Positions 1 through 64,000 of a stretch of DNA of 64,000 bases are shown piece after piece. The stretch spans positions 184,326 through 248,325 of the forward strand of contig NZ_JAUNXR010000003.1 of NCBI RefSeq assembly GCF_030539665.1. Direction: 5' to 3'. The position numbers and the translations under genes are program-made. Every line of letters starts with the position of its first letter. Positions within the stretch are counted from its first letter, which is position 1. Source of the DNA: Methanobrevibacter sp. (lineage in GTDB: Archaea; Methanobacteriota; Methanobacteria; Methanobacteriales; Methanobacteriaceae). The notes below the pieces were generated by a model, which worked only from the letters and a program-made list of their open reading frames with translations, was not told the origin of the DNA and searched no databases.

Positions 1-501
1 AAGAGAATGGATACCAAAGATTTTATTTTGTACGTAATTTTCCAATGTATTGGAGCAATAATCGGAATTGCAATTCTTGCTTACTTCATTAATTCCTGCC
101 CTTCACTTGGAGGATACTTAACCACCGGTCTCGGTCAAAACGGATTCGGATCTGCATCCAGTGTTGGAATAACTATGGGCGGAGCATTCGTAGTAGAAGC
201 AATTTTAACATTTGTATTTGTATTTACTGTTCTTGGTGTTACCAGAACCGAAAAAACCGCTGGCGTTGCAGGTATTGTAATTGGTTTAACTTTAGCATTT
301 GTACACATTATGGGAATTCCATTAACTGGAACTTCTGTAAACCCAGCACGTAGTTTAGCACCAGCATTATTCATGGGCGGACAAGCTTTAAGCCAAGTTT
401 GGTTATTCATAGTAGCTCCTTTAGTAGGTGCATTAGTAGCTGGTTTAATATACAAATATCTTTATCCAGAAAACAAAACTTTACCTTATGATGAAATCTA
501 A
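1..501 (+). CDS. aqpM: aquaporin (MIP family), 5' partial
   Basis: C-terminal part of a major intrinsic protein channel for water, glycerol or small gases in the cytoplasmic membrane. The reading frame is open to the first base of the window, so the ATG at position 7 is probably internal and the first half, with the first NPA box, lies upstream. The second NPA box is visible in GTSVNPARSLAPAL, followed by the last membrane helix and a short polar tail. Length and motif fit the archaeal AqpM group. The stop codon lies inside a perfect hairpin that may end the transcript. Confidence 0.9.
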   Translation, partial: KRMDTKDFILYVIFQCIGAIIGIAILAYFINSCPSLGGYLTTGLGQNGFGSASSVGITMGGAFVVEAILTFVFVFTVLGVTRTEKTAGVAGIVIGLTLAFVHIMGIPLTGTSVNPARSLAPALFMGGQALSQVWLFIVAPLVGALVAGLIYKYLYPENKTLPYDEI

Positions 502-518
502 TTTCATCATTCCATTAT
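488..518 (+). terminator. hairpin over the aquaporin stop codon
   Basis: A perfect 10-base inverted repeat (488-497 and 501-510) with a three-base loop overlaps the stop codon and is followed by a T-rich run. It has the form of a transcription terminator or mRNA-end stabiliser. Function is inferred from shape and place only. Confidence 0.5.
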
Positions 519-577
519 TTTTTAAAACAAATAAAAATTTCAACACTTTTTTTCTAAACATCTTCTAGAAAAGACAA

Positions 578-599
578 TACTGTTTAAAGTTAAACAGTA
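578..599. repeat. 10-base perfect inverted repeat
   Basis: TACTGTTTAA (578-587) and its exact complement (590-599) flank a two-base centre in the gap between the aquaporin and the MarR gene. It is followed by GCTTTTTAAA. It could be a second terminator for the aquaporin or a regulator binding site for the MarR-MATE pair. Confidence 0.5.
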
Positions 600-612
600 G
601 CTTTTTAAATAA

Positions 613-650
613 TTGTTTTAACAACAGTTGCATAGGCAACATTTATATAT
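613..650 (+). promoter_or_regulatory. candidate MarR operator and promoter
   Basis: Two short inverted repeats, TTGTT-tt-AACAA (613-624) and GTTGC-atag-GCAAC (627-640), lie directly upstream of a TATA-like element ATTTATATAT (641-650). A second TATA-like stretch lies at about 668-677. Placement of paired repeats next to the promoter of a MarR gene fits autoregulation, which is common in MarR-transporter pairs. This is inference from position. Confidence 0.45.
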
Positions 651-713
651 GTGACTGAATAATGTAATTATATAAATTTAAAAATTTATAAAAAACAGAA
701 ATCAGTGAATACA

Positions 714-1187
714 ATGAGCATAGAGAATAACAATATTCCATTAACTGCTTGTTTTTCATTCATAAAACAACAACATTATCTTTTTCTAAACAAAGTATTA
801 GAAGATGAAGAGATTAATGCAGGCCAATCTGCATTTTTAATATACTTATTATTCAATAATAGGGCATGTCAGGATGATATAGCTAATCACTATAAAATAG
901 GTAAGGGATCAGTAGCCAGAGGAATTAGAAAACTGGAAGATTTAAACCTAATTTCAAAAGAAACTGATGAAAACAATCGCAGAAAATGCATTCTAACCCT
1001 AAATAAAGACGGTGAAAGAATAGCTAAAAAAATTCTTGAAGCGAATAAGAAATGGGAGGAAGAAATATACTCCCAGGTAGATATTCCCAAAGAGAATCTT
1101 GAAGATATAATGAAACAAGTGGCAATCAAAACAATGGAAATAAATAAAAAAATCAATATGGAGGGCTTTGATGGCTCAGGCAAATGA
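714..1187 (+). CDS. MarR family transcriptional regulator
   Basis: A 157-residue winged-helix regulator of the MarR family, expected to bind DNA as a dimer and to respond to a small molecule. The helix-turn-helix is seen around residues 50-75 (QDDIANHYKIGKGSVARGIR), followed by the wing with KETDENNRRKCILTL. A GTG lies nine bases upstream at 705, but it is part of the likely ribosome site GTGAAT, so the ATG at 714 is preferred. The end overlaps the MATE exporter gene by 17 bases, so the two are surely co-transcribed and the exporter is the probable target. Confidence 0.88.
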   Translation: MSIENNNIPLTACFSFIKQQHYLFLNKVLEDEEINAGQSAFLIYLLFNNRACQDDIANHYKIGKGSVARGIRKLEDLNLISKETDENNRRKCILTLNKDGERIAKKILEANKKWEEEIYSQVDIPKENLEDIMKQVAIKTMEINKKINMEGFDGSGK

Positions 1188-2571
1188 ATTCGAAGAAGAA
1201 ACACATAAAAATATTGAAGTTATAAGGGGAGAACCAAAACGGGCTATTAGAAAATTAGCACTCCCAATGGCATTATCAATGTTATTGATTATGCTATACA
1301 ACCTTGCAGACAGTATTTGGGTATCTGGTCTTGGTGCAGATGCCTTAGCAGCTATAGGATTCATAACACCATTATTTATGATAATCATAGGTCTTGGAAA
1401 TGGAATTGGTGCAGGTGCAAACTCATTGATTGCAAGAGCAATCGGAGCAAAAAATAAGCAAGTGGCAAATAATGCTGCACTTCACTCAATTCTAATAAGT
1501 ACAATAATAGGTATCGTAATACCGATCATATTAATTCCTTTGCTTCCTACAATCATTACAATAATGGGAGGAGCACCTACAATGAAATACGCAATGGCTT
1601 ACTCCTACGTAATTTTCGGATTGATGATTGTATTTATATTCGCATCTGTAATGTCCGCAATTCTAAGATCAGAAGGTGACGTTAACAGAGCAACAATAGC
1701 GATTGCAATTACTGCAATATTGAATATAGTTTTAGATCCAATATTCATTTACTCATTAAATATGGGAATTGCTGGAGCTGCATGGGCAACAATCCTATCA
1801 TCCATAATTTCCTGTATCGTGATGTTCTACTGGATGTGGATTAAAAAGGACACATACATGGATTTAGAGCTATCCAATTTCAAGGCAAGCAAATACGTGA
1901 CAAAAGAGATTTTGAAAGTCGCCATACCTTCAACTGCGGAACAGCTAATTATTTCCCTTTTGGTAATGTGTATAAATGCAATGCTTGTAATTGTTTCAAC
2001 AACAACACAAGTAGCAATCTATACCGCAACCATGAGAATTGTCCAAATGGCAATGATACCTCTTATGGGATTAGGAACCGCTCTTTTAACAGTGGGAGGA
2101 GCTGCTTATGGTGCTCGTAATTACAAGAAAATGAATACAAGTTTTACTTACACCATAAAAGTCGGATTCATAATATCCATAATATTGGGAGCAATCATGA
2201 TAATATTTGCACCGCAACTTTCATTGTTGTTCTCATACTCTGCAGAAACAGCATATCTGACTGATAAAATCGCAGAAGTAATGAGAATAATGAGTTTGTT
2301 CCTGATATTCATGCCTTTCGGTATGGCTGGAAGTTGCATATTCCAAGGTGTAGGAAGAGGTACCACATCATTAATAATTACAGTCATACGTTCATTGATA
2401 GGTGAAGTTATACTGGCATATACATTTGGTATTGCTATGGGCCTCGGATACATGGGAATTTATTCCGGATTAATCGTAGGAAGTTTCATCGGATCAATGA
2501 TAGGATTTGGATGGGCAAAACTCTTCATAAGAGAATGTAAAAAGCTTTTTGGAAAGAAAGCTGAAAACTAG
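1171..2571 (+). CDS. MATE family multidrug efflux transporter
   Basis: A 466-residue membrane protein of the MATE (MatE) family, which exports drugs or other organic cations in exchange for Na+ or H+. About twelve hydrophobic helices fall in two similar halves; typical segments are PLFMIIIGLGNGIGAGANSL in the first half and GLGTALLTVGGAAYGARN in the second. A TTG codon precedes the ATG at 1171, but GGAGGG at 1160-1165 is spaced for the ATG. It overlaps the upstream MarR gene, which supports drug- or metabolite-induced expression. The true substrate cannot be read from sequence. Confidence 0.92.
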   Translation: MAQANEFEEETHKNIEVIRGEPKRAIRKLALPMALSMLLIMLYNLADSIWVSGLGADALAAIGFITPLFMIIIGLGNGIGAGANSLIARAIGAKNKQVANNAALHSILISTIIGIVIPIILIPLLPTIITIMGGAPTMKYAMAYSYVIFGLMIVFIFASVMSAILRSEGDVNRATIAIAITAILNIVLDPIFIYSLNMGIAGAAWATILSSIISCIVMFYWMWIKKDTYMDLELSNFKASKYVTKEILKVAIPSTAEQLIISLLVMCINAMLVIVSTTTQVAIYTATMRIVQMAMIPLMGLGTALLTVGGAAYGARNYKKMNTSFTYTIKVGFIISIILGAIMIIFAPQLSLLFSYSAETAYLTDKIAEVMRIMSLFLIFMPFGMAGSCIFQGVGRGTTSLIITVIRSLIGEVILAYTFGIAMGLGYMGIYSGLIVGSFIGSMIGFGWAKLFIRECKKLFGKKAEN

Positions 2572-2692
2572 CATTCTCCCTCTTTTTTTATTTTTAGCTG
2601 ATTAGAACAACTTTTTCCAATTGAAACACTTCTTTTAAAAAAATTAAAATTTAAATATTAACTAAGAGATAAATATATAAGGTGAATATTTA

Positions 2693-3367
2693 ATGAAAAT
2701 AGTTGTTGCAATCGGTGGATCTATTCTTTTAAAAGAATATGACCATGCAAAATTCCAGGAATATAGTGAAATATTAAAATCATTATCAAAAGAACATGAA
2801 CTATTTGTAGTAGTTGGTGGAGGAAGACCTGCAAGAGACTATATAAGTATGGTTCGTAACTTAGGAGCTGGTGAAGCACAATGTGACGACATCGGAATTG
2901 AAGTTACAAGAATCAATGCAAGAATATTATTATCTGCTCTTGGAGACTATGCATACCAAAGAATACCACATAATTTCCAAGAAGCTGCAGAATACTCAGC
3001 ATACGGAAAAATCATTGTTATGGGTGGAACTGAACCTGCACACAGTACAGATGCCGTATCAGCAATCCTGGCGGAATATGTAAATGCAGACAAACTCATA
3101 AACCTAACATCCGTTGATGGAATGTTTGATAAAGATCCGAACAAATACGAAGATGCAGAACTAATTAAAGAAATAACTCCTGATGAAATGATTGAACTTG
3201 TAAGTGGAAAGGAAACCAAAGCAGGAACCTATGAAATCTTTGATATGACTGCAATTCAAATGATTAAAAGATCTTCTCTTGAAACAATAATAGCTAATGG
3301 ATTTGAACCTGAAAATCTTGAAAAGGCTATAAATGGAGAAGACATTGGAACTAAAATTATACAATAG
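2693..3367 (+). CDS. pyrH: UMP kinase (uridylate kinase)
   Basis: A 224-residue amino-acid-kinase-fold enzyme that phosphorylates UMP to UDP in pyrimidine nucleotide synthesis. The N-terminus has the nucleotide-binding VVAIGGSIL and [13 protein letters not shown] motifs; the C-terminal half has the [19 protein letters not shown] segment of this fold. The length fits archaeal PyrH, which is shorter than most bacterial forms. GGTGAA precedes the ATG. The TatD gene follows after eight bases, so they form an operon with the three small genes downstream. CarA and CarB of the same pathway lie 52 kb away in this window. Confidence 0.95.
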
Positions 3368-3375
3368 GTGATAAT

Positions 3376-4164
3376 TTGGAAAATCTTATTGACATAGGCC
3401 TTAACTTAATGCACTCTTCCTTTAGAAAAAATAGGGAGGAAATAATAGAGGAAGCCAAAAAAGCAGGCGTTTCAAAATTCATTATAACAGGCACAAATGT
3501 CAATTCTAGCCAAATAGCTAGCGAATATGCATCAAAATTTCCAGATACATTATATTCCACATCAGGTGTTCATCCACATGATGCTAAAACCTGTAACGAG
3601 AAAACTCTTGAAGAACTTGAAAGTATAGCTAAAAACCCGTGCGTTGTAGCAATTGGAGAATGCGGTCTTGATTACAATAGGGATTTTTCTCCAAGGGATG
3701 TTCAAAGAGAATGGTTTGAAAAACAAATTGAATTGGCTGAAAAACTCGACATGCCATTATTTTTACATGAACGTGATGCTCATGAAGACATGTATAAAAT
3801 ACTAGAAAGGCATCCGGAAATAGCTAAAAAATCTGTTATCCATTGTTTTACAGGTACTAAAATTGAAGCTGAAAATTACATTGATTTAGGTTGTCATATT
3901 GGAGTTACTGGATGGATTTGTGATATGAAAAGAGGAAAATCATTGCAGAAAGCAGTTACTGCTATTCCTTCAGACAAATTAATGATTGAGACTGACGCTC
4001 CATTCCTAATACCGAAAAACTTTGATGTGAAACCTAAGAAAAATAGAAATGAACCTAAATATCTTCCACATATCCTTAATACAATAGCATATTACAAAGG
4101 GGAAGATTCAGAAAAATTAGGTGAAGAAGTTACAAAAACAACAAGAAAATTCTTTAAAATTTAA
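3376..4164 (+). CDS. tatD: TatD family metal-dependent hydrolase
   Basis: A 262-residue TIM-barrel hydrolase of the TatD DNase family, acting on DNA 3' ends in repair or degradation. Motifs AGVHPHDAK, VAIGECGLDYNRDFS, HCFTGT, TGWICDMKRG and IETDAPFLIP run in the family order. It lacks the N-terminal HxH metal motif of many archaeal TatD homologues and has DIGLNL instead, as in Escherichia coli TatD, which it resembles along its length. The start is TTG at 3376, spaced correctly after AGGTGA. It probably shares an operon with pyrH. The bacterial resemblance suggests past transfer. Confidence 0.9.
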   Translation: MENLIDIGLNLMHSSFRKNREEIIEEAKKAGVSKFIITGTNVNSSQIASEYASKFPDTLYSTSGVHPHDAKTCNEKTLEELESIAKNPCVVAIGECGLDYNRDFSPRDVQREWFEKQIELAEKLDMPLFLHERDAHEDMYKILERHPEIAKKSVIHCFTGTKIEAENYIDLGCHIGVTGWICDMKRGKSLQKAVTAIPSDKLMIETDAPFLIPKNFDVKPKKNRNEPKYLPHILNTIAYYKGEDSEKLGEEVTKTTRKFFKI

Positions 4165-4176
4165 AATGGTGAAAAT

Positions 4177-4368
4177 ATGGCTGTAGACCCACATAAACAT
4201 TGTCCAATTTGCGGAACCCCAATACCTTTAGATGAATTAGTTTGTTCTCCTGACTGTCAAAAAGTCTGGGATCAAAAAATAGCCCAACATAAAAAATCAA
4301 GACTCGTGTTATTTGGCGTAATAGTTGTCTTTATTATTGTATGGGCAGTAATGATGTTTTTAAAATAG
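4177..4368 (+). CDS. DUF2116-type zinc-ribbon membrane protein
   Basis: A 63-residue protein with an N-terminal zinc ribbon (CPICG at residues 9-13 and CSPDC near 26-30) followed by a charged stretch and one C-terminal hydrophobic helix (VLFGVIVVFIIVWAVMMFL). The arrangement matches the small DUF2116 proteins of methanogens, anchored with the ribbon facing the cytoplasm. Their function is unknown. It sits between tatD and a YbjQ-family gene with short spacers of about ten bases, so it is part of the same transcription unit. Confidence 0.8.
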   Translation: MAVDPHKHCPICGTPIPLDELVCSPDCQKVWDQKIAQHKKSRLVLFGVIVVFIIVWAVMMFLK

Positions 4369-4376
4369 GTGTTTAA

Positions 4377-4700
4377 ATGTTACTTTCCTCCACCAATACA
4401 ATCGACAACAAAGAAATAGTTGAATATAAGGGAATAGTTACAGGAGAATCATTAATAGGTTCCAATGTATACAAAGACCTATTTTCAGGAGTTCGTGACG
4501 TAGTGGGAGGAAGAACATCAAAATATGAAGAGGAAATTGAAAAAGCAAGACATATTGCAGTGCAAAGTATGCAGGAAAAAGCTGAAAAACTTGAAGCGAA
4601 CGCAATAATCGGAATTTCAATTTCTTATGATAACCTGGGCGGAACCATGGGAAACACAATTCTTGTAAGTGCCTATGGAACCGCTGTGAATTATAAATAG
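4377..4700 (+). CDS. YbjQ family (heavy-metal-binding domain) protein
   Basis: A 107-residue soluble protein of the YbjQ/UPF0145 family, which forms oligomeric rings; the proposed metal-binding role is not well proven. It has the usual [10 protein letters not shown]-like start ([14 protein letters not shown]), an AR-rich helix and the closing GANAIIGI-like ([13 protein letters not shown]) and SAYGTAV motifs. The ATG at 4377 follows AGGTGTTTAA. It lies between a zinc-ribbon membrane protein and a membrane protein carrying its own YbjQ-like tail. A further paralogue is at 40231-40569. Confidence 0.88.
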
Positions 4701-4707
4701 AATAAAT

Positions 4708-5562
4708 ATGAAATCAAAATTTTCAAAGCCGGAACTGATAAAAGCAGGAAAAGCAGCAGTCTTCATTGCTATCGGTACTTTAAGCGGAATTTTAACATAT
4801 CAATTTTTTTTATATTTTAATATAGCTATTTTCGGTTGGAATCTTGGTTTGCTATTTGCTCCTTTAGTTGCAGGCTATGTTGAAACATATTTGGCCCTTA
4901 AATTTTTACATGAAAGCATAGGAGCGATCAGCGCATTTATACTGTTTATTGTGACAGTAATTTATGGTTTCATATTATTTAACCCTACCCTGGGATTTAA
5001 TGTCATAACAGTCGGCTCCGCACTTGTAATATTGCAAGCGGCACTGCCGACATTAATAAACTACATCCTAATCGTAGTGATTTTAGGAATAATCTCCTAT
5101 TTTTTAGGTTTTTTCAAGAAAATAACAGATGCAACCTATTATAAACTGAAAAAAGCATATTACCACAAGATTCTGAAAAAGCCTGTTCCAGTAAAAATAA
5201 GCAAAAAGACATTTTACAATGAAAATAAAAACTGTCTTCTTATAAATAAAAGAGGATTCTATTTCTATACAACCACCCACCCTTTAAAAGGTGAAGTTAA
5301 ACAATATTTCGGTCCTTTTGTTGGAAGCAGTGCCTTTGAAAAAAGAGCGAAAATGGTTTCATCAAATTTTGAAAAAGAAGATCAGGACCTCCTCAGAAGA
5401 TTTAAAATAGCCCAATATGATGCATTGAACAATCTTGCAGACAATATTGAAAAGGCAGGCGGAAACGGTGTCCTTAATTTAAAAATAGAATTTGAATTGG
5501 TTGATATGGCGAAGGGAAGATTCCAAGTGATAGCTCATGGAACTGCCGTGCTGATAAAATAA
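4708..5562 (+). CDS. membrane protein with C-terminal YbjQ-like domain
   Basis: A 284-residue protein. Residues 1-150 hold about four hydrophobic helices; residues 150-200 are basic and polar; residues 200-284 end in a pattern like YbjQ proteins (DALNNLADNIEKAGGNGVLN, then VIAHGTAVLI, compare SAYGTAV in the gene upstream). This looks like a YbjQ domain tethered to the membrane. The gene starts seven bases after the stand-alone YbjQ gene, so the two products probably interact. I do not recognise a named family for the whole protein. Confidence 0.7.
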   Translation: MKSKFSKPELIKAGKAAVFIAIGTLSGILTYQFFLYFNIAIFGWNLGLLFAPLVAGYVETYLALKFLHESIGAISAFILFIVTVIYGFILFNPTLGFNVITVGSALVILQAALPTLINYILIVVILGIISYFLGFFKKITDATYYKLKKAYYHKILKKPVPVKISKKTFYNENKNCLLINKRGFYFYTTTHPLKGEVKQYFGPFVGSSAFEKRAKMVSSNFEKEDQDLLRRFKIAQYDALNNLADNIEKAGGNGVLNLKIEFELVDMAKGRFQVIAHGTAVLIK

Positions 5563-5588
5563 ACCTTAAAATTATAAAAAAAGAGAAG

Positions 5589-6398
5589 TTAAGGTAAAAC
5601 CCCTAACATTCTAAGTCCAATATAAACCAAAATTATTGCAAATACTTGTTTTAATCTTTTTTCAGGCAAGCTATGAGATACGTTAGCTCCAAAGTAAGCG
5701 AGAGGTACTGAACAGATAGCTATGAAAAACCAGTTGATAAGGTTTATGTACCCTACAGAGTAAGGAAGCGGATTTACACCCCATCCAGATACAATATAAG
5801 AAATTACTCCACCTACTGCAGTTAAACATATGTAGACTGAGGAAATTCCAACCGCATCTACCAAGGCAAATCCTAAAAGGGCTGTTAAAGCCACAATGAC
5901 GAATATTCCACCACCAACTCCTAACAATCCTGAAAGGATTCCTATTCCAATACCTATTATTGCAGCATTTATTAGATTAAACTTTATTTTGGATTCGCTG
6001 TCCTTTTTATTAATTGTAAGGAAGTTATATATAGCTATACAAATTAAAAATATTCCAAATATAAACTGCAAAATGTCGGTAGGCAATATTGAAGCTAATT
6101 GTCCTCCAATCAAACTCCCGACAATACCGAAAACACCTAACTTTATACCTGGTTTGACCATGTTGCTTGTAGATTTGCTATGCCTATAAGCTCCACTTAT
6201 TGAAGTTGGAATAATAATGGCTAGACTTGTACCAAGAGCTACAAGCATTGAAATTCTTGGATCCACGTCTATTGATTCCATTAGGAATAGTTGAAGAGGA
6301 ACAATTAAAAATCCTCCACCAACACCCAATAATCCTGATGCGAAACCTGCTACGATTCCTATTAATGCAAGTCCTATAATATATTCAATTGAAAAAAT
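5589..6398 (-). CDS. TauE/SafE family anion exporter
   Basis: A roughly 270-residue membrane protein with eight hydrophobic helices and the two family repeats (GFASGLLGVGGGFLIVP near the start and GILSGLLGVGGGIFVIVAL in the middle). The family exports sulfite, sulfoacetate or related organic anions; some members act in the reverse direction. The substrate here is unknown. No ATG is available. A GTG at 6407 lies inside the ribosome site AGGTGAT, whereas an ATT at 6398 is spaced four bases after it; a leaderless GTG start is the alternative. Divergent from the next gene. Confidence 0.85.
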   Translation of the reverse strand: MFSIEYIIGLALIGIVAGFASGLLGVGGGFLIVPLQLFLMESIDVDPRISMLVALGTSLAIIIPTSISGAYRHSKSTSNMVKPGIKLGVFGIVGSLIGGQLASILPTDILQFIFGIFLICIAIYNFLTINKKDSESKIKFNLINAAIIGIGIGILSGLLGVGGGIFVIVALTALLGFALVDAVGISSVYICLTAVGGVISYIVSGWGVNPLPYSVGYINLINWFFIAICSVPLAYFGANVSHSLPEKRLKQVFAIILVYIGLRMLGVLP

Positions 6399-6457
6399 AA
6401 TAATCACCTAAATTTAACTATTAATTTATATGTTTAAAAGTGTATAAATAATTAAAT

Positions 6458-7540
6458 ATGAAAATCAATAAAACTGTCCTGGCGGGAGTAATCCTAATAT
6501 TGTTTGGTGGATTGCTATTTATAACCGATGCCTTGAATCCATTTATCAGACCCATAACATACCTATTTCTAATGGGATCATCAAAAGGAAAGGACATTTT
6601 ATTTTTCGTTTTATTTGGCTTGTTTTTGATAATAAGTCAGGCATATAAAATTAGGGATATTAAATTCAAACCCAATAAATTATTGTTGATATCAATTATA
6701 AGTGCAATGTTGCTATTTGCAATTGGACTTTTATTGGAAGTTTATTTGCGTTTGAGACTTGGAACTGGAATTAATACAATATTCATAACCATAAGGCCAA
6801 GTTTTTCAACAACCAGCATCTTGCATTCCCATATTATTAAATCTGTTTTGGGAGAACTCCTAACAAGCACCATAAAGCCATTGATTGAAAGCAATATCAA
6901 TACTGCAACAAGCCTATTTGCATATATCGGCATATTCAGCATTCCTGTTGCGGTTTTAATTGGAATATTGGTTGTTTCAGGATTCCTTTCTGTTCAAAAA
7001 AGGGAACCTCTAATTGAAATTCTTTTATGTTTCTTCCTAACCATACTAATCATTGGAGTTTTCGATGGTGGAATAATGGGAACTCCTGGGGCACTGGGAT
7101 TGTTCGGAGCCATTTTCATATATTGGGATGAATATTACATTTTAAGATTCTGTGGAGAGCTATTTAAACAAAAAAACTTCATAAAAGCCTGCATAAAATA
7201 TAAACCGGATTACTTGAAAACACCTCACTCCCAGATAAAGTTTTATTTAAATAGAGGAGTGCCTTATTTTATCGGCTTGATGATAATCCTTTTGAGAATC
7301 AGCATTTCCATATGGGGAGCTAATCCTGAATACTACGAAGTAGACATTTACAATCCGGACGATAATCTTAACCTAACTGATGACTTTCCAATAACATACG
7401 TGAATGCAAGTAGCGACAAGATTGTTTATCATATAGACCCATCCTTAAATGAACATAACCTAACACTCGAACTGTCGGAAAAACTGAATCATACCTGTGA
7501 TCACTTTACATTATCGTGGAATTGGTACTCATATTTCTAA
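6458..7540 (+). CDS. membrane protein of unknown function
   Basis: A 360-residue protein with about seven hydrophobic helices in residues 1-300 and a polar C-terminal region of some 60 residues containing several N-x-S/T sites (NLTD, NASS, NLTL, NHTC), so the tail is probably outside the cell. I do not recognise the family. There is no ribosome site before the ATG, and a TATA-like element at about 6422-6432 lies where a leaderless transcript would start at the ATG. It precedes a glycosyltransferase by 39 bases, so a role in surface glycan or lipid export is possible but only inferred. Confidence 0.7.
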   Translation: MKINKTVLAGVILILFGGLLFITDALNPFIRPITYLFLMGSSKGKDILFFVLFGLFLIISQAYKIRDIKFKPNKLLLISIISAMLLFAIGLLLEVYLRLRLGTGINTIFITIRPSFSTTSILHSHIIKSVLGELLTSTIKPLIESNINTATSLFAYIGIFSIPVAVLIGILVVSGFLSVQKREPLIEILLCFFLTILIIGVFDGGIMGTPGALGLFGAIFIYWDEYYILRFCGELFKQKNFIKACIKYKPDYLKTPHSQIKFYLNRGVPYFIGLMIILLRISISIWGANPEYYEVDIYNPDDNLNLTDDFPITYVNASSDKIVYHIDPSLNEHNLTLELSEKLNHTCDHFTLSWNWYSYF

Positions 7541-7579
7541 GAAAAAAATTTAATTAATGAAATCTATAAAGGTTAATTA

Positions 7580-9493
7580 ATGATTTTAAGTATTGTAATA
7601 CCAACATATAATGAAGAAGAATATCTTCCAGTATTATTGGATAGTATTAAAGAGCAGAACTTTAAAGACTATGAAGTAATAATAGCTGATGCAAACTCAA
7701 CTGACAAAACCCGCGAAATTGCAGAGGATTACGGTTGTGTCGTGGTTGATGGAGGCATGCCTGCAGTTGGTAGAAATAGGGGTGCTGAAGTAGCTCAAGG
7801 AGAATACATTCTATTTTTAGATTCTGATTTAAAGCTAACTGACGAATACTTAAATGATTTATTATATGAATTTAGAATGGAGCGTTTGGGAATTGGAATT
7901 ACACAAATGACCCCATTGTCCGAAAAAACCTTGGATAAAATAACACATACCTTCGCAAACATTTTCATGATGAGTGTTGAAAGCATAAAGCCTCATGGTG
8001 CAGGATGTTACGGAATAATTGTTAAAAAATCACTTCATGACGAGTTCGGCGGTTTTAATGAAGAGCTTACCTTCGGGGAAGACACAGACTATATTGAAAG
8101 GATAGCAAAAAAAGAAAGATTCAAAGTTCTTAGAAAACCGAAAATAGGTGTTTCAACAAGAAGGCTAGAAGAAGAAGGACTTCTGACAGTTGCCCGCCAA
8201 TATAGCAAAAGTACATTTAACGATTTCATAGGAAAAAGAACAGATGCCGAATCATTGAATTATGGGTTTGGCCATTCAAATCCCAGCGGAGCATCCAGGA
8301 AAAGATTGGATGAAATAGCTATTGAATCTGAAAATATAATAAAATTAAAAGAGGATTTCGATAAACGTAACAATGATTTTAAAAAGGCTACAAAAAGACT
8401 GAAAAATGCCCAATATCCATTGAAATTAAAAATACCAAACAGAGACAAGAAAGTCGTATTCTATACTGTTTGTGGAGAAGGCCTTGGGCATGCCATAAGA
8501 AGTGGAGTTATAATTGACGCCATAAAGGAAAAATATGACGTCCATATTTTTACAAGCGAAAGGGCATACAGCTACCTTAGTGAAAAATTTGACAATGTTT
8601 ATGAAATTGGCGGATTCAATACCGTTTATGAAAACAACCAGGTTTCCAACAGAAAAACATTCTACAATGCCTTAAAAAACAATCCCCATAACTTAAAAGA
8701 GGGATATGAGATTTTATATAAAAAAGCAAGGCAACTGAAACCTAATGTAATCGTTACCGATTTCGAGATATATGGAAGTATGGTTTCTAAACTTCTTAAA
8801 ATTCCGTTAATAAGCTTAGATAACATCCATATGATTACACAAACAAAAATTGACTACCCTCCAAAGCATAAGGCAGCTCTCCTTAAATCAAAAACAATAA
8901 TAAAAGGATATGTCATAAAACCAAAGATACACATTCTGACAAGTTTCTTCTATCCGAAAATAAAGCCCCACAAAAGAGCGGTGATCTATCCACCTGTTTT
9001 GCGTGAGGACATACTAAAACTAAAGCCAACAGTTGAGGATCACATTGTAGTTTATCAGACAAGTTCCAATAACATAAAGCTTGTGAACCAACTTAAAAAA
9101 TTAGATGAAAATTTCATAATATATGGATTTAACACCTCCAAAAAAGATGAAAACCTGCAGTTTAGGGAATTTAGTGAACAGCAGCTGTATGAGGATTTAT
9201 CAACTTCAAAAGCAGTCATCGCAAATGGAGGATTTACATTCATTAGTGAATCATTATACCTTAAAAAGCCAACATTCAGCATTCCTGCCAGCGGAAACTT
9301 TGAACAGGTCCTGAATGGTTTTTATGTTGAAAAATTAGGATTTGGACAGTATAATGAAGGCATTAATATGAAAAAAATTAAAAACTTCTTAGATAATCTT
9401 CCAAAATATCAAAAAAGATTAAATGAAATCAAAAAAACAAACAATAACGGAATAATCAATGAATTGATCTATCGCATTGAAAAATACAGTTAA
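7580..9493 (+). CDS. two-domain glycosyltransferase: GT2 plus MJ1255-type
   Basis: A 637-residue fusion. Residues 1-220 form a family 2 glycosyltransferase (SIVIPTYNEEEYLP, FLDSDLK as the nucleotide-sugar metal motif). A charged linker of about 60 residues follows. Residues 290-637 resemble the MJ1255-type GT28-like glycosyltransferases (VCGEGLGHAIRSG, later NGGFTFISESLYLKKP and PASGNFEQ). Thus two sugar transfers, or one transfer plus a processing step, may be linked. The ATG follows AAAGGTTAATTA. Neighbours are a membrane protein upstream and, convergent, tfb. Acceptor and sugar are unknown; surface glycan or glycolipid synthesis is likely. Confidence 0.85.
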   Translation: MILSIVIPTYNEEEYLPVLLDSIKEQNFKDYEVIIADANSTDKTREIAEDYGCVVVDGGMPAVGRNRGAEVAQGEYILFLDSDLKLTDEYLNDLLYEFRMERLGIGITQMTPLSEKTLDKITHTFANIFMMSVESIKPHGAGCYGIIVKKSLHDEFGGFNEELTFGEDTDYIERIAKKERFKVLRKPKIGVSTRRLEEEGLLTVARQYSKSTFNDFIGKRTDAESLNYGFGHSNPSGASRKRLDEIAIESENIIKLKEDFDKRNNDFKKATKRLKNAQYPLKLKIPNRDKKVVFYTVCGEGLGHAIRSGVIIDAIKEKYDVHIFTSERAYSYLSEKFDNVYEIGGFNTVYENNQVSNRKTFYNALKNNPHNLKEGYEILYKKARQLKPNVIVTDFEIYGSMVSKLLKIPLISLDNIHMITQTKIDYPPKHKAALLKSKTIIKGYVIKPKIHILTSFFYPKIKPHKRAVIYPPVLREDILKLKPTVEDHIVVYQTSSNNIKLVNQLKKLDENFIIYGFNTSKKDENLQFREFSEQQLYEDLSTSKAVIANGGFTFISESLYLKKPTFSIPASGNFEQVLNGFYVEKLGFGQYNEGINMKKIKNFLDNLPKYQKRLNEIKKTNNNGIINELIYRIEKYS

Positions 9494-9518
9494 TTAAAAA
9501 AAAAGTTTAAAAGGTGAA

Positions 9519-10451
9519 CTATAAAGTTACACCCATTTCAAGTTGTTCTGTTAATTCTTTGTATCTATTTCTAATGGTAACTTCAGTAACGCCTGCAATA
9601 TCAGCAACGTCCCTTTGAGTTTTTCTCTCACCAAGCAAAACAGATGCAATATACAATGCAGCTGCAGCCACACCAGTTGGGCCTCTACCAGAAGTTAAAC
9701 CCTTTTCCATAGCTTTTTCAATTATTTCAATTGCTTTTGATTGAACTTCTCCAGACAATCCCAATTCACTTGCAAATCTAGGAACATAGTCAACAGGTGA
9801 AGTTGGAGGCAATTTAATATTTAATTCTCTAGTTAAGAATCTGTAAGTTCTTCCCACTTCCTTTTTAGTTACTCTTGAAACTTCGGCAATTTCATCAAGA
9901 GTACGTGGAACATTACATCTTCTACAAGCCGCATATAAAGAAGCAGCCACAACACCCTCAATACTTCTTCCACGAATAAGTTTATTGTCTACTGCACTTC
10001 TATATACAACGGATGCAGCTTCCCTTACGCTTCTTGGAAGACCTAATCTTGAGGAATCTCTATCTAATTCACTTAAAGCAAATGCCAAATTACGTTCTGT
10101 AGCACCAGAAATCCTAATTTTTCTTTGCCATTTTCTTAATCTGTACCATTGTGCCCTGTTTCTAGCTGGAATGTCACGACCGTAAATATCCTTGTTTCTC
10201 CAGTCGATCATAGTACTTAAACCCTTATCGTGAATGGTGTAAGTAATAGGAGCACCTACTCTAGTACGTTTATCTCTTTGCTCGTGGTCGAAAGCCCTCC
10301 ATTCAGGACCCATATCAACAAGATTTTCGTCGATAACCAAACCACATGAAGCACAAATAACTTCAGCTCTTTCATAATCGCCGATTAATTTGTCAGATCC
10401 ACATTCAGGACATACTGTTTGTTTATCCTTATCGTATACGTCACCTTGCAT
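9519..10451 (-). CDS. tfb: transcription initiation factor IIB (TFB)
   Basis: A 310-residue archaeal TFB, which joins TBP and the B-recognition element to recruit RNA polymerase. An N-terminal zinc ribbon (CPECGSDKL and CASCGLVID), a B-reader region, and two cyclin-like repeats ([37 protein letters not shown]) ending in a helix-turn-helix ([20 protein letters not shown]) are visible. AAGGA is spaced for the ATG at 10451. The frame remains open into gar1 upstream but without a canonical start. It is the second gene of a gar1-tfb unit, a pairing common in archaea. Confidence 0.97.
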
Positions 10452-10495
10452 GATTTCCTTTTCAGTTTTAACGTGTACATCCTTAGGAGCTTCTT

Positions 10496-10783
10496 TTAAT
10501 TTTTGTTTCGTGGTCTTCTCCCCCTTCGTTTAGATTTTTTCTGTTTAGGTCTTGATACAAATAGTTTTTCACCATAGTTTTTCTTAATTCTTTTAATATT
10601 AGCTGATTTGAATAACCTAATAGACACATATGGATTTTTTGTAGGTCCAAAAACATAATTAACTTTGCCTATCTTATTATTATTGCTATCAAAAACTATG
10701 CCTCCGGCATTTGGAGTTTTAGTAGCTCTTGCTATTAGCTTTCCAGAATTTGCAATATGTAAACTGTTTCCTAAAAATTTCAT
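10496..10783 (-). CDS. gar1: H/ACA ribonucleoprotein subunit Gar1
   Basis: A 95-residue Gar1 homologue, a beta-barrel subunit of the H/ACA RNPs that guide pseudouridylation of rRNA. It has the conserved [20 protein letters not shown] core and a strongly basic C-terminus ([18 protein letters not shown]). The ribosome site is weak (TCTGAT before TTTATG). It is followed by tfb after 44 bases. The TATA element on the minus strand at 10839-10846 is well placed for both genes. Confidence 0.92.
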
Positions 10784-10838
10784 AAAATCAGACTAAAAAA
10801 ATAATTGTATCAACAGACTATATATTACTAAAAAGTAG

Positions 10839-10846
10839 TATATAAA
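10839..10846 (-). promoter_or_regulatory. TATA element for gar1-tfb
   Basis: On the minus strand TTTATATA lies about 60 bases before the gar1 start codon, which would place the transcription start near 10817 and leave a leader of about 30 bases. Assigned by sequence and distance only. Confidence 0.5.
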
Positions 10847-10894
10847 TGTATCGGAACATTTATATATTAAAATATACTTGTTTTAAATAATTTA

Positions 10895-11656
10895 CTATTC
10901 CAAATCAGCAGGATTAATCAAACCAGTAATCTCCATTAAAGATTTGCCCTCATCTAACTGTTCAGTAATTCCCAATTCAGAAAGTTTAATCATAAGAACT
11001 TCATTAATAACTTGCACGAATAATGATGCTGGAATTACAACGACTCCAGTTTTATCTCCTAAAAAGAAGTCACCTGGACGAATAATTTCCCCTTCGATAA
11101 TTAGATTTTCATTTATAGTGCCCAAAGCCAATGGCTTACCTGCATTTGGTGTAAAATCAGATGCAAAAATTGGAAAATCCAAAAATAGAATAGCCTCCAT
11201 ATCCCTTACAGATCCATAGATGGCTACACCTGAAACACCATTATTTTTAGCGTCAGTTGAAGCGAGTTCACCCCAAATAGCCAAATCAGTATTGCTAGAT
11301 TCAATAAATAATATCTCCCGGTTTTCACATCCGTGAATAGCAACAATTCCTGTTCCCCAATCATCAGAATTGGTTTTAGCTGTAGCAATCCTACCATAAG
11401 CTTTCAAGTTGTTAATTGATTTCAATCCTTTTACAACACCAGTTTTTCTAAAAAGATTGTTGTATGCATCAGAGAGCTGACATGAAGATATTCCATCTAA
11501 AAGATTTTTTAAATTGATAAATTGATTATAATTATTTTTACCTAACTCTAAATCATCAATAGTAACATCTTTTAAAGTAATATCATGAATATCGATTTTT
11601 TTGTTAATATTTTTATTATTATTTAATTTAGATTTAGCTAATACATCTTTAGACAT
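10895..11656 (-). CDS. RraA-like / pyruvate-type aldolase family protein
   Basis: A 253-residue protein of the RraA/demethylmenaquinone-methyltransferase-like family. Despite its name the family includes divalent-metal aldolases that cleave 4-hydroxy-4-methyl-2-oxoglutarate, and oxaloacetate decarboxylases; in methanogens the domain also occurs fused to hexulose-phosphate synthase. The key segment WGELASTDAKNNGVSGVAIYG followed by SVRDMEAI is present, as is GDFFLGDKTGVVVIP. There are about 60 extra N-terminal residues, lysine- and asparagine-rich and probably disordered. GGTGAA lies four bases before the ATG. It stands alone, divergent from dnaG across a long gap. Substrate unknown. Confidence 0.8.
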   Translation of the reverse strand: MSKDVLAKSKLNNNKNINKKIDIHDITLKDVTIDDLELGKNNYNQFINLKNLLDGISSCQLSDAYNNLFRKTGVVKGLKSINNLKAYGRIATAKTNSDDWGTGIVAIHGCENREILFIESSNTDLAIWGELASTDAKNNGVSGVAIYGSVRDMEAILFLDFPIFASDFTPNAGKPLALGTINENLIIEGEIIRPGDFFLGDKTGVVVIPASLFVQVINEVLMIKLSELGITEQLDEGKSLMEITGLINPADLE

Positions 11657-12109
11657 TTAATTCACCAGTTTAAGAAATTTCAATATATAATATTTATCTT
11701 CCAAAATATAAAATATTTACTTAATATAACTTTTATATATTAGTTTAATCATATATTAAAATAAGTATTATAAAATAATACATATTAATTAATTAGAGTT
11801 AAATTACAATTATTATTATCATTTATCATTCAAAACAAAAACTATAGGAGATTATAAGCTAATAAAAGAAATAGAATACTTAAAATTAAATAAATTACTT
11901 AAAAACAATAAGAATAATCTAAAAAAAAAGTATCTTTATAGCCTTAGCTAAAAATACTCCTTAAATAATAATTATAAACTCTTTTTAAATTAAATAATGA
12001 CTTTATATAAATTAATAACTGTATTTACGTATAATTTATAAGAATTAAATCAATTTAATTATTTAATCATAAATTATCCCTAAATATGTTAAGCTAAGGA
12101 GGCTTAATC
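11657..12109. other. 453-base gene-free AT-rich region
   Basis: A very AT-rich gap between the divergent RraA-like gene and dnaG. I see no tRNA, no convincing open frame and no long repeat. TATA-like elements occur near 11729-11737 and 11746-11760 on the side of the minus-strand gene, and near 12003-12010 (TTTATATAAA-like) and 12029-12040 on the dnaG side. It probably holds the two divergent promoters; a small RNA cannot be excluded by eye. Confidence 0.5.
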
Positions 12110-13345
12110 ATGGGAAAAGGAGAAGAATTAACAACAACCAAATACTTAATTCATGCGCAGATTAATGCAAATGGAATTGTTGAAAAACCAGATGTCGTTG
12201 GAGCTGTTTTTGGACAGACCGAAGGTTTGCTTAGTAATGACTTAGACTTAAGAGAACTTCAAAGAACTGGTAGAATTGGAAGAATCCAAGTTATGATGAG
12301 AGCAAATAGTGGAAGATCAAAAGGAGAAATCGTTATTCCATCCAGTTTAGATAGAGTTGAAACCGCTATACTTGCAGCTTCCCTAGAAACCATCAACCGT
12401 GTTGGTCCTTGTGAAGCAAGAATTAACACATTAAAAGTGGAAGATGTAAGGGCTGTTAAAAGAGAGCAAGTGGTAAATCGTGCAAAAGAAATCTATAAAA
12501 GCATGGTTGACAGCGTTGGCCCAACCAGCGTCAAAATGATTGAGGAAGTAAGAGATGCAATGCGCGTACATGAAATCTCCGAATATGGTGAGGACAGATT
12601 ACCTGCAGGACCAAATATACATACCTCCGATGCAATCATTGTTGTAGAAGGACGTTCAGACGTTTTAAACTTATTAAAATATGGCATTAAAAATACAGTA
12701 GCTGTAGAGGGAGTTAGTGTACCTCGCTCCATTGGAGAATTGAGTAAAAAAAGAACCACCACTGCATTTGTTGACGGAGACCGCGGTGGAGAATTAATCT
12801 TAAAAGAATTGCTCCAAATTGGTGATGTGGACTACATTACAAGAGCTCCAAAAGGAAAAGAAGTTGAAGATCTTGAAAAAGATGAAGTTTTAATAGCTTT
12901 AAGAGATAAAGTTCCTACAGAGCAGTTTTTAGCAACACATGAGGACATAATCCCAAATAATGAAAATAAGCACAACAACCATCATCATAAAAAGAACAAT
13001 CACAAGAAAGATAAATACCATCACAAGAAAAAGGAAGAGAAAAAACCTGCTATAGAGGATGACGAAGTAAGTTTAATGAAAGACATGCTTAAGGAATTTG
13101 AAGACTCAGAAACCGCAGCATTTCTTGATGAAGCATTGAACATCACAAAAGAGGTAGCAGTCGAAAATCTCTACAATGAACTTAAAGAAAGTGATGAAAA
13201 AATCGACTTGATAATATTTGACGGTGTTGTAAGCCAAAGATTGGTGGATATTTGCGCAACCAAAAACATCAACAGGATCGTAGCTTTCAAATCTGCAAAT
13301 ATTGTTAAGAAACCACGCAATTTACAAATTATTACAATGGATTAA
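12110..13345 (+). CDS. dnaG: archaeal DnaG-like primase (Toprim domain)
   Basis: A 411-residue archaeal DnaG homologue. In archaea it can make RNA primers but is also found with the RNA exosome, so its main role may be RNA processing. The Toprim core is at residues 170-260 ([20 protein letters not shown] and [12 protein letters not shown] with the acidic metal ligands). Residues 283-311 form a histidine- and lysine-rich low-complexity segment, followed by the C-terminal domain. AGGAGG precedes the ATG by eight bases. It is followed by the recombinase gene after about 40 bases. Confidence 0.95.
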
Positions 13346-13385
13346 ATATATCCATTAACTTTTTTTATTTTTAGCTAGTGAGAAT

Positions 13386-14369
13386 ATGGATGAGTATATT
13401 CGAACAAAACCTTCAAACAACCATTCTCAAGAAAATATTCCAGTGTTTCCAGTCTATAGAAATGGGGAAAAGATACATCTTCTAGATTATTTCGATTTTG
13501 ATGAAATGATAGATGACTATCTGGTTGAACTGGAAATTAGAAATTACTCTCCAAACACCATAAAAACATATAATTCAATCATAAATAACTTTTATAAGTT
13601 TTTACAAAACGAGGAAAAGCTATTTGATGACAGGCAATTTTTAAGAATTTTCAAAAGATATATCCAACATCTGAAAAGGGACAAGGAAGTTACTCAAAAT
13701 TACATTTATCTTGTTACAGTTGTTGTCAAAAAATTCCTGGAATTTAACCATATCTACTTTTTAGATGAAATCAGCGCCCCTAAAAGGACAAAATCACTTC
13801 CAAAATCATTAAATGAAAAAGAAGTCCAAGATCTGATTGAGGCAGTCACATACAACCCTGAAAGTGACAATGAAAACCAGAAAATTATAAAATCAAGAGA
13901 TAAGCTAATCTTAACCTTATTATACTCATCAGGATTGAGGGTTTCAGAATTGGTAAATTTAATCGTGAAGGATATCGATTTTGAAGAAAGAACCATATTG
14001 ATTAGGGGAAAGGGAGACAAGGATAGGGTCGTTCTTTTCGACAAGAATGCTAAACTATTAATATTAGAATATCTCAATCTAAGAAAAACAGACAGCAAAC
14101 ATCTGTTTACAAATAGAAGGGGAAATCCTCTTACTCCTAGATATGTGCAACTGATGATTAAAAAATATGGTGAAAAGGCAGGGATTACAAAAAAAGTGAC
14201 ACCCCATGTTTTAAGACACTCATATGCAACACATTTACTTAAAAACGGAGTTGATATTAGGGTTATCCAACAATTACTTGGTCATTCCAGCCTATCAACA
14301 ACACAAATCTATACTAGTGTTGATATGGACACTATCAAATCTGTATATGATCAAGCTAAAACACATTAA
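13386..14369 (+). CDS. xerA: XerA-like tyrosine recombinase
   Basis: A 327-residue site-specific recombinase of the Xer type, which in archaea resolves chromosome dimers. An N-terminal SAM-like DNA-binding domain (residues 40-140) is followed by the catalytic domain with the conserved arginine in [10 protein letters not shown] (about residue 185), lysine in GKGDKDR, the H-x-x-R box in [14 protein letters not shown], the LGHSS histidine and the nucleophilic tyrosine in TTQIYTSVD (near 308). No phage genes surround it, so it is a housekeeping recombinase rather than an integrase. GTGAGA lies just before the ATG. Confidence 0.9.
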
Positions 14370-14380
14370 GCCGTGATAAA

Positions 14381-15685
14381 ATGAAAAATAATATGAGAGT
14401 TTTAGCTGGAAATTTAATATGCAAATTAAAGGAAAATAAAGCCGAACTGGTGCTAGATGAAAACATTATAAAAACAATCGGAGAAAACTGTGGAAAAACA
14501 GCATTTGTTACAGGAACAAATGGAACAACAACAACCACCAACATACTTAACCATATCCTAGAACATGACAATTCAGTCATTTCAAACGTTACTGAATCAA
14601 ATATGGATAAATCAGAGCACAAGACCGTTGTTTATGACGGATGTGCCAAATATGACTGGGGAATATTCAAGGTGGATATGGCTGCAATGCCTCTTGTTAG
14701 CAAACTAATAAACCCCGATTACATAATAGTAACTAATTTTTTTAGAAGCCAGCTTGACAAATATGGTGCTGAAGAATATACCATAAATTCCGTACATGAA
14801 TCAATAAAACCTGAAACAACACTTATTTTGAATGGGGATGATCCGTCAACACTATATTTTGACGATTTGAATAATGAAAAGATATATTACTCGAAAAATC
14901 ACAGCGACTTTTCCCAAAGGAACACCCACGTTGAGGATTTGATATTCTGTCCAAAATGTGGAGCCAGACTAGAGTATGAGTATATACATTATGGAAATAT
15001 AGGAAAATACCACTGTCCAAATTGCGGTGTGAAAAATCCCATATCTGATTACACAGTGACAGATGTTGGAATTAATGAAGAGGGGAAATTCGAATTTGAG
15101 GTCAACAAAAAAGGCCAAATAGTATTGAATCTTCTTGGAAGCTATAACCTATACAATACAATTGCGGCAATTAGTCTAGCTAGAAAAGAAGACATTGACT
15201 GTGAAACTATTAAAAATCAGATTGAAGGCATTGAATCCGAAAAAGGAAGAATGGAAGAATTTGAAATAAATGGGAACAAGGTAGTCCTTAGCATATCAAA
15301 AAATCCAGTAAGCCTTACCGAAGTTCTGAAGGCGGCAACTTTGGATCCGTCAGAAAAATCATTGATGATTATCTTAAATGATTCAGAAATTGATGGAGAG
15401 GACATTTCATGGATATGGGATGCTGACTTTTCAGACATTCTTAAAACAGGAAATATCGATAATTTCTACTGTGGTGGAAGTAGGGCCGAAGATATGGCAA
15501 TTAGATTAAAATATGAGGACTTTGATTTAGATAAAATTAAATTATGCCCATCAAAATGCAGCATGGAAAATTCAATTGAAGACCTGTTAAATGAAGAAGG
15601 AAACAACAGCAAATACATAATTGGAACACAAAGTGCAGTCCCTCAAGCCCGTAAAATTCTTGTGGACAAAATAGGAGATGAATAA
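14381..15685 (+). CDS. murT: MurT-like Mur ligase (DUF1727)
   Basis: A 434-residue Mur ligase-like protein. Bacterial MurT with GatD amidates glutamate in peptidoglycan precursors; in Methanobacteriales the pair is linked to pseudomurein. The central ATPase domain begins at VTGTNGTTTTTN (residues 43-54), where the usual P-loop lysine of GTNGKT is replaced by threonine. A zinc ribbon typical of MurT follows (CPKCG and CPNCG, residues 190-216). The C-terminal domain is DUF1727. The GatD gene starts one base after its stop if the preferred start is right. Confidence 0.88.
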   Translation: MKNNMRVLAGNLICKLKENKAELVLDENIIKTIGENCGKTAFVTGTNGTTTTTNILNHILEHDNSVISNVTESNMDKSEHKTVVYDGCAKYDWGIFKVDMAAMPLVSKLINPDYIIVTNFFRSQLDKYGAEEYTINSVHESIKPETTLILNGDDPSTLYFDDLNNEKIYYSKNHSDFSQRNTHVEDLIFCPKCGARLEYEYIHYGNIGKYHCPNCGVKNPISDYTVTDVGINEEGKFEFEVNKKGQIVLNLLGSYNLYNTIAAISLARKEDIDCETIKNQIEGIESEKGRMEEFEINGNKVVLSISKNPVSLTEVLKAATLDPSEKSLMIILNDSEIDGEDISWIWDADFSDILKTGNIDNFYCGGSRAEDMAIRLKYEDFDLDKIKLCPSKCSMENSIEDLLNEEGNNSKYIIGTQSAVPQARKILVDKIGDE

Positions 15686-15686
15686 A

Positions 15687-16415
15687 ATGGAATTAAATGT
15701 CGTCAATATGTATTCCCACATCCTAAACATGTATGGGGATAGGGGAAACGTTCAAATAATAAAACAAAGATGCTTATGGAGAGGAATTGATGTCAACATC
15801 CAGAATTTCACCAAAAGGACATCAACCAACTTCAATCCGGAAGAAACAGATATTGTGCTAATTGGCGGTGGTTCTGATCACGGCCAATCATTGGTTTCAG
15901 ATCATTTTTTAAAACAGAGAGAATTCCTACAGGAATATGTGGAAAATAGAGGGGTCGTATTGGCCATTTGTGGAAGCTATCAATTGTTTGGAAGCAGATA
16001 TATTGATGCTGAAGGGAATTCTATACCTTGTCTGGAAATTTTCGATGTTGAGACAAGAAGTGTCGGAAAACCTTTAATCGGCAATATTGTCCTTAAAAAT
16101 CATATTGGTCTTAATCCAACAACCCTAGTTGGATTTGAAAATCATGGAGGACACACCTATCATGATTACCAAACCTTGGGAAAAGTTTTAGCAGGAAATG
16201 GGAATAACGGTGAAGATTGTGAAGAAGGACTTGTTTACAAGAACTTTATAGGAACATACCTTCACGGACCAGTTCTTCCGAAAAATCCGCAACTAGCTGA
16301 CAGGCTAATATTGAATGCCCTAAAACAGAAGTATGGAGTTGAGTCAATAGCCAAGTTAAATGACAAAATTGAACAAATGGCACATAATAGCATGGTAAAT
16401 CGTATCATTAAATAA
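15687..16415 (+). CDS. gatD: GatD-like glutamine amidotransferase
   Basis: A 242-residue class I glutamine amidotransferase of the CobB/CobQ-like type. It supplies ammonia to MurT. The nucleophilic cysteine is C95 in AICGSYQLFG and the catalytic histidine H193 in TYLHGPVLP, close to the positions in Staphylococcus GatD. An in-frame ATG at 15678 abuts AGGAG with no spacer, so the ATG at 15687, nine bases after it, is preferred. It forms a two-gene unit with murT and most likely acts in pseudomurein precursor amidation. Confidence 0.9.
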   Translation: MELNVVNMYSHILNMYGDRGNVQIIKQRCLWRGIDVNIQNFTKRTSTNFNPEETDIVLIGGGSDHGQSLVSDHFLKQREFLQEYVENRGVVLAICGSYQLFGSRYIDAEGNSIPCLEIFDVETRSVGKPLIGNIVLKNHIGLNPTTLVGFENHGGHTYHDYQTLGKVLAGNGNNGEDCEEGLVYKNFIGTYLHGPVLPKNPQLADRLILNALKQKYGVESIAKLNDKIEQMAHNSMVNRIIK

Positions 16416-16476
16416 ATAGATATTTATACTAATTAAACCAAAATATAAGTAGTTATGGATTAATTAGGAGGAAAAA

Positions 16477-17088
16477 ATGAATATCAATATTAATGACTTT
16501 TACACTACAAGAAAAAATGTGTTTGACAAACTCCAAAGTTCAAACACAGCCACTAAAATTTTAATGTCATTATTAATGGCTTGTTTTACAGGTGTTATGG
16601 CTCAAGTCGTAATACCATTACCATGGACTCCTGTCCCTATTACTGCACAAACCTTTGCTGTATTGGCAGCTGGTTTAATTTTAGGTAAAAGATACGGTGC
16701 ATTATCACAGATTTTATATATTGTAATTGGTATACTCTTTGTTCCATGGTTTGGAGAAATGACAGGTGGATTGGATATTGTTTTAGGTTCCACTTGCGGA
16801 TATTTCTTAGGGTTTATAATTGCATCCTACTTTATCGGATCAATTACAGAAAAATATGCAGGTTCACGTAAATTCAAACGTGCAATTGCAGTAATTGGAG
16901 TAGCTAACTTTGCACTTATTTACATTCCAGGATTAGCTGGTTTAGCATTATGGAATTACTTAACTTACGGAACTATGTTAAGCATCTCCAGCTTATTATT
17001 CATGGGATTGGTACCATTCATATTTGGAGATATTGTAAAAATATTAGGACTCGGTGCAGTCTCAAAAGTATTTTTACCAAAGGAATAA
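16477..17088 (+). CDS. bioY: biotin transporter BioY
   Basis: A 203-residue BioY, the substrate-binding membrane subunit of biotin ECF transporters; some BioY proteins act alone. About six hydrophobic helices are visible, with the family motifs PLPWTPVPITAQTFAVLAAG and a GGLDIVLGSTCGYFLGF segment. No ECF ATPase or T component is nearby, so it relies on shared modules or works alone. GGAGG is six bases before the ATG. The gene ends in a strong hairpin and T-run terminator. It implies that the cell can take up biotin from its habitat. Confidence 0.93.
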   Translation: MNININDFYTTRKNVFDKLQSSNTATKILMSLLMACFTGVMAQVVIPLPWTPVPITAQTFAVLAAGLILGKRYGALSQILYIVIGILFVPWFGEMTGGLDIVLGSTCGYFLGFIIASYFIGSITEKYAGSRKFKRAIAVIGVANFALIYIPGLAGLALWNYLTYGTMLSISSLLFMGLVPFIFGDIVKILGLGAVSKVFLPKE

Positions 17089-17119
17089 GATTTCAAATCT
17101 TATTCAACAACTTTTTTTT
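17083..17119 (+). terminator. hairpin and T-run terminator after bioY
   Basis: An 8-base stem (17083-17090 with 17098-17105) around a seven-base loop, which can also be read as an 11-base perfect repeat, overlaps the bioY stop and is followed by eight T residues (17112-17119). It has the shape of an intrinsic terminator. The next gene starts only eight bases beyond the T-run. Confidence 0.6.
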
Positions 17120-17126
17120 GATTATA

Positions 17127-17513
17127 ATGAAACTTAATTTGAGAGGACATCACATTTTATGTCTTCAGGGATTTCAGGGATATGGCTATGATGAGAGTTT
17201 TGTTGAAAACATGACCTGTATCAATGAGATTAGAAAAAAAGAAGACACAAGAATAAGTGTATGCAATCATCCAGATGATATCTGTAAAGCCTGTCCTAAT
17301 CTGGTCAACGGCATTTGTGTTGATGAGACGGAAAATGAGAAAATTATAAAAATGGATGATGAAGTATTGGAAAAACTGTCTAAAACTGATTTTGAAAGTT
17401 CTAAAGAGCTTTTTGATTTAATCAATAGCATTTTTAAAACCAAAAGTTCTGTAAAGGATATCTGCAGCAACTGCAAATGGATGGACAAGTGTCTTTTTGT
17501 CCAAAATCTTTAA
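17127..17513 (+). CDS. DUF1284 cysteine-rich protein
   Basis: A 128-residue protein of the DUF1284 family, of unknown function. It opens with LRGHHILCLQGFQGYGY, typical of the family, and has several cysteines in pairs (CNHPDDICKACPNLVNGIC, then ICSNCKWMDKC), suggesting a metal or Fe-S site. The frame is open further upstream into bioY, but the overlap of 139 bases and the family N-terminus favour the ATG at 17127. The start is only weakly marked (GAT four bases before ATG), and it lies just past the bioY terminator. Confidence 0.85.
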   Translation: MKLNLRGHHILCLQGFQGYGYDESFVENMTCINEIRKKEDTRISVCNHPDDICKACPNLVNGICVDETENEKIIKMDDEVLEKLSKTDFESSKELFDLINSIFKTKSSVKDICSNCKWMDKCLFVQNL

Positions 17514-17543
17514 AATCGATACCTTTAAATAGTAGATAATAAA

Positions 17544-17553
17544 GATATATATT
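17544..17553 (+). promoter_or_regulatory. TATA element of tRNA-Gln
   Basis: GATATATATT is centred about 29 bases upstream of the first base of the tRNA, the expected distance for an archaeal promoter. Assigned by sequence and spacing. Confidence 0.55.
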
Positions 17554-17577
17554 TGTTGTATAACACATACATCAAAT

Positions 17578-17649
17578 AGTCCCGTAGGGTAGTGGTAATC
17601 CTTCTAGGCTTTGGACCCGGAGACGGCGGTTCGACTCCGCTCGGGACTA
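17578..17649 (+). tRNA. tRNA-Gln (anticodon TTG)
   Basis: A 72-base tRNA with a seven-pair acceptor stem (AGTCCCG with CGGGACT, then discriminator A), a D-arm with GGTAA loop, anticodon loop CTTTGGA with anticodon TTG, and a T-arm with loop TTCGACT. The 3' CCA is not encoded. The anticodon stem CTAGG/CCCGG contains one A-C mismatch in the middle, unusual for a functional tRNA and possibly a recent change. In methanogens glutaminyl-tRNA is made by amidation of glutamyl-tRNA. An ATP-grasp gene starts 34 bases downstream. Confidence 0.93.
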
Positions 17650-17683
17650 TTCTTTTTTACTTATTACTTTTTTTAATGATTTT

Positions 17684-18856
17684 ATGGAAAACTTATTGAT
17701 AATAGGGATTAATACTCGAAGTTTAGTTAATTCTGCTTTAAAATTAGACTATAATGTTTTCTCAACTAGCTATTTTCAAACTGCTGATTTTCCAAATATC
17801 GAAAATTCAAGGTGCATTTTAAATGAATGTGAAGATCAGTCCTGCGGAGTCTTTGAAGAATTGTATTCTCCTGAAAGCATATTGGATGCCTCAAGAGAAT
17901 ATTTGGAGGTTGCAGACAAGATAGTTCTTCAAAGTGGAGTCTGTTCAACAGATTTCAAAGGAGAATTCAAACAATATAGAAAGAAAATCCTTGGAAATTT
18001 GAATATTGGAAATATTGAAGACAAATTTAAATTTTATAATAAAATAAAGAACAAATATCTAACTCCTGAAACTTTTTATGTAAATGATATAGATGAAGTT
18101 ATTGAAATTAATAAAAATAATGAATCAAAACAATATATTTTAAAACCTCTTTCAGGAAGTGGAGGTTACAATATAAACCTATTAAATAATGATAGCTTAA
18201 ATCAAATAAACACTGAAGAATCCCGATGGATCATGCAGGAATATATTTCAGGAACTAACGTAAGCTCATCAACATTAGGAAACGGTACCGAATCAAGGCA
18301 CCTGATTAATTCAAGATTGCTTACTGCCAATGATTTTGGTCAAAAAGACAATTTCCTATATATAGGAAATATATTGCCCCTTACAAAAGAGATGCTGCCC
18401 AATGCAGAGGAATTGAATGATGAAATGAAAGACATCTCCGAAAGATTGATAAAGGAATTTAAATTAATCGGGTCAAACGGAATCGATTTCATAGCCAATG
18501 AGAATGGGCTGTATGTTATTGAACTGAATCCCAGAATCCAGGGAACCTATGAATGTTGTGAAAAAGTTCTAAATACCAATATGCTATATGCACACATCCA
18601 GGCATGTGAAGGAAATCTGATAGATGTACCTCAAATAAATGGATATAGCTATAAGAAAATAATATATGCAAACGAAACCAATAAGTTTAAGCCTCTGCCT
18701 TTTGAAAATATTTATGACCTGCCCCATGACGGATCCATAACAGAAAAAGGAGAGCCATTGCTTACGATAATAGAAAAAAACAGAAATCTGGAAAAATTAA
18801 TTGAAGATGTAACTTCAACAACATTAAAAATAGAACATTTAGAAGAAACCGACTAA
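17684..18856 (+). CDS. ATP-grasp enzyme (COG2232-like carboligase)
   Basis: A 390-residue protein with an ATP-grasp fold. The N-terminal part (LLIIGINTRSLVNSALKLDY) resembles a preATP-grasp domain; the grasp core includes ILKPLSGSGGYNINLL, RWIMQEYISGTNVS and the Mg-binding GLYVIELNPRIQGTYE. The family joins a carboxylate to a nucleophile; in methanogens COG2232 proteins have no firm substrate. No ribosome site precedes the ATG, which lies 34 bases after tRNA-Gln, so it may be read from the tRNA promoter. Its 3' end overlaps a convergent small gene by 18 bases. Confidence 0.8.
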   Translation: MENLLIIGINTRSLVNSALKLDYNVFSTSYFQTADFPNIENSRCILNECEDQSCGVFEELYSPESILDASREYLEVADKIVLQSGVCSTDFKGEFKQYRKKILGNLNIGNIEDKFKFYNKIKNKYLTPETFYVNDIDEVIEINKNNESKQYILKPLSGSGGYNINLLNNDSLNQINTEESRWIMQEYISGTNVSSSTLGNGTESRHLINSRLLTANDFGQKDNFLYIGNILPLTKEMLPNAEELNDEMKDISERLIKEFKLIGSNGIDFIANENGLYVIELNPRIQGTYECCEKVLNTNMLYAHIQACEGNLIDVPQINGYSYKKIIYANETNKFKPLPFENIYDLPHDGSITEKGEPLLTIIEKNRNLEKLIEDVTSTTLKIEHLEETD

Positions 18857-18988
18857 ATGCAAAATAAATACGATAAGACCAATAGTGATGAGAAAAGTAG
18901 TGATTACCATTCCTCTGGTCATCCAAATAAAAACCTTGGCTTTATTGTCTGGATCTGCCAGCCACTGATCTACAGGATTTCGTCTCAT
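18839..18988 (-). CDS. 49-residue membrane protein after atpD
   Basis: A short open frame on the minus strand with product MRRNPVDQWLADPDNKAKVF and so on, then one hydrophobic helix (about residues 27-49) with charged residues before it, so the N-terminus is probably cytoplasmic. AGGT is well spaced before the ATG at 18988. It starts 52 bases after atpD on the same strand and may be the last gene of the ATP synthase operon. Its 3' end overlaps the convergent ATP-grasp gene by 18 bases. I do not know a function; a role in ATP synthase assembly is a guess from position. Confidence 0.65.
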   Translation of the reverse strand: MRRNPVDQWLADPDNKAKVFIWMTRGMVITTFLITIGLIVFILHLVGFF

Positions 18989-19040
18989 AAAAAATACCTA
19001 AAAAAAGAAATATGAAAAAGAGAATAGTTATTAAGAAAAA

Positions 19041-19742
19041 CTAGACTCTCAAGTCAGGTACGTTGCTAGGTTTTTCAGCAAGTCCTTCCTCAACTTCTTG
19101 TTTTTTCTCAATTGTAGATCTAATCATTTTCAATCTAACAAAGTTTTCCCTTTCCATTTCTTGAAGTCTCATGTCGATATACTTTTCTGTGTTTCGGAAT
19201 CTTGGAATCATAATGTGTTCTAACGCATTTACCCTACGTTTAGTTGATTCAATTTCCTCAGCCAATAGGAAAATAGTTTTCTCTACTTCACCAAGTTCAA
19301 TTAAATATTTAACTGATTCCTCGAATTTTTTCGCAGCTTCATCTAACTGAATAGTAGTATCTGCAAATCCATAACCCCTATCAATAATGGATCTACCTTC
19401 ATCCATTACAACATTTGTAACAGGTACTGATACACCCATAATACTTCTGGAAGTGATGTCTACATCAATAGATTCTTTTACAGATAATGAAGCTTTTCTA
19501 ACTGCTAAGTCACCCATAACAATCTGAGCTTCAACTAAAGCTTCAGTTGCTTCTCTAAGACTTCTTTCTGCGTTTTCACGAATACCTTTAACACGATCTA
19601 AGATATCAAAAAACTCTTTAATAAGAGCATCCCTTTTTTCTTTTAATAAACCATGCCCTTTTTCTGCAAGTTTTGTTCTATCTTTAAGAGTAAGTAATTC
19701 CATCCTTGTAGGATTTACTCCCTCTATAATATCTTGTGCCAT
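19041..19742 (-). CDS. atpD: A-type ATP synthase subunit D
   Basis: A 233-residue central-stalk subunit of the A1Ao ATP synthase; two long coiled-coil helices (residues 1-80 and 145-210) reach into the A3B3 head, as shown by heptad-rich sequence at both ends and a short beta region between them. Opening [20 protein letters not shown] is typical. GAGGTGAT precedes the ATG. It is the last recognised synthase gene, 28 bases after atpB. Confidence 0.95.
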
Positions 19743-19770
19743 CTAATCACCTCATTAACTTGTAATGAAA

Positions 19771-21174
19771 TTATTCGACATCGACACCGGAACGTTCAAG
19801 GAATTCTTCAATAAATTCATCTTTAAGACGTTTGAGTTCGGTTCTAGGTAAGATTTTAAGTAAATCCCAACCAAGGTCTAAAGTTTCAAAGATGGTTCTG
19901 TCTTCGTCTTTACCTTGAGTAATGAATCTGTCTTCAAATGCTTGTGCAAATTCTAAGAACTTTTGATCTCTTTCAGTAAGTGCTTCTTCCCCTACAACCG
20001 CTACTAAATCTCTTAATTCACGACCTTCCGCATATGCAGAATAAAGTTGGTCAGATACACCACTGTGGTCTTTACGGGTTTTTTCTTCACCGATACCCCC
20101 ACTCATTAAACGAGAGAGAGATGGAAGTACGTCTACAGGTGGGTAAATACCTTTCCTATAAAGTTCCCTACCTAATACGATTTGCCCTTCAGTAATATAT
20201 CCAGTTAAATCTGGAATTGGGTGAGTAATATCGTCTTGAGGCATAACTAAGATAGGCATTTGAGTAATAGAACCTTCTTTACCGTCAATACGTCCTGCAC
20301 GTTCATAGATGTTAGCAAGGTCAGTATACATGTATCCAGGGTAACCTCTTCTTCCAGGAACCTCGTCCCTAGCTGCGGAAATTTCCCTTAATGCTTCACA
20401 GTAGTTGGTCATATCAGTTAAGATAACTAATACTTGCATACCTAAGGTGAAAGCAAAGTATTCAGCAGTAGTTAAAGCCATTTTAGGAGTTAAAATCCTT
20501 TCGATAGCAGGGTCGTCTGCTAAGTTCATGAATACAGTTACCTTTTCAAGTGCACCGGTTCTTTCGAAGTCTCTCATGAAGAAGTTAGCTTCCTCGTGAG
20601 TAATACCCATAGCAGCAAATATTACCGCAAACTCGGTGTCGTCACCAAGTACTCTTGCTTGTCTTGCAATTTGAGCTGCTAAATCGTTGTGAGGTAAACC
20701 AGATCCTGAGAAAATAGGAAGTTTTTGTCCTCTTACTAAAGTGTTCATTCCATCAATGGTAGAGATACCAGTTTGAATAAATTCTTCTGGGAATTCACGA
20801 GAAGCAGGGTTCATAGGAGCCCCGTTAATATCTAATTCTTCATCAGGGATGATTTCTGGTCCGCCGTCAATAGGTTTACCGATACCGTTGAAAATACGAC
20901 CCATCATGTCTCTAGAAACACCAATTTTAGCAGTTTCACCAGTGAATCTAGTTTTTGTGTTTTTAGTGTTTAAGTCACTTGTTCCTTCGAAAACTTGGAT
21001 AACAGCAACGTCTTTAGTTACTTCAAGAACTTGCCCACTTCTTTTTTCACCATTTGGTGTTTCAATATCTACAATCTCGTTGTAACCTACACCGTCAACA
21101 CCTTCAACAACCATCAAAGGCCCGGAAACTTCAGAAACTGTAGTATATTCTCTAGTTTTAATATTTGTGTTCAT
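19771..21174 (-). CDS. atpB: A-type ATP synthase subunit B
   Basis: A 467-residue regulatory, non-catalytic subunit of the A3B3 head. It has the nucleotide-binding fold but no Walker A motif (SGSGLPHND in its place), as expected for the B subunit. Conserved segments include [16 protein letters not shown]-like [19 protein letters not shown] and [15 protein letters not shown]. It follows atpA after three bases and precedes atpD. The protein binds the central stalk and stabilises the catalytic interface. Confidence 0.97.
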
Positions 21175-21177
21175 TAT

Positions 21178-22932
21178 TTAAGCCTCACTGCATTGTTTGG
21201 TAATATCTGCTTGAATTTGATCCACTTTAGCCATGAAATCATCTTCTGGCACATATTTCATTTTCGCAATATCTTCTTTAACAGGCAATGCTACGATTTT
21301 TTGGATAGGTACTCCTCTGTTTACTGCAGCAATAGCTTCTTTTTGGAATAAAAGAATAGTTTGTAACATTTTGTATTGTTTTTCAGGAGCACAGTAAGTA
21401 TCTACGTCATCAAACGCATTTTGTTGTAAGAAGTCTTCTCTTAACATACGAGTAGTTTCTAATGTAGCTTGGTCCACTTCTGGTAAAGCATCAGGACCTA
21501 CTAATTGTACAATCTCTTGAAGTTCTGATTCTTTTTGTAATAAAACCATAGCTTCGTCACGAACTGCTCTCCAATCTGCAGCAACGTTGTCTTGCCACCA
21601 GTTTTGGATACTGTCTACGTATAAGGAATAACTTTGTAACCAATCGATAGATGGGAAGTGACGTCTGTCCGCAAGGGATGCATCTAATGCCCAAAATACT
21701 TTACAGATACGTAAGGTGTTTTGAGTAACAGGTTCGGATAAGTCCCCACCAGGAGGTGATACAGCACCAACTACAGTAATGGATGCTACTTTTGGTTCGG
21801 TACCAATAGTATCTACTCTTCCTGCTCTTTCGTAGAATTGAGCGAGTCTGGATGCTAAGTATGCTGGGTATCCTTCTTCCCCAGGCATCTCTTCAAGTCT
21901 TCCTGAAATCTCCCTCATAGCTTCAGCCCATCTTGAGGTTGAATCTGCCATAAGTGCAACGTCGTAACCTTGGTCACGGTAGTATTCTGCAATGGTAATT
22001 CCAGTGTATACACATGCTTCACGAGCAGCTACCGGCATGTTGGATGTGTTTGCAATAAGAACAGTTCTATCCATAATTGGGTTACCGGTTTTTGGGTCGT
22101 CAAGGAATGGGAACTCAGTAAGTACCTCGGTCATTTCGTTTCCACGTTCTCCACAACCAATGTAGATAACAATATCTGCATCTGCCCATTTTGCTAATTG
22201 TTGTTGTGTAACAGTTTTACCTGAACCGAATGGACCAGGAATAGCTGCTGCTCCTCCTTTTGCAACTGAGAAAAAGGTATCTTGTGCTCTTTGACCAGTT
22301 ACGAGTGGAACATCAGGGTCTAATTTTTCACTGTATGGACGACCTTTTCTTACAGGCCATTTTTGAAGCATTTGAATAGCTTCATCACCATTTTCAGTAG
22401 CAACAGTAGCAATATCTTCTAATACAGTGTATTCACCTTCAGAAGCTAAGCTTTTCAATTCACCTTCAATAGTAGGTGGAACAAGGATTTTTTGTAATAC
22501 AGCAGAAGTTTCTTGTACTTCACCAAGAACGTCTCCACCTTTTACTTTATCTCCAACTTTAGCTACTGGTTTGAAAGTCCATTTTTTCTCTTTACTAATG
22601 GATGGTGCGTCTACACCTCTTGCAATGAAGTCTCCAGATTCTTTTTTAATTAATTCTAATGGTCTTTGAATACCATCAAAAATGGATCCCATTACACCAG
22701 GACCTAATTCTACGGATAAAGGTCCTCCAGTACTTTCTACAACTTGACCTGGTTCGATACCAGCGGTCTCTTCATATACTTGAATGGTAGCGGTGTCACC
22801 TTCGAGCTCAATAATTTCCCCGATGAGCCTTTGTTCACCTACTCTTACCATTTCATACATCTGGGTTCCTCTCATACCATCTGCGACAATAACAGGCCCA
22901 GCAATTTTAATAATCTTTCCTTCAATAATCAT
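21178..22932 (-). CDS. atpA: A-type ATP synthase catalytic subunit A
   Basis: A 584-residue catalytic subunit that makes ATP in the head of the A1Ao enzyme. The Walker A motif GPFGSGKT is at residues 233-240, with the family P-loop GPFGSGKTV; the non-homologous insert of A/V-type subunits lies before it (about 110-200), and [20 protein letters not shown] downstream. The length shows no intein, which is found in some archaeal atpA genes. The start overlaps atpF by four bases, a tight operon link. Confidence 0.98.
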
Positions 22933-23246
22933 TTAACCATCTCTACCCCAATAACTCTTTTAATAAGATCTGCCATTTGATCAGATGATCCTTCAGAGGA
23001 CCCGTCTTTATCAGGTATTTCAATTATCATTGGCAATACATTAGAACCTATTTTTCTATTAATATGTTCTCTCATTTCATTAGCTAATACTTGTGTGATT
23101 ATAATAATAGAAACATCCTCTTCTAAAAACTTATCAAGAGCTTCAATAGCTTCTTCTGTGTTGTTGACAACAGCAGACTTTTTAACTCCACCTAATCTAA
23201 ATCCGGAAACAGTGTCAATGTCTCCAATAATTCCTACTGAACTCAT
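22929..23246 (-). CDS. atpF: A-type ATP synthase subunit F
   Basis: A 105-residue stalk subunit with a small alpha/beta CheY-like fold that binds subunits D and B and regulates the head. It starts [20 protein letters not shown] and contains [18 protein letters not shown], both usual. Four-base overlaps with atpC upstream and atpA downstream indicate translational coupling. Confidence 0.95.
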
Positions 23247-24397
23247 ATTAACATCTCCATGATTTTAGAATTTGGGAATCCAACTTCTCTTTTTGCTCTT
23301 GCAATAATTTTTAAGTTTTTGATTTCAGTTTCTTTTTGACTTACGTATCCAATAATTGGACCTACACCTAATGGTTTTTTAGAAGCTAATGATTTAGCAT
23401 GGGAAGCTAAATATTCATCTAAAGCTCTTTCAAAGACAGCTACATTGCCAGTTTCATTATATTTAGCAATAGCATCACTTAAAGCTTCAGCATATTTTGT
23501 ACCTTCTAAACCAGAAATTACATTGGTTACATCTGGTGATTCCATTAAATCTTTAAGTTTCCATTCACGTAATTGATAACCTTCTTCCAACATGTATGGG
23601 CTAATCATATCATAGGTCAATCCATCTTCTTTAGCCCTTATGATTAATTTTAAGTTAGCAATATCAACCTTGGTTCCTACAAAGGAATAAACAATTTCCC
23701 TATTTTCATCTGATGGAACATCAGTGGATTTGAGTAATTTTTTCAAGTAATATTTGTCTAAAGCAGATTCCAATGGAAGAATCATACCACTATCTTCATA
23801 AGCTGGAAGAGCGTCTTCTAAAACAGTAGCGTATTCAGAACCGTCTAAAGCAGTTACAATATCAGTAACATTATCAGCATCTGCTAAATTAGAGAGATCG
23901 TCGTATAAATGACCGCCAGGAATTAATAAATCTTTAGTTTCTTCTGGGGTAAGACCTACTTCTTTAGCAGTGATGAGTGATTTGATGTTATCTACATCAG
24001 TTTTTTTAGACATAACAACGAATGGGTCTTTTACTTCTTTAGGAGCAAGACGTGCAATGAAATCATAAGTCTTAGCAGCTTGAATATCTAATGCTTTATC
24101 TAATGGATAATCATCTAAAGTTTCAGCGTAGTCAGGAACACCTTTAAGATAGTTTTCTACTTCAGCAACATCGTTAGCTTCAACGAGTTCTGTCATTTGT
24201 TTTTCTGTGAAAAGTCTTCCTTTTCTCGCTCTTACTCTAGCACTTGGATTAAGATAAGGATAAATATCTAATACTGGTCTAGTTGCAATAATCACAACAA
24301 TAGCGCCTACAACAACAATTGCGATAATACAAAGAACTAAGAAAGTTTCTTGAGTTAACCCAATTGAACTAATAAGTGCAGCAATTTCATCAGCCAT
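23243..24397 (-). CDS. atpC: A-type ATP synthase subunit C
   Basis: A 384-residue subunit that links the central stalk to the membrane rotor ring (V-type d homologue). It is built of three similar helical repeats, each with a tyrosine- or serine-rich turn and an R/K-x-N(L)K-L/I-I-AK motif ([49 protein letters not shown]). A single hydrophobic helix at residues 15-40 precedes these repeats, which is seen in Methanobacteriales. Spacing to atpE is eleven bases. Confidence 0.93.
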   Translation of the reverse strand: MADEIAALISSIGLTQETFLVLCIIAIVVVGAIVVIIATRPVLDIYPYLNPSARVRARKGRLFTEKQMTELVEANDVAEVENYLKGVPDYAETLDDYPLDKALDIQAAKTYDFIARLAPKEVKDPFVVMSKKTDVDNIKSLITAKEVGLTPEETKDLLIPGGHLYDDLSNLADADNVTDIVTALDGSEYATVLEDALPAYEDSGMILPLESALDKYYLKKLLKSTDVPSDENREIVYSFVGTKVDIANLKLIIRAKEDGLTYDMISPYMLEEGYQLREWKLKDLMESPDVTNVISGLEGTKYAEALSDAIAKYNETGNVAVFERALDEYLASHAKSLASKKPLGVGPIIGYVSQKETEIKNLKIIARAKREVGFPNSKIMEMLI

Positions 24398-24408
24398 AAT
24401 TTATCCTC

Positions 24409-25035
24409 CTAAAGATTAAATAAAACACTAGCTACTTCACTACGTAATATTTTTTTGTTTCTATCTAATCTAGATTCAATAGTGTTGTTAACTTCTATAT
24501 CTCCATTTGCAGTAATAAGCACAGCTCCACCAATAACGTCGATTGGTTCACCTAAAGTTAAGGTGGTTTGAACACCAGTGTCATTGGTTACATCCATAGC
24601 TATTGCGCTTAATTTACCACTAACTGTACCTTTGTCAGAATCTTTTACTTTTACGATTAATTCTCCACCACCGATTTCGATAGCTGCTTCTTTAATCATG
24701 TTAATTAAAGATTCTGTGTATTGAGCATCATTTGATGAAGCTTTTTGAGATAATTCTTCAGTTGCTTTGTTGAAAGCAGCTTCAATTACGTCTTCTTTAG
24801 CTTCTAATTCAGCTCTACGAGCATTCATCTTAGCTTCGGAAATAATTTGCTGATATCTCATATCAGATTGTTTTTTACCGTTTTCTAAAATTTTATTCTT
24901 TTCAGCATCAGCATCTTTAGTAGCTTTAGCATTTATTTTGTCTACTTCTGCTTGTGCATCTTGAATGATTTTATCAGCTTTATCCTGGGCTTCAGACATA
25001 ATGCTTGAAACAATTTTATCAGTGCCTGAGCTCAT
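24409..25035 (-). CDS. atpE: A-type ATP synthase subunit E
   Basis: A 208-residue peripheral-stalk subunit. Residues 1-100 form a long lysine- and alanine-rich coiled coil (IIQDAQAEVDKINAKATKDA) that pairs with subunit H; the C-terminal part is a globular domain that binds the head. Length and pattern fit the family. It lies between atpK and atpC with gaps of ten or eleven bases. Confidence 0.94.
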   Translation of the reverse strand: MSSGTDKIVSSIMSEAQDKADKIIQDAQAEVDKINAKATKDADAEKNKILENGKKQSDMRYQQIISEAKMNARRAELEAKEDVIEAAFNKATEELSQKASSNDAQYTESLINMIKEAAIEIGGGELIVKVKDSDKGTVSGKLSAIAMDVTNDTGVQTTLTLGEPIDVIGGAVLITANGDIEVNNTIESRLDRNKKILRSEVASVLFNL

Positions 25036-25045
25036 AGAATGCCTC

Positions 25046-25531
25046 CTAACCTAAGATTCCACCGAATACCATAAGTAAGATAGCAATCAAGAATCCATAA
25101 ATAGCCTGAGTCTCTGGTAATGCAGAGAAAATAATACCTCTAGCAAACATATCGTTATCTTCTACAATTGCTCCTACAGATGAGGATGCAGCCATACCTT
25201 GTCCCATACCGGAACCTAAACCTGCGAAACCAATAGAAGCACCTACACCAATAGCTACAATACCTGCAGCTGTGGATAATCCAGCTCCTCCTCCGAGTAA
25301 TCCAGAGAATACTAATAATAAGATTGCGATCAAGAATCCGTAAATAGCCTGAGTCTCTGGTAATGCAGAGAAAATAATACCTCTAGCAAACATGTCATTA
25401 TCTTCTGCAACAGCACCTACAGAACCTGCTGCTGCCATACCTTGACCTAAACCAGAACCTAATCCAGCAAAACCAATTGCTACTCCAGCACCAATAGCTG
25501 CAAGAGCAGTTCCTAAAGCGATTTCTACCAT
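25046..25531 (-). CDS. atpK: A-type ATP synthase rotor subunit K, duplicated hairpin
   Basis: A 161-residue proteolipid made of two fused c-type hairpins 81 residues apart. Each half keeps the ion-binding carboxylate (E59 and E140) in SALPETQAIYG, plus Q30/Q111, T60/T141 and Y64/Y145, the residues that bind Na+ in sodium-driven rotors. Both carboxylates are kept, so one subunit gives two ion sites. The gene is the most conserved at DNA level: 53 bases are identical between the halves. Na+ coupling is inferred from the motif and known related methanogens. Confidence 0.96.
   Translation of the reverse strand: MVEIALGTALAAIGAGVAIGFAGLGSGLGQGMAAAGSVGAVAEDNDMFARGIIFSALPETQAIYGFLIAILLLVFSGLLGGGAGLSTAAGIVAIGVGASIGFAGLGSGMGQGMAASSSVGAIVEDNDMFARGIIFSALPETQAIYGFLIAILLMVFGGILG
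25098..25150 (-). repeat. atpK internal repeat, copy 2 of 2
   Basis: These 53 bases are identical to 25341-25393 and code the ion-binding helix of the second hairpin. The offset is 243 bases, 81 codons. Confidence 0.9.
25341..25393 (-). repeat. atpK internal repeat, copy 1 of 2
   Basis: First-hairpin copy of the repeat at 25098-25150; identity at synonymous positions suggests recent duplication or gene conversion. Confidence 0.9.
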
Positions 25532-25597
25532 AATTAATTCACCTTTTTAATAATAATATAACCATAAATTTTTTTAATTTAAAATAATATAAAAATT

Positions 25598-27601
25598 TTA
25601 ATTTTTGATTTTAGTAAATACTCTACTAGCTTTGAAAGCTTCGAATTTGTTTTTTCCACTCATAAAGAATTGTGAGAAGAATTCTACGTAGTTTAAACGT
25701 AAAGCGTTAATAAATGCACCTAATACTTGGAACATGAAATTTGCAATGTGTCCAAATACAAATATGAATATTGCTACAAGAATTCCGATAAATGGAACCA
25801 TATTATTACACATTTGTGCTAAGATGTTTACTGTCATTGCAATACCACCAGTAGCTAAACATAAAGCTAAAAGACGAGCGTATGACAATATATCTCCCAT
25901 AAATCCGAAAATATCCATAACTCCATATGCACCATTAGCATATACTAACATTCCAATACATGCAACAATTAAAACTCCACCAAGAGCCATACCTATTATA
26001 CCAATAGCAGGCATTAAGTATCCTAAAGCTAATAAAACAACACCAGCTTCTAATACGAACCAACAAAGTTGAGAACCAATAGCCTCTTTTTTGTTTCCAT
26101 ATCTTAAGTTGTCAATTGCACCTAATATGAAACCAATGTTAGTGTAAATTACACCAATAACAATAGCTATTATCAAAATAGTATCTGGATGTTTGAATGC
26201 TTCAATAGCTGGAATAACAGTAGGTAAACGAATACCTAAAATTCTTTCTGGGAAATCTCCAATAAACCCATTAGTTACAAGACCTAATATTACAGCCCAT
26301 AAACCGGACATAATAAGGATTTTACCAAATGCATTCATGGATTTTTTAACTTTACCCATACCACGTAATAAAACAACTCCTATAAGAGATACAATAATTC
26401 CGTAAACAGCATCGGTTAAACAGAACCCAAAGAAGAATGGGAACATAATTGCAACAAATATAGTTGGATCAATTTCATTGTATCTTACTGGAGAATACAT
26501 ATCGACGAGGAATTCGTATGGTTTTGCATAATTCGGGTTGTTTTGTAAAACCGGTACATCTTCATCATCAGTGCCTTCTACTTCTATTACTTCTAAGACA
26601 CAGTGTCCATCAGAACTTTTTTCTACCAATTGCTCTACTTCATCAACATCTTTTGCAGGGACCCAAGCCTCAAGCATGTAAGTGTCTTTAGTTTTGACAA
26701 AAGCAGAAAATATATCATTCTTTTCTTTTTCGTTTTCTAATTGTTCTTTGAGAGCTAATATATCGTCATCCCATTTTTCTGCAATTGCTTTTAATTCTTG
26801 CTTTACAGAATTACGTTCGGAAGCGATGGTTTGTAATCTTGAATCAGCACTTGAAATAATCTGTTGTGGAGTTCCATCAACATTTCCTACTTCAAATTTC
26901 TCAAAGTCATATTTACGAAGTGTAGCATAAACTTCGTCATTATATTCTTTTAAAGTCACCACAATAATAATCTCTGTAGTTTTATTATCATCAGCAACTG
27001 TAAATATATCTAATTCATCAGTCAGTTTACTTAACTCTTTTTCGATTTCTGAAGATGATTCAACATTAATCCTACCAATAGTAATGGAAGTGTACTTTGA
27101 ACCTTTTAAAAGCGCTAAATTTATGTCTAAATTTTTAAGCCTATTAGCCAAGCTTTTGTTAGATTGTAGTTCACTAGTTTCAGCATCAAGAGCAGCAATC
27201 TTGCCTTCAACAACTTTTGTTTGAGCTTCCACTTGATTTAGCTTATCTTCAGCATTTTTGATTACAGTTTCAGTATCCACATTTGGGACTTCTTTCGGAA
27301 CTGGAATATCTGGACTAATAAAAGACATTAACTTGTCTTTCAACCCATGGCCTTCTGATAATGAATTTCCTAATAATTCAGATATTCCACTAGTTTTCAT
27401 CAAAAGTGAAGATAATTTACCAGTGTATTCAGTAGCTTTTGAAGGAGTTACTAACTCAGCCAATTGAGGATCTTGCTGAATGCTATCAGAGATGTCACTA
27501 ATTTGTATAAGCCCTTGTTCATGAAGAGCATCAACAGTATCAGCAACATATTTATCGAGAGTAACGATTTTGATTTTACGCATTCTAGCTGTCTTAAACA
27601 T
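25598..27601 (-). CDS. atpI: A-type ATP synthase membrane subunit I
   Basis: A 667-residue stator subunit (a-subunit homologue) that carries ions past the rotor. Residues 1-360 form the cytoplasmic stalk-like half with coiled-coil stretches; residues 370-650 hold about seven or eight membrane helices. The essential arginine is expected in the segment YARLLALCLATGGIAM, where an arginine lies in the helix. It follows atpH after eleven bases and is separated from atpK by 66 bases. Confidence 0.95.
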   Translation of the reverse strand: MFKTARMRKIKIVTLDKYVADTVDALHEQGLIQISDISDSIQQDPQLAELVTPSKATEYTGKLSSLLMKTSGISELLGNSLSEGHGLKDKLMSFISPDIPVPKEVPNVDTETVIKNAEDKLNQVEAQTKVVEGKIAALDAETSELQSNKSLANRLKNLDINLALLKGSKYTSITIGRINVESSSEIEKELSKLTDELDIFTVADDNKTTEIIIVVTLKEYNDEVYATLRKYDFEKFEVGNVDGTPQQIISSADSRLQTIASERNSVKQELKAIAEKWDDDILALKEQLENEKEKNDIFSAFVKTKDTYMLEAWVPAKDVDEVEQLVEKSSDGHCVLEVIEVEGTDDEDVPVLQNNPNYAKPYEFLVDMYSPVRYNEIDPTIFVAIMFPFFFGFCLTDAVYGIIVSLIGVVLLRGMGKVKKSMNAFGKILIMSGLWAVILGLVTNGFIGDFPERILGIRLPTVIPAIEAFKHPDTILIIAIVIGVIYTNIGFILGAIDNLRYGNKKEAIGSQLCWFVLEAGVVLLALGYLMPAIGIIGMALGGVLIVACIGMLVYANGAYGVMDIFGFMGDILSYARLLALCLATGGIAMTVNILAQMCNNMVPFIGILVAIFIFVFGHIANFMFQVLGAFINALRLNYVEFFSQFFMSGKNKFEAFKASRVFTKIKN

Positions 27602-27612
27602 ATTTCCTCACA

Positions 27613-27927
27613 CTACAAAATATTTTTGACAATAATTGAAGCAGCTTCATCTACATTTTGCATAGCTTTGCTTTTTAAGGAGTTTAAATTTCCTTCAGCA
27701 TCATCTGCAATAGATTTTGCCTCACTTTTCGCTTTGTCTTCTGCATCAAAAACAGTTTTTTTAGCCTCTTCTGAAGCTTCTTCTTTAGCCTTTGCAATAG
27801 TATTGTCGGCGTTTACTTTTGATTCGTCAATCATTTCTTTTGCTTTGAACTCGGAATCAAGAATAAGTTGATCAGCTTCATCTTCAGCTTTTTTTATCAT
27901 TGCGATAGCTTCTGATATCTCTGCCAT
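27613..27927 (-). CDS. atpH: A-type ATP synthase subunit H
   Basis: A 104-residue peripheral-stalk subunit made almost wholly of a charged coiled coil (DEADQLILDSEFKAKEMIDE). It pairs with subunit E. It is the first gene of the operon. GGTGAT is five bases before the ATG at 27927; an upstream ATG inside the leader is not in a better context. Confidence 0.9.
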   Translation of the reverse strand: MAEISEAIAMIKKAEDEADQLILDSEFKAKEMIDESKVNADNTIAKAKEEASEEAKKTVFDAEDKAKSEAKSIADDAEGNLNSLKSKAMQNVDEAASIIVKNIL

Positions 27928-27961
27928 AATTAATCACCATGGTAAGATAATTTTTATTTTG

Positions 27962-27978
27962 CTTAATATATATCTTTT
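27962..27978 (-). promoter_or_regulatory. promoter of the ATP synthase operon
   Basis: On the minus strand AAAAGATATATATTAAG forms a TATA element with an A-rich B-recognition side. A start about 25 bases downstream, near 27944, would leave a leader of roughly 17 bases that contains the ribosome site. Confidence 0.55.
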
Positions 27979-28071
27979 ACTATATCTTTTTTAAATAAAA
28001 AGCAAAAATTGATTTAAAACAAAAAATAAAGGCCTATAACTGAAAAAAAATAAAAAAAGAATTCTTTTAAA

Positions 28072-28422
28072 TTATCTATAAAAGAATTTTAATAAGAATT
28101 TAGGTAATCTTTGAAGATATGCAAGAACTGAAACTACAAGGACAAATAAACCAATTATAATGAATAAAATATCATATGGTGAACTTAATAGTATACCACC
28201 ACATAATGCAAAAATAAGTCCTTCTATGAATAAAATAGCCTTATTCCATGCAGGGTTAATAACACTTACAATATATCCTATACCTACTAAAACAAGAATA
28301 ATGGAACTTGCAATAACATCATTTGTTATGGGAGCACTTATGAAAAATGGAGCGATTCCCCAAAAAATTAAAACTAAAGCAAGCAATATCCCTAACCTAT
28401 TAACATGTTTTACTGTGATCAT
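28072..28422 (-). CDS. small membrane protein, four helices
   Basis: A 116-residue protein with four hydrophobic helices (residues 10-30, 35-55, 65-80, 85-105) and a short basic tail (LPKFLLKFFYR). No family recognised. It lies upstream of the ATP synthase operon on the same strand but has about 145 bases, including a T-rich stretch, between it and atpH, so it is probably separate. Divergent from the next gene. Confidence 0.65.
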   Translation of the reverse strand: MITVKHVNRLGILLALVLIFWGIAPFFISAPITNDVIASSIILVLVGIGYIVSVINPAWNKAILFIEGLIFALCGGILLSSPYDILFIIIGLFVLVVSVLAYLQRLPKFLLKFFYR

Positions 28423-28495
28423 ATTTTTTACCCCCTATACTATTAATAATAACATTATTATATTTCATCATATTAAAAAGTAATAGGTGATAGAA

Positions 28496-28831
28496 ATGAT
28501 AAGAGCCGTATGGACAATACATAATGAAAATTTTGAAATAATAATTGACGGTGAAATAAAAGATGAGAAGGTATCTGATAAAAAATACAGCGTCGGTTCC
28601 GACATTTGGACAGTAGCAATCCCCGAACTTAAATTCAATGATGAGACTGCGCAAAATGAGTACGACCAATTCGTAAAAGATTTGATAATCCTATTTAGTG
28701 AACCTACCATAAATCAAATATTGATTGATGCCAAAATTGGAGAGGAATCCGAATATGACACAAAAACAATTTCAAAACCGCTGATAATAAGAAAAATAGA
28801 AGAATATGAAGTTGAAGAGATTATAGAATAG
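28496..28831 (+). CDS. hypothetical protein, 111 residues
   Basis: A soluble acidic protein without recognised domain or membrane segment; it has alternating strand-like stretches and a glutamate-rich end (KIEEYEVEEIIE). GGTGAT lies four bases before the ATG at 28496; the GTG at 28487 is part of that ribosome site. The end overlaps the convergent small membrane protein gene by 11 bases. Strong start signal and length support a real gene. Confidence 0.6.
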   Translation: MIRAVWTIHNENFEIIIDGEIKDEKVSDKKYSVGSDIWTVAIPELKFNDETAQNEYDQFVKDLIILFSEPTINQILIDAKIGEESEYDTKTISKPLIIRKIEEYEVEEIIE

Positions 28832-29174
28832 AATTTCCCTCTTCTAAAACTTCATCAATTGTGTTAAATTCCAGCGGATTACCTTCCTTGTCCTTGGAAT
28901 CTGTTGTAACAAGAACATTCGGCGATTTTACCAAAAAGCTATATGAAAAATATGCTACAACAATCATGACAAGAATGTATGCATAAGGGACTGGAACAAT
29001 AAATAAAGCAAGCGCCAATAATCCTAATTGAATGATTGGATTCCCATATCTCTTTTTCTTCATTAGAACATAATGGCTTTCTCTGGCACGGACTTTAAAC
29101 TTGTTTGAAGATAATTCTTTTTCTATATCCTCCATATCCTGCTTGTTTTTTGCATGAATTATCCTAAGAGCCAT
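28821..29174 (-). CDS. small membrane protein
   Basis: A 117-residue protein with a charged N-terminal part (residues 1-45, including KQDMEDIEKELSSNKFKVRA), two close hydrophobic helices (GLLALALFIVPVPYAYILVM, then a further helix) and an acidic C-terminal tail. No known family. It starts six bases after the nitroreductase and is the last gene in the run of genes that begins near 36517. Function unknown; it may simply ride along with the operon. Confidence 0.65.
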   Translation of the reverse strand: MALRIIHAKNKQDMEDIEKELSSNKFKVRARESHYVLMKKKRYGNPIIQLGLLALALFIVPVPYAYILVMIVVAYFSYSFLVKSPNVLVTTDSKDKEGNPLEFNTIDEVLEEGNSIL

Positions 29175-29180
29175 TGGAAT

Positions 29181-29687
29181 CTAGATATATACAGTAAACT
29201 CATCAATGGATTTTCTTGGAGTGTCTCTTGGTTCTGCATCAGGATATCCTAATGGAGTGAATAAAACAGGAACTTCATTATCATCCAAATCTAAAAATTC
29301 TCTTGCTTTTTCTGGCTTGAATGCACCAATATAACAAGTTCCAAGACCTCTGTTAGTAGCTGCAAGAATCATATGATCCATAACAATAGTTGCATCGATG
29401 TCAACTATATTGTAATCATCATACTTACGTGTCCAAGCCTTATCCTTAAGTCCTACAACCGCCAAAACAATAGGAGCCTGTGTAAACCAGTCAGGAGAAT
29501 AGATTTCATTAAGAACATCCTTATTCTTTTTAGCATCAATCACATAAACTTTAAAAGGCTGGTTGTTAACGCCAGTTGGAGCTATTGTAGCCGCTTCCAA
29601 AACATAATTTAAATCCTCTTCACTTACTTCCTTATCCAAATAACCTCTTACACTATACCTTTCATTAATAACTTTATCAAAATCCAT
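29181..29687 (-). CDS. nitroreductase family flavoprotein
   Basis: A 168-residue FMN-dependent oxidoreductase of the nitroreductase family. It opens with the typical RYSVRGYLDKEVSEEDL and has IAPTGVNNQPFKVYVID and the YIGAFKPEKAREFL and PLGYPDAEPRDTPRK motifs. Such enzymes reduce nitro groups, quinones or enoates with NAD(P)H. The stop of the citrate synthase-like gene is two bases away, so the two are co-expressed. The natural substrate is unknown; an enoate reductase role would fit a dicarboxylate pathway but is only inference. Confidence 0.88.
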   Translation of the reverse strand: MDFDKVINERYSVRGYLDKEVSEEDLNYVLEAATIAPTGVNNQPFKVYVIDAKKNKDVLNEIYSPDWFTQAPIVLAVVGLKDKAWTRKYDDYNIVDIDATIVMDHMILAATNRGLGTCYIGAFKPEKAREFLDLDDNEVPVLFTPLGYPDAEPRDTPRKSIDEFTVYI

Positions 29688-29688
29688 A

Positions 29689-30495
29689 TTATTCCCTCCT
29701 TATATCAGTATAAACAATATCATCAATGTCACAGAATTTTCTAAATTCATCCTGAGTCATGTTTTCTTCATGAATATGGGCAATTATTCCAGGAATCCTT
29801 CCAATGATAAAAACACCCAATCCCAAATCGCTGGTAAATCCCAAATCAGACAGCAAAGCTGCATTTGCACCATCAACATTCAAGCTTATATCTTTATTTG
29901 ATTTTAACAAATCCTGGAGAGATAATGCCAATTTTGTATGATTACCAACCATTCCTTCCTTAATAGCCAAATCCATAAGCTTACGAGCTCTTGGATCAGT
30001 ATCATGATATCGGTGGCCAAAACCAGGTATTTTCTTTTTATTGCTTGAATATCTATTATAAATATCAATAGCTAAACTAACAATCTGCTTATTGTCTATG
30101 TCAGAATCCCCAATCAACTGAATTGAATTTATAGCTGATTGATATAAATCCATTGTTTTTTGAATAGCTCCTGCGTGCTTGTGTCCAAAGGACAATAATG
30201 CTCCAGCTACTGCAGAATTCATCGGAGAACCTGAAGAAGTAATCAGACGAGCTGTTTGAGTGCTTGGAGGTGTTGCACCATGATCGCAGAAAGAAACCAA
30301 AATATGATTAAACAGTTTTCCTTCTCTAAGTGTTGGCAATCTTCCTCTCAAAAGCAAAAATACCATATCTGAGTATCTGATCTTTTCAATTAGATCCTCT
30401 TGATTATATCCTCTTGTAACGATTTTATTAGGCTCTACTTTTGAAATAGCCGTTTTTAATGAATGTTCATTTACCTTAAAATTATTTTCATTCAT
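29689..30495 (-). CDS. short citrate synthase / citryl-CoA lyase-like protein
   Basis: A 268-residue protein of the citrate synthase fold. The catalytic triad is intact: H107 in GHKHAGA, H161 in GFGHRYHDTDPRA and D208 in NVDGANAAL. At 268 residues it is much shorter than true citrate synthase (about 370-430) and matches the small citryl-CoA lyase-like group, which cleaves citryl-CoA to acetyl-CoA and oxaloacetate. It lies between a CDF-type protein and a nitroreductase in an operon with PrpD and fumarase-like genes, so it may act on a related tricarboxylate CoA ester. Confidence 0.82.
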   Translation of the reverse strand: MNENNFKVNEHSLKTAISKVEPNKIVTRGYNQEDLIEKIRYSDMVFLLLRGRLPTLREGKLFNHILVSFCDHGATPPSTQTARLITSSGSPMNSAVAGALLSFGHKHAGAIQKTMDLYQSAINSIQLIGDSDIDNKQIVSLAIDIYNRYSSNKKKIPGFGHRYHDTDPRARKLMDLAIKEGMVGNHTKLALSLQDLLKSNKDISLNVDGANAALLSDLGFTSDLGLGVFIIGRIPGIIAHIHEENMTQDEFRKFCDIDDIVYTDIRRE

Positions 30496-30534
30496 AATAT
30501 TAATTATATTATTTAATAAAACATTTAAACATTA

Positions 30535-31893
30535 TTACTCATCAGATAGTTTTAAAATAAAAAAATCCAAAATGTTTGCATCATAATTAGAAAATGATGA
30601 CAAAATTTTATCCAAGTAATTAACCCCTTTTTTAGATGTTTTAAAAGAATTGTCTTTCACAATTATTGCTTCCGCATCAATTAAATGATTGAAAACATAA
30701 TCATAATCCACATCATGCTTAATGGAAATGCCCAATTCAGAAATTAAAGGACAATAGTTGTTATCTATTAAATCATGATAAGAATCCACCAATTCCTCCT
30801 TTTCAACATAATCGTGCATGGCCCTATATAAAATCCATGTGACGAGATTTTCATTATGATTCAAATTCATGTAGTTTCCAAAAAGTGTTTTATATCTGCT
30901 ATAGTCAACATTTCCGTCTTGAACTTCATGTTTAAACTCTTTTAATAAATCAATTGAATCCCTTATAATTTGAATACCAATGTAAAGACCTATTATTGCA
31001 TCAATCCAATGGATTCCAACTAATGAGAATAATGCTCCTATAATAACAACAGAACCTATCAAAATATGATTTTTAGCATCGACTGACTGAGAAATCAATG
31101 TTAAATTATTCTGAAAACGACCTATGTGCCTTTCATAAGTAAATAGGAATAGAGCTACCATAATAGCAATGAATTCGATTACAACAACCAAACCGATATG
31201 TGTTGCAGGAGTGGCTGTTGCGAATATAATCCTATATAATTTACCTCCAGATTCATATAATGCGCTGAATCCTGCTACAAAAAGCATCACTATAACCAAA
31301 AGGTTGGTTAACTTCTGATAGTCATATTTAAGACCAACCCAAACAAAAAAAGCGGAAATGGTATCTGAAATTGCATCATAACCATCTGATATTAGAGAAA
31401 CACAACCTGAAAAATATCCTCCACCCAATTTTAGAACAGCCAGTAAAAAGTTGATTATTGTATTGTTACGTTCTGCTTGAGTAATTTCAAAAAATTGATT
31501 GTTAATTAATTTTGCCTTGTGAACAAGAGAATTTTTGATGTTGCTTGCTTCCACAATCCCATTTTCAGTCAAATAATATTTTCCGTTTTTAAAGTCTACA
31601 AGACCATCATCAATTAACAAATCACATTCTTTTTTTGTATCGATAAAGCCATCTTTAAACACGGCTGATTTTTTGGAATGTCTTTTAAAGAGATTTTTTA
31701 TATGATACCTTATTCTGGAGATATTATCAAAAATTGTGTTTAATAAAGATTTATTTTTGCTATCCCATTGTTGATACCAAATTGATGATATGAAAAGTAC
31801 CAACTTACTATCAATATCATCTAAGGATGAAGGTTCTTCGTTTAAAACTAACAATATGAATTTATCTAATGAAATTAAAGTTTTGGATTCCAT
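30535..31893 (-). CDS. CDF-type transporter with flanking winged-helix-like domains
   Basis: A 452-residue protein. Residues 140-320 hold six hydrophobic helices of the cation diffusion facilitator fold. The TM2 site is DAISD (D173, D177) but the TM5 site reads DAKNHILIG, with isoleucine at 279 where aspartate is expected. Residues 1-130 contain a winged-helix-like stretch (LLIDDGLVDFKNGKYYLTENG), and the C-terminal 120 residues contain another (IDAEAIIVKDNSFKTSKKG). ATG 31893 is preferred because GTG 31902 is part of the ribosome site. It overlaps no gene but starts seven bases after the fumarase stop. Confidence 0.7.
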   Translation of the reverse strand: MESKTLISLDKFILLVLNEEPSSLDDIDSKLVLFISSIWYQQWDSKNKSLLNTIFDNISRIRYHIKNLFKRHSKKSAVFKDGFIDTKKECDLLIDDGLVDFKNGKYYLTENGIVEASNIKNSLVHKAKLINNQFFEITQAERNNTIINFLLAVLKLGGGYFSGCVSLISDGYDAISDTISAFFVWVGLKYDYQKLTNLLVIVMLFVAGFSALYESGGKLYRIIFATATPATHIGLVVVIEFIAIMVALFLFTYERHIGRFQNNLTLISQSVDAKNHILIGSVVIIGALFSLVGIHWIDAIIGLYIGIQIIRDSIDLLKEFKHEVQDGNVDYSRYKTLFGNYMNLNHNENLVTWILYRAMHDYVEKEELVDSYHDLIDNNYCPLISELGISIKHDVDYDYVFNHLIDAEAIIVKDNSFKTSKKGVNYLDKILSSFSNYDANILDFFILKLSDE

Positions 31894-31898
31894 AAAAA

Positions 31899-32774
31899 TC
31901 ACTTTAAAGCTAATTTAGCAACTCTTGGTTCAACACAACAAGAAGGCCTTATTGACACGATTCTTACGCCGCTGGCCCTTTGATTTCCCACATTTACAAA
32001 AGATCCCAAAACAGTAGTTTTTCCACCAAGACCCATGGGACCAATATCTAATTGATTTAGTTTGTTAGATACGAATTCTTCAAATTCTGATTGATTATCC
32101 AAATTACCATAAGCAATTGACTTTAAAAGCAAAGTGGAAGCTTCAAAATGAGTTCGTCCTATTCCAATAGCTGGAATTGAAGGCGTGCATCCCAATTTTT
32201 CAAGAGAGTCCCCTAACCAATCAATGGCTGTTTCAAGGACATTCAAATAAGACCTTTTATGAAATACCCTATATGTTTTTCCACGAATTTCAGGGCCCCC
32301 TCCTTCCAATATAAAATGAATGTTTAATGTATCCGAATCTATTTCATGACCATAACTTGAAAAATCGTTTTCAGTATCTATGATGAATGGAGCAGGTTTC
32401 ATTTTTCCAGGTCTTTCAAATAAACCCTTACTTTGAGATAACCTTTCCTTATCATTTCCCTTAACAGCCATTGGCCTTGCAGGAAGATTGTTTAAACCCA
32501 ATTCAATGCCCCCATATATATTATTCAATAATTCTCCAGTAATTTCCCTTTCACTGCCCACTTCCAAGATAACATGAGGAATTCCAGTATCATCACAGAG
32601 AGGAAGCTTTTGTTTATTTCCAACTTTATAGTTTTCTAAAAGCTGATTTAAAACCCAAATTGCGTTTTCATTATCTTCATTTTTAATGGCATTATTTAAT
32701 GCCCTTTCACGGTCTTTAGGAAAATTGACGCTGGCTTCAATAATTGCATTTGATATTTCATTTACAATATCCAT
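31899..32774 (-). CDS. fumarate hydratase / tartrate dehydratase alpha subunit, class I
   Basis: A 291-residue alpha-type subunit of the Fe-S dependent class I hydro-lyases (fumarase, L-tartrate dehydratase). The cluster cysteines are visible: C60 in CDDTG, C196 in GCTPSIPAIGIG and C279/C280 in RPSCCVEPR; GPMGLGG is also present. These enzymes need a beta subunit, but no beta gene occurs in the window, so it may act with a distant partner or alone on a special substrate. It lies in a tight operon between the U32-like and CDF genes. Confidence 0.88.
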   Translation of the reverse strand: MDIVNEISNAIIEASVNFPKDRERALNNAIKNEDNENAIWVLNQLLENYKVGNKQKLPLCDDTGIPHVILEVGSEREITGELLNNIYGGIELGLNNLPARPMAVKGNDKERLSQSKGLFERPGKMKPAPFIIDTENDFSSYGHEIDSDTLNIHFILEGGGPEIRGKTYRVFHKRSYLNVLETAIDWLGDSLEKLGCTPSIPAIGIGRTHFEASTLLLKSIAYGNLDNQSEFEEFVSNKLNQLDIGPMGLGGKTTVLGSFVNVGNQRASGVRIVSIRPSCCVEPRVAKLALK

Positions 32775-32779
32775 TTAAA

Positions 32780-33682
32780 TCATTCCGGAATAGCCAAATC
32801 TTTAGATGACTTTGGAGACATTGCTGCTTCAGGACAATACTGTTCAATTACCCGATTTACCAATTCCACTTGTTTCAATCTTAAAATAGCATCGTTTTCT
32901 GTAGTATCCCAATTATGATTTTTGGCCACAGATCCTCCGGTCTTGAGATAAACTGGACTTGCCACCCTTATGATATCTGGAATTTCATAATGCCTTATAA
33001 ATCCTCCACTGGATTTTGGATTTTCAGTATGCAAATCCAAAGGAATATCACATGCACTCCTGATAGCTGCAATCATTGGAATCTGCAAATCACGAACAGG
33101 ATTAAGAGAATCGAGACCTAACTGTTCAAATAATTTTCCATCGGCAGGATTTCCATGGCCAGCATGGGCTGAAAGTTTGAAATGAGTATTTTTAGGGATA
33201 ATTCCATCATTTCTCATATTATTTAAGACCCATAAAAGGCCTTCATCATAAAGTAAAATTCCCCTGACACCCAAATCAATAGCCCTTTTCGCATCTTCAA
33301 TAGCATATACTAAATTGTCATAGCCCCTAAGCCTATAACCCATCCTACTTCCTTCTTTAGTGTTTACACTAGCGCTTGTGTCATAAGTGGCTCTTGGGCC
33401 GATTGATAAAAATAATTCCACTTTATATTGTTTTGCAAGGTTGACCATTTCTTTTATTTCAGAATCTGTCAATAGCATGATTCCCTTGGTTTGAGTAATT
33501 CTGTGTAATACAATGCCCCTATTTGCAGCTTCCCTAAGTAGAACCTCCATGGTTTTTGGAGATTGAATTCCTGGAACCTCCAAACGATACTGCCCACCAT
33601 CAGCAAATCTTTTTGAGGATTTAAAGGAAGAATCCTGTTTTTCGATACCTAATTTTTTCAAATATTCCATTGTATTGTTCAT
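32780..33682 (-). CDS. U32-peptidase-like TIM-barrel protein
   Basis: A 300-residue protein whose pattern of alternating strands and helices (EVPGIQSPKTMEVLLREA, VELFLSIGPRATYD, GVRGILLYDEGLLWVL, KLSAHAGHGNPADG) suggests a TIM barrel related to the U32 peptidase-like group; it is not a proven peptidase. I do not know its substrate. Conserved-looking histidines, SIGPRA and the NPADGKLF segment may form an active site. Its stop is adjacent to the fumarase start and it begins directly at the end of PrpD, so it almost certainly works in the same pathway. Confidence 0.65.
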   Translation of the reverse strand: MNNTMEYLKKLGIEKQDSSFKSSKRFADGGQYRLEVPGIQSPKTMEVLLREAANRGIVLHRITQTKGIMLLTDSEIKEMVNLAKQYKVELFLSIGPRATYDTSASVNTKEGSRMGYRLRGYDNLVYAIEDAKRAIDLGVRGILLYDEGLLWVLNNMRNDGIIPKNTHFKLSAHAGHGNPADGKLFEQLGLDSLNPVRDLQIPMIAAIRSACDIPLDLHTENPKSSGGFIRHYEIPDIIRVASPVYLKTGGSVAKNHNWDTTENDAILRLKQVELVNRVIEQYCPEAAMSPKSSKDLAIPE

Positions 33683-35092
33683 TTAATCATTTCCATTTAA
33701 TATTTCCATAAATTCTGTCATTTGATAATTTTCAATGTCGTCAATAATAGAAAGTTTATTGATGTTGTATTTAGGATTCAATTCTTTAAATTTAGTAATC
33801 AAATCATTCAACTCATAAGGATTCTCCAAATCGCCTTTAGGAATTATAACCAAGTTTTGGAAAACTCCATTTCTAAAGTTTTCATCCAATCTTATCACAA
33901 CATTGGATGGGCGTTTGGATGGATATAGCTGATTTAATTTTGGATCTACAGAAATAACAACCTTATTTGCCAAATTTCTAATTGTCTTAACAATATCCAC
34001 ATTACTGTTTTCATCAAACAAACCATATCTGATTAATAATTTAATATTATCAATACTCAAATTACCGCAAGCAAGTGCAATGGCTACTGCATAAGGCAGA
34101 CTCTGTTTTAATTCTTCTAATGATTTTGGATTGTAATTATCATGAGATGCTGCTATATCATATGTTTTTACCAAAATGCTGTCTATATGGCCATATTCCT
34201 TGTCTATAATAGGCCTTAATTTTAAAATAGCTTCTATTGAAGAATGCAAATGTCTACAAAATGGATATTTCTTAAAATAGATATCTCTAAAATCAACATC
34301 CCCCACATTCATTAATAAATCTTCCAAACTATATTCATCTAGAGAATCATTGAAAACCATTGTTTTTAAAAATCCTTCTTCACCATCAAAAATACTACTG
34401 CTGCCAGTAAATCCGTTTTTGGCTAAAAATGCTGACAACATACCATTGAAAGCTGCTTTTCCAACATGCAATGACTTGCCCATACTTCCGGAATGGTCAG
34501 ATTCCAATAACCCTGCAGCCTGAGTTCCGCTTAAGCCTAAAGCAGATGTGATTCTTTCTTCATCCAATTTCAGAAGTTTGGCTGCAACTGCCCCAGCTGC
34601 AAAAGTTCCAATAGTCCCTGTTGAATGAAATCCGTTGTTCCTATGTTTAGGATTTACCAATTTTCCTAAAAGTATTCCAATTTCATATCCCAAGATAACG
34701 GCTTCTAAAAATTCCTTTCCAGACAAGTTATAAGCTTCGCTAATGGACAATGCAGTGGAAAAAACAACGGCACCCAAATGTAAATGTGCTCCCCTATGAC
34801 CATCATCCAAATCAAGAGAATGGGCTGAAATACCATTAATAAAAGCTGCGCTCAACATGTTTTGCTTTATTTTATCCTCACCAATGATGGATGATGTTAA
34901 ATCATTGTAAGTTGCTTCACCATATATTTCATTTATTGTTAAAAAAGCAAAATAAGAAGGATTTTCCTTAAATCCCCTATAAGCCACTCCAAAATAATCT
35001 ATAAACGCTGCTTTGGCCACATTTATGGTTTCGGGACTGGCCTGATTATAATCAAAATTTGAAATGAAATTAGCGATATTTTTAAAAAACAT
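33683..35092 (-). CDS. MmgE/PrpD family protein
   Basis: A 469-residue protein of the MmgE/PrpD family, which includes 2-methylcitrate dehydratase and cis-aconitate decarboxylase. Conserved segments include SLDLDDGHRGAHLHLGAVV, ILGYEIGILLGKLVNPKHR, GFHSTGTIGTFAAGAVAAK and LLESDHSGSMGKSLHVGKA, spaced as in the family. The length is usual. The gene follows the DUF3100-like pair by about 45 bases and is next to the U32-like gene. It is the clearest enzyme in the operon and suggests handling of a hydroxy-tricarboxylate or related diacid. Confidence 0.88.
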   Translation of the reverse strand: MFFKNIANFISNFDYNQASPETINVAKAAFIDYFGVAYRGFKENPSYFAFLTINEIYGEATYNDLTSSIIGEDKIKQNMLSAAFINGISAHSLDLDDGHRGAHLHLGAVVFSTALSISEAYNLSGKEFLEAVILGYEIGILLGKLVNPKHRNNGFHSTGTIGTFAAGAVAAKLLKLDEERITSALGLSGTQAAGLLESDHSGSMGKSLHVGKAAFNGMLSAFLAKNGFTGSSSIFDGEEGFLKTMVFNDSLDEYSLEDLLMNVGDVDFRDIYFKKYPFCRHLHSSIEAILKLRPIIDKEYGHIDSILVKTYDIAASHDNYNPKSLEELKQSLPYAVAIALACGNLSIDNIKLLIRYGLFDENSNVDIVKTIRNLANKVVISVDPKLNQLYPSKRPSNVVIRLDENFRNGVFQNLVIIPKGDLENPYELNDLITKFKELNPKYNINKLSIIDDIENYQMTEFMEILNGND

Positions 35093-35137
35093 TTAAATCT
35101 TTAAATATATTTGTAAAAAATACTATTAAAGATTTAC

Positions 35138-35623
35138 TTAAATTGAAACTCCAGTAAGTGTCAAAACAATATGGGCAATAATAACTGATCCAAGATAGGT
35201 TCCTGTGATAACCGCTACTGTAACAATAGCTCCTCTCCAACCAATCTTTTTGAATTGATCCCAATTTTTACCCATTCCAATACCAACATATGCTAAAAAT
35301 ACGGTTACAATAGCCAATAACTCTATTTTTGAAACATAGTAGACTATGAAACCTGAAGTTGGCATCATAGGCAATGATAAAATCAAACCCAATAAAGAAA
35401 CATAAACAATAGAGGATATGTTTAAAGGCACGTATCTTTCAAGCAACATTGCAATCAATGTCAATCCAGATAAAATCAGCATACCTACCAATGATTCGCC
35501 CATCGGATGATGATAACCTACATAATTCCCAATTACTGTTATTACTGAAAATATCAACAATAAAAGAATCCAATTTCTAATTCCTGTAATTGAAACTGAT
35601 TCTGAACCATCAATAATATCCAT
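35138..35623 (-). CDS. membrane protein, second part of DUF3100-like pair
   Basis: A 161-residue protein with four or five hydrophobic helices; it starts MDIIDGSESVSITGIRNW and then runs through LLLLIFSVITVIGNYVGYHH. Its ATG follows the stop of the upstream membrane gene directly, with GGAGGGTGA eight bases before it, so it is a separate protein and not a frameshift relic. It most likely forms one transporter with the upstream DUF3100-like protein. Confidence 0.75.
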   Translation of the reverse strand: MDIIDGSESVSITGIRNWILLLLIFSVITVIGNYVGYHHPMGESLVGMLILSGLTLIAMLLERYVPLNISSIVYVSLLGLILSLPMMPTSGFIVYYVSKIELLAIVTVFLAYVGIGMGKNWDQFKKIGWRGAIVTVAVITGTYLGSVIIAHIVLTLTGVSI

Positions 35624-36514
35624 TTATTCACCCTCCTTTTGAGAATCTTTGGGATTTCTTCCTATTTTTGGTTCTAAAATTTCATATAATTTTTGTGTAA
35701 GTGGAATGGCAATGAAAATACATACATAAATTCCGATACAGAAAGATATGAGATTACTGAAACCTGAGAATGCTTCAATATTTGTAGATATGTCAGGAAA
35801 CATTGCAAGCAACGGAGCTAAAGCCGCTGCATTCATACTAGCACTACCTACTCCACTACCCATTGCAAATGCATATGGATGGAACGGCAATACTGATACG
35901 CAGAAGCTTGATAAGAAGCTGATATATAAAGTTCCTATAACGGTACCTATAAGGAATACTGTTAAAACTCCACGAGTTTCAGGAGAATCAAAACCGAATT
36001 TATCTATAACAACCGCAACGTTTGGTTCCCTACCGATAGAATTTGTCATACCAATTGCCTCTCTTTTAAATCCCAATACAAGTGCAATTGGCAATGCTAA
36101 AAATATAGTTCCTAAATTACCTGCTTCTTGAAGAATCAAAGCAGGACCTACTTTAAATAAAACATCAATAGATTGGCCACTAGAAATAGCTAACTTACAA
36201 AGCAATGGCCCTATGAATAATAGCATTGCGCCTTCTGCAATTCTTGCTTGCTTTCTTGTAATAAATTTGGCAGGCTTGAATAAGTATAAAAAAAGACCAC
36301 CCAACATTGCCCAAAGCAAAGGCATTGCGGACAATTCTATATTGCTAGTAATCGGTACTTTGATTGGACCTATTAATTCAGCAATAATGACTAAAGCTAA
36401 AACCGTAAGATGTAATTTATAGGATTTCCAAGGTTTCTTTTTTAGAATTGTTTTATCAGTTTTGTGTCTGAACCTATTGGTTTCTTCAACACTATCGGAA
36501 TTATTCTCACTAAT
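35624..36514 (-). CDS. DUF3100-like membrane protein, probable transporter
   Basis: A roughly 296-residue protein with about seven hydrophobic helices, most like DUF3100 proteins by my recall; these are presumed transporters. The first canonical start is TTG at 36334, but it has no ribosome site, and the open frame extends 60 codons upstream to ATT at 36514 and 36517, seated six to nine bases after AGGAG. The added region contains a membrane helix (LHLTVLALVIIAELIG). A stop codon lies just before. It is the first gene of the operon and probably imports its substrate. Confidence 0.7.
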   Translation of the reverse strand: MSENNSDSVEETNRFRHKTDKTILKKKPWKSYKLHLTVLALVIIAELIGPIKVPITSNIELSAMPLLWAMLGGLFLYLFKPAKFITRKQARIAEGAMLLFIGPLLCKLAISSGQSIDVLFKVGPALILQEAGNLGTIFLALPIALVLGFKREAIGMTNSIGREPNVAVVIDKFGFDSPETRGVLTVFLIGTVIGTLYISFLSSFCVSVLPFHPYAFAMGSGVGSASMNAAALAPLLAMFPDISTNIEAFSGFSNLISFCIGIYVCIFIAIPLTQKLYEILEPKIGRNPKDSQKEGE

Positions 36515-36530
36515 AATGTTCCACTCCTAA

Positions 36531-36546
36531 TAAATATTAATATTTA
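36531..36546. promoter_or_regulatory. 16-base palindrome before the DUF3100 operon
   Basis: TAAATATTAATATTTA is a perfect palindrome placed between the likely TATA element (36575-36582) and the ribosome site of the first gene, where a bound regulator would block transcription. AT-rich palindromes can arise by chance here, so this is a moderate call. Confidence 0.4.
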
Positions 36547-36574
36547 ATATTAATAATTATTTTAAGTTATGTAG

Positions 36575-36582
36575 TATATAAA
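36575..36582 (-). promoter_or_regulatory. TATA element for the DUF3100-PrpD operon
   Basis: On the minus strand TTTATATA lies about 60 bases before the likely start codon; transcription would begin near 36553. Confidence 0.45.
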
Positions 36583-36721
36583 CTAATAGTATTTTATCCT
36601 GAATATTACACAATTTAGGAACTTTTATATTAAAAAAATATATGAAAATTTCACAAAATGAGAAAAATAGCTTAAAAATAACAATAAAATATGACTATGA
36701 AAATTAATTAAAGAAGATTAA

Positions 36722-37981
36722 TTATTCAAAACCCATTCTACAAAGTGGCTTTGACAGATGTCTTCTTGCAGAAACGGGAGTTTCATAAAATGAACCTTCT
36801 TCAAGATTTCTATCAATTTTAAACTCCACCTTATCATTATTTTTTATTTTATATCCGCATTTCTTACATTTGAAACCTTTTCCTTTTCCGGCAGATGTCA
36901 TTCTTTTTCCGCATTTGCAAAGAGGGTTTTTATATTCAACATCATTCATTTCCAACAGCTGGAATTTTTCAATGTTGAATGTATTATTTTCATTAATGCC
37001 TCCAAACAATCTTAAAACATCCCCCGGCCTTAAATCCTCAACATATTTTCTAAAGCCCTTTGTAGGTTCATAGGCACCACATTCAATAGAACCTGTTTCA
37101 TCAGCCACATGAAAAAACATATGTCCTCCAGCAATGATTTTAGGTAGGGTTTTAACGGTCCCTATAATCTCATAACATCCAAATTTCCTCAATTGATCAA
37201 TAGAATCGGCTTTTTGAATATGCATGTCAGTATGCTGATTTGTTTTATAAATTTGACAGTCAACAATATCCTCTTCAACCTCCACCATTTCAAAGGCCTT
37301 TTTTAGTGCATCGACTGTGTTTGATCTGATGCCATACAAAACAGGGCAAGGAGTTTTCGGTTCAATGGCCATATACCCCTCAGCATAATCAATATTTTCA
37401 AATGTCTCGGGATATGTTTCCTCATCCATCCTGTAAACGGATTCCCTGACAATATTCCGTTCAGTGCCATATTTGGATTTGTCCCTATAAGCCAATAGCT
37501 CATAAGTGAAGTCCTCCAAGGGAAGAGAAATGGCTGCAATGGAACCTATAATCCCCCTGCCTTTTTTGAACTTGTGAATTTCAGCCCCAATTTTATTTGC
37601 AAAATTCTCCGCTTCATCAATTGTAATAATCTCATAGATGGCCTTGAATGCATAATCAACCATTTCAGAAGTTATTTCACCTTCATAGAAGACAACTCCC
37701 GGATTTGTATTGTCACATTCAAACATGGACAGCTCACCAACAGCATTTAAAATAATTTCCTTGGCAAGTTCAATGTCATTATCCAAAGGAATTTTAAAAG
37801 AAACACCACCATTTCCCCTAGTCTTATGTCTTGCAAAAGGATTTAATCTAATTAAACGAGGAAAACCATCAATAGAGACATTGTTTTCCTTTAATTGATT
37901 AATTATTTGGCTAGCTAGAAATGTTGTACACATACCCTCTGGAGAATCAGTATCATCAATTCCAACATGTAAAAAATTAAT
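36722..37981 (-). CDS. tiaS: tRNA(Ile2) agmatinylcytidine synthetase TiaS
   Basis: A roughly 419-residue TiaS, which attaches agmatine to the wobble cytidine of tRNA-Ile2 so that it reads AUA. The N-terminus has HVGIDDTDSPEGMCTTFLAS, and the zinc ribbon CKCGKRM...CKKCG lies near residues 355-376 after an OB-fold domain. The GTG at 37990 lies in the ribosome site AAGGTGAT; ATT at 37981, four bases after it, gives the expected N-terminus NFLHVGIDD. A leaderless GTG start is also possible. Divergent from the COG1395 gene. Confidence 0.9.
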   Translation of the reverse strand: MNFLHVGIDDTDSPEGMCTTFLASQIINQLKENNVSIDGFPRLIRLNPFARHKTRGNGGVSFKIPLDNDIELAKEIILNAVGELSMFECDNTNPGVVFYEGEITSEMVDYAFKAIYEIITIDEAENFANKIGAEIHKFKKGRGIIGSIAAISLPLEDFTYELLAYRDKSKYGTERNIVRESVYRMDEETYPETFENIDYAEGYMAIEPKTPCPVLYGIRSNTVDALKKAFEMVEVEEDIVDCQIYKTNQHTDMHIQKADSIDQLRKFGCYEIIGTVKTLPKIIAGGHMFFHVADETGSIECGAYEPTKGFRKYVEDLRPGDVLRLFGGINENNTFNIEKFQLLEMNDVEYKNPLCKCGKRMTSAGKGKGFKCKKCGYKIKNNDKVEFKIDRNLEEGSFYETPVSARRHLSKPLCRMGFE

Positions 37982-38067
37982 TAAAATCACCTTGTTTATA
38001 AATATGAAAGTTAAATATAAAAAATATTAGTATCATAAAAACATAAATTCTTAAAGAGGCCTTTACA

Positions 38068-39006
38068 ATGCAACATAGAAATGATATGAATTCAGAGATA
38101 AACAACTTCTTAAAATCAGAAGGGTTTGAAACTTCCAATATTTATGACCATGGTGCATTTGATATTGTAGCTCGTAAAAATCTTCTAATACTTCTTGTCA
38201 AGACCTTTGGAAACATTGATGGAGTAAATAAAACAAATTCCGAAGAAATGAAACAATTAGCCAGCATATTCTTAGCTTCCCCATTGATAATTGGAGAAAA
38301 ATCAAGAAACGGAAAATTGGAAGATGGAGTAATATATGAAAGATATGATATTCCAACAATTACCCTAAACACATTCAAGCATATGATTTTATATGATGAA
38401 TATCCTGAAATAATAGCGGATAGAGGAGGATATTTCGTCAAGATAAATGGAAATGTATTGAAAGAGTATAGGGACAAAAATTCATTATCTTTAAAAGATT
38501 TGGCAGACATGGCTCATGTATCAAGAGCAACCATGTACAAATACGAAAATGATATGGTTAAGGTAAATACGGAAACCGCAATCATATTGGAGGAGATATT
38601 AGGTACAAAAATTACTGTTGACATAAATCTTTTAAAGCCTTCTGAAAGCAGTGAAAACCTGAAGTATAGTGATGATGAAAATACGAAAATATTGTCAAAG
38701 CTAGGATATGGAGTTATTTCAACAAACAAAAGTCCTTTTGATGCGGCCGCAAAAATCAAAAACAAGGAATCCAATCCTTTAATTGCCAATGTTGAGAAAA
38801 ATAGGACTCCAAAAACATTAGAGAAAATGGCAGTTCCCTTGAAGGATTTGTCCTTAATCACATCATCCGACTCTGTATTTATAGTGGATAATGAAAAAAT
38901 AAGCGAATCAATTGGAGAAATTCCAGTAATTAAATCCTGGGAATTGAATGAATTTGAAAGTTCACAAGACTTATTGAAATTAATCAAAGAAAGAAAAAAC
39001 AATTAG
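38068..39006 (+). CDS. COG1395-type archaeal transcriptional regulator
   Basis: A 312-residue archaeal DNA-binding protein. Residues 1-110 resemble a nuclease-fold domain (GAFDIVARKNLLILLVKTFG), followed by an Xre-like helix-turn-helix at residues 135-185 (YRDKNSLSLKDLADMAHVSR) and a C-terminal domain of about 110 residues. This layout is that of the COG1395 family, whose targets are not known. The ATG follows GAGGCC at the right distance. A cysteine-rich protein gene follows within 10 bases. Confidence 0.85.
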   Translation: MQHRNDMNSEINNFLKSEGFETSNIYDHGAFDIVARKNLLILLVKTFGNIDGVNKTNSEEMKQLASIFLASPLIIGEKSRNGKLEDGVIYERYDIPTITLNTFKHMILYDEYPEIIADRGGYFVKINGNVLKEYRDKNSLSLKDLADMAHVSRATMYKYENDMVKVNTETAIILEEILGTKITVDINLLKPSESSENLKYSDDENTKILSKLGYGVISTNKSPFDAAAKIKNKESNPLIANVEKNRTPKTLEKMAVPLKDLSLITSSDSVFIVDNEKISESIGEIPVIKSWELNEFESSQDLLKLIKERKNN

Positions 39007-39015
39007 GTGAGAGAT

Positions 39016-39408
39016 ATGGAAAATTTAAAAATCGAAGGAATGAAAGATTATCCTATAAAATGGATCTGTAACTTTAGAGGGCAAAAAGCAATTGGAGTAT
39101 GTGGATACAGCCAGAAAATAGCAATGTTTGCAGCAGATCCAAGGGTTGCCGGAATAATTGAAGACATTGTAATAGGAACTGACCCTGAAGCAGAAGGTTT
39201 TGGATGTGAAGAAAAAGACAGATGCTGCAATTTTGATTGCAAATACTGTGAAATCGACGCTAAAAAATACTTGTCAATAACCGGTAAAAAACCTTCAAAT
39301 AAAAATGTAAAAGAATTGGAACAAGGTTTGAAAAGCCTTAACCTTGAATTGGAATCATTGAAATACGTTCCTTTCGACAAATATGAAGTAGTGGATTGTA
39401 AGGAATAA
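39016..39408 (+). CDS. cysteine-rich archaeal protein
   Basis: A 130-residue protein of unknown function that seems specific to methanogens. It has a dense cysteine group, GFGCEEKDRCCNFDCKYCEID, that looks like a metal or Fe-S site, plus CNF and CGYS near the start and a C near the end. A GTG at 39007 is part of the ribosome site GGTGAGAG, so ATG 39016 is preferred. It is downstream of and co-transcribed with the COG1395 regulator. Confidence 0.7.
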   Translation: MENLKIEGMKDYPIKWICNFRGQKAIGVCGYSQKIAMFAADPRVAGIIEDIVIGTDPEAEGFGCEEKDRCCNFDCKYCEIDAKKYLSITGKKPSNKNVKELEQGLKSLNLELESLKYVPFDKYEVVDCKE

Positions 39409-39421
39409 ACTTTACAAAACA

Positions 39422-40216
39422 CTATAATTCTTTTAATGCTGTGAAATCTTCTTTTACTTCTTTTTCATTAGCTACACCAACAGTTATGAGGTCAGCTAAA
39501 CCAAAATCATCCAGAAATGAGAATGCTTCCTTAGGTGTTAAAATACCTGCAGCCAATACTCTAGATGCAATTATTTTTTTATCTAATTTTAAGACCTTTT
39601 GTTTGAATTCTTCCCGTTCATTTTCTAAAAATGAAGGAAGATCCATCATATAGGCCAATTTGTTTAAAGGAATCATGTAAAAGTCGAACAAATCCAAATC
39701 AATATTGTTGGCCAACTGTTCTGTGGTTTTATTAGGAAATGAAGTGGAAATGCCTGCTAATGAATCAGTATCATTAATGGCTTCCAAAATTTCATTGTTT
39801 AAATTCCAGTCATAGCCATCAGTTATGAATTCGTCGATGAGCATTATTGGAGTTTTGAATTTTGAAAACAATTCTATATCCTCATCCCAATCAACCTCTT
39901 TAGCCACATCATAATTAGGAGCCATATAATCAACTTCTGACTTTCCGATAGTAGCTATTACATCCATATTGCAACCACTATTCAAAGCTATTTCAAAACC
40001 TTCAATAAGTGCATCATCATTAACAAGATTGATTGCCCTTACTCCCTGTTCGTATGAATCCACGATGATTTTAGCTATGTTATCGGGATTTCTGTGCAAA
40101 TCCAGCTGGTATAATCTGGCCCTATGGCCAAAATAAGGCTCTCCAATAAGTGGAGCATATCCCAGAATGGTTCTGGGAATATCCTTGCCCTTATATATTA
40201 GGTCATCCTGAAAAAT
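39422..40216 (-). CDS. TIM-barrel-like archaeal protein (aldo/keto-reductase-like)
   Basis: A protein of about 264 residues. The first canonical start is TTG at 40099, but the frame runs on upstream without a stop through a region that reads IYKGKDIPRTILGYAPLIGE and FGHRARLYQLDL, typical of the family N-terminus. ATT at 40216 is spaced well after GAGGGGAT. The body has barrel-like alternation. Function unknown. It is directly after a YbjQ paralogue and is co-transcribed. Confidence 0.55.
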   Translation of the reverse strand: MFQDDLIYKGKDIPRTILGYAPLIGEPYFGHRARLYQLDLHRNPDNIAKIIVDSYEQGVRAINLVNDDALIEGFEIALNSGCNMDVIATIGKSEVDYMAPNYDVAKEVDWDEDIELFSKFKTPIMLIDEFITDGYDWNLNNEILEAINDTDSLAGISTSFPNKTTEQLANNIDLDLFDFYMIPLNKLAYMMDLPSFLENEREEFKQKVLKLDKKIIASRVLAAGILTPKEAFSFLDDFGLADLITVGVANEKEVKEDFTALKEL

Positions 40217-40230
40217 TTGAATCCCCTCAA

Positions 40231-40569
40231 TCAGATTTTTCTTACAACAACAGCAGTTCCATAAGCTAAAATTTCCTGCATAACCTCAGAAATATCATTA
40301 GAATCATAACGAGCTGCAATAATAGCATTTGCACCCATTTGCTCAGCATGTTCAATCATTCTTTTTAATGCTTCATCACGGGTTTCTTCCATCATTTTAA
40401 CATATTCCTTAATTTCACCGCCAAAAATAGAACGTACACCTGCAGCTATTTGACCTCCAGCACCCCTGCTTCTTACAGTCAAACCGTAAACAAACCCTTT
40501 GGTTTCTAAAATCTCATATCCTGGAATTTCATTTGAAGTTACAATTGGAAAATAATCTACAGTTACCAT
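40231..40569 (-). CDS. YbjQ family protein, second paralogue
   Basis: A 112-residue YbjQ/UPF0145 protein. It has ILETKGFVYGLTVRSRGAGG, an acidic/basic helix and the GANAIIAARYD and AYGTAVVV motifs. The first ATG is one base from the ribosome site, so the second, at 40569 and four bases after GGTGAT, is preferred; GTG at 40578 is inside the site. It is only about 30% like the copy at 4377 by eye. It lies upstream of the TIM-barrel-like gene. Confidence 0.88.
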   Translation of the reverse strand: MVTVDYFPIVTSNEIPGYEILETKGFVYGLTVRSRGAGGQIAAGVRSIFGGEIKEYVKMMEETRDEALKRMIEHAEQMGANAIIAARYDSNDISEVMQEILAYGTAVVVRKI

Positions 40570-40679
40570 CATAATCACCCACTATTAATTATTTTAATTA
40601 AATTTTAAATATAAGGAGATATATAAAATTTATTGTTATCAAAATTTATGTTTATAACAATATTATAAATGGTGAAATA

Positions 40680-42254
40680 ATGAAAGTACTTGTTGCAGAT
40701 GCAATTAATGAGAAAGGTATTGAAAATTTAAAGCAAGCCGGAGAAGTTGTTGTTGATACCGACATCACTCCTGACGAATTGGCTGAAACAATCCACGAAT
40801 ACGACGCTATCGTGGTAAGAAGTAGAACAAAGCTTACAAAAGACATTATTGACAAAGCAGATAATCTTAAAATTATCGCAAGAGCTGGAGTAGGTGTAGA
40901 TAACATCGACTTAGATGCTGCTACCGAAAAAGGAATCATGGTTGTAAACTCACCGGAATCTACTTCAATTACTGTAGCTGAACATACCATGGGCTTATTA
41001 CTTGCACTTGCACGTAAATTATCCATAGCAGACAAATCTGTAAAAGATGGCAAATGGGAAAAGAAAAAATTTATGGGTGTTGAACTTAGAAACAAAACCC
41101 TCGGTGTTATTGGAATGGGTAGAATCGGTTCACAGGTAGTAAACAGATGTAAAGCATTTGAAATGGATGCAATAGTTTATGACCCTTATCTTCCAGAAGA
41201 GGTTGCAAACCAAATGGGAGTTACATTAACCGATTTGGAAACTGTTCTTAAAAATGCTGATTTTATTACAATCCACGTACCTCTTACTCCTGAAACCAAG
41301 CACTTGATTTCAGACGATGAATTTGAAATAATGAAAGATACTGCATTTATCGCTAACTGTGCTCGTGGAGGAATTATTGACGAAGATGCACTTTATACTG
41401 CATTGCTAGAAAATAAAATCGGTGGAGCTGCTTTAGATGTATATGAAGAAGAACCACCAGCAGAGGATTGTAAATTATTCGAATTGGACAACATCATTTT
41501 AACTCCACATATTGCTGCATCAACTAAAGAAGCTCAAAGGGATGCTGCAATTATCGTAGCTGATGAAATTATTGAATTAGCTAAAGGTGGAACCCCTCAA
41601 AATGTTTTAAACATGCCACGTATCGACACCAACACATATAAAAAATTAACCCCATATGTGGAGCTATGTGAGAAATTAGGTAGTTTCATTGCACAAGCAA
41701 TAAGCGGTAAAATCAAAGAACTTGAAGTTGTTTACGCTGGAGAATTAGCAGAAATCGACAATATCGAAATCTTAACCAGAACCATCCTCCAAGGAGTAAT
41801 TAATCCATTTTTAGGTTCCCCTGCAAATGCTGTAAACGCTCCTTTGATAGCTAAGGAAAGAGGAATTAGCATTATTGAAGGTAGAAAAAATGATGCTAAA
41901 GGTTACGGATCTTTAATCAAAGTAACTGCTAGAACCAATGAAGAAACATTCTCTGCAGTAGGAACAACCTTACACGATCCAAAAATATTAAAAGTAAACG
42001 ACTACTGGGTAGACGTAAAACCAGAAGGCCACATGTTTATTGCTAAATATGAAGACATTCCTGGAAGCATAGGAAAAATAGGCACTAAACTTGGCGAACA
42101 TGGAGTAAACATTGGAATTATGCAAGTCGGAAGAGAAGAAAAAGATGGCAAAGCTATCATGATTCTCACTTTAGATAAAGAAATTCCACAAGACGTAATT
42201 AAAGAAATCCAAGAATTAGAAAATGTTTACGACGCAGTCGGACTCGAATTATAA
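40680..42254 (+). CDS. serA: D-3-phosphoglycerate dehydrogenase
   Basis: A 524-residue long-form SerA that starts serine synthesis by oxidising 3-phosphoglycerate with NAD. It has the substrate domain, the NAD-binding [12 protein letters not shown] motif, the catalytic arginine ([11 protein letters not shown]), glutamate and histidine ([12 protein letters not shown]), then an intervening domain and a C-terminal ACT domain ([18 protein letters not shown]) for serine feedback. GGTGAA precedes the ATG. The gene ends at an intrinsic-type terminator. Confidence 0.97.
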
Positions 42255-42255
42255 A

Positions 42256-42290
42256 AAACAATATAATTATTTCACCAATATTGTTTTTTT
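42256..42290 (+). terminator. hairpin and T-run terminator after serA
   Basis: A 9-base perfect stem (42256-42264 with 42278-42286) followed by a T-run to 42290, just past the serA stop. It also faces the convergent JAMM gene. Confidence 0.65.
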
Positions 42291-42326
42291 ATTTTCTTCT
42301 TTTTTTAAAAAAAATATTAACTGAAT

Positions 42327-42872
42327 TCAATCATCAAAGAATTCATCATCATCATCCTCATCAAAGAATCCCGGTTCAAAGGTTTCCCCTTCTTTTAGCA
42401 CATCGTCCTCATCGAAGAAATCATCAACTTCATCCTCAACAAGATAGCTGTAGTCCCCAACAGTATAATCCATTGGATCACCGTATTTGTCATATGCCCT
42501 GAATGTTTCAAGTGAGTATGGAAGACAAACGATCATGTGGAAAACCCCATGTTTTGAAAAGGTCTTTAAGTCAGCTTCTGAAGGCTGTGCACTTGGTCCC
42601 GGATGGCAATGAACAGACCCCCAATATTTCAATGTTGGAGGAACCATTTCACTGTGAAAAACGGCACCGGTGCTGCAAGTTTCACCCGGCAAAAAAATCA
42701 ATCCTGTAATATAAAGTATATTGTCTTTAATTTCACCATCAAGAAGAGCTAAAAATTCATTTGGAAAGGCTTGGGTAGAATAATATATGACAGATTCCAA
42801 AACTTCTGCATCAACCCTAACCTCATCAAATTTATTATCATCGTTGCTAAAAATCTTTGAAAGAAAAGACAT
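42327..42872 (-). CDS. JAMM/MPN-domain metalloprotease
   Basis: A 181-residue protein with a JAMM zinc-protease domain: E39, the HxHP motif at H88-H90 and D101 in SVHCHPGPSAQPSEAD. Archaeal JAMM enzymes remove ubiquitin-like SAMP modifiers or process other proteins. A C-terminal tail of about 60 residues is very rich in aspartate and glutamate and ends in DDDDEFFDD, probably disordered. ATG 42872 follows the ribosome site, while GTG 42881 lies within it. It follows thg1 by about ten bases. Confidence 0.88.
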   Translation of the reverse strand: MSFLSKIFSNDDNKFDEVRVDAEVLESVIYYSTQAFPNEFLALLDGEIKDNILYITGLIFLPGETCSTGAVFHSEMVPPTLKYWGSVHCHPGPSAQPSEADLKTFSKHGVFHMIVCLPYSLETFRAYDKYGDPMDYTVGDYSYLVEDEVDDFFDEDDVLKEGETFEPGFFDEDDDDEFFDD

Positions 42873-42885
42873 GAAAATCACCTTA

Positions 42886-43617
42886 TTAAATTATATCCAT
42901 CTCATTAAAAAACCTATCTGAAAATATCGGCAGATCAAGATCCCTGTAAATATAATTTCTATAGGTGGTGTTAGGAGTCATTTCTTTTTTGTTGAATCCT
43001 GCTATTTCCTTTTGTTTTTTATAAAATCCCATTCCTCTTTTTTTCCAATTTTCAACATCGTTTAAGTTGATTCCTTCATTGAACAACATTTCATGAATAT
43101 CCTTCCCTTTCAATCCTGATATTCTGTCATTTGCTTCTTTTGAAGAGTATTTGGATTTTAAAAACCATATACCATAGCCATTGACACAATTTCTCCAGGC
43201 TTCATCCTGACGCCATTTAAAGTATTCTGCAATTTCATTTTTATTTACTGGAATTACCCTACAGTCAAAGGATATTGGCTTGTATAATGGTTTTTCGAAG
43301 TAGTTGCTGTAGTTAAGGGTGAATGAGCTTGAAGTGAAACTGGCAACTACTGAATCTATTTTTTCGAGTCTTTGGTTAAATGGAATTTCATTTAAGAGAA
43401 TGTTAATCTCATCAGAAAAAGTATAAACAAAAGATGGTGAAAACTCTTTTAATATGTCTTCACATACATCAGCCATCAAATTGGCGAAGTTTTCATCATA
43501 AGGTTTAATTAAATCAATTTTAGATGCAAGATTATGAAAGCTTCTACCATCTACTCTCAAAATAATAGAAGAACTTTTAGGAATTTTCAGGTCCGAATAA
43601 ATTTCATAATCTTTCAT
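42886..43617 (-). CDS. thg1: tRNA-His guanylyltransferase Thg1-type
   Basis: A 243-residue Thg1 family enzyme, a 3'-5' nucleotide polymerase that adds G to the 5' end of tRNA-His or repairs tRNA 5' ends. The metal-binding core is clear (ILRVDGRSFHNL near residues 19-30 and YTFSDEINILLN near 66-77). In archaea the exact task varies between true Thg1 and Thg1-like repair. Its ATG directly follows the nadX stop codon, a strong coupling. No tRNA gene is in the immediate area. Confidence 0.92.
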   Translation of the reverse strand: MKDYEIYSDLKIPKSSSIILRVDGRSFHNLASKIDLIKPYDENFANLMADVCEDILKEFSPSFVYTFSDEINILLNEIPFNQRLEKIDSVVASFTSSSFTLNYSNYFEKPLYKPISFDCRVIPVNKNEIAEYFKWRQDEAWRNCVNGYGIWFLKSKYSSKEANDRISGLKGKDIHEMLFNEGINLNDVENWKKRGMGFYKKQKEIAGFNKKEMTPNTTYRNYIYRDLDLPIFSDRFFNEMDII

Positions 43618-44379
43618 TTACATTCCAACAGTTATTGTTTCATTAAAACTTTTAAGCAATTTAATTGCGGATAAAGCTGCAAGCATGCTTGTTTTAGGAT
43701 TTGCAGCACAAGGATAATTCATGGTAGTGGTCTTAAACTCGCCGAAATCCCCCTTAACGGTAAGCTCATGCACATTCCTATCAACTTTTGGATCCACTAT
43801 AATTTTAACGTCGATATCCCTATTACATGCCAAACTGATGGTAGCTGCCACATTAATGTTTAATGGAAATTCCTTAACAGCCTCTGAAGCCTTACCTTCA
43901 AATAAAACCTCTTCATTATCAATAAGCTTGCCTAATGATTTTGGAGATTTGCGAGTCACAAGACGTACCTCATCCAAATTAAAGTTAGCAACGGCCTTCA
44001 AACCGTCAAGACCAACCACAGCACCAGATGGAAGATGTATATGGGCCCCATTTTCTTCAGCTATCTTTAAAGCAAGAGAGTAAAAATCCTTATCCATCAT
44101 TGCCCCAATACTCATAATGATCATATCAATACCATTTTCCAAAGCGATTGTCGCATATTCCTTAACGGAGTCTGGAGAAGCACATTCTAAAATCAAATCA
44201 ACATCAGACAACATATCTTCAAAATTAAGAACTGCAACCCCACCTGCAATCTCAGCAAGGTTTTCAGCGCGCTCCACATCATTGTCGAAGAAATGAGAAA
44301 TGTTAATATTGTTATCGCCGATGACATGTGATACAATAATATTAGCTATTGCACCACATCCAATTATCCCAACATTCAT
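43618..44379 (-). CDS. nadX: L-aspartate dehydrogenase
   Basis: A 253-residue NAD(P)-dependent aspartate dehydrogenase that makes iminoaspartate, the first step of de novo NAD synthesis in methanogens in place of aspartate oxidase NadB. It starts NVGIIGCGAIANIIVSHV (Rossmann fold) and includes LPSGAVVGLDGLKAV and FPLNINVAATISLA. ATG 44379 is preferred over GTG 44388. It is followed by thg1 with no gap. NadC and NadA for the next steps are at 60.7 and 63.3 kb. Confidence 0.92.
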   Translation of the reverse strand: MNVGIIGCGAIANIIVSHVIGDNNINISHFFDNDVERAENLAEIAGGVAVLNFEDMLSDVDLILECASPDSVKEYATIALENGIDMIIMSIGAMMDKDFYSLALKIAEENGAHIHLPSGAVVGLDGLKAVANFNLDEVRLVTRKSPKSLGKLIDNEEVLFEGKASEAVKEFPLNINVAATISLACNRDIDVKIIVDPKVDRNVHELTVKGDFGEFKTTTMNYPCAANPKTSMLAALSAIKLLKSFNETITVGM

Positions 44380-44440
44380 AAAAATCACTAAAATAATGTA
44401 AATAACGAAAAAATAATAAAAAAAGAAGTAATGTTAGAGG

Positions 44441-44836
44441 CTATAATTTTTCAGCTCTAACTCTGTGTTTTTCTTGTTTTTTTGCATTTTGATTAGATTG
44501 AGGTGTTACAGCTTCAGGAATTGGAGGTTCTCTTTTCACTTTTCTTATATCTCTTGGATTTATTAGCATGATGTCTCCAATAGCTTGAACTTTATCAAAA
44601 TCAATGGTTAGCAAATCATGTTTGAAACTTCTAACTTCATCCTGTTGTTCCATCCTAAAACCATTGCTCAATAATCCCCTAAGACCGATTTCTTTTTTCT
44701 CAGGTTCTATTGCTCTTACTTGTAATTTTGAAATAGTTCCTAATCTTATATTGAGAATAACATCAGCAACACGACCTACATATTGACCTGTGATTGTGTA
44801 TATATCTAAATCATATAAACTTGAAACTTTTACCAT
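44441..44836 (-). CDS. PRC-barrel domain protein
   Basis: A 131-residue protein with a PRC-barrel domain (residues 8-90: LYDLDIYTITGQYVGRVAD, a beta barrel) and a basic tail (KKQEKHRVRAEKL). Such archaeal proteins may bind RNA or tether other proteins; in some archaea they are linked to ribosome or cell-division functions. It stands alone upstream of a 233-base gap and ends before nadX. Function uncertain. Confidence 0.85.
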   Translation of the reverse strand: MVKVSSLYDLDIYTITGQYVGRVADVILNIRLGTISKLQVRAIEPEKKEIGLRGLLSNGFRMEQQDEVRSFKHDLLTIDFDKVQAIGDIMLINPRDIRKVKREPPIPEAVTPQSNQNAKKQEKHRVRAEKL

Positions 44837-45069
44837 TATAACACCTACAAATAATTAAATTAAATTATTTATATTTTATTTTTCTGTTTATATAAATAGT
44901 TTATGATTAAAAAATGAAAAAAAATAAAGAAAAAAGGCAAAATCATAGAAAAATAATAATAAAAATAAATAAAAAGAAAAATTTAAACAAAAAAATAATT
45001 AAAAAAGCATAAAAATTTATAAATTTAAAAAACAAAGATTAAAACAATAAATCAAATGGAGATTATAAA
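44837..45069. other. A-rich intergenic region
   Basis: A 233-base gap with long A-rich runs on the plus strand. It holds the divergent promoters of the PRC-barrel gene (TATA-like around 44890) and the tRNA-binding gene (TTTATAAATT near 45015). No coding sequence or repeat is seen. Confidence 0.5.
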
Positions 45070-45795
45070 TTGTGGGATACAAGTAAAGATTATAGGATTT
45101 TAGTTGCAAATGAAGCACGTGAAAATTATTTAAATTTGATTCCAACAGCATCATTTAGAGGAAATTGGAATAAAAAAATGGCTATTGATACAGCAAAAAC
45201 CATGAATAGTGATTTTCAATCATTACTTTACTCCTATCTCGAAGGAGATGACCTTCCAAACTCTCCAGATGTAGCAAATTTGGCCGAAAAGGCTGAAAAA
45301 ATTATTGAATATTTGGGCGGTCCCGATTGGAACAAGAAGTTCCTAAATGGAGCACCTAAAGAAGACCGCAACAAGACAATAGCAAATATTGCAAAAGTCA
45401 GATTCTTTTTAGACAGCATTTTAGGTCTTAAAGACCGTTTGGCACTTGGTCCGATTCCTGATCCAATTATGGGAATCGACATTAAGGTTGGGGAAGTAAT
45501 GAGTGTCATGAAACATCCTGAAGCTGATGCATTGATGATTTGTAACGTGAACCTTGGAAACAGAGCGATAACCGTTGTTACAAATGATTTGAATGTAAAA
45601 GAGGGAAATAGGGTAGGAGTTTCATTATTGCCTCCACAGGAATTTATGGAGATTACAAGTGAAGGAATGTTCTTAGGAATGAACGGAAGCATTCTAAAAG
45701 AAGTTGATGGCGAATTGGGCCAGATGCCTAAAGGAATTCCCATGGAATCACTTAATGAGACCCGTAATTTAGTAGAATCCTACTTGAAAAAATAA
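45070..45795 (+). CDS. tRNA-binding (OB-fold) protein
   Basis: A 241-residue protein with a C-terminal tRNA-binding OB domain of the EMAP-II/MetG type (residues 135-220: IKVGEVMSVMKHPEADALMI and VGVSLLPPQEF). The N-terminal half is helical and not recognised. It may deliver tRNA to an aminoacyl-tRNA synthetase. The start is TTG at 45070, about six bases after GGAGAT; no ATG is available nearby. Monocistronic between two minus-strand genes. Confidence 0.85.
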   Translation: MWDTSKDYRILVANEARENYLNLIPTASFRGNWNKKMAIDTAKTMNSDFQSLLYSYLEGDDLPNSPDVANLAEKAEKIIEYLGGPDWNKKFLNGAPKEDRNKTIANIAKVRFFLDSILGLKDRLALGPIPDPIMGIDIKVGEVMSVMKHPEADALMICNVNLGNRAITVVTNDLNVKEGNRVGVSLLPPQEFMEITSEGMFLGMNGSILKEVDGELGQMPKGIPMESLNETRNLVESYLKK

Positions 45796-45804
45796 AAGGT
45801 TAAA

Positions 45805-47217
45805 TTATCTTAAATTTAACCCTATCAATTTTGTTTTTGTCATATCTTCAACAGCATATTTTATGCCTTCCTTTCCAGTTCCACTATTTTTAAAACCACC
45901 AAAAGGCATGTTGTCTGTTCTGAATGTTGATTGCTTGTTTATAAATACAGAGCCTGCCTCAATCTCGTTTGCACATCTTAATGCATCCCTAAAGCTTTCT
46001 GTGTAGACTCCTGCCTGAAGGCCGTAGTCAGTGCCGTTGGCTACCTCAATAGCTTCATCGATTCCACTTACTCTAATTATTGGTGCTACAGGCCCAAATG
46101 TTTCTGATGTCACCAGATCCATTTCAGGAGTTACATAATCCATAACGGTAGGTTGGAAGAATGCATTTTCCCTTTTTCCCCCAGTTAAAACAACTGCACC
46201 ATCCTTTACAGCATTATTAACTGTTTCTTCAACTTGAATAGCTGCCTTTTCACTTATAAGAGGCCCTACATCAGTATCCATACTCATAGGATCTCCCATC
46301 TTAAGCTTTCTAGTTTCCTTTGTGAGCTTTTCTGCAAATTCGTCCGCTATTGCATCTGCCACAATTACTCTTTTAACTCCCATACACACCTGGCCTGCAT
46401 TTAGATATGCTCCTCTCATAACACCCAAAACAGCCTCATCAATATTTGCATCCTCTAAAACGACCAATGGATCATTACCACCCAATTCCAAAGTTATCTT
46501 TTTCATTCCAGCCCTATTTGCAATGAACAATCCTGTAGCCACGCTTCCTGTAAATGATATTTTATCAACATCAACAGAAGCTACGATTGCATCACCAACT
46601 TCCGAACCATATCCTGTCACCACATTTATTACACCATCTGGAAATTCCTCATTTACCAAATCGGCAAATTTCAAGACAGTCAATGGAGCATCCAATGGAG
46701 GCTTTACAACAACCGTATTTTTGGCAGCTATTGCAGGAGCTATTTTATGAATTGTTAGGTTCAAAGGATAATTGAATGGGGTGATTGCTCCAACAACCCC
46801 CAAAGGAATTTTTTGAGTGAATGCAAAAAATCCTTTTCCATTAATTCCAGCATCCAATGGAACGGTTTCGCCATAAATGCGCTTGGCTTCCTCCGCTGAA
46901 AGTCTTAAAGTTTCCAATGACCTATCAACCTCAACCAATGATTCTTTGATTGGCTTTCCAACTTCCTTTGTTAAAAGTTCAGCAAATTCCTGCCTATGTT
47001 CCTTTAGCTTTTCATATACTGCATATAATTTATTAGATACCTTAAATGCAGACATTTCCTGAATTGCTGATTTTGCTTCAACTGCAGATTCAATAGCCAA
47101 ATCAACATTATTCAAATGAGAAATTGGAACAGTATCCACAACTTCACCATTGTAAGGATTTATAACTTCATGCAAATCATTATCTGATACCTTTTTACCG
47201 TTAATTAGCATATCCAT
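45805..47217 (-). CDS. NAD-dependent aldehyde dehydrogenase, CofA-like
   Basis: A 470-residue aldehyde dehydrogenase. The catalytic cysteine is in [11 protein letters not shown] and the glutamate in [21 protein letters not shown] and [12 protein letters not shown] are also present. Its sequence resembles the lactaldehyde dehydrogenase CofA (MJ1411), which provides lactate for coenzyme F420, including the [10 protein letters not shown] segment; a glyceraldehyde-3-phosphate dehydrogenase is the alternative. The ATG at 47217 (or 47211) follows GGCGAT. The archaellin-like pilin gene lies upstream. Confidence 0.85.
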
Positions 47218-47235
47218 ATTATCGCCTATTCACCA

Positions 47236-47418
47236 TCATTTAAAATAATTATTTATTTCATTTAATTTATTATTAAGCCCATTCACTTCATTGTTTTTAA
47301 TATTTTTTGATAAGTCACTTAAATAATTTTTATAAAATATCAAACCAATCATTACAATTACAATCATGCCACCAATTATTAAAATCAATTCTGCTGCAAC
47401 CTGACCCTTTTCATCCAT
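47236..47418 (-). CDS. class III signal peptide pilin
   Basis: A 60-residue prepilin-like protein with a class III archaeal signal peptide (KGQVAAELILIIGGMIVIVMI): a short charged leader, the Q-x-x-x-E motif for EppA-type peptidase cleavage, and one hydrophobic helix. The mature part is short and asparagine-rich. It follows a TadC-like platform gene with four bases between, so the two probably help assemble type IV pilus-like fibres. Confidence 0.85.
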   Translation of the reverse strand: MDEKGQVAAELILIIGGMIVIVMIGLIFYKNYLSDLSKNIKNNEVNGLNNKLNEINNYFK

Positions 47419-47422
47419 TTTA

Positions 47423-48346
47423 TCACCCCGAAATTAAAATTTGACCTGCGAAATTAGATATTATGTAAAATATTCCACAGGAAACCAGAACCAAAGGAAT
47501 TGAAAATTTTATTCCCTTTTTAAAATCCCCATATAGAATTATGCTAATGATAAGACCTATTAAAAAGGAATGTATAACCAAATAAAGTTCTCCTGCAAGA
47601 GGGGCAATTGTAATAACTTCTGATGTTTTTCCAAAGCTTTCCATAAAGCTTCCATAAACACTTATCATTCCAAGAGAGAAAGGACTTGCGATTACTGCGG
47701 AAATTAGCAGAAACATCACTGCCATCATGACAGAAGATCTTCTTTCTCGCTTCAAAGCCAAAATGTCCCTTAAATCATTAGAAATGTCCATTATCACATT
47801 TGCAATCCCACCTCCACTTTTACGGCCGTCCAGAATTATCATGAAAACCCTTTCAATCTCTTTTGATTTTAAACGTTTGCACATGGCAATCCAACATTCA
47901 TCAAAATTCCCTCCCATTTTAATTTCTATCAACGTTCTTCTCATCTCGTCATACAATGGACCAGATCCGTATTTAGACATATCCTCCATTGCGCTTTCAA
48001 AGCTCAAACCCACTTTCAATATACTGGCCAGCTGCCTTAAAAAGTCAGGAGCGGAATTTTCAATTTGGCTGATTCTACGCTCTTGCCTCAACATTGAAAA
48101 AGCATAAAATGCCCCAATTATGAAAAATGGAGCTATAAGAATGACTAAAGAGAATTTTAAAAATAAGATTAAAATAATCAGAACAAATTCCATTGATAAA
48201 AATAAAAAAATAAAATAAGATAAAAGTTTTATTGGATCAACAATAATGTCTGAAGAAAGTAAAAATTCCTGAAATCTTGATAATTGCTTTTCAGGAAGTT
48301 TATTTTCCAAAAATATTGATATGAATGAAATAATTTTAAGTTCCAT
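47423..48346 (-). CDS. TadC-like type II/IV secretion platform protein
   Basis: A 307-residue membrane protein of the type II secretion system F/TadC family. It has hydrophobic helices near residues 45-85 and in the last 100 residues, with the family cytoplasmic core between (SAPDFLRQLASILKVGLSFE, GGIANVIMDISNDLRD). Archaeal homologues are inner-membrane platforms for pili. Only the pilin gene is next to it; the secretion ATPase gene is not in the window, so the motor is encoded elsewhere. Confidence 0.85.
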   Translation of the reverse strand: MELKIISFISIFLENKLPEKQLSRFQEFLLSSDIIVDPIKLLSYFIFLFLSMEFVLIILILFLKFSLVILIAPFFIIGAFYAFSMLRQERRISQIENSAPDFLRQLASILKVGLSFESAMEDMSKYGSGPLYDEMRRTLIEIKMGGNFDECWIAMCKRLKSKEIERVFMIILDGRKSGGGIANVIMDISNDLRDILALKRERRSSVMMAVMFLLISAVIASPFSLGMISVYGSFMESFGKTSEVITIAPLAGELYLVIHSFLIGLIISIILYGDFKKGIKFSIPLVLVSCGIFYIISNFAGQILISG

Positions 48347-48398
48347 GTATTTACTAAGTTTTTAAATGATTTAAAGACTTAGTTGGAAATTAAATCAA

Positions 48399-49421
48399 TT
48401 ATTCAATCACAAGTGGCAATTTACCCAATATTCTAGCCTTGTTGTCGATAGCTACAGTATCCTCCAACCTAACACCAAACTCCCCTTCAAGATAGATTCC
48501 AGGTTCTACTGTCATAACCATGCCTTTTTCAACAATTGTTTTGTCTTTAGATGAAAATGAAGGGGATTCATGAATATCCAAACCTAAACTATGACCTGTT
48601 GAGTGAATAAAATTATCGCCATAACCATATTCAGATATGATGTCACGTGCAATCTTATCCACCTCCCAACATTCCATTCCTGGCTTGATTTTATGAATGG
48701 TCTTATTATGAGCTTCAGCTACAATATCAAAAATTTCATGCTGTTTTTCTGTGTAAACCAAAGTCCTTGTATTGTCAGAGCAATAGCCATTGTATTTAGC
48801 TCCCCAGTCTATTAGAACAGGATTTGTTATTTTATCAGGTGTGGGAACAGCATGAGGTAAGCTGGAATTGGCACCGCTTGTTAGAATTGTTTCAAATGAT
48901 GGTTCTGATGCTCCGTTTTCACGCATATATTTATCCAGTTCAAAGGCCACCATATTTTCCTGTGCACCATATTCATGTTTTTCGATGATTTTAATTTGTC
49001 TGAAAGCCTGCTGTGCAATTTCAGTAGCCTCCTCTATTTTAAAAATCTCTTTTGGACTTTTGATTGCTCTTTGTTTATTTACAAAATCCACGGCAGATAT
49101 GTCAAAATCATCCCTGAATTTCTCATAAGTGCCGTATTCCAAGGACGGTTCTATAGCCAGCTTTTTAATTGATTTTCTTAAATCATCAATCATGCTGGAA
49201 AATGATTCGAACTCTTTTATTTCAATGGTTGAATCCCTATTTGCAATTTCCAAATCCATTTTTGAAGTATAAATTACGGGATTCTCCTTGATTACTGCAA
49301 AAGCAAAACTTGTAGGTTTGTAGTTTGATAAGTATTGAATATTTGAAAAATTAGCTAATAAATATCCATCATAACCGTCTTTTTCCATATCATTTAAAAT
49401 ATTTTTTATATGAAGCTCCAT
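48399..49421 (-). CDS. M24 family Xaa-Pro aminopeptidase
   Basis: A 340-residue metallopeptidase of the M24 (Xaa-Pro dipeptidase) type. A creatinase-like N-terminal domain is followed by the pita-bread fold with the metal ligands in LIDWGAKYNGYCSDNTRT (two aspartates), HSTGHSLGLDIHESP (histidine), TVEPGIYLEGEFGVRLED (two glutamates). It removes N-terminal residues before proline. GGAG is well spaced before the ATG. It is divergent from the M50 gene. Confidence 0.93.
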   Translation of the reverse strand: MELHIKNILNDMEKDGYDGYLLANFSNIQYLSNYKPTSFAFAVIKENPVIYTSKMDLEIANRDSTIEIKEFESFSSMIDDLRKSIKKLAIEPSLEYGTYEKFRDDFDISAVDFVNKQRAIKSPKEIFKIEEATEIAQQAFRQIKIIEKHEYGAQENMVAFELDKYMRENGASEPSFETILTSGANSSLPHAVPTPDKITNPVLIDWGAKYNGYCSDNTRTLVYTEKQHEIFDIVAEAHNKTIHKIKPGMECWEVDKIARDIISEYGYGDNFIHSTGHSLGLDIHESPSFSSKDKTIVEKGMVMTVEPGIYLEGEFGVRLEDTVAIDNKARILGKLPLVIE

Positions 49422-49480
49422 GATAACATCTCCTTAAAGATTGTATTAATTTATTTAATATTTAAAGTTAAGGAAAAAAG

Positions 49481-49490
49481 TTTATATAAA
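49481..49490 (+). promoter_or_regulatory. TATA element for the M50-ycaO-tfuA operon
   Basis: TTTATATAAA is centred about 26 bases before the ATG at 49511, which leaves no room for a leader, so the first gene is probably translated from a leaderless transcript. Confidence 0.6.
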
Positions 49491-49510
49491 AAATAAGATA
49501 TTTTATTAGT

Positions 49511-50152
49511 ATGATTAGATTTACTAAAACAGAAGTGAGAGATTTACTAATATCTTTCATAGTTATTTCACTTTCTTTTGCTATTTTATTTACAGGCAGA
49601 AATCTTGCATCTGCAATTTATATCCTTCCAATAGCCATGGTCGGTGTAGGGGCAGGGTTTATCCTACATGAATTAGGACATAAATTCGCTTCAATTCATT
49701 TTGGTTATTGGGCCGAGTATAAGTTATGGCCTGCAGGATTAGTAATTGCATTAGTAAGTTCATTCTTCGGATTTGTATTTGCAGCACCTGGAGCTGTTTA
49801 TACCTATGGAAACTTCGTAAGCGAAAGAGAAAATGGAATAATCTCAATAAGCGGACCTATTGTAAACATTATTTTAGCATTGATATTTTTAGGTGTGGCC
49901 GTTTTCATTTATCCTGCCGCATTCTACAGTGGAAGTCTGCAGATTGCATTTTTAGTTTGCAGTTTAGGTTTTAGTATAAATAGCTATTTGGCTGTTTTTA
50001 ATTTAATACCAGTATGGAACTTAGATGGATCAAAAGTTCTAAGATGGAATGGATTGATTTGGGTAATTACAATAGCGATTGCTGGAATAATGACCTATTT
50101 CTCCATGACAATAGGTGTTGAAAATATTGTAAGAGCAATAATAGGATTATAG
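49511..50152 (+). CDS. M50 family site-2-like membrane protease
   Basis: A 213-residue protein with six hydrophobic helices. The zinc motif HELGH is at residues 53-57 and the second motif VFNLIPVWNLDGSKVL, with the third ligand, is near residues 160-176. This is the compact M50 fold without PDZ domain. It cleaves transmembrane proteins or releases regulators. It is leaderless and lies three bases upstream of ycaO, so it is transcribed with the McrA modification genes, but whether it acts on the same protein is unknown. Confidence 0.85.
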   Translation: MIRFTKTEVRDLLISFIVISLSFAILFTGRNLASAIYILPIAMVGVGAGFILHELGHKFASIHFGYWAEYKLWPAGLVIALVSSFFGFVFAAPGAVYTYGNFVSERENGIISISGPIVNIILALIFLGVAVFIYPAAFYSGSLQIAFLVCSLGFSINSYLAVFNLIPVWNLDGSKVLRWNGLIWVITIAIAGIMTYFSMTIGVENIVRAIIGL

Positions 50153-50155
50153 ATT

Positions 50156-51352
50156 ATGTTAAATGATGAAAAAATTGAATTTTTTGAAGGAACACAAAGA
50201 GTTACAACTCCTGAGAAAACTATAGAAAAATATGAACCGATGCTTAGAACTGCTGGAATAACCAGAATAACTGAAATTACACATCTAGACAGAATAGGAA
50301 TTCCAGTGTTTTCAGCCATTAGACCTACCTCTCAAGATGGAGGAGTCAGTGTCTATGCAGGCAAAGGAATTGGAGTGAATCAGGCAAAGGCATCTGCAAT
50401 AATGGAAGGTTTTGAAAGATATTCCGCAGAAAGGCAGGGAAATGAAGAAATCGTTGTTGCAAACATGAATGACCTTGAAGGAAACTATATTGATCCTAAA
50501 ACACTTAATCTTCCCCAGGAAACAAAAAACTACAGCAATTTTGAAATTGAATGGAGTACTGCCTTTGATTTGGTGACTGAGAAAGAATTTTATGTCCCTT
50601 CAAATGCAATTTATCATCCATACATACCTGAAAATAACTGTTTGGCATTATTTAAAGGCCATACCAATGGATTGGCTTCTGGAAATGTAGTTGAAGAGGC
50701 CATTTTACACAGCATTTTTGAAGTTATTGAACGTGATGCATGGAGCATTTATGAACTTACCCGCAAAAACTCAAGGCAGATAAATCTTGAAACCGTAAAA
50801 AGTGACTTGATCAATGATTTGCTTGAAAAATTCAGTAAAAATGATATTGAGATAAGACTGTTCGATTTGACAGCAGACATCAAGGTTCCGACAATTCTTG
50901 CCTCTGCAGACGATACCCTACTTAAAGATGCAGGATTATTGTCCATAGGAATTGGAACACATCTTGATCCTGAAATAGCTGTTTTACGTGCCCTTACAGA
51001 AGTAGCACAAAGTAGAGCAACACAAATTCAAGGAGCCCGTGAAGATACCGTTCGTGCAGATATCGTGAGAAAAGTGGGCTATGAAAAAACAAAGAAAAAA
51101 TACAAACATTACTTCAATGACAAGGAAAGCAAAATTGACTTTTCCGAAATTCCAAATAAAAGTACTGGGTCTTTAAAAGATGACATTGACATTGTGATTA
51201 AAGAGTTGAAAGCCAACGGCATTGAAAATGTCCTATATAAAGACATTACAAGGCCCGAAATCGGAGTGAATGTTGTGCGCGTCGTCATTCCAACAATGGA
51301 AATGTATTCCGTTGACAAGGGAAGAGTTGGAGACAGATGCTTAAAGATATGA
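50156..51352 (+). CDS. ycaO: YcaO protein for McrA thioglycine
   Basis: A 398-residue YcaO protein, methanogenesis marker protein 1, which activates a glycine amide in methyl-coenzyme M reductase alpha subunit to form thioglycine with ATP and a sulfur source. ATP-binding motifs include SAIMEGFERYSAER and HSIFEVIERDAW, followed by RALTEVAQSRATQI. Its partner TfuA follows at once. Tight spacing with the M50 gene upstream shows co-expression. Confidence 0.95.
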   Translation: MLNDEKIEFFEGTQRVTTPEKTIEKYEPMLRTAGITRITEITHLDRIGIPVFSAIRPTSQDGGVSVYAGKGIGVNQAKASAIMEGFERYSAERQGNEEIVVANMNDLEGNYIDPKTLNLPQETKNYSNFEIEWSTAFDLVTEKEFYVPSNAIYHPYIPENNCLALFKGHTNGLASGNVVEEAILHSIFEVIERDAWSIYELTRKNSRQINLETVKSDLINDLLEKFSKNDIEIRLFDLTADIKVPTILASADDTLLKDAGLLSIGIGTHLDPEIAVLRALTEVAQSRATQIQGAREDTVRADIVRKVGYEKTKKKYKHYFNDKESKIDFSEIPNKSTGSLKDDIDIVIKELKANGIENVLYKDITRPEIGVNVVRVVIPTMEMYSVDKGRVGDRCLKI

Positions 51353-51356
51353 TAAT

Positions 51357-52001
51357 ATGAAGGCCATTATTTATACTGGACTCTCAGTGAGTTTTGATGA
51401 AGCGAAAGAGATATTGGATGAAAACGTTATTTATAAGCCCCCAATAAAAAGAGGAGATATCGGTGATGCCTTAAAAGAAAATCCAGACATTATTGGAATA
51501 ATAGATGGGGTTTTCCACCAATCCCCTGCCGTTGCCCATAAGGAAATATTGAACGCAATCGATGCTGGAGTTAAGGTTATTGGATCATCAAGTATGGGAG
51601 CATTAAGAGCTTCTGAATTGGATGTGTTGGGAATGGTTGGAATAGGCTATGTTTATGAGCAATATAGAGACGGAGAGATAACTTCTGACGACGATGTTGC
51701 AGTTATGCTTGATCAGGAGACATTAGAACCTCTTTCAGTTCCTCTGGTCAATATGAAATATGTCTTTACAAAAGCCCAAGAGGAAAATGTGATAATCGCC
51801 AATGAAAAGGAGGAATTGCTACAGATAGCAAAAGAGATATTTTATCCAAAAAGAATTTATTCTGCCGTTTTGAATGAATCAAGCCTGAATGACGATAAAA
51901 AAAATAAGCTCATTGACTTTATCGCTATTTCTAAAGATATCAAAAAAGAAGATGGAAAAAAACTTATAAAATATGTTAAAGAGCTAATGGAAACAGCATG
52001 A
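51357..52001 (+). CDS. tfuA: TfuA-related McrA thioamidation protein
   Basis: A 214-residue TfuA domain protein that helps YcaO form thioglycine in McrA, probably by delivering sulfur or presenting the substrate. It begins with AIIYTGLSVSFDEAKEIL and contains GVFHQSPAVAHKEIL and SSSMGALRASEL, all usual. The ATG is four bases after the ycaO stop codon region. This completes the modification pair for the methane-forming enzyme. Confidence 0.94.
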   Translation: MKAIIYTGLSVSFDEAKEILDENVIYKPPIKRGDIGDALKENPDIIGIIDGVFHQSPAVAHKEILNAIDAGVKVIGSSSMGALRASELDVLGMVGIGYVYEQYRDGEITSDDDVAVMLDQETLEPLSVPLVNMKYVFTKAQEENVIIANEKEELLQIAKEIFYPKRIYSAVLNESSLNDDKKNKLIDFIAISKDIKKEDGKKLIKYVKELMETA

Positions 52002-52029
52002 TTTTTATTAAAAAAAGAGAATAAAAAGA

Positions 52030-52494
52030 TTATTTTTTACCTAATCTTTCCATATATTTTTTATAAACGATTTCTGGAGTTTCAATATGCTTTTCAACTT
52101 CTGTTTCTACAATTGAAACTTCATCCTCAGGACTTCTTTCAACACTTCTCAAACCATATACCATGATGTCGTCCCCTTCAATTTTAAAGCCAACGTCATC
52201 AGCCACAACATTCAATAAATTAATCTCTAATTGAGAAGCCTCACTTCTATCGTTATCAACTTTATAAATATATTTTAAGAATAAGTCCTTATGAGGCATG
52301 ATTTCATTAACAGTTCTTTTTATTACAGATTCGAAAAGCTCTAAAAACTTAGCAACAATATCATCATCATTGTTCCAACAAAAAAGAACAGAATTAAGAA
52401 CGATTTCATGCTCTGATGAATCGTCTCTTAATCTAGATCTAATCTTGATGATGCTATCATCTGATTTTATCATAAGGACTGGTTTAAGACCCAT
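52030..52494 (-). CDS. hypothetical protein, 154 residues
   Basis: A soluble alpha/beta protein without recognised domain. It has a DDSSEHEIVLNS strand, a helical middle (VAKFLELFESVIKRTVNEIM) and a charged C-terminus (ETPEIVYKKYMERLGKK). It directly follows the four-CBS gene on the same strand with eight bases between, so it may be regulated with it. Its function is unknown. Confidence 0.6.
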   Translation of the reverse strand: MGLKPVLMIKSDDSIIKIRSRLRDDSSEHEIVLNSVLFCWNNDDDIVAKFLELFESVIKRTVNEIMPHKDLFLKYIYKVDNDRSEASQLEINLLNVVADDVGFKIEGDDIMVYGLRSVERSPEDEVSIVETEVEKHIETPEIVYKKYMERLGKK

Positions 52495-52502
52495 TATATC
52501 AC

Positions 52503-53339
52503 TTATACTAAAGCCTTAATCAAGTCACTTGCCCTTACAAGACCTATTAAATCCCCATCAACATTAGTAACCGGAATTTGTTCAATATTCAACTGCTTCA
52601 TCTTTTTAGCGCAATCTGAAACTTTAGTTTTTTCATTAGCTATTTCAATATTATCTCCAATAACGTCTTCAACTAACTTATCAGAGAATTTCAAATGATT
52701 CTTTTCAATGTATAAGACAGAAGTACTGTCCCAAGACCATTTGTCCCCTTCGGTTCCTACAGTAGAACTGTGTTCGGAACGTTCTGAGATAATTTCACTT
52801 TCAGCAATGAAATCAGTTTCAGTCAAGATACCAGTTAATTTTGCCTGATTATTTAAAGCTAAAATAGATTTAAGACCGAAAAGTTTCATACTTTCAAAAG
52901 CAACATTCAATGGAGTTCCTACCCAAGTTGTAGCAATATCAGTAATCATATACTTTCCAACAGGATCATTATTTTCCATATCTGCCAATGCTTTTGAAAC
53001 CAAGTCAAATGAGGTTATGATTCCCACCAATTCATCTTCATCATTAACAACAGGAACTCTCCTCACATTATTTTCAATCATTTTTTTAGCAACGCTTTCA
53101 ATATCTTCACCAACTGTTGCAGTAACAAGATCTCTAGACATCAACATGGCAATTTGATCTTCATCAGGATTTATAATCAAATCAGAACGTGTTAATAATC
53201 CAACAAGCTTATTAGTATCCCCTTTAACTACTGGAAGAACAGAAATATTTTCTTCCCTCATTAGTTTTAATGCTTTTTCCCTATTTCCAGGTACAGAAAC
53301 ACTAATTACCTTTTTAGACATAACTCTTTTAACTTTCAT
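52503..53339 (-). CDS. four-CBS-domain protein
   Basis: A 278-residue protein composed of four CBS motifs in two Bateman pairs. Typical repeats are KVISVSVPGNREKALKLMRE and LVTATVGEDIESVAKKMIEN, each followed by LVGIITSFDL or similar. Such proteins sense adenosine nucleotides or bind DNA in archaea. The universal stress gene is upstream by about 30 bases, and an unknown gene is downstream. Target unknown. Confidence 0.88.
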   Translation of the reverse strand: MKVKRVMSKKVISVSVPGNREKALKLMREENISVLPVVKGDTNKLVGLLTRSDLIINPDEDQIAMLMSRDLVTATVGEDIESVAKKMIENNVRRVPVVNDEDELVGIITSFDLVSKALADMENNDPVGKYMITDIATTWVGTPLNVAFESMKLFGLKSILALNNQAKLTGILTETDFIAESEIISERSEHSSTVGTEGDKWSWDSTSVLYIEKNHLKFSDKLVEDVIGDNIEIANEKTKVSDCAKKMKQLNIEQIPVTNVDGDLIGLVRASDLIKALV

Positions 53340-53369
53340 ATTACCATCCCTACTAATAAATTAATTAAA

Positions 53370-53801
53370 TTAACGTACTACTAAAACAGAACAATGAGCA
53401 TGTTTTGATACTTTATCAGCTACACTACCCATAAGGAATTTATCCAATTTAGATTTTCCTGAACTTCCAACAACAATCAAATCGATATCTTCCTCTTCTG
53501 CAGCGGTTAAAATTTCTTTTGCTGGTGAACCTTCTTTTATTATGGATGTGATTTTAACATTGAAATTTTCTTCTTCATCCATATGTTCAAAATCTTCAAT
53601 ATTTTTCTCAGAATCTTGTTTTAATATTGAAGTTAATTCGAATACTTCTTCATCTAATGGAAGGCCGTTTACAAAGCTATTTTCAATAACACTAATAGCA
53701 AAAATTTCTGCATCCATTGATTTTGCAATTTCTAAAGCAATATGCTCTGCTCTTTGAGCAAATTCTGAACCATCAGTCGGAACTAAAATTCTTTTATACA
53801 T
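53370..53801 (-). CDS. universal stress protein UspA type
   Basis: A 143-residue Usp domain protein. It begins YKRILVPTDGSEFAQRAEH and ends with the ATP-binding motif GSSGKSKLDKFLMGS (residues 112-126), so it is of the ATP-binding class. It may report energy state under stress. The gene has GGAGG before its ATG and precedes the four-CBS gene. Confidence 0.93.
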   Translation of the reverse strand: MYKRILVPTDGSEFAQRAEHIALEIAKSMDAEIFAISVIENSFVNGLPLDEEVFELTSILKQDSEKNIEDFEHMDEEENFNVKITSIIKEGSPAKEILTAAEEEDIDLIVVGSSGKSKLDKFLMGSVADKVSKHAHCSVLVVR

Positions 53802-53829
53802 ATCAAATCCTCCTTTTAAGATATTAAAT

Positions 53830-54993
53830 CTATTGATATTTATGAATTATATTTTTATGTATAATATATAATATATCTTTCGAATTTGAGCGATTTATTA
53901 TATTAAGGTATGGATTTTTAGATTTTTGTTTAAAAACTATAAATTCGGCAAAACTATCCTCGCGAATAACTGCCTTTTTTATATGTTGATTAATGGAACT
54001 GCAGCATACATTTGTTGTAGCCATTTTAAGCAATTCCCTAGGATTTATATTATAATTTTGAGTTACAGAAACAAGTTTGATGGTAAATTCCAATTCCCTA
54101 AGCATGTTTGGAGAATTCAACATCAAATTATCTGATCCCAGTATCGGGGCAATATCAGACTCGACAATATCACTTATAGGGGCAATACCAACATTCAAAG
54201 TTGCATTGGCTCTAGGGCACAAACATAGATTAACATCGGAACTGGATATAATCTTCAAATCATCCTTCATTAAATTAGTCCCATGAACAATTTGATCGAA
54301 ATTGCAGTCAATAGCCCTTTCAACTTCTGTCTTATTGAATTTTTCTAAGGAATTATGTTGAACTTCACTAGATTCCGCAACATGTATTGAAGAAATTTTA
54401 GACTGCTTTCTGCATTCTTCAGTAATTAAGTTAGCCACCTCATCAGTAATTTCACCAAATCCGCTCGGAGCAATTCCGTCCGCCACCTTCAGAATATCCC
54501 TAATGGCTTTTTTAACCCTTTTCAAATCAGGATCATCACCATAAAAGCTATTGTCACGGCCCAATATGATTGGATTAATTGGCATGTCCTTTGAAGCTTC
54601 TTTAAGAAGCTCTATTCCTTTAATTCCTCCCTCCCTATAGTCAATGAAATGTGTAGTTCCTGTTTTTATCATTTCCCACATTGAATCTTGCATTCCTGCA
54701 ATGATGTCATCGTCATCGGCATTTGAAAGAGCAACATGCTTAACACCATTTGGAGGTTTTACCACCTCATCCAAAGTAAGGCCATAACCTTCATCCTTAA
54801 TTATGGAATCTCCAATATGAGTATGGCCATTTAAAAATGTTGGAGAGACAATGCAACCTTCACAGTCAATTATTTTTCCTTCAAACGCGCCTTCATTAAT
54901 TTCAATTATTTTTCCATCTTCAACAACGATATTTTCTTTTTTAGGAGTAAGATTTTCCCCCTTCAATATTGTTGCATTTGCAATAGTAAACAT
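53830..54993 (-). CDS. amidohydrolase-superfamily deaminase-like enzyme
   Basis: A 387-residue metal-dependent hydrolase of the COG0402 deaminase-like group. Metal ligands are visible as NGHTHIGDS near residues 55-63, SSIHVAESSEVQH near 199-211, IVHGTNL near 236, and the aspartate of GSDNLML. The group includes cytosine, guanine and adenosine or S-adenosylhomocysteine deaminases. The substrate cannot be decided from the sequence; it is somewhat short compared with the 420-residue deaminases known from methanogens. Confidence 0.82.
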   Translation of the reverse strand: MFTIANATILKGENLTPKKENIVVEDGKIIEINEGAFEGKIIDCEGCIVSPTFLNGHTHIGDSIIKDEGYGLTLDEVVKPPNGVKHVALSNADDDDIIAGMQDSMWEMIKTGTTHFIDYREGGIKGIELLKEASKDMPINPIILGRDNSFYGDDPDLKRVKKAIRDILKVADGIAPSGFGEITDEVANLITEECRKQSKISSIHVAESSEVQHNSLEKFNKTEVERAIDCNFDQIVHGTNLMKDDLKIISSSDVNLCLCPRANATLNVGIAPISDIVESDIAPILGSDNLMLNSPNMLRELEFTIKLVSVTQNYNINPRELLKMATTNVCCSSINQHIKKAVIREDSFAEFIVFKQKSKNPYLNIINRSNSKDILYIIHKNIIHKYQ

Positions 54994-55066
54994 TAAAAAA
55001 AGATATGTAAAATCTAGTACTTATTTTATAGTGTAAAACCAATATAATATTAAAAATATATTTGAG

Positions 55067-55645
55067 ATGATTTTTATTAACTCCCAGGAAATTAGATATT
55101 TTTACAGAAATATTGTTAAAACAAATAATGTTTACAGAATCAAATATAAAAATAAAGATTATGGTGAGTTTAAAAATTTATCTGACGCATTATATGAACG
55201 TGATGCCTTGTTTTACTGCAATTTCGACTATGATCTGCTAGTGGAATGCGACCTTGAAAACAAATATGAAAATATGGATTTGCCTCCGTTTCCAACCAAA
55301 AGATCCAAGGGGAGAATAAAGGGAACAAAAGTAAATAAAGAAAAAAGGGAAGGGGAAATCCTATTCAATCACAGTAAAAAGAAATTTTATGTGAAAAAAG
55401 AAGATAAAATTTACAAATACTGCGATACAATGACAGAAGCATATTATATTAAAAAAATACTAATGGAAAACAATTGGAACGAAAACAGCATCAAACAAAC
55501 AATAACTGAAAAAATAGAAGTCAATATTGTAATTGATTCAAGTAAGGAATATGAAGTAAAAATAAGTTTCTGTCCTAACTGCAGACATAAGATAAAAAAC
55601 AGCGCAAAAGAATGTCCGTATTGTGGATATAAAATAGAAGATTAA
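55067..55645 (+). CDS. zinc-ribbon protein with AP2-like repeats
   Basis: A 192-residue protein. Two AP2-like DNA-binding-type repeats, each of about 40 residues, are visible (IKYKNKDYGEFKNLSDALYE near residue 25-50 and FYVKKEDKIYKYCDTMTEAY near 105-130), followed by a zinc ribbon (CPNCRHKIKNSAKECPYCGY). Related proteins occur in Methanobacteriales. It may bind nucleic acid. The ATG at 55067 has no ribosome site upstream; ATT at 55076 is an alternative with GATGAT four bases before it. Confidence 0.65.
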   Translation: MIFINSQEIRYFYRNIVKTNNVYRIKYKNKDYGEFKNLSDALYERDALFYCNFDYDLLVECDLENKYENMDLPPFPTKRSKGRIKGTKVNKEKREGEILFNHSKKKFYVKKEDKIYKYCDTMTEAYYIKKILMENNWNENSIKQTITEKIEVNIVIDSSKEYEVKISFCPNCRHKIKNSAKECPYCGYKIED

Positions 55646-55655
55646 TGAAGAATGA

Positions 55656-58600
55656 TTATTCTCCATCAATATATTCATTTAATGATTTAACTTTAATTTC
55701 ATTGTTTTGAACCGCTGCAATAGCGTTTAATGCAGCCCTTGCACCTGCAAGTGTGGTTACATATGGAATACCTAATTCAATAGCTAATCTTCTGATAATA
55801 TAACCATCCTGTGCAGACTGTTTTCCTTCAGATGTGTTGATGATTAAATCAATTTCTTTGTTTAAGATAGCTTCCTTAATATTAGGAGAGCCTTGAGAAA
55901 CCTTTTTGATTTTTTCTATGTTAACACTTGGAGCAGCGTCAGCAGTTCCACCAGTAGCTACTAATTCAAATCCTAATTCCTCTGCTTTTTCAGCAATAGG
56001 GAGGATTTTCTTCTTATCTGAATCTTTAACGCTTATGAATATTTTACCGGATTTTGGAAGATCCATTCCAGCAGCAAGCTGTGATTTGTAAAATGCCATT
56101 CCAAAGTTCTCGTCTATACCAATACTTTCCCCTGTAGATTTCATTTCAGGACCTAATACAGTATCGGATTCCGGAAGTTTCAAGAATGGGAAAACAGATT
56201 CCTTAACAGCCACATGGTCAATCTTGATTTCTTTAGTAAGTCCAAAGTCCTTAAGCTTGCTTCCAGTCATGATCCATGTTGCGATTTTTGCTAAAGGAAC
56301 TCCAATAGCTTTACTTACAAACGGAACTGTTCTACTTGCACGAGGATTTGCTTCAATGATGTAAACACGTTCCTCATCAAGTTTGACAGCATATTGAATA
56401 TTCATTAAACCTTTAACGTCCAATTCTAAAGCTAATTTTCTACTGCTTTCACGAATAGTATCTAAAATATGCTCAGGAATTGTTTGAGGAGGAATTACAC
56501 AAGCAGAATCTCCTGAATGAACACCTGCTTCTTCAATGTGTTCCATGATTCCTGCAATGAATACATCTTCACCATCACAAAGAATATCAACATCCAATTC
56601 AATTGCATCCTCCAAGAATTTATCTACAAGAATAGGGTGTTCTGGGGAAACTTTTACTGCTTCCTTCATATATTCTTCAAGTTCATTGTCATCGTAAACA
56701 ATTTCCATTGCTCTTCCACCAATTACATATGATGGACGCACAAGTACTGGATAAGTAATTCTTTGAGCAATTTCTTTTGCCTCTTCAAATGAGTTTGCAG
56801 TTCCATAAGGAGCTTGACGGATGTGAAGTTTCTCCAATAATTCTGCAAATAACTCCCTGTCCTCAACTCTGTCAATGCTTTCATATGGTGTTCCTAAAAT
56901 TTTAACACCTGCATTAGCCAATGGCACTGCTAAATTAATTGAAGTTTGACCTCCAAATTGAACGATTACCCCATCAGGGTTTTCTTGTTCAACAATACCC
57001 ATAACATCCTCAAATGTCAATGGTTCGAAGTAAAGTTTATCGGAAATGTCATAATCTGTACTTACAGTTTCAGGGTTGTTGTTTATTAATATAGTTTCAA
57101 TATCCTCTTCTTTTAAGGCAAGAGAAGAATGTACACAACAATAATCGAACTCGATACCCTGACCTATTCTAATAGGACCTGCTCCCAAAATGATGATTTT
57201 CTTTTTATTGCTTGGTTCTGCTTCATTACCAACATCATGACTGCTGTAATAATATGGTGTTTTTGCTTCAAATTCAGCAGCACAAGTATCTACCATCTTA
57301 TAGGAACGATTTACGTTATGAGTTTTGGTTAAGTTTTTAACATATTCCTCAGTTTGACCTACGAGATCAGCCAATCTCTTATTTGAGAATCCTAATTGTT
57401 TGGCTTTTCTTAAGAAGTCAGGATCATTGAGTTTTTCTTCTGTGACTTCATTTTCAAAGTCAACGATATTTTTAATCTTGTATAAGAACAATTCATCAAA
57501 TTTGGTGAGTTTTTGAAGTTCCTCAACACTCATACCATCTTTGAATGCTGAATAAATTTGGAAGAATCTTTCATCGGTCGGATTAGCCAAATCATCCTCG
57601 TCATATTCAACATATTCAAATCCTGTGAAGCCCATATCAAGAGATCTGATAGCTTTTTGGAATGCTTCCTCCATGGTTCTTCCAATTGCCATTACTTCTC
57701 CAGTTGCCTTCATTTGAACTCCAATTTTACGGTTAATGCCCCTGAACTTGTCAAATGGCCATCTTGGAATCTTTACAACAACATAGTCAATTGCCGGTTC
57801 AAATGAAGCAGGAGTCTCCTTAGTAATATCATTTTTAATTTCATCTAAAGTCATTCCAAGAGCTATTTTTGATGAGATTTTAGCAATTGGATAACCGGTA
57901 GCTTTAGATGCAAGAGCACTACTTCTACTTACCCTTGGATTTACTTCAATAACCTTATATTCACCTGTTTCAGGATTTACTGCAAATTGAATATTACATC
58001 CACCGCGAATACCGAGGTTTCTGATAATTTTGATTGAAGCGTCCCTCAATGCTTGTGAATCCTTGTCATTTAAATTTTGAGCTGGAGCTACAACAACACT
58101 TTCCCCTGTGTGAATACCCATTGGGTCAATGTTTTCCATACTACATACAATAATACAAGTATCGTCTTTATCCCTCATTACTTCATACTCGTATTCTTTC
58201 CATCCCAAAACAGATTCATCAATAAGAACTTGGTTAATGAAACTCATATCCAATCCATGGGTTGTAATTTCAACCAATTCTTCCTCATTATGAGCTACTC
58301 CACCACCAGTACCTCCCAAGGTGAATGCAGGCCTTACAATTACAGGATAACCAATGTCTTTTACAGCCTCAATAGCTTCTTCAACACTTTCTACAGCATG
58401 GCTTTTAGGAATTGGCTCGTTTAGTCTGTGCATGAAATTACTGAAAAGGTCACGATCTTCCACATCTTTAATTGTTTGAACATCAGACCCCAATACTTTA
58501 ATTCCATCCAATAAACCCAAATCTCCAAGGCCAGTAGCTATGTTTAATCCAGTTTGACCACCCATAGTTGGTAAAATTGCATCAACTTGTTCTTTTTCAA

Positions 58601-58832
58601 TGATTTGAGCTACAATTTCAGGAGTTAATGGTTCTGTATAAACTGTATCTGCCATATCCATATCAGTTTGAATAGTTGCAGGATTACTGTTTACAAGCAC
58701 GGTTTCAATTCCTTCTTCTCTAAGTGATTTACATGCTTGTGAACCGGAATAATCGAATTCTGCAGCTTGACCTATTTGGATAGGTCCAGAACCAATAATC
58801 AATACTTTTTTAATATCATTATCGACAGGCAT
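55656..58832 (-). CDS. carB: carbamoyl-phosphate synthase large subunit
   Basis: A 1058-residue CarB that makes carbamoyl phosphate from bicarbonate, ammonia and two ATP, for pyrimidines and arginine. It has the two ATP-grasp halves ([20 protein letters not shown] and [19 protein letters not shown] mark their starts), an oligomerisation domain between, and a C-terminal regulatory MGS-like domain. Its length is typical. It follows carA after about 37 bases. Confidence 0.97.
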
Positions 58833-58869
58833 TTTAATCCTCTTAAGTTATTTTAATAAAATGGTAATT

Positions 58870-59952
58870 TTAATAATCATCCATCATTTGGTTAAATTCA
58901 TCAAATATGCTCCTTGTATCGTTAGGACCAGGACTAGCTTCAGGATGGTATTGAATGGTTTTTAAAGGCAATTCTTTATGAGATAAACCTTCAGGAGTAC
59001 CATCATTAAGGTTAATTTGTGATAATACAAGGTCAGTATCCTTAAGTGACTCTTTATCAACTGTAAAACCATGATTTTGAGAAGTTATAACCACCTTTCC
59101 AGTTTCCAAATCCTTAACTGGCTGATTAGCTCCTCTGTGTCCAAATTTCATTTTATAGGATTTTGCACCAAATGATTTAGCAATTAACTGTTGACCCATA
59201 CAAATTCCAAAGATTGGCAACCTATTGGATAATATTTTCATGGTTTCAATAGTTTCAGTTACCCTGTCAGGATTTCCAGGACCTGAAGTAATCATCAAAC
59301 CTTTAGGATCATAATCCAAGATTGTTTTGTAATCAGTGTCGTATGGGAATAAGACAACACCAATGTCCCTATCTAAAAAGTTTTGAATGATACTTTTCTT
59401 AACACCACAGTCAATTAGGGCAACTTTCTTGTCGTTGTCTTGACCAAATTCCTTGATTTCCTTGGTGGATACTAGCGGCACCAAATCCACTTCAGAAATG
59501 TGTGGCTGGCTTTTTGCCATTTCAATTAATTCCTCATCAGGAATATCCTCAGTAGTGATAACACTTTTCATTGACCCTTTTTCACGAATTTTAAGAGTTA
59601 AATCCCTTGTATCCACACCACTTATTCCAGGTACTTCAAATTCAGTTAAAAACTCATCTAAGGTTTTTGGAGATGAAAAATTAGAAACATGTTTACATAC
59701 TTCACGCACTACAAACCCTTCCACCTGGATTTTGTCAGATTGATACCATTCTTCACTAACACCATAATTACCTTCCAAAGGATATGTAGACATTAAAATT
59801 TCTCCTTTAAAGGATGGATCAGTTAAAGATTCAGTATAACCTCCCATACCAGTGGAAAAGACCAATTCACCAGTTTTAGTGGTTTCATAACCAAAACCTT
59901 CACCTTTAATAATAGTTCCGTCTTCTAAGACTAATTTAGCCTCTTTTACCAT
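58870..59952 (-). CDS. carA: carbamoyl-phosphate synthase small subunit
   Basis: A 360-residue glutaminase subunit that feeds ammonia to CarB. The class I amidotransferase domain shows the nucleophile in [17 protein letters not shown] and the histidine in [13 protein letters not shown]; the N-terminal domain starts [16 protein letters not shown]. It is upstream of carB on the minus strand and both form an operon. Confidence 0.97.
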
Positions 59953-60030
59953 TAAATCACCATTTAATAAAAAAATATATAATCTTCTATTCTTTAATAA
60001 TTATATTTTTTATATAATATTAAATTTTCT

Positions 60031-60696
60031 TTATTTTTGACCCCACAACACAGCATGAGTATAAAATTTAAACGGGACTCCCACCATATTACAACCTGAC
60101 TCTTTCAAACAGTCCAATTGATATTGTATGGAATCAGTATCATCAAATTTTCTTCTTTCATTGGCCTGTTCAAACTCTTCCAGGCTAACATTTTGTAAAA
60201 TCAAATCATCCACTTTCTTATAGAATAACCTTTCAACAGAATCATCCTCATCACAAACCAAATCTGCATTAATAAAGATTCCGCCATCATTTAATAGATT
60301 CACATATTTTTCATATAGAAACCCCTTTTCTTCCTGAGTTAAATGATGAATTGAAAGTGAAGACATTATAATGTCATATTCCCCATCAAATTCGGCAGTC
60401 AAATAATTTTCATTCCTATAGGAAATGTTAGGATTGTCTTTGAATCTTTCACGAGCAACATCCAACATGTTATCCGCCAAATCAATAAGCTCAACTTCAG
60501 CATTGGGATATTTTTTAAGAAGAAATTCTGTTAAAAGTCCTGTTCCAGCACCCAAATCCAAAACTTTTGGATTATCTCCTTCAAATGTCAATACATCAAC
60601 AGCAACCCCATAAAAATCATGGAAACCTGGAATCAGCCTTTCCCTTTCCCCATCATAATTTCTTGCATGCCTATCAAAAATATCACTAACGTTCAT
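60031..60696 (-). CDS. class I SAM-dependent methyltransferase
   Basis: A 221-residue methyltransferase with the SAM-binding motif VLDLGAGTGLLTEFLL and IIMSSLSIHHLTQEEKG as the post-motif region. The acceptor is not known. It begins directly at the end of nadC (60697), so it is translated with it, although a role in NAD metabolism is not implied by the sequence. Confidence 0.85.
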   Translation of the reverse strand: MNVSDIFDRHARNYDGERERLIPGFHDFYGVAVDVLTFEGDNPKVLDLGAGTGLLTEFLLKKYPNAEVELIDLADNMLDVARERFKDNPNISYRNENYLTAEFDGEYDIIMSSLSIHHLTQEEKGFLYEKYVNLLNDGGIFINADLVCDEDDSVERLFYKKVDDLILQNVSLEEFEQANERRKFDDTDSIQYQLDCLKESGCNMVGVPFKFYTHAVLWGQK

Positions 60697-61527
60697 TCAT
60701 TTATCCCCAAAATTTAAAGAAAAATTAAGACTTCTGGAAGAGTGAGTAATTCCGCCAACAGAAATAACATCAATATCCAAACAGGAATAATCCAAAATAT
60801 TATCTTCGTTAATTCCTCCGGAAACTTCAATTAAAGAATTTTGACGGATTCCCAAATCATCAAGATTGTTCAAAACCTCCTTGACTTCTTCAGGAGACAT
60901 GTTGTCCAGCATTACAATATCTGCATTATTCCTAACACATTCAATAGCATCATCCAATGATTCAACTTCAATTTCAATTTTCTTAGAAAAACTGACGTTT
61001 TCCTGAGCTTTTTTAAGAGTTTCCAAAGGAGTACCCACTGCCTTAATATGATTGTCTTTAATTAAGACCATATCGTCCAATGAAAATCTATGAGTATCTG
61101 CCCCACCAATATTCAAAGCTATTTTATCGAATTTGGCAAATGCAGGAGCTGTTTTTCTGGTTCCCGCAACTATAACATCATCATCTTCAACCAATTTAAC
61201 ATAAGAATTTGCAGATGTTGCAACGCCACTCATATGCATCAATAAGTTAAGAACGCTCCTTTCGGCTAAAAGAATGTCTAAGGCCCTTCCCTCAATATAA
61301 AAAAGCAGGTCCCCCTCATCAATTTCACTACCATCTTCCAAATTAAAAATAACATCAATATTCTTAAAATTAAGAATATCCTTAGCAAACTCCACACCTG
61401 CAAGAATACCCTTTTCTTTAGAAGTGATTTGGGCAATTACTACCTTATCATTATCAATAACTGCATTAGAAGTAATATCTCCAAATCCTTCGTCTTCAAG
61501 AATCATATATTCCAATATTCTATCCAT
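60697..61527 (-). CDS. nadC: nicotinate-nucleotide pyrophosphorylase
   Basis: A 276-residue quinolinate phosphoribosyltransferase that makes NaMN from quinolinate and PRPP in de novo NAD synthesis. It has LLMHMSGVATSANSYV, AGTRKTAPAFAKFDKIA, ADTHRFSLDDMVLIKDNHI and EIEVESLDDAIECV, the usual active-site stretches. The ATG follows GGAG. The companion genes nadX (43.6 kb) and nadA (63.3 kb) are also in this window. Confidence 0.96.
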   Translation of the reverse strand: MDRILEYMILEDEGFGDITSNAVIDNDKVVIAQITSKEKGILAGVEFAKDILNFKNIDVIFNLEDGSEIDEGDLLFYIEGRALDILLAERSVLNLLMHMSGVATSANSYVKLVEDDDVIVAGTRKTAPAFAKFDKIALNIGGADTHRFSLDDMVLIKDNHIKAVGTPLETLKKAQENVSFSKKIEIEVESLDDAIECVRNNADIVMLDNMSPEEVKEVLNNLDDLGIRQNSLIEVSGGINEDNILDYSCLDIDVISVGGITHSSRSLNFSLNFGDK

Positions 61528-61625
61528 TGAAATCTCTCCTAACCATCTATCTTAATATAAATTTAATTATAAAACTAATTAAATATATTTATTAAAATAA
61601 TGAAATTATTACATAGTGATTTAAA

Positions 61626-62519
61626 ATGGAAATTACATTTTTAGGAACATCATCTGCAGTCCATTCACAAAACCGTAGCCATCCCGCAATAGCTTTAAGA
61701 GCATTCGGGGAAGTGATGCTATTTGATTGTGGAGAATCGACTCAAAAACAATTGATTTACGCAAAGATAAGTCCAATGAAAATATCAAAAATATTTTTAA
61801 GTCACTTTCATGGAGATCATATTTTAGGCCTTCCAGGATTATTGCAATCAATGAATTTTAGAGGTAGAGAAAAGAGTTTATCCATTTATGGACCAAAAGG
61901 CCTTAACAAGTTAATGGATACCATAAAACAGTTGGGATTTTCAGAATTTGATTTCCCGATAGAAGTAATTGAAGTTGAAAATGGTACATTAATAGAAACC
62001 GACGATTACATTATAAAAGCCAAAAAAATGAAGCATAATGTAATCTCCTTTGCATATTCAATAACTGAAAAGAAAAAACCTAAATTTTTAAGAGAAAAGG
62101 CCATTGAACTTGGAGTTCCTGTAGGGCCATTATTTGGAAAGCTTCATAATGGTCATGAAATAGAAGTGGATGGAAAAATAATAAAGCCTGAGCAAGTGCT
62201 GGGAGAACCTAAAAAAGCTAAAAAAATAGTATACTCGGGAGATACAATCCCATGTAAAGAAATGATTGAATTTGCTGAAGGGGCCAATTTGTTAATACAT
62301 GAATCAACCTATACTCTTGAAGATAATGATAAGGCAATTCAAAATTTCCATTCAACCTCATCAGACGCAGCACAAATAGCTGCACAGGCCAATGTTGAAA
62401 AATTGATCCTGACTCATTTTAGCACACGTTACAAAGATACCAACGACATGATAAGCCAGGCAAGACAAGAATTTAAAAACAGCCATTTAGCAAAAGATCT
62501 AATGGTTGTAGACGTTTAG
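61626..62519 (+). CDS. rnz: ribonuclease Z
   Basis: A 297-residue metallo-beta-lactamase nuclease that trims tRNA 3' ends, needed because tRNA genes here lack the CCA. The HxHxDH metal motif is HFHGDH at residues 60-65; THFSTRY near the end supplies a later ligand and the exosite region lies between residues 150 and 200. It overlaps the mscS ribosome site. The ATG is not preceded by a strong ribosome site. Confidence 0.95.
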   Translation: MEITFLGTSSAVHSQNRSHPAIALRAFGEVMLFDCGESTQKQLIYAKISPMKISKIFLSHFHGDHILGLPGLLQSMNFRGREKSLSIYGPKGLNKLMDTIKQLGFSEFDFPIEVIEVENGTLIETDDYIIKAKKMKHNVISFAYSITEKKKPKFLREKAIELGVPVGPLFGKLHNGHEIEVDGKIIKPEQVLGEPKKAKKIVYSGDTIPCKEMIEFAEGANLLIHESTYTLEDNDKAIQNFHSTSSDAAQIAAQANVEKLILTHFSTRYKDTNDMISQARQEFKNSHLAKDLMVVDV

Positions 62520-62527
62520 TGATTACT

Positions 62528-63283
62528 ATGAACATCATTACAACAATACAGCCTTTTTTAAAAATAATACAGGCAATTATAATACTTATTCTAGCCTATA
62601 TCAGTATAAAAATAGTCTATTTTATTATAAACAAGTTGAAATTCTTTGAACAAAAGTTAACTCTCATTTATGCTTTCAAAGACTTGTCAAAATATATAAT
62701 TGCAGTCATTGCATTGATTTTGATATTTAACATATTTGGAATTGATTTGAAAGGAATATTCATAAGCATCGGAATCGTAGGTATTGCAATAAGTTTTGCT
62801 GCAAAAGACATCATTTCAAATTTCATGTCAGGATTTTTCCTAATAGCTGACAAAACCCTGGAAATTGGAGATGTGATGCAGATAAACAATCTAAAAGGAG
62901 AAGTTAAAAAAATAGGCCTTAGAAATACGGTTATTTTAACCGAAACTGGAGATACAATAATAATCCCAAATTCTTCGCTTTCAACAAATCCATACTCAAG
63001 ATTTAAAAAAGGAGAAATTGAGAAAGTAAGCTTGAACGTTACAGCACCATTAAATATTGATATCAGCGACTTTAAAAATGAAATAGAGGAAATCATCAAT
63101 AAAAACGAAGGCATTTTGAAAACTCCAAAACCCAAAATTGAATCAAAAGGCATTGATGAAAACGGAACGCTACTGAAAATAATGTTTTGGGTGAAAAATT
63201 TTAATAAAAAAGAAGATAATAAATTAATTATTACAAACCAAGTTAGAGAAATCATAAATAAAAAACTAGGTGATGACAATTAA
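62528..63283 (+). CDS. mscS: MscS family mechanosensitive channel
   Basis: A 251-residue small-conductance mechanosensitive channel that opens under hypo-osmotic stress. Three hydrophobic helices in residues 1-110, the third with the glycine-alanine pattern GIVGIAISFAAKDIISNFMS, then the beta domain with DVMQINNLKGEVKKIGLR and IIPNSSLSTNPYSRF. GTG at 62519 lies within the ribosome site, so ATG 62528 is preferred. It overlaps the start of nadA. Confidence 0.92.
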   Translation: MNIITTIQPFLKIIQAIIILILAYISIKIVYFIINKLKFFEQKLTLIYAFKDLSKYIIAVIALILIFNIFGIDLKGIFISIGIVGIAISFAAKDIISNFMSGFFLIADKTLEIGDVMQINNLKGEVKKIGLRNTVILTETGDTIIIPNSSLSTNPYSRFKKGEIEKVSLNVTAPLNIDISDFKNEIEEIINKNEGILKTPKPKIESKGIDENGTLLKIMFWVKNFNKKEDNKLIITNQVREIINKKLGDDN

Positions 63284-64000
63284 TTCAATACAAAAAGAAA
63301 TTGAACAGTTAAAAAAGGAAAAAAATGCAATTATCCTTGCACACAATTACCAGCCAAAAGAAATCCAGGAAATAGCTGATTTTCTAGGAGATTCCCTGGA
63401 ATTATGTATTAAAGCATCTGAAATCGAAGATAAGGATTTGGTAATCTTTTGTGGTGTAGATTTCATGGCAGAAACTGCATACATATTGAATCCTGATAAA
63501 AAAATAGTGATTCCAGATCTAGAGGCTGAATGTCCTATGGCAAATATGCTTCCTGAAAAAGAATTATTGGAAGCAATCGATAAACATCCTGACGCTGCTG
63601 TCGTATTATATGTGAACAGTATAGCAGAAGCCAAACAGCATGCAGACACATTATGTACCTCTGCAAATGCCGTGAAGGTTGTGGGAAGTTTAGATAATGA
63701 TAAAATATTATTCGGACCAGACACAAATCTAGGCCGCCATGTTGGAGAAAAACTCAATAAGGAAATTATTCCAGTCCCGGCAGGAGGACATTGTTACGTT
63801 CATAATGAATTAACAGTAGATGATGTTGAACTTAAAAGAAAAGAATATCCTAATGCAGAAATTATTTGTCATCCAGAATGTAAAATAGAAGTTCAACATG
63901 CATGTGATGCAGTATTATCCACTGGAGGAATGCTCAAATACATTGCTGAAAGCGATAACGATGAATTTGTTCTTGGAACTGAAGTAGACATGATTACAAG
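63279..64000 (+). CDS. nadA: quinolinate synthase, 3' partial
   Basis: The N-terminal 240 residues of NadA, a 4Fe-4S enzyme that condenses iminoaspartate and dihydroxyacetone phosphate to quinolinate. It runs off the right edge, so it has no stop. AIILAHNYQPKEIQEIADFL, FCGVDFMAETAYILNP and HPECKIEVQH are visible, with the first and second cluster cysteines. ATG 63273 lies inside GGTGAT; ATT 63279 is four bases after it and gives the start NSIQKEI. Overlaps the mscS end. Confidence 0.9.
   Translation, partial: MNSIQKEIEQLKKEKNAIILAHNYQPKEIQEIADFLGDSLELCIKASEIEDKDLVIFCGVDFMAETAYILNPDKKIVIPDLEAECPMANMLPEKELLEAIDKHPDAAVVLYVNSIAEAKQHADTLCTSANAVKVVGSLDNDKILFGPDTNLGRHVGEKLNKEIIPVPAGGHCYVHNELTVDDVELKRKEYPNAEIICHPECKIEVQHACDAVLSTGGMLKYIAESDNDEFVLGTEVDMIT

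Follow-up and report, generated by a model that had tools for sequence, protein, structure and literature searches.

A conserved PrpD–U32L–FumA'–CCL gene core in methanogens as a candidate module for synthesis of a polycarboxylic acid

A tightly packed run of nine genes in Methanobrevibacter sp. combines enzymes of citrate-type acid chemistry with membrane proteins, raising the question of which genes form a conserved unit and what that unit makes or degrades. The run lies in a 64,000-nucleotide stretch of DNA (the window), where all nine open reading frames share the minus strand and are spaced by 0–45 bases (0, 45, 0, 5, 5, 39, 1 and 6 bases from the first gene on). Pfam and NCBIfam domain calls and the gene spacing support the enzyme classes and operon-like layout given in an initial annotation. 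That annotation treated the nine genes as one unit; the contiguous run is real, but it is not a single ancient unit, and its conserved core consists of four enzymes. A tRNA was the sole match in an Rfam scan of the window, viral and phage collections yielded no relatives, and a promoter scan showed no excess over shuffled sequences, a result from a bacterial model that is not informative for an archaeon.

The core is PrpD–U32L–FumA'–CCL, comprising an MmgE/PrpD-family protein, a U32-like TIM-barrel protein, a divergent Fe-S hydro-lyase alpha subunit and a citryl-CoA-lyase-like enzyme, and this order recurs in nearly all archaeal loci examined. Among 97 archaeal U32L loci, PrpD is upstream of U32L in 85 of 89, FumA' is downstream in 91 of 97 and CCL is downstream in 86 of 91, counts drawn from two overlapping genome collections whose loci are not independent. 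Such conservation is more than chance, and the order is kept in four families. U32L is present in 129 of the 152 genomes of the phylum, and its archaeal members form a clade (98/95) in the tree. With the unlinked gene fumB', the core constitutes a set that almost every methanogen of the class retains, Methanosphaera being the probable exception; in two controls, M. jannaschii and M. acetivorans, no MmgE/PrpD was reported. The initial annotation had proposed a search for conserved gene order; such order holds in the archaeal loci sampled, and Firmicutes carry relatives of the set.

The other genes of the run have different distributions. The first encodes a DUF3100 membrane protein (35624..36517; PF11299, 1.2e-86, 290 bits against a cut-off of 27), an optional transporter part that lies upstream of the core in 48 of 75 archaeal loci, and the next a LysO-like small membrane partner (35138..35623; PF03956, 3.5e-5, exactly at the curated cut-off). 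In Fusobacterium, Sulfitobacter and Haladaptatus, too, the gene after DUF3100 encodes 150–160 amino acids. An N-terminally extended cation diffusion facilitator (30535..31893; PF01545), left out of the initial feature list, occurs in only 1 of 87 other archaeal loci and represents a local insertion. The run ends with two family-level neighbours: a nitroreductase-family protein (29181..29687; PF00881), frequent in Methanobacteriaceae only (52 of 71 loci), and a small membrane protein (28821..29174; 44 of 71 loci) with no Pfam or NCBIfam match. The nitroreductase had been counted as part of the set, a grouping that does not extend to the sampled loci of families f2, f3 and f4, where it was not found after CCL.

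CCL (29689..30495) is a short citrate synthase that matches the citrate synthase C-terminal domain and passes the curated cut-off for citryl-CoA lyase (NF004866, 406.8 bits against 245). It is of the same length class as PDB 6hxp, which we take to be the citryl-CoA lyase of Hydrogenobacter, and shares its catalytic motifs (5.6e-50), whereas its neighbours are PrpD, U32L and FumA', with no citryl-CoA synthetase seen alongside; its activity is putative. The full catalytic triad described initially (H107, H161 and D208) is conserved across 24 archaeal homologues. A doubt over the aspartate, centred on a GFT/GFD column, was dropped, as the residue sits in a conserved NVD/NID motif.

PrpD (33683..35092), the first core gene in the conserved order, carries both the N and C domains of its family (PF03972 and PF19305), and its nearest solved structures are IDS epimerase and B. 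subtilis IRG1. It belongs to the MmgE/PrpD superfamily only, scoring 31–40 bits against cut-offs of 458–950 for the 2-methylcitrate dehydratase equivalog. In the methylcitrate route, too, a condensing enzyme of the citrate synthase family and a PrpD-family protein are found close together, and the condensation-then-dehydration proposed here would be of the same type. In contrast to that route, the cluster has the short CCL rather than a full-length methylcitrate synthase, contains the additional U32L and FumA'B', and encodes a PrpD far below the 2-methylcitrate dehydratase cut-offs.

U32L (32780..33682) had been described as a U32-like barrel. The barrel stands, in that an AF2 model (pLDDT 87) is a TIM barrel, but no Pfam or NCBIfam family, U32 models included, matches the protein, and class II aldolases are its closest folds by Foldseek (TM about 0.5). 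The solved U32 peptidase Mk0906 (5d88) appears at rank 7 (TM 0.43–0.51), and distant relatives are labelled 'U32 family peptidase', proteins with only that label for which the core suggests a possible role. A U32L profile searched against PDB sequences gave a single, meaningless match (E 0.22).

FumA' (31899..32774; PF05681, Fumerase alpha, 8.8e-49) has the three invariant cysteines of a class I Fe-S hydro-lyase alpha subunit (C60, C196 and C279) and a distinct signature, CDDTGIPH / LGCTP / EPR. It fails the fumarate hydratase equivalog NF004885 (108 bits against 276) and passes only the broad TIGR00722. The subunit was initially called lone, which holds for the operon but not for the genome, where a matching divergent beta gene, fumB' (G000:C1:354697-355203), lies unlinked to the core and is co-lost with it. 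On the genomic evidence of co-occurrence, co-loss and adjacency in Clostridia, FumA' and FumB' are predicted to pair. FumA'B' shares its alpha/beta architecture and the three alpha cysteines with class I two-subunit hydro-lyases such as fumarase, L-tartrate dehydratase and mesaconase, but its FumA' signature differs, and the genome has a separate canonical fumarase pair elsewhere.

The distribution and position of fumB' point to a possible link between the core and methanofuran, the coenzyme to which carbon is first bound when methanogens reduce CO2. FumB' was found at E <= 1e-46 in almost all genomes other than those of one genus, probably Methanosphaera, in which U32L is absent from 20 of 20 genomes and FumB' is missing, with weak canonical-FumB-type matches only. 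On the same strand and immediately following the methanofuran biosynthesis gene mfnA, fumB' occurs in 4 of 4 cases in family f2 (overlapping or 5 nt apart), 8 of 8 in f3 (33–122 nt) and 1 of 1 in f4 (8 nt), and the short distance recurs in genera such as g2, g4, g5 and g14–g17; MfnA was identified by TIGR03812 at 550–572 bits in six genomes. This pairing, found also beside ppsA, may be one ancestral arrangement. It is broken in other lineages, the genus of the window included, where the two genes are about 60 kb apart. In support of a link, a genome of the genus without the core (G123) keeps rpl10e–ppsA–mfnA but has no fumB'. That genus retains MfnA, MfnB and formylmethanofuran dehydrogenase (FwdA), ruling out the idea that it lost the module by losing methanofuran and indicating that methanofuran as such does not require the module. 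A cluster that nearly all genomes of the phylum carry, that one genus has lost as a whole and that has a subunit gene beside mfnA provides five concrete candidate genes.

Known Mfn enzymes make the methanofuran core, whose side chain can be of five kinds (PMC11365854). The four-carboxylate side chain is 1,3,4,6-hexanetetracarboxylic acid (HTCA), described both as a methanofuran component and as a major solute (PMC1224877), which occurs free in Methanothermobacter; it is the best product candidate. We propose, as something close to an even call, that the core and FumB' form a biosynthetic module for an intracellular polycarboxylic acid, most likely HTCA, with substrates, reaction order and product that we infer. 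By analogy with the methylcitrate route, CCL would join an acyl-CoA and a 2-oxo acid in a Claisen condensation, giving a citrate-like tertiary alcohol; PrpD, the FumA'–FumB' hydro-lyase or both would dehydrate or rehydrate this alcohol; U32L would provide an aldolase- or isomerase-type step; and a reductase, possibly the neighbouring nitroreductase in Methanobacteriaceae, would saturate the double bond. That the core makes HTCA by such methylcitrate-like chemistry, with U32L representing a new family of TIM-barrel enzymes that also occurs in clostridial clusters with different C-C lyases, is a tentative proposal, somewhat short of an even call. Neither a thioesterase nor an HTCA ligase was identified, which counts against HTCA, and our literature search found no paper assigning genes to the methanofuran tetracarboxylate tail, nor any result for hexanetetracarboxylic acid by that name.

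Clostridial relatives bear on each reading of the core. PrpD, U32L, FumA' and FumB' occur together in Clostridia, with FumB' and FumA' adjacent in the U32L cluster, defining a four-protein core that is combined with different C-C lyases in the two groups: CCL in archaea, and PF15617, citrate-lyase-like or HMGL proteins in Clostridia, there in a setting of polysaccharide genes or of acid degradation. Given these pairings and contexts, HTCA is a candidate product. To our knowledge, Clostridia should have no methanofuran, and their core is a point against a methanofuran-specific role. Type I clusters lie beside sugar transferase, DegT aminotransferase, ATP-grasp and polysaccharide genes, and U32L identity between archaea and Clostridia (59–64%) is near the range within archaea (61–75%), both as expected if the product were a different polycarboxylic acid, for example one decorating the cell surface, unrelated to methanofuran. 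We consider this rather unlikely, as the loci read showed no recognisable glycan genes next to the archaeal core and fumB' pairs with mfnA instead.

In the initial annotation, DUF3100/LysO would take up a tri- or dicarboxylate that is then broken down, yielding acetyl-CoA and a 2-oxo acid. Its citrate-type acid chemistry is supported, and the transporter genes adjoin the core here and in the 48 loci noted above; in Clostridia, the type II set lies beside citrate-lyase-like genes and the related type III set has a tricarboxylate-type transporter and a malic-enzyme-like gene as neighbours. However, the type III FumA is a different one without the FumA' signature, the DUF3100/LysO pair is missing from many core-bearing loci, including the sampled loci of three other families, and elsewhere, in bacteria and haloarchaea, it forms a separate two-gene unit near amino-acid genes. 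As the core is retained where the transporter is absent, including in autotrophs, uptake and breakdown is improbable. Methanogens make isoleucine by CimA and LeuBCD, which speaks against an amino-acid branch in which CCL would convert pyruvate and acetyl-CoA to citramalyl-CoA and FumA'B' would act like mesaconase in an isoleucine-related route. FumA'B' does lie beside citrate/citramalate-lyase-type genes in some Clostridia, and M. stadtmanae, probably a member of the genus that lacks the core, is recorded as dependent on leucine and isoleucine (PMC10658910), but PrpD and U32L would be left without a role, making this branch highly improbable.

A literature search found nothing on DUF3100 or on the MTH962–966 locus tags, and the DUF3100 structure model was too poor for use (pLDDT 43.5). 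At its aligned N-terminus, the DUF3100 gene has no ATG, GTG or TTG, and it likely starts at an in-frame ATT at 36517, after a Shine-Dalgarno-like sequence.

Nine consecutive minus-strand genes (28821 to 36517), separated by intergenic gaps of 0 to 45 bases, confirm the run described in the initial annotation; its operon observation stands, with the nine genes now divided into a core, PrpD–U32L–FumA′–CCL, plus accessories. Pfam and NCBIfam searches gave DUF3100, a LysO-like membrane protein, MmgE/PrpD, a fumarase-type alpha subunit (FumA′), a cation diffusion facilitator, the citryl-CoA-lyase-like short citrate synthase (CCL) and a nitroreductase; no family was assigned to U32L in these searches, and the small membrane protein ending the run had no match in either. 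A family search placed TiaS upstream of the run, and the downstream neighbour is read from its sequence as a probable I subunit of the A-type ATP synthase. The end originally placed at 36582 extends to a TATA-like stretch nearby, and coding starts at about 36517. The aligned N terminus of the DUF3100 gene (window 36500-36540) holds no ATG, GTG or TTG; a Shine-Dalgarno-like GGAG or GGTG followed by an in-frame ATT occurs in the window and in related loci L040, L041, L049 and L050, suggesting a conserved ATT start codon.

Core order is repeated in same-genus relatives, where the cation transporter is absent. Other genera of the family show it too, and it extends to three families beyond that of the window, G149 being one of the genomes there. 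Across 97 archaeal loci, drawn from two overlapping collections so that counts are not independent, U32L neighbours PrpD (85/89), FumA′ (91/97) and CCL (86/91), and the accessory genes comprise DUF3100 (48/75), nitroreductase (52/71) and the cation transporter (1/87). Exceptions to the order include Methanobrevibacter filiformis and Methanovirga, in which these U32L neighbours were not found. Archaeal U32L sequences form one group (support 98/95), and in the FumA′ tree clostridial sequences nest among archaeal ones with moderate support. One relative (G010) carries a second, broken partial U32L copy with internal stops near the intact one (L037:5440-5891).

CCL, whose closest solved relative is citryl-CoA lyase 6hxp, keeps His107, His161 and Asp208 across 24 aligned archaeal sequences, and FumA′ keeps three cysteines. 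The closest relatives of PrpD are IDS epimerase and B. subtilis IRG1; its equivalog score does not class it as a 2-methylcitrate dehydratase. The U32L model is a TIM barrel whose nearest folds, at modest TM, are class II aldolases.

FumA′, initially called a lone alpha subunit, has a candidate partner elsewhere in the genome: a divergent beta subunit, FumB′ (81 bits), on another contig, alongside canonical-type fumarase alpha (330 bits) and beta (163 bits). The two divergent subunits very probably pair, because FumB′ is matched at E <= 1e-46 in almost every genome of the phylum, gives only a weak hit in 19 and no hit in one of the 20 genomes of g12, the genus without U32L, and adjoins FumA′ within clostridial U32L clusters. 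Genus g12 is probably Methanosphaera, and its genome G123 probably M. stadtmanae.

Directly downstream of mfnA (TIGR03812, 550-572 bits in six tested) lies fumB′ in families f2, f3 and f4, as it does in several genera of the family to which the window belongs. In the eight genomes compared from the window's genus, 55-86 kb separate the two genes, and in G123 mfnA retains its rpl10e–ppsA neighbours (named by eye) with fumB′ gone. In the window genome, an opposite-strand gene resembling dihydroneopterin aldolase, named by eye, occupies the fumB′ place after mfnA (L255:6336-6704). 1,3,4,6-Hexanetetracarboxylate (HTCA) is not known outside this lineage. Methanofurans share a common core, built by MfnA to MfnF, and differ in five side chains (PMC11365854); one such component is 1,3,4,6-tetracarboxyhexane, which Methanothermobacter also contains as a major solute (PMC1224877). 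CCL could join glutaryl-CoA and 2-oxoglutarate, with PrpD dehydration and then reduction to follow; alternatively, homoaconitate and pyruvate could be combined in an aldolase-type step on U32L. Either of these putative ways of making HTCA is compatible with the enzyme classes, all of this chemistry being inferred.

Polycarboxylic-acid synthesis is the best-supported reading of the core, and the methanofuran tail is the likeliest product, with odds slightly below even. Genus g12 keeps MfnA, MfnB and FwdA, which counts against a simple methanofuran reading; under the proposal, the methanofuran of this genus would be expected to lack HTCA. The uptake and breakdown pathway first envisaged draws on the transporter genes, and clostridial clusters uniting U32L, canonical-type FumAB, a malic-enzyme-like gene, PrpD and a tricarboxylate-type transporter (L227-L229) are probably degradative. 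We disfavour it for the archaeal core because the f2–f4 loci read and many loci of the window's family keep the core without the transporter pair, because DUF3100 and a small partner stand beside amino-acid genes, apart from the core, in Fusobacterium, Sulfitobacter and Haladaptatus, and because Methanothermobacter, which retains the core, needs no carbon source other than CO2 for growth (PMC3087415). One relative carries the DUF3100/LysO pair three times in tandem upstream of PrpD (L042:2497-7126). The cation diffusion facilitator (30535-31893), whose N-terminal extension weakly matches a winged helix, is inserted between FumA′ and CCL, as in one other locus only (L106).

Relatives were encoded in 435 stretches of the GTDB collection, the best 80 of which were kept, and one class-level sample matched in 15 of 391 genomes, several only weakly. 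Clostridial type I clusters contain PF15617 or HMGL lyases, ATP-grasp and polysaccharide genes; type II adjoin citrate-lyase-like genes and type III malic-enzyme-like, Ldh2 and tricarboxylate-transporter-like genes, names in these two types being assigned by eye beyond a small reference set. Types I and II share the FumA′ signature, which is missing from type III. Bacterial plasmid records contain distant relatives, with 32-41% identity; on an Enterobacter chuandaensis plasmid (L221:11914-23072), one (32%) sits among aminotransferase, iron-containing redox enzyme, M14 peptidase and MFS genes, in what looks like a small-molecule cluster.
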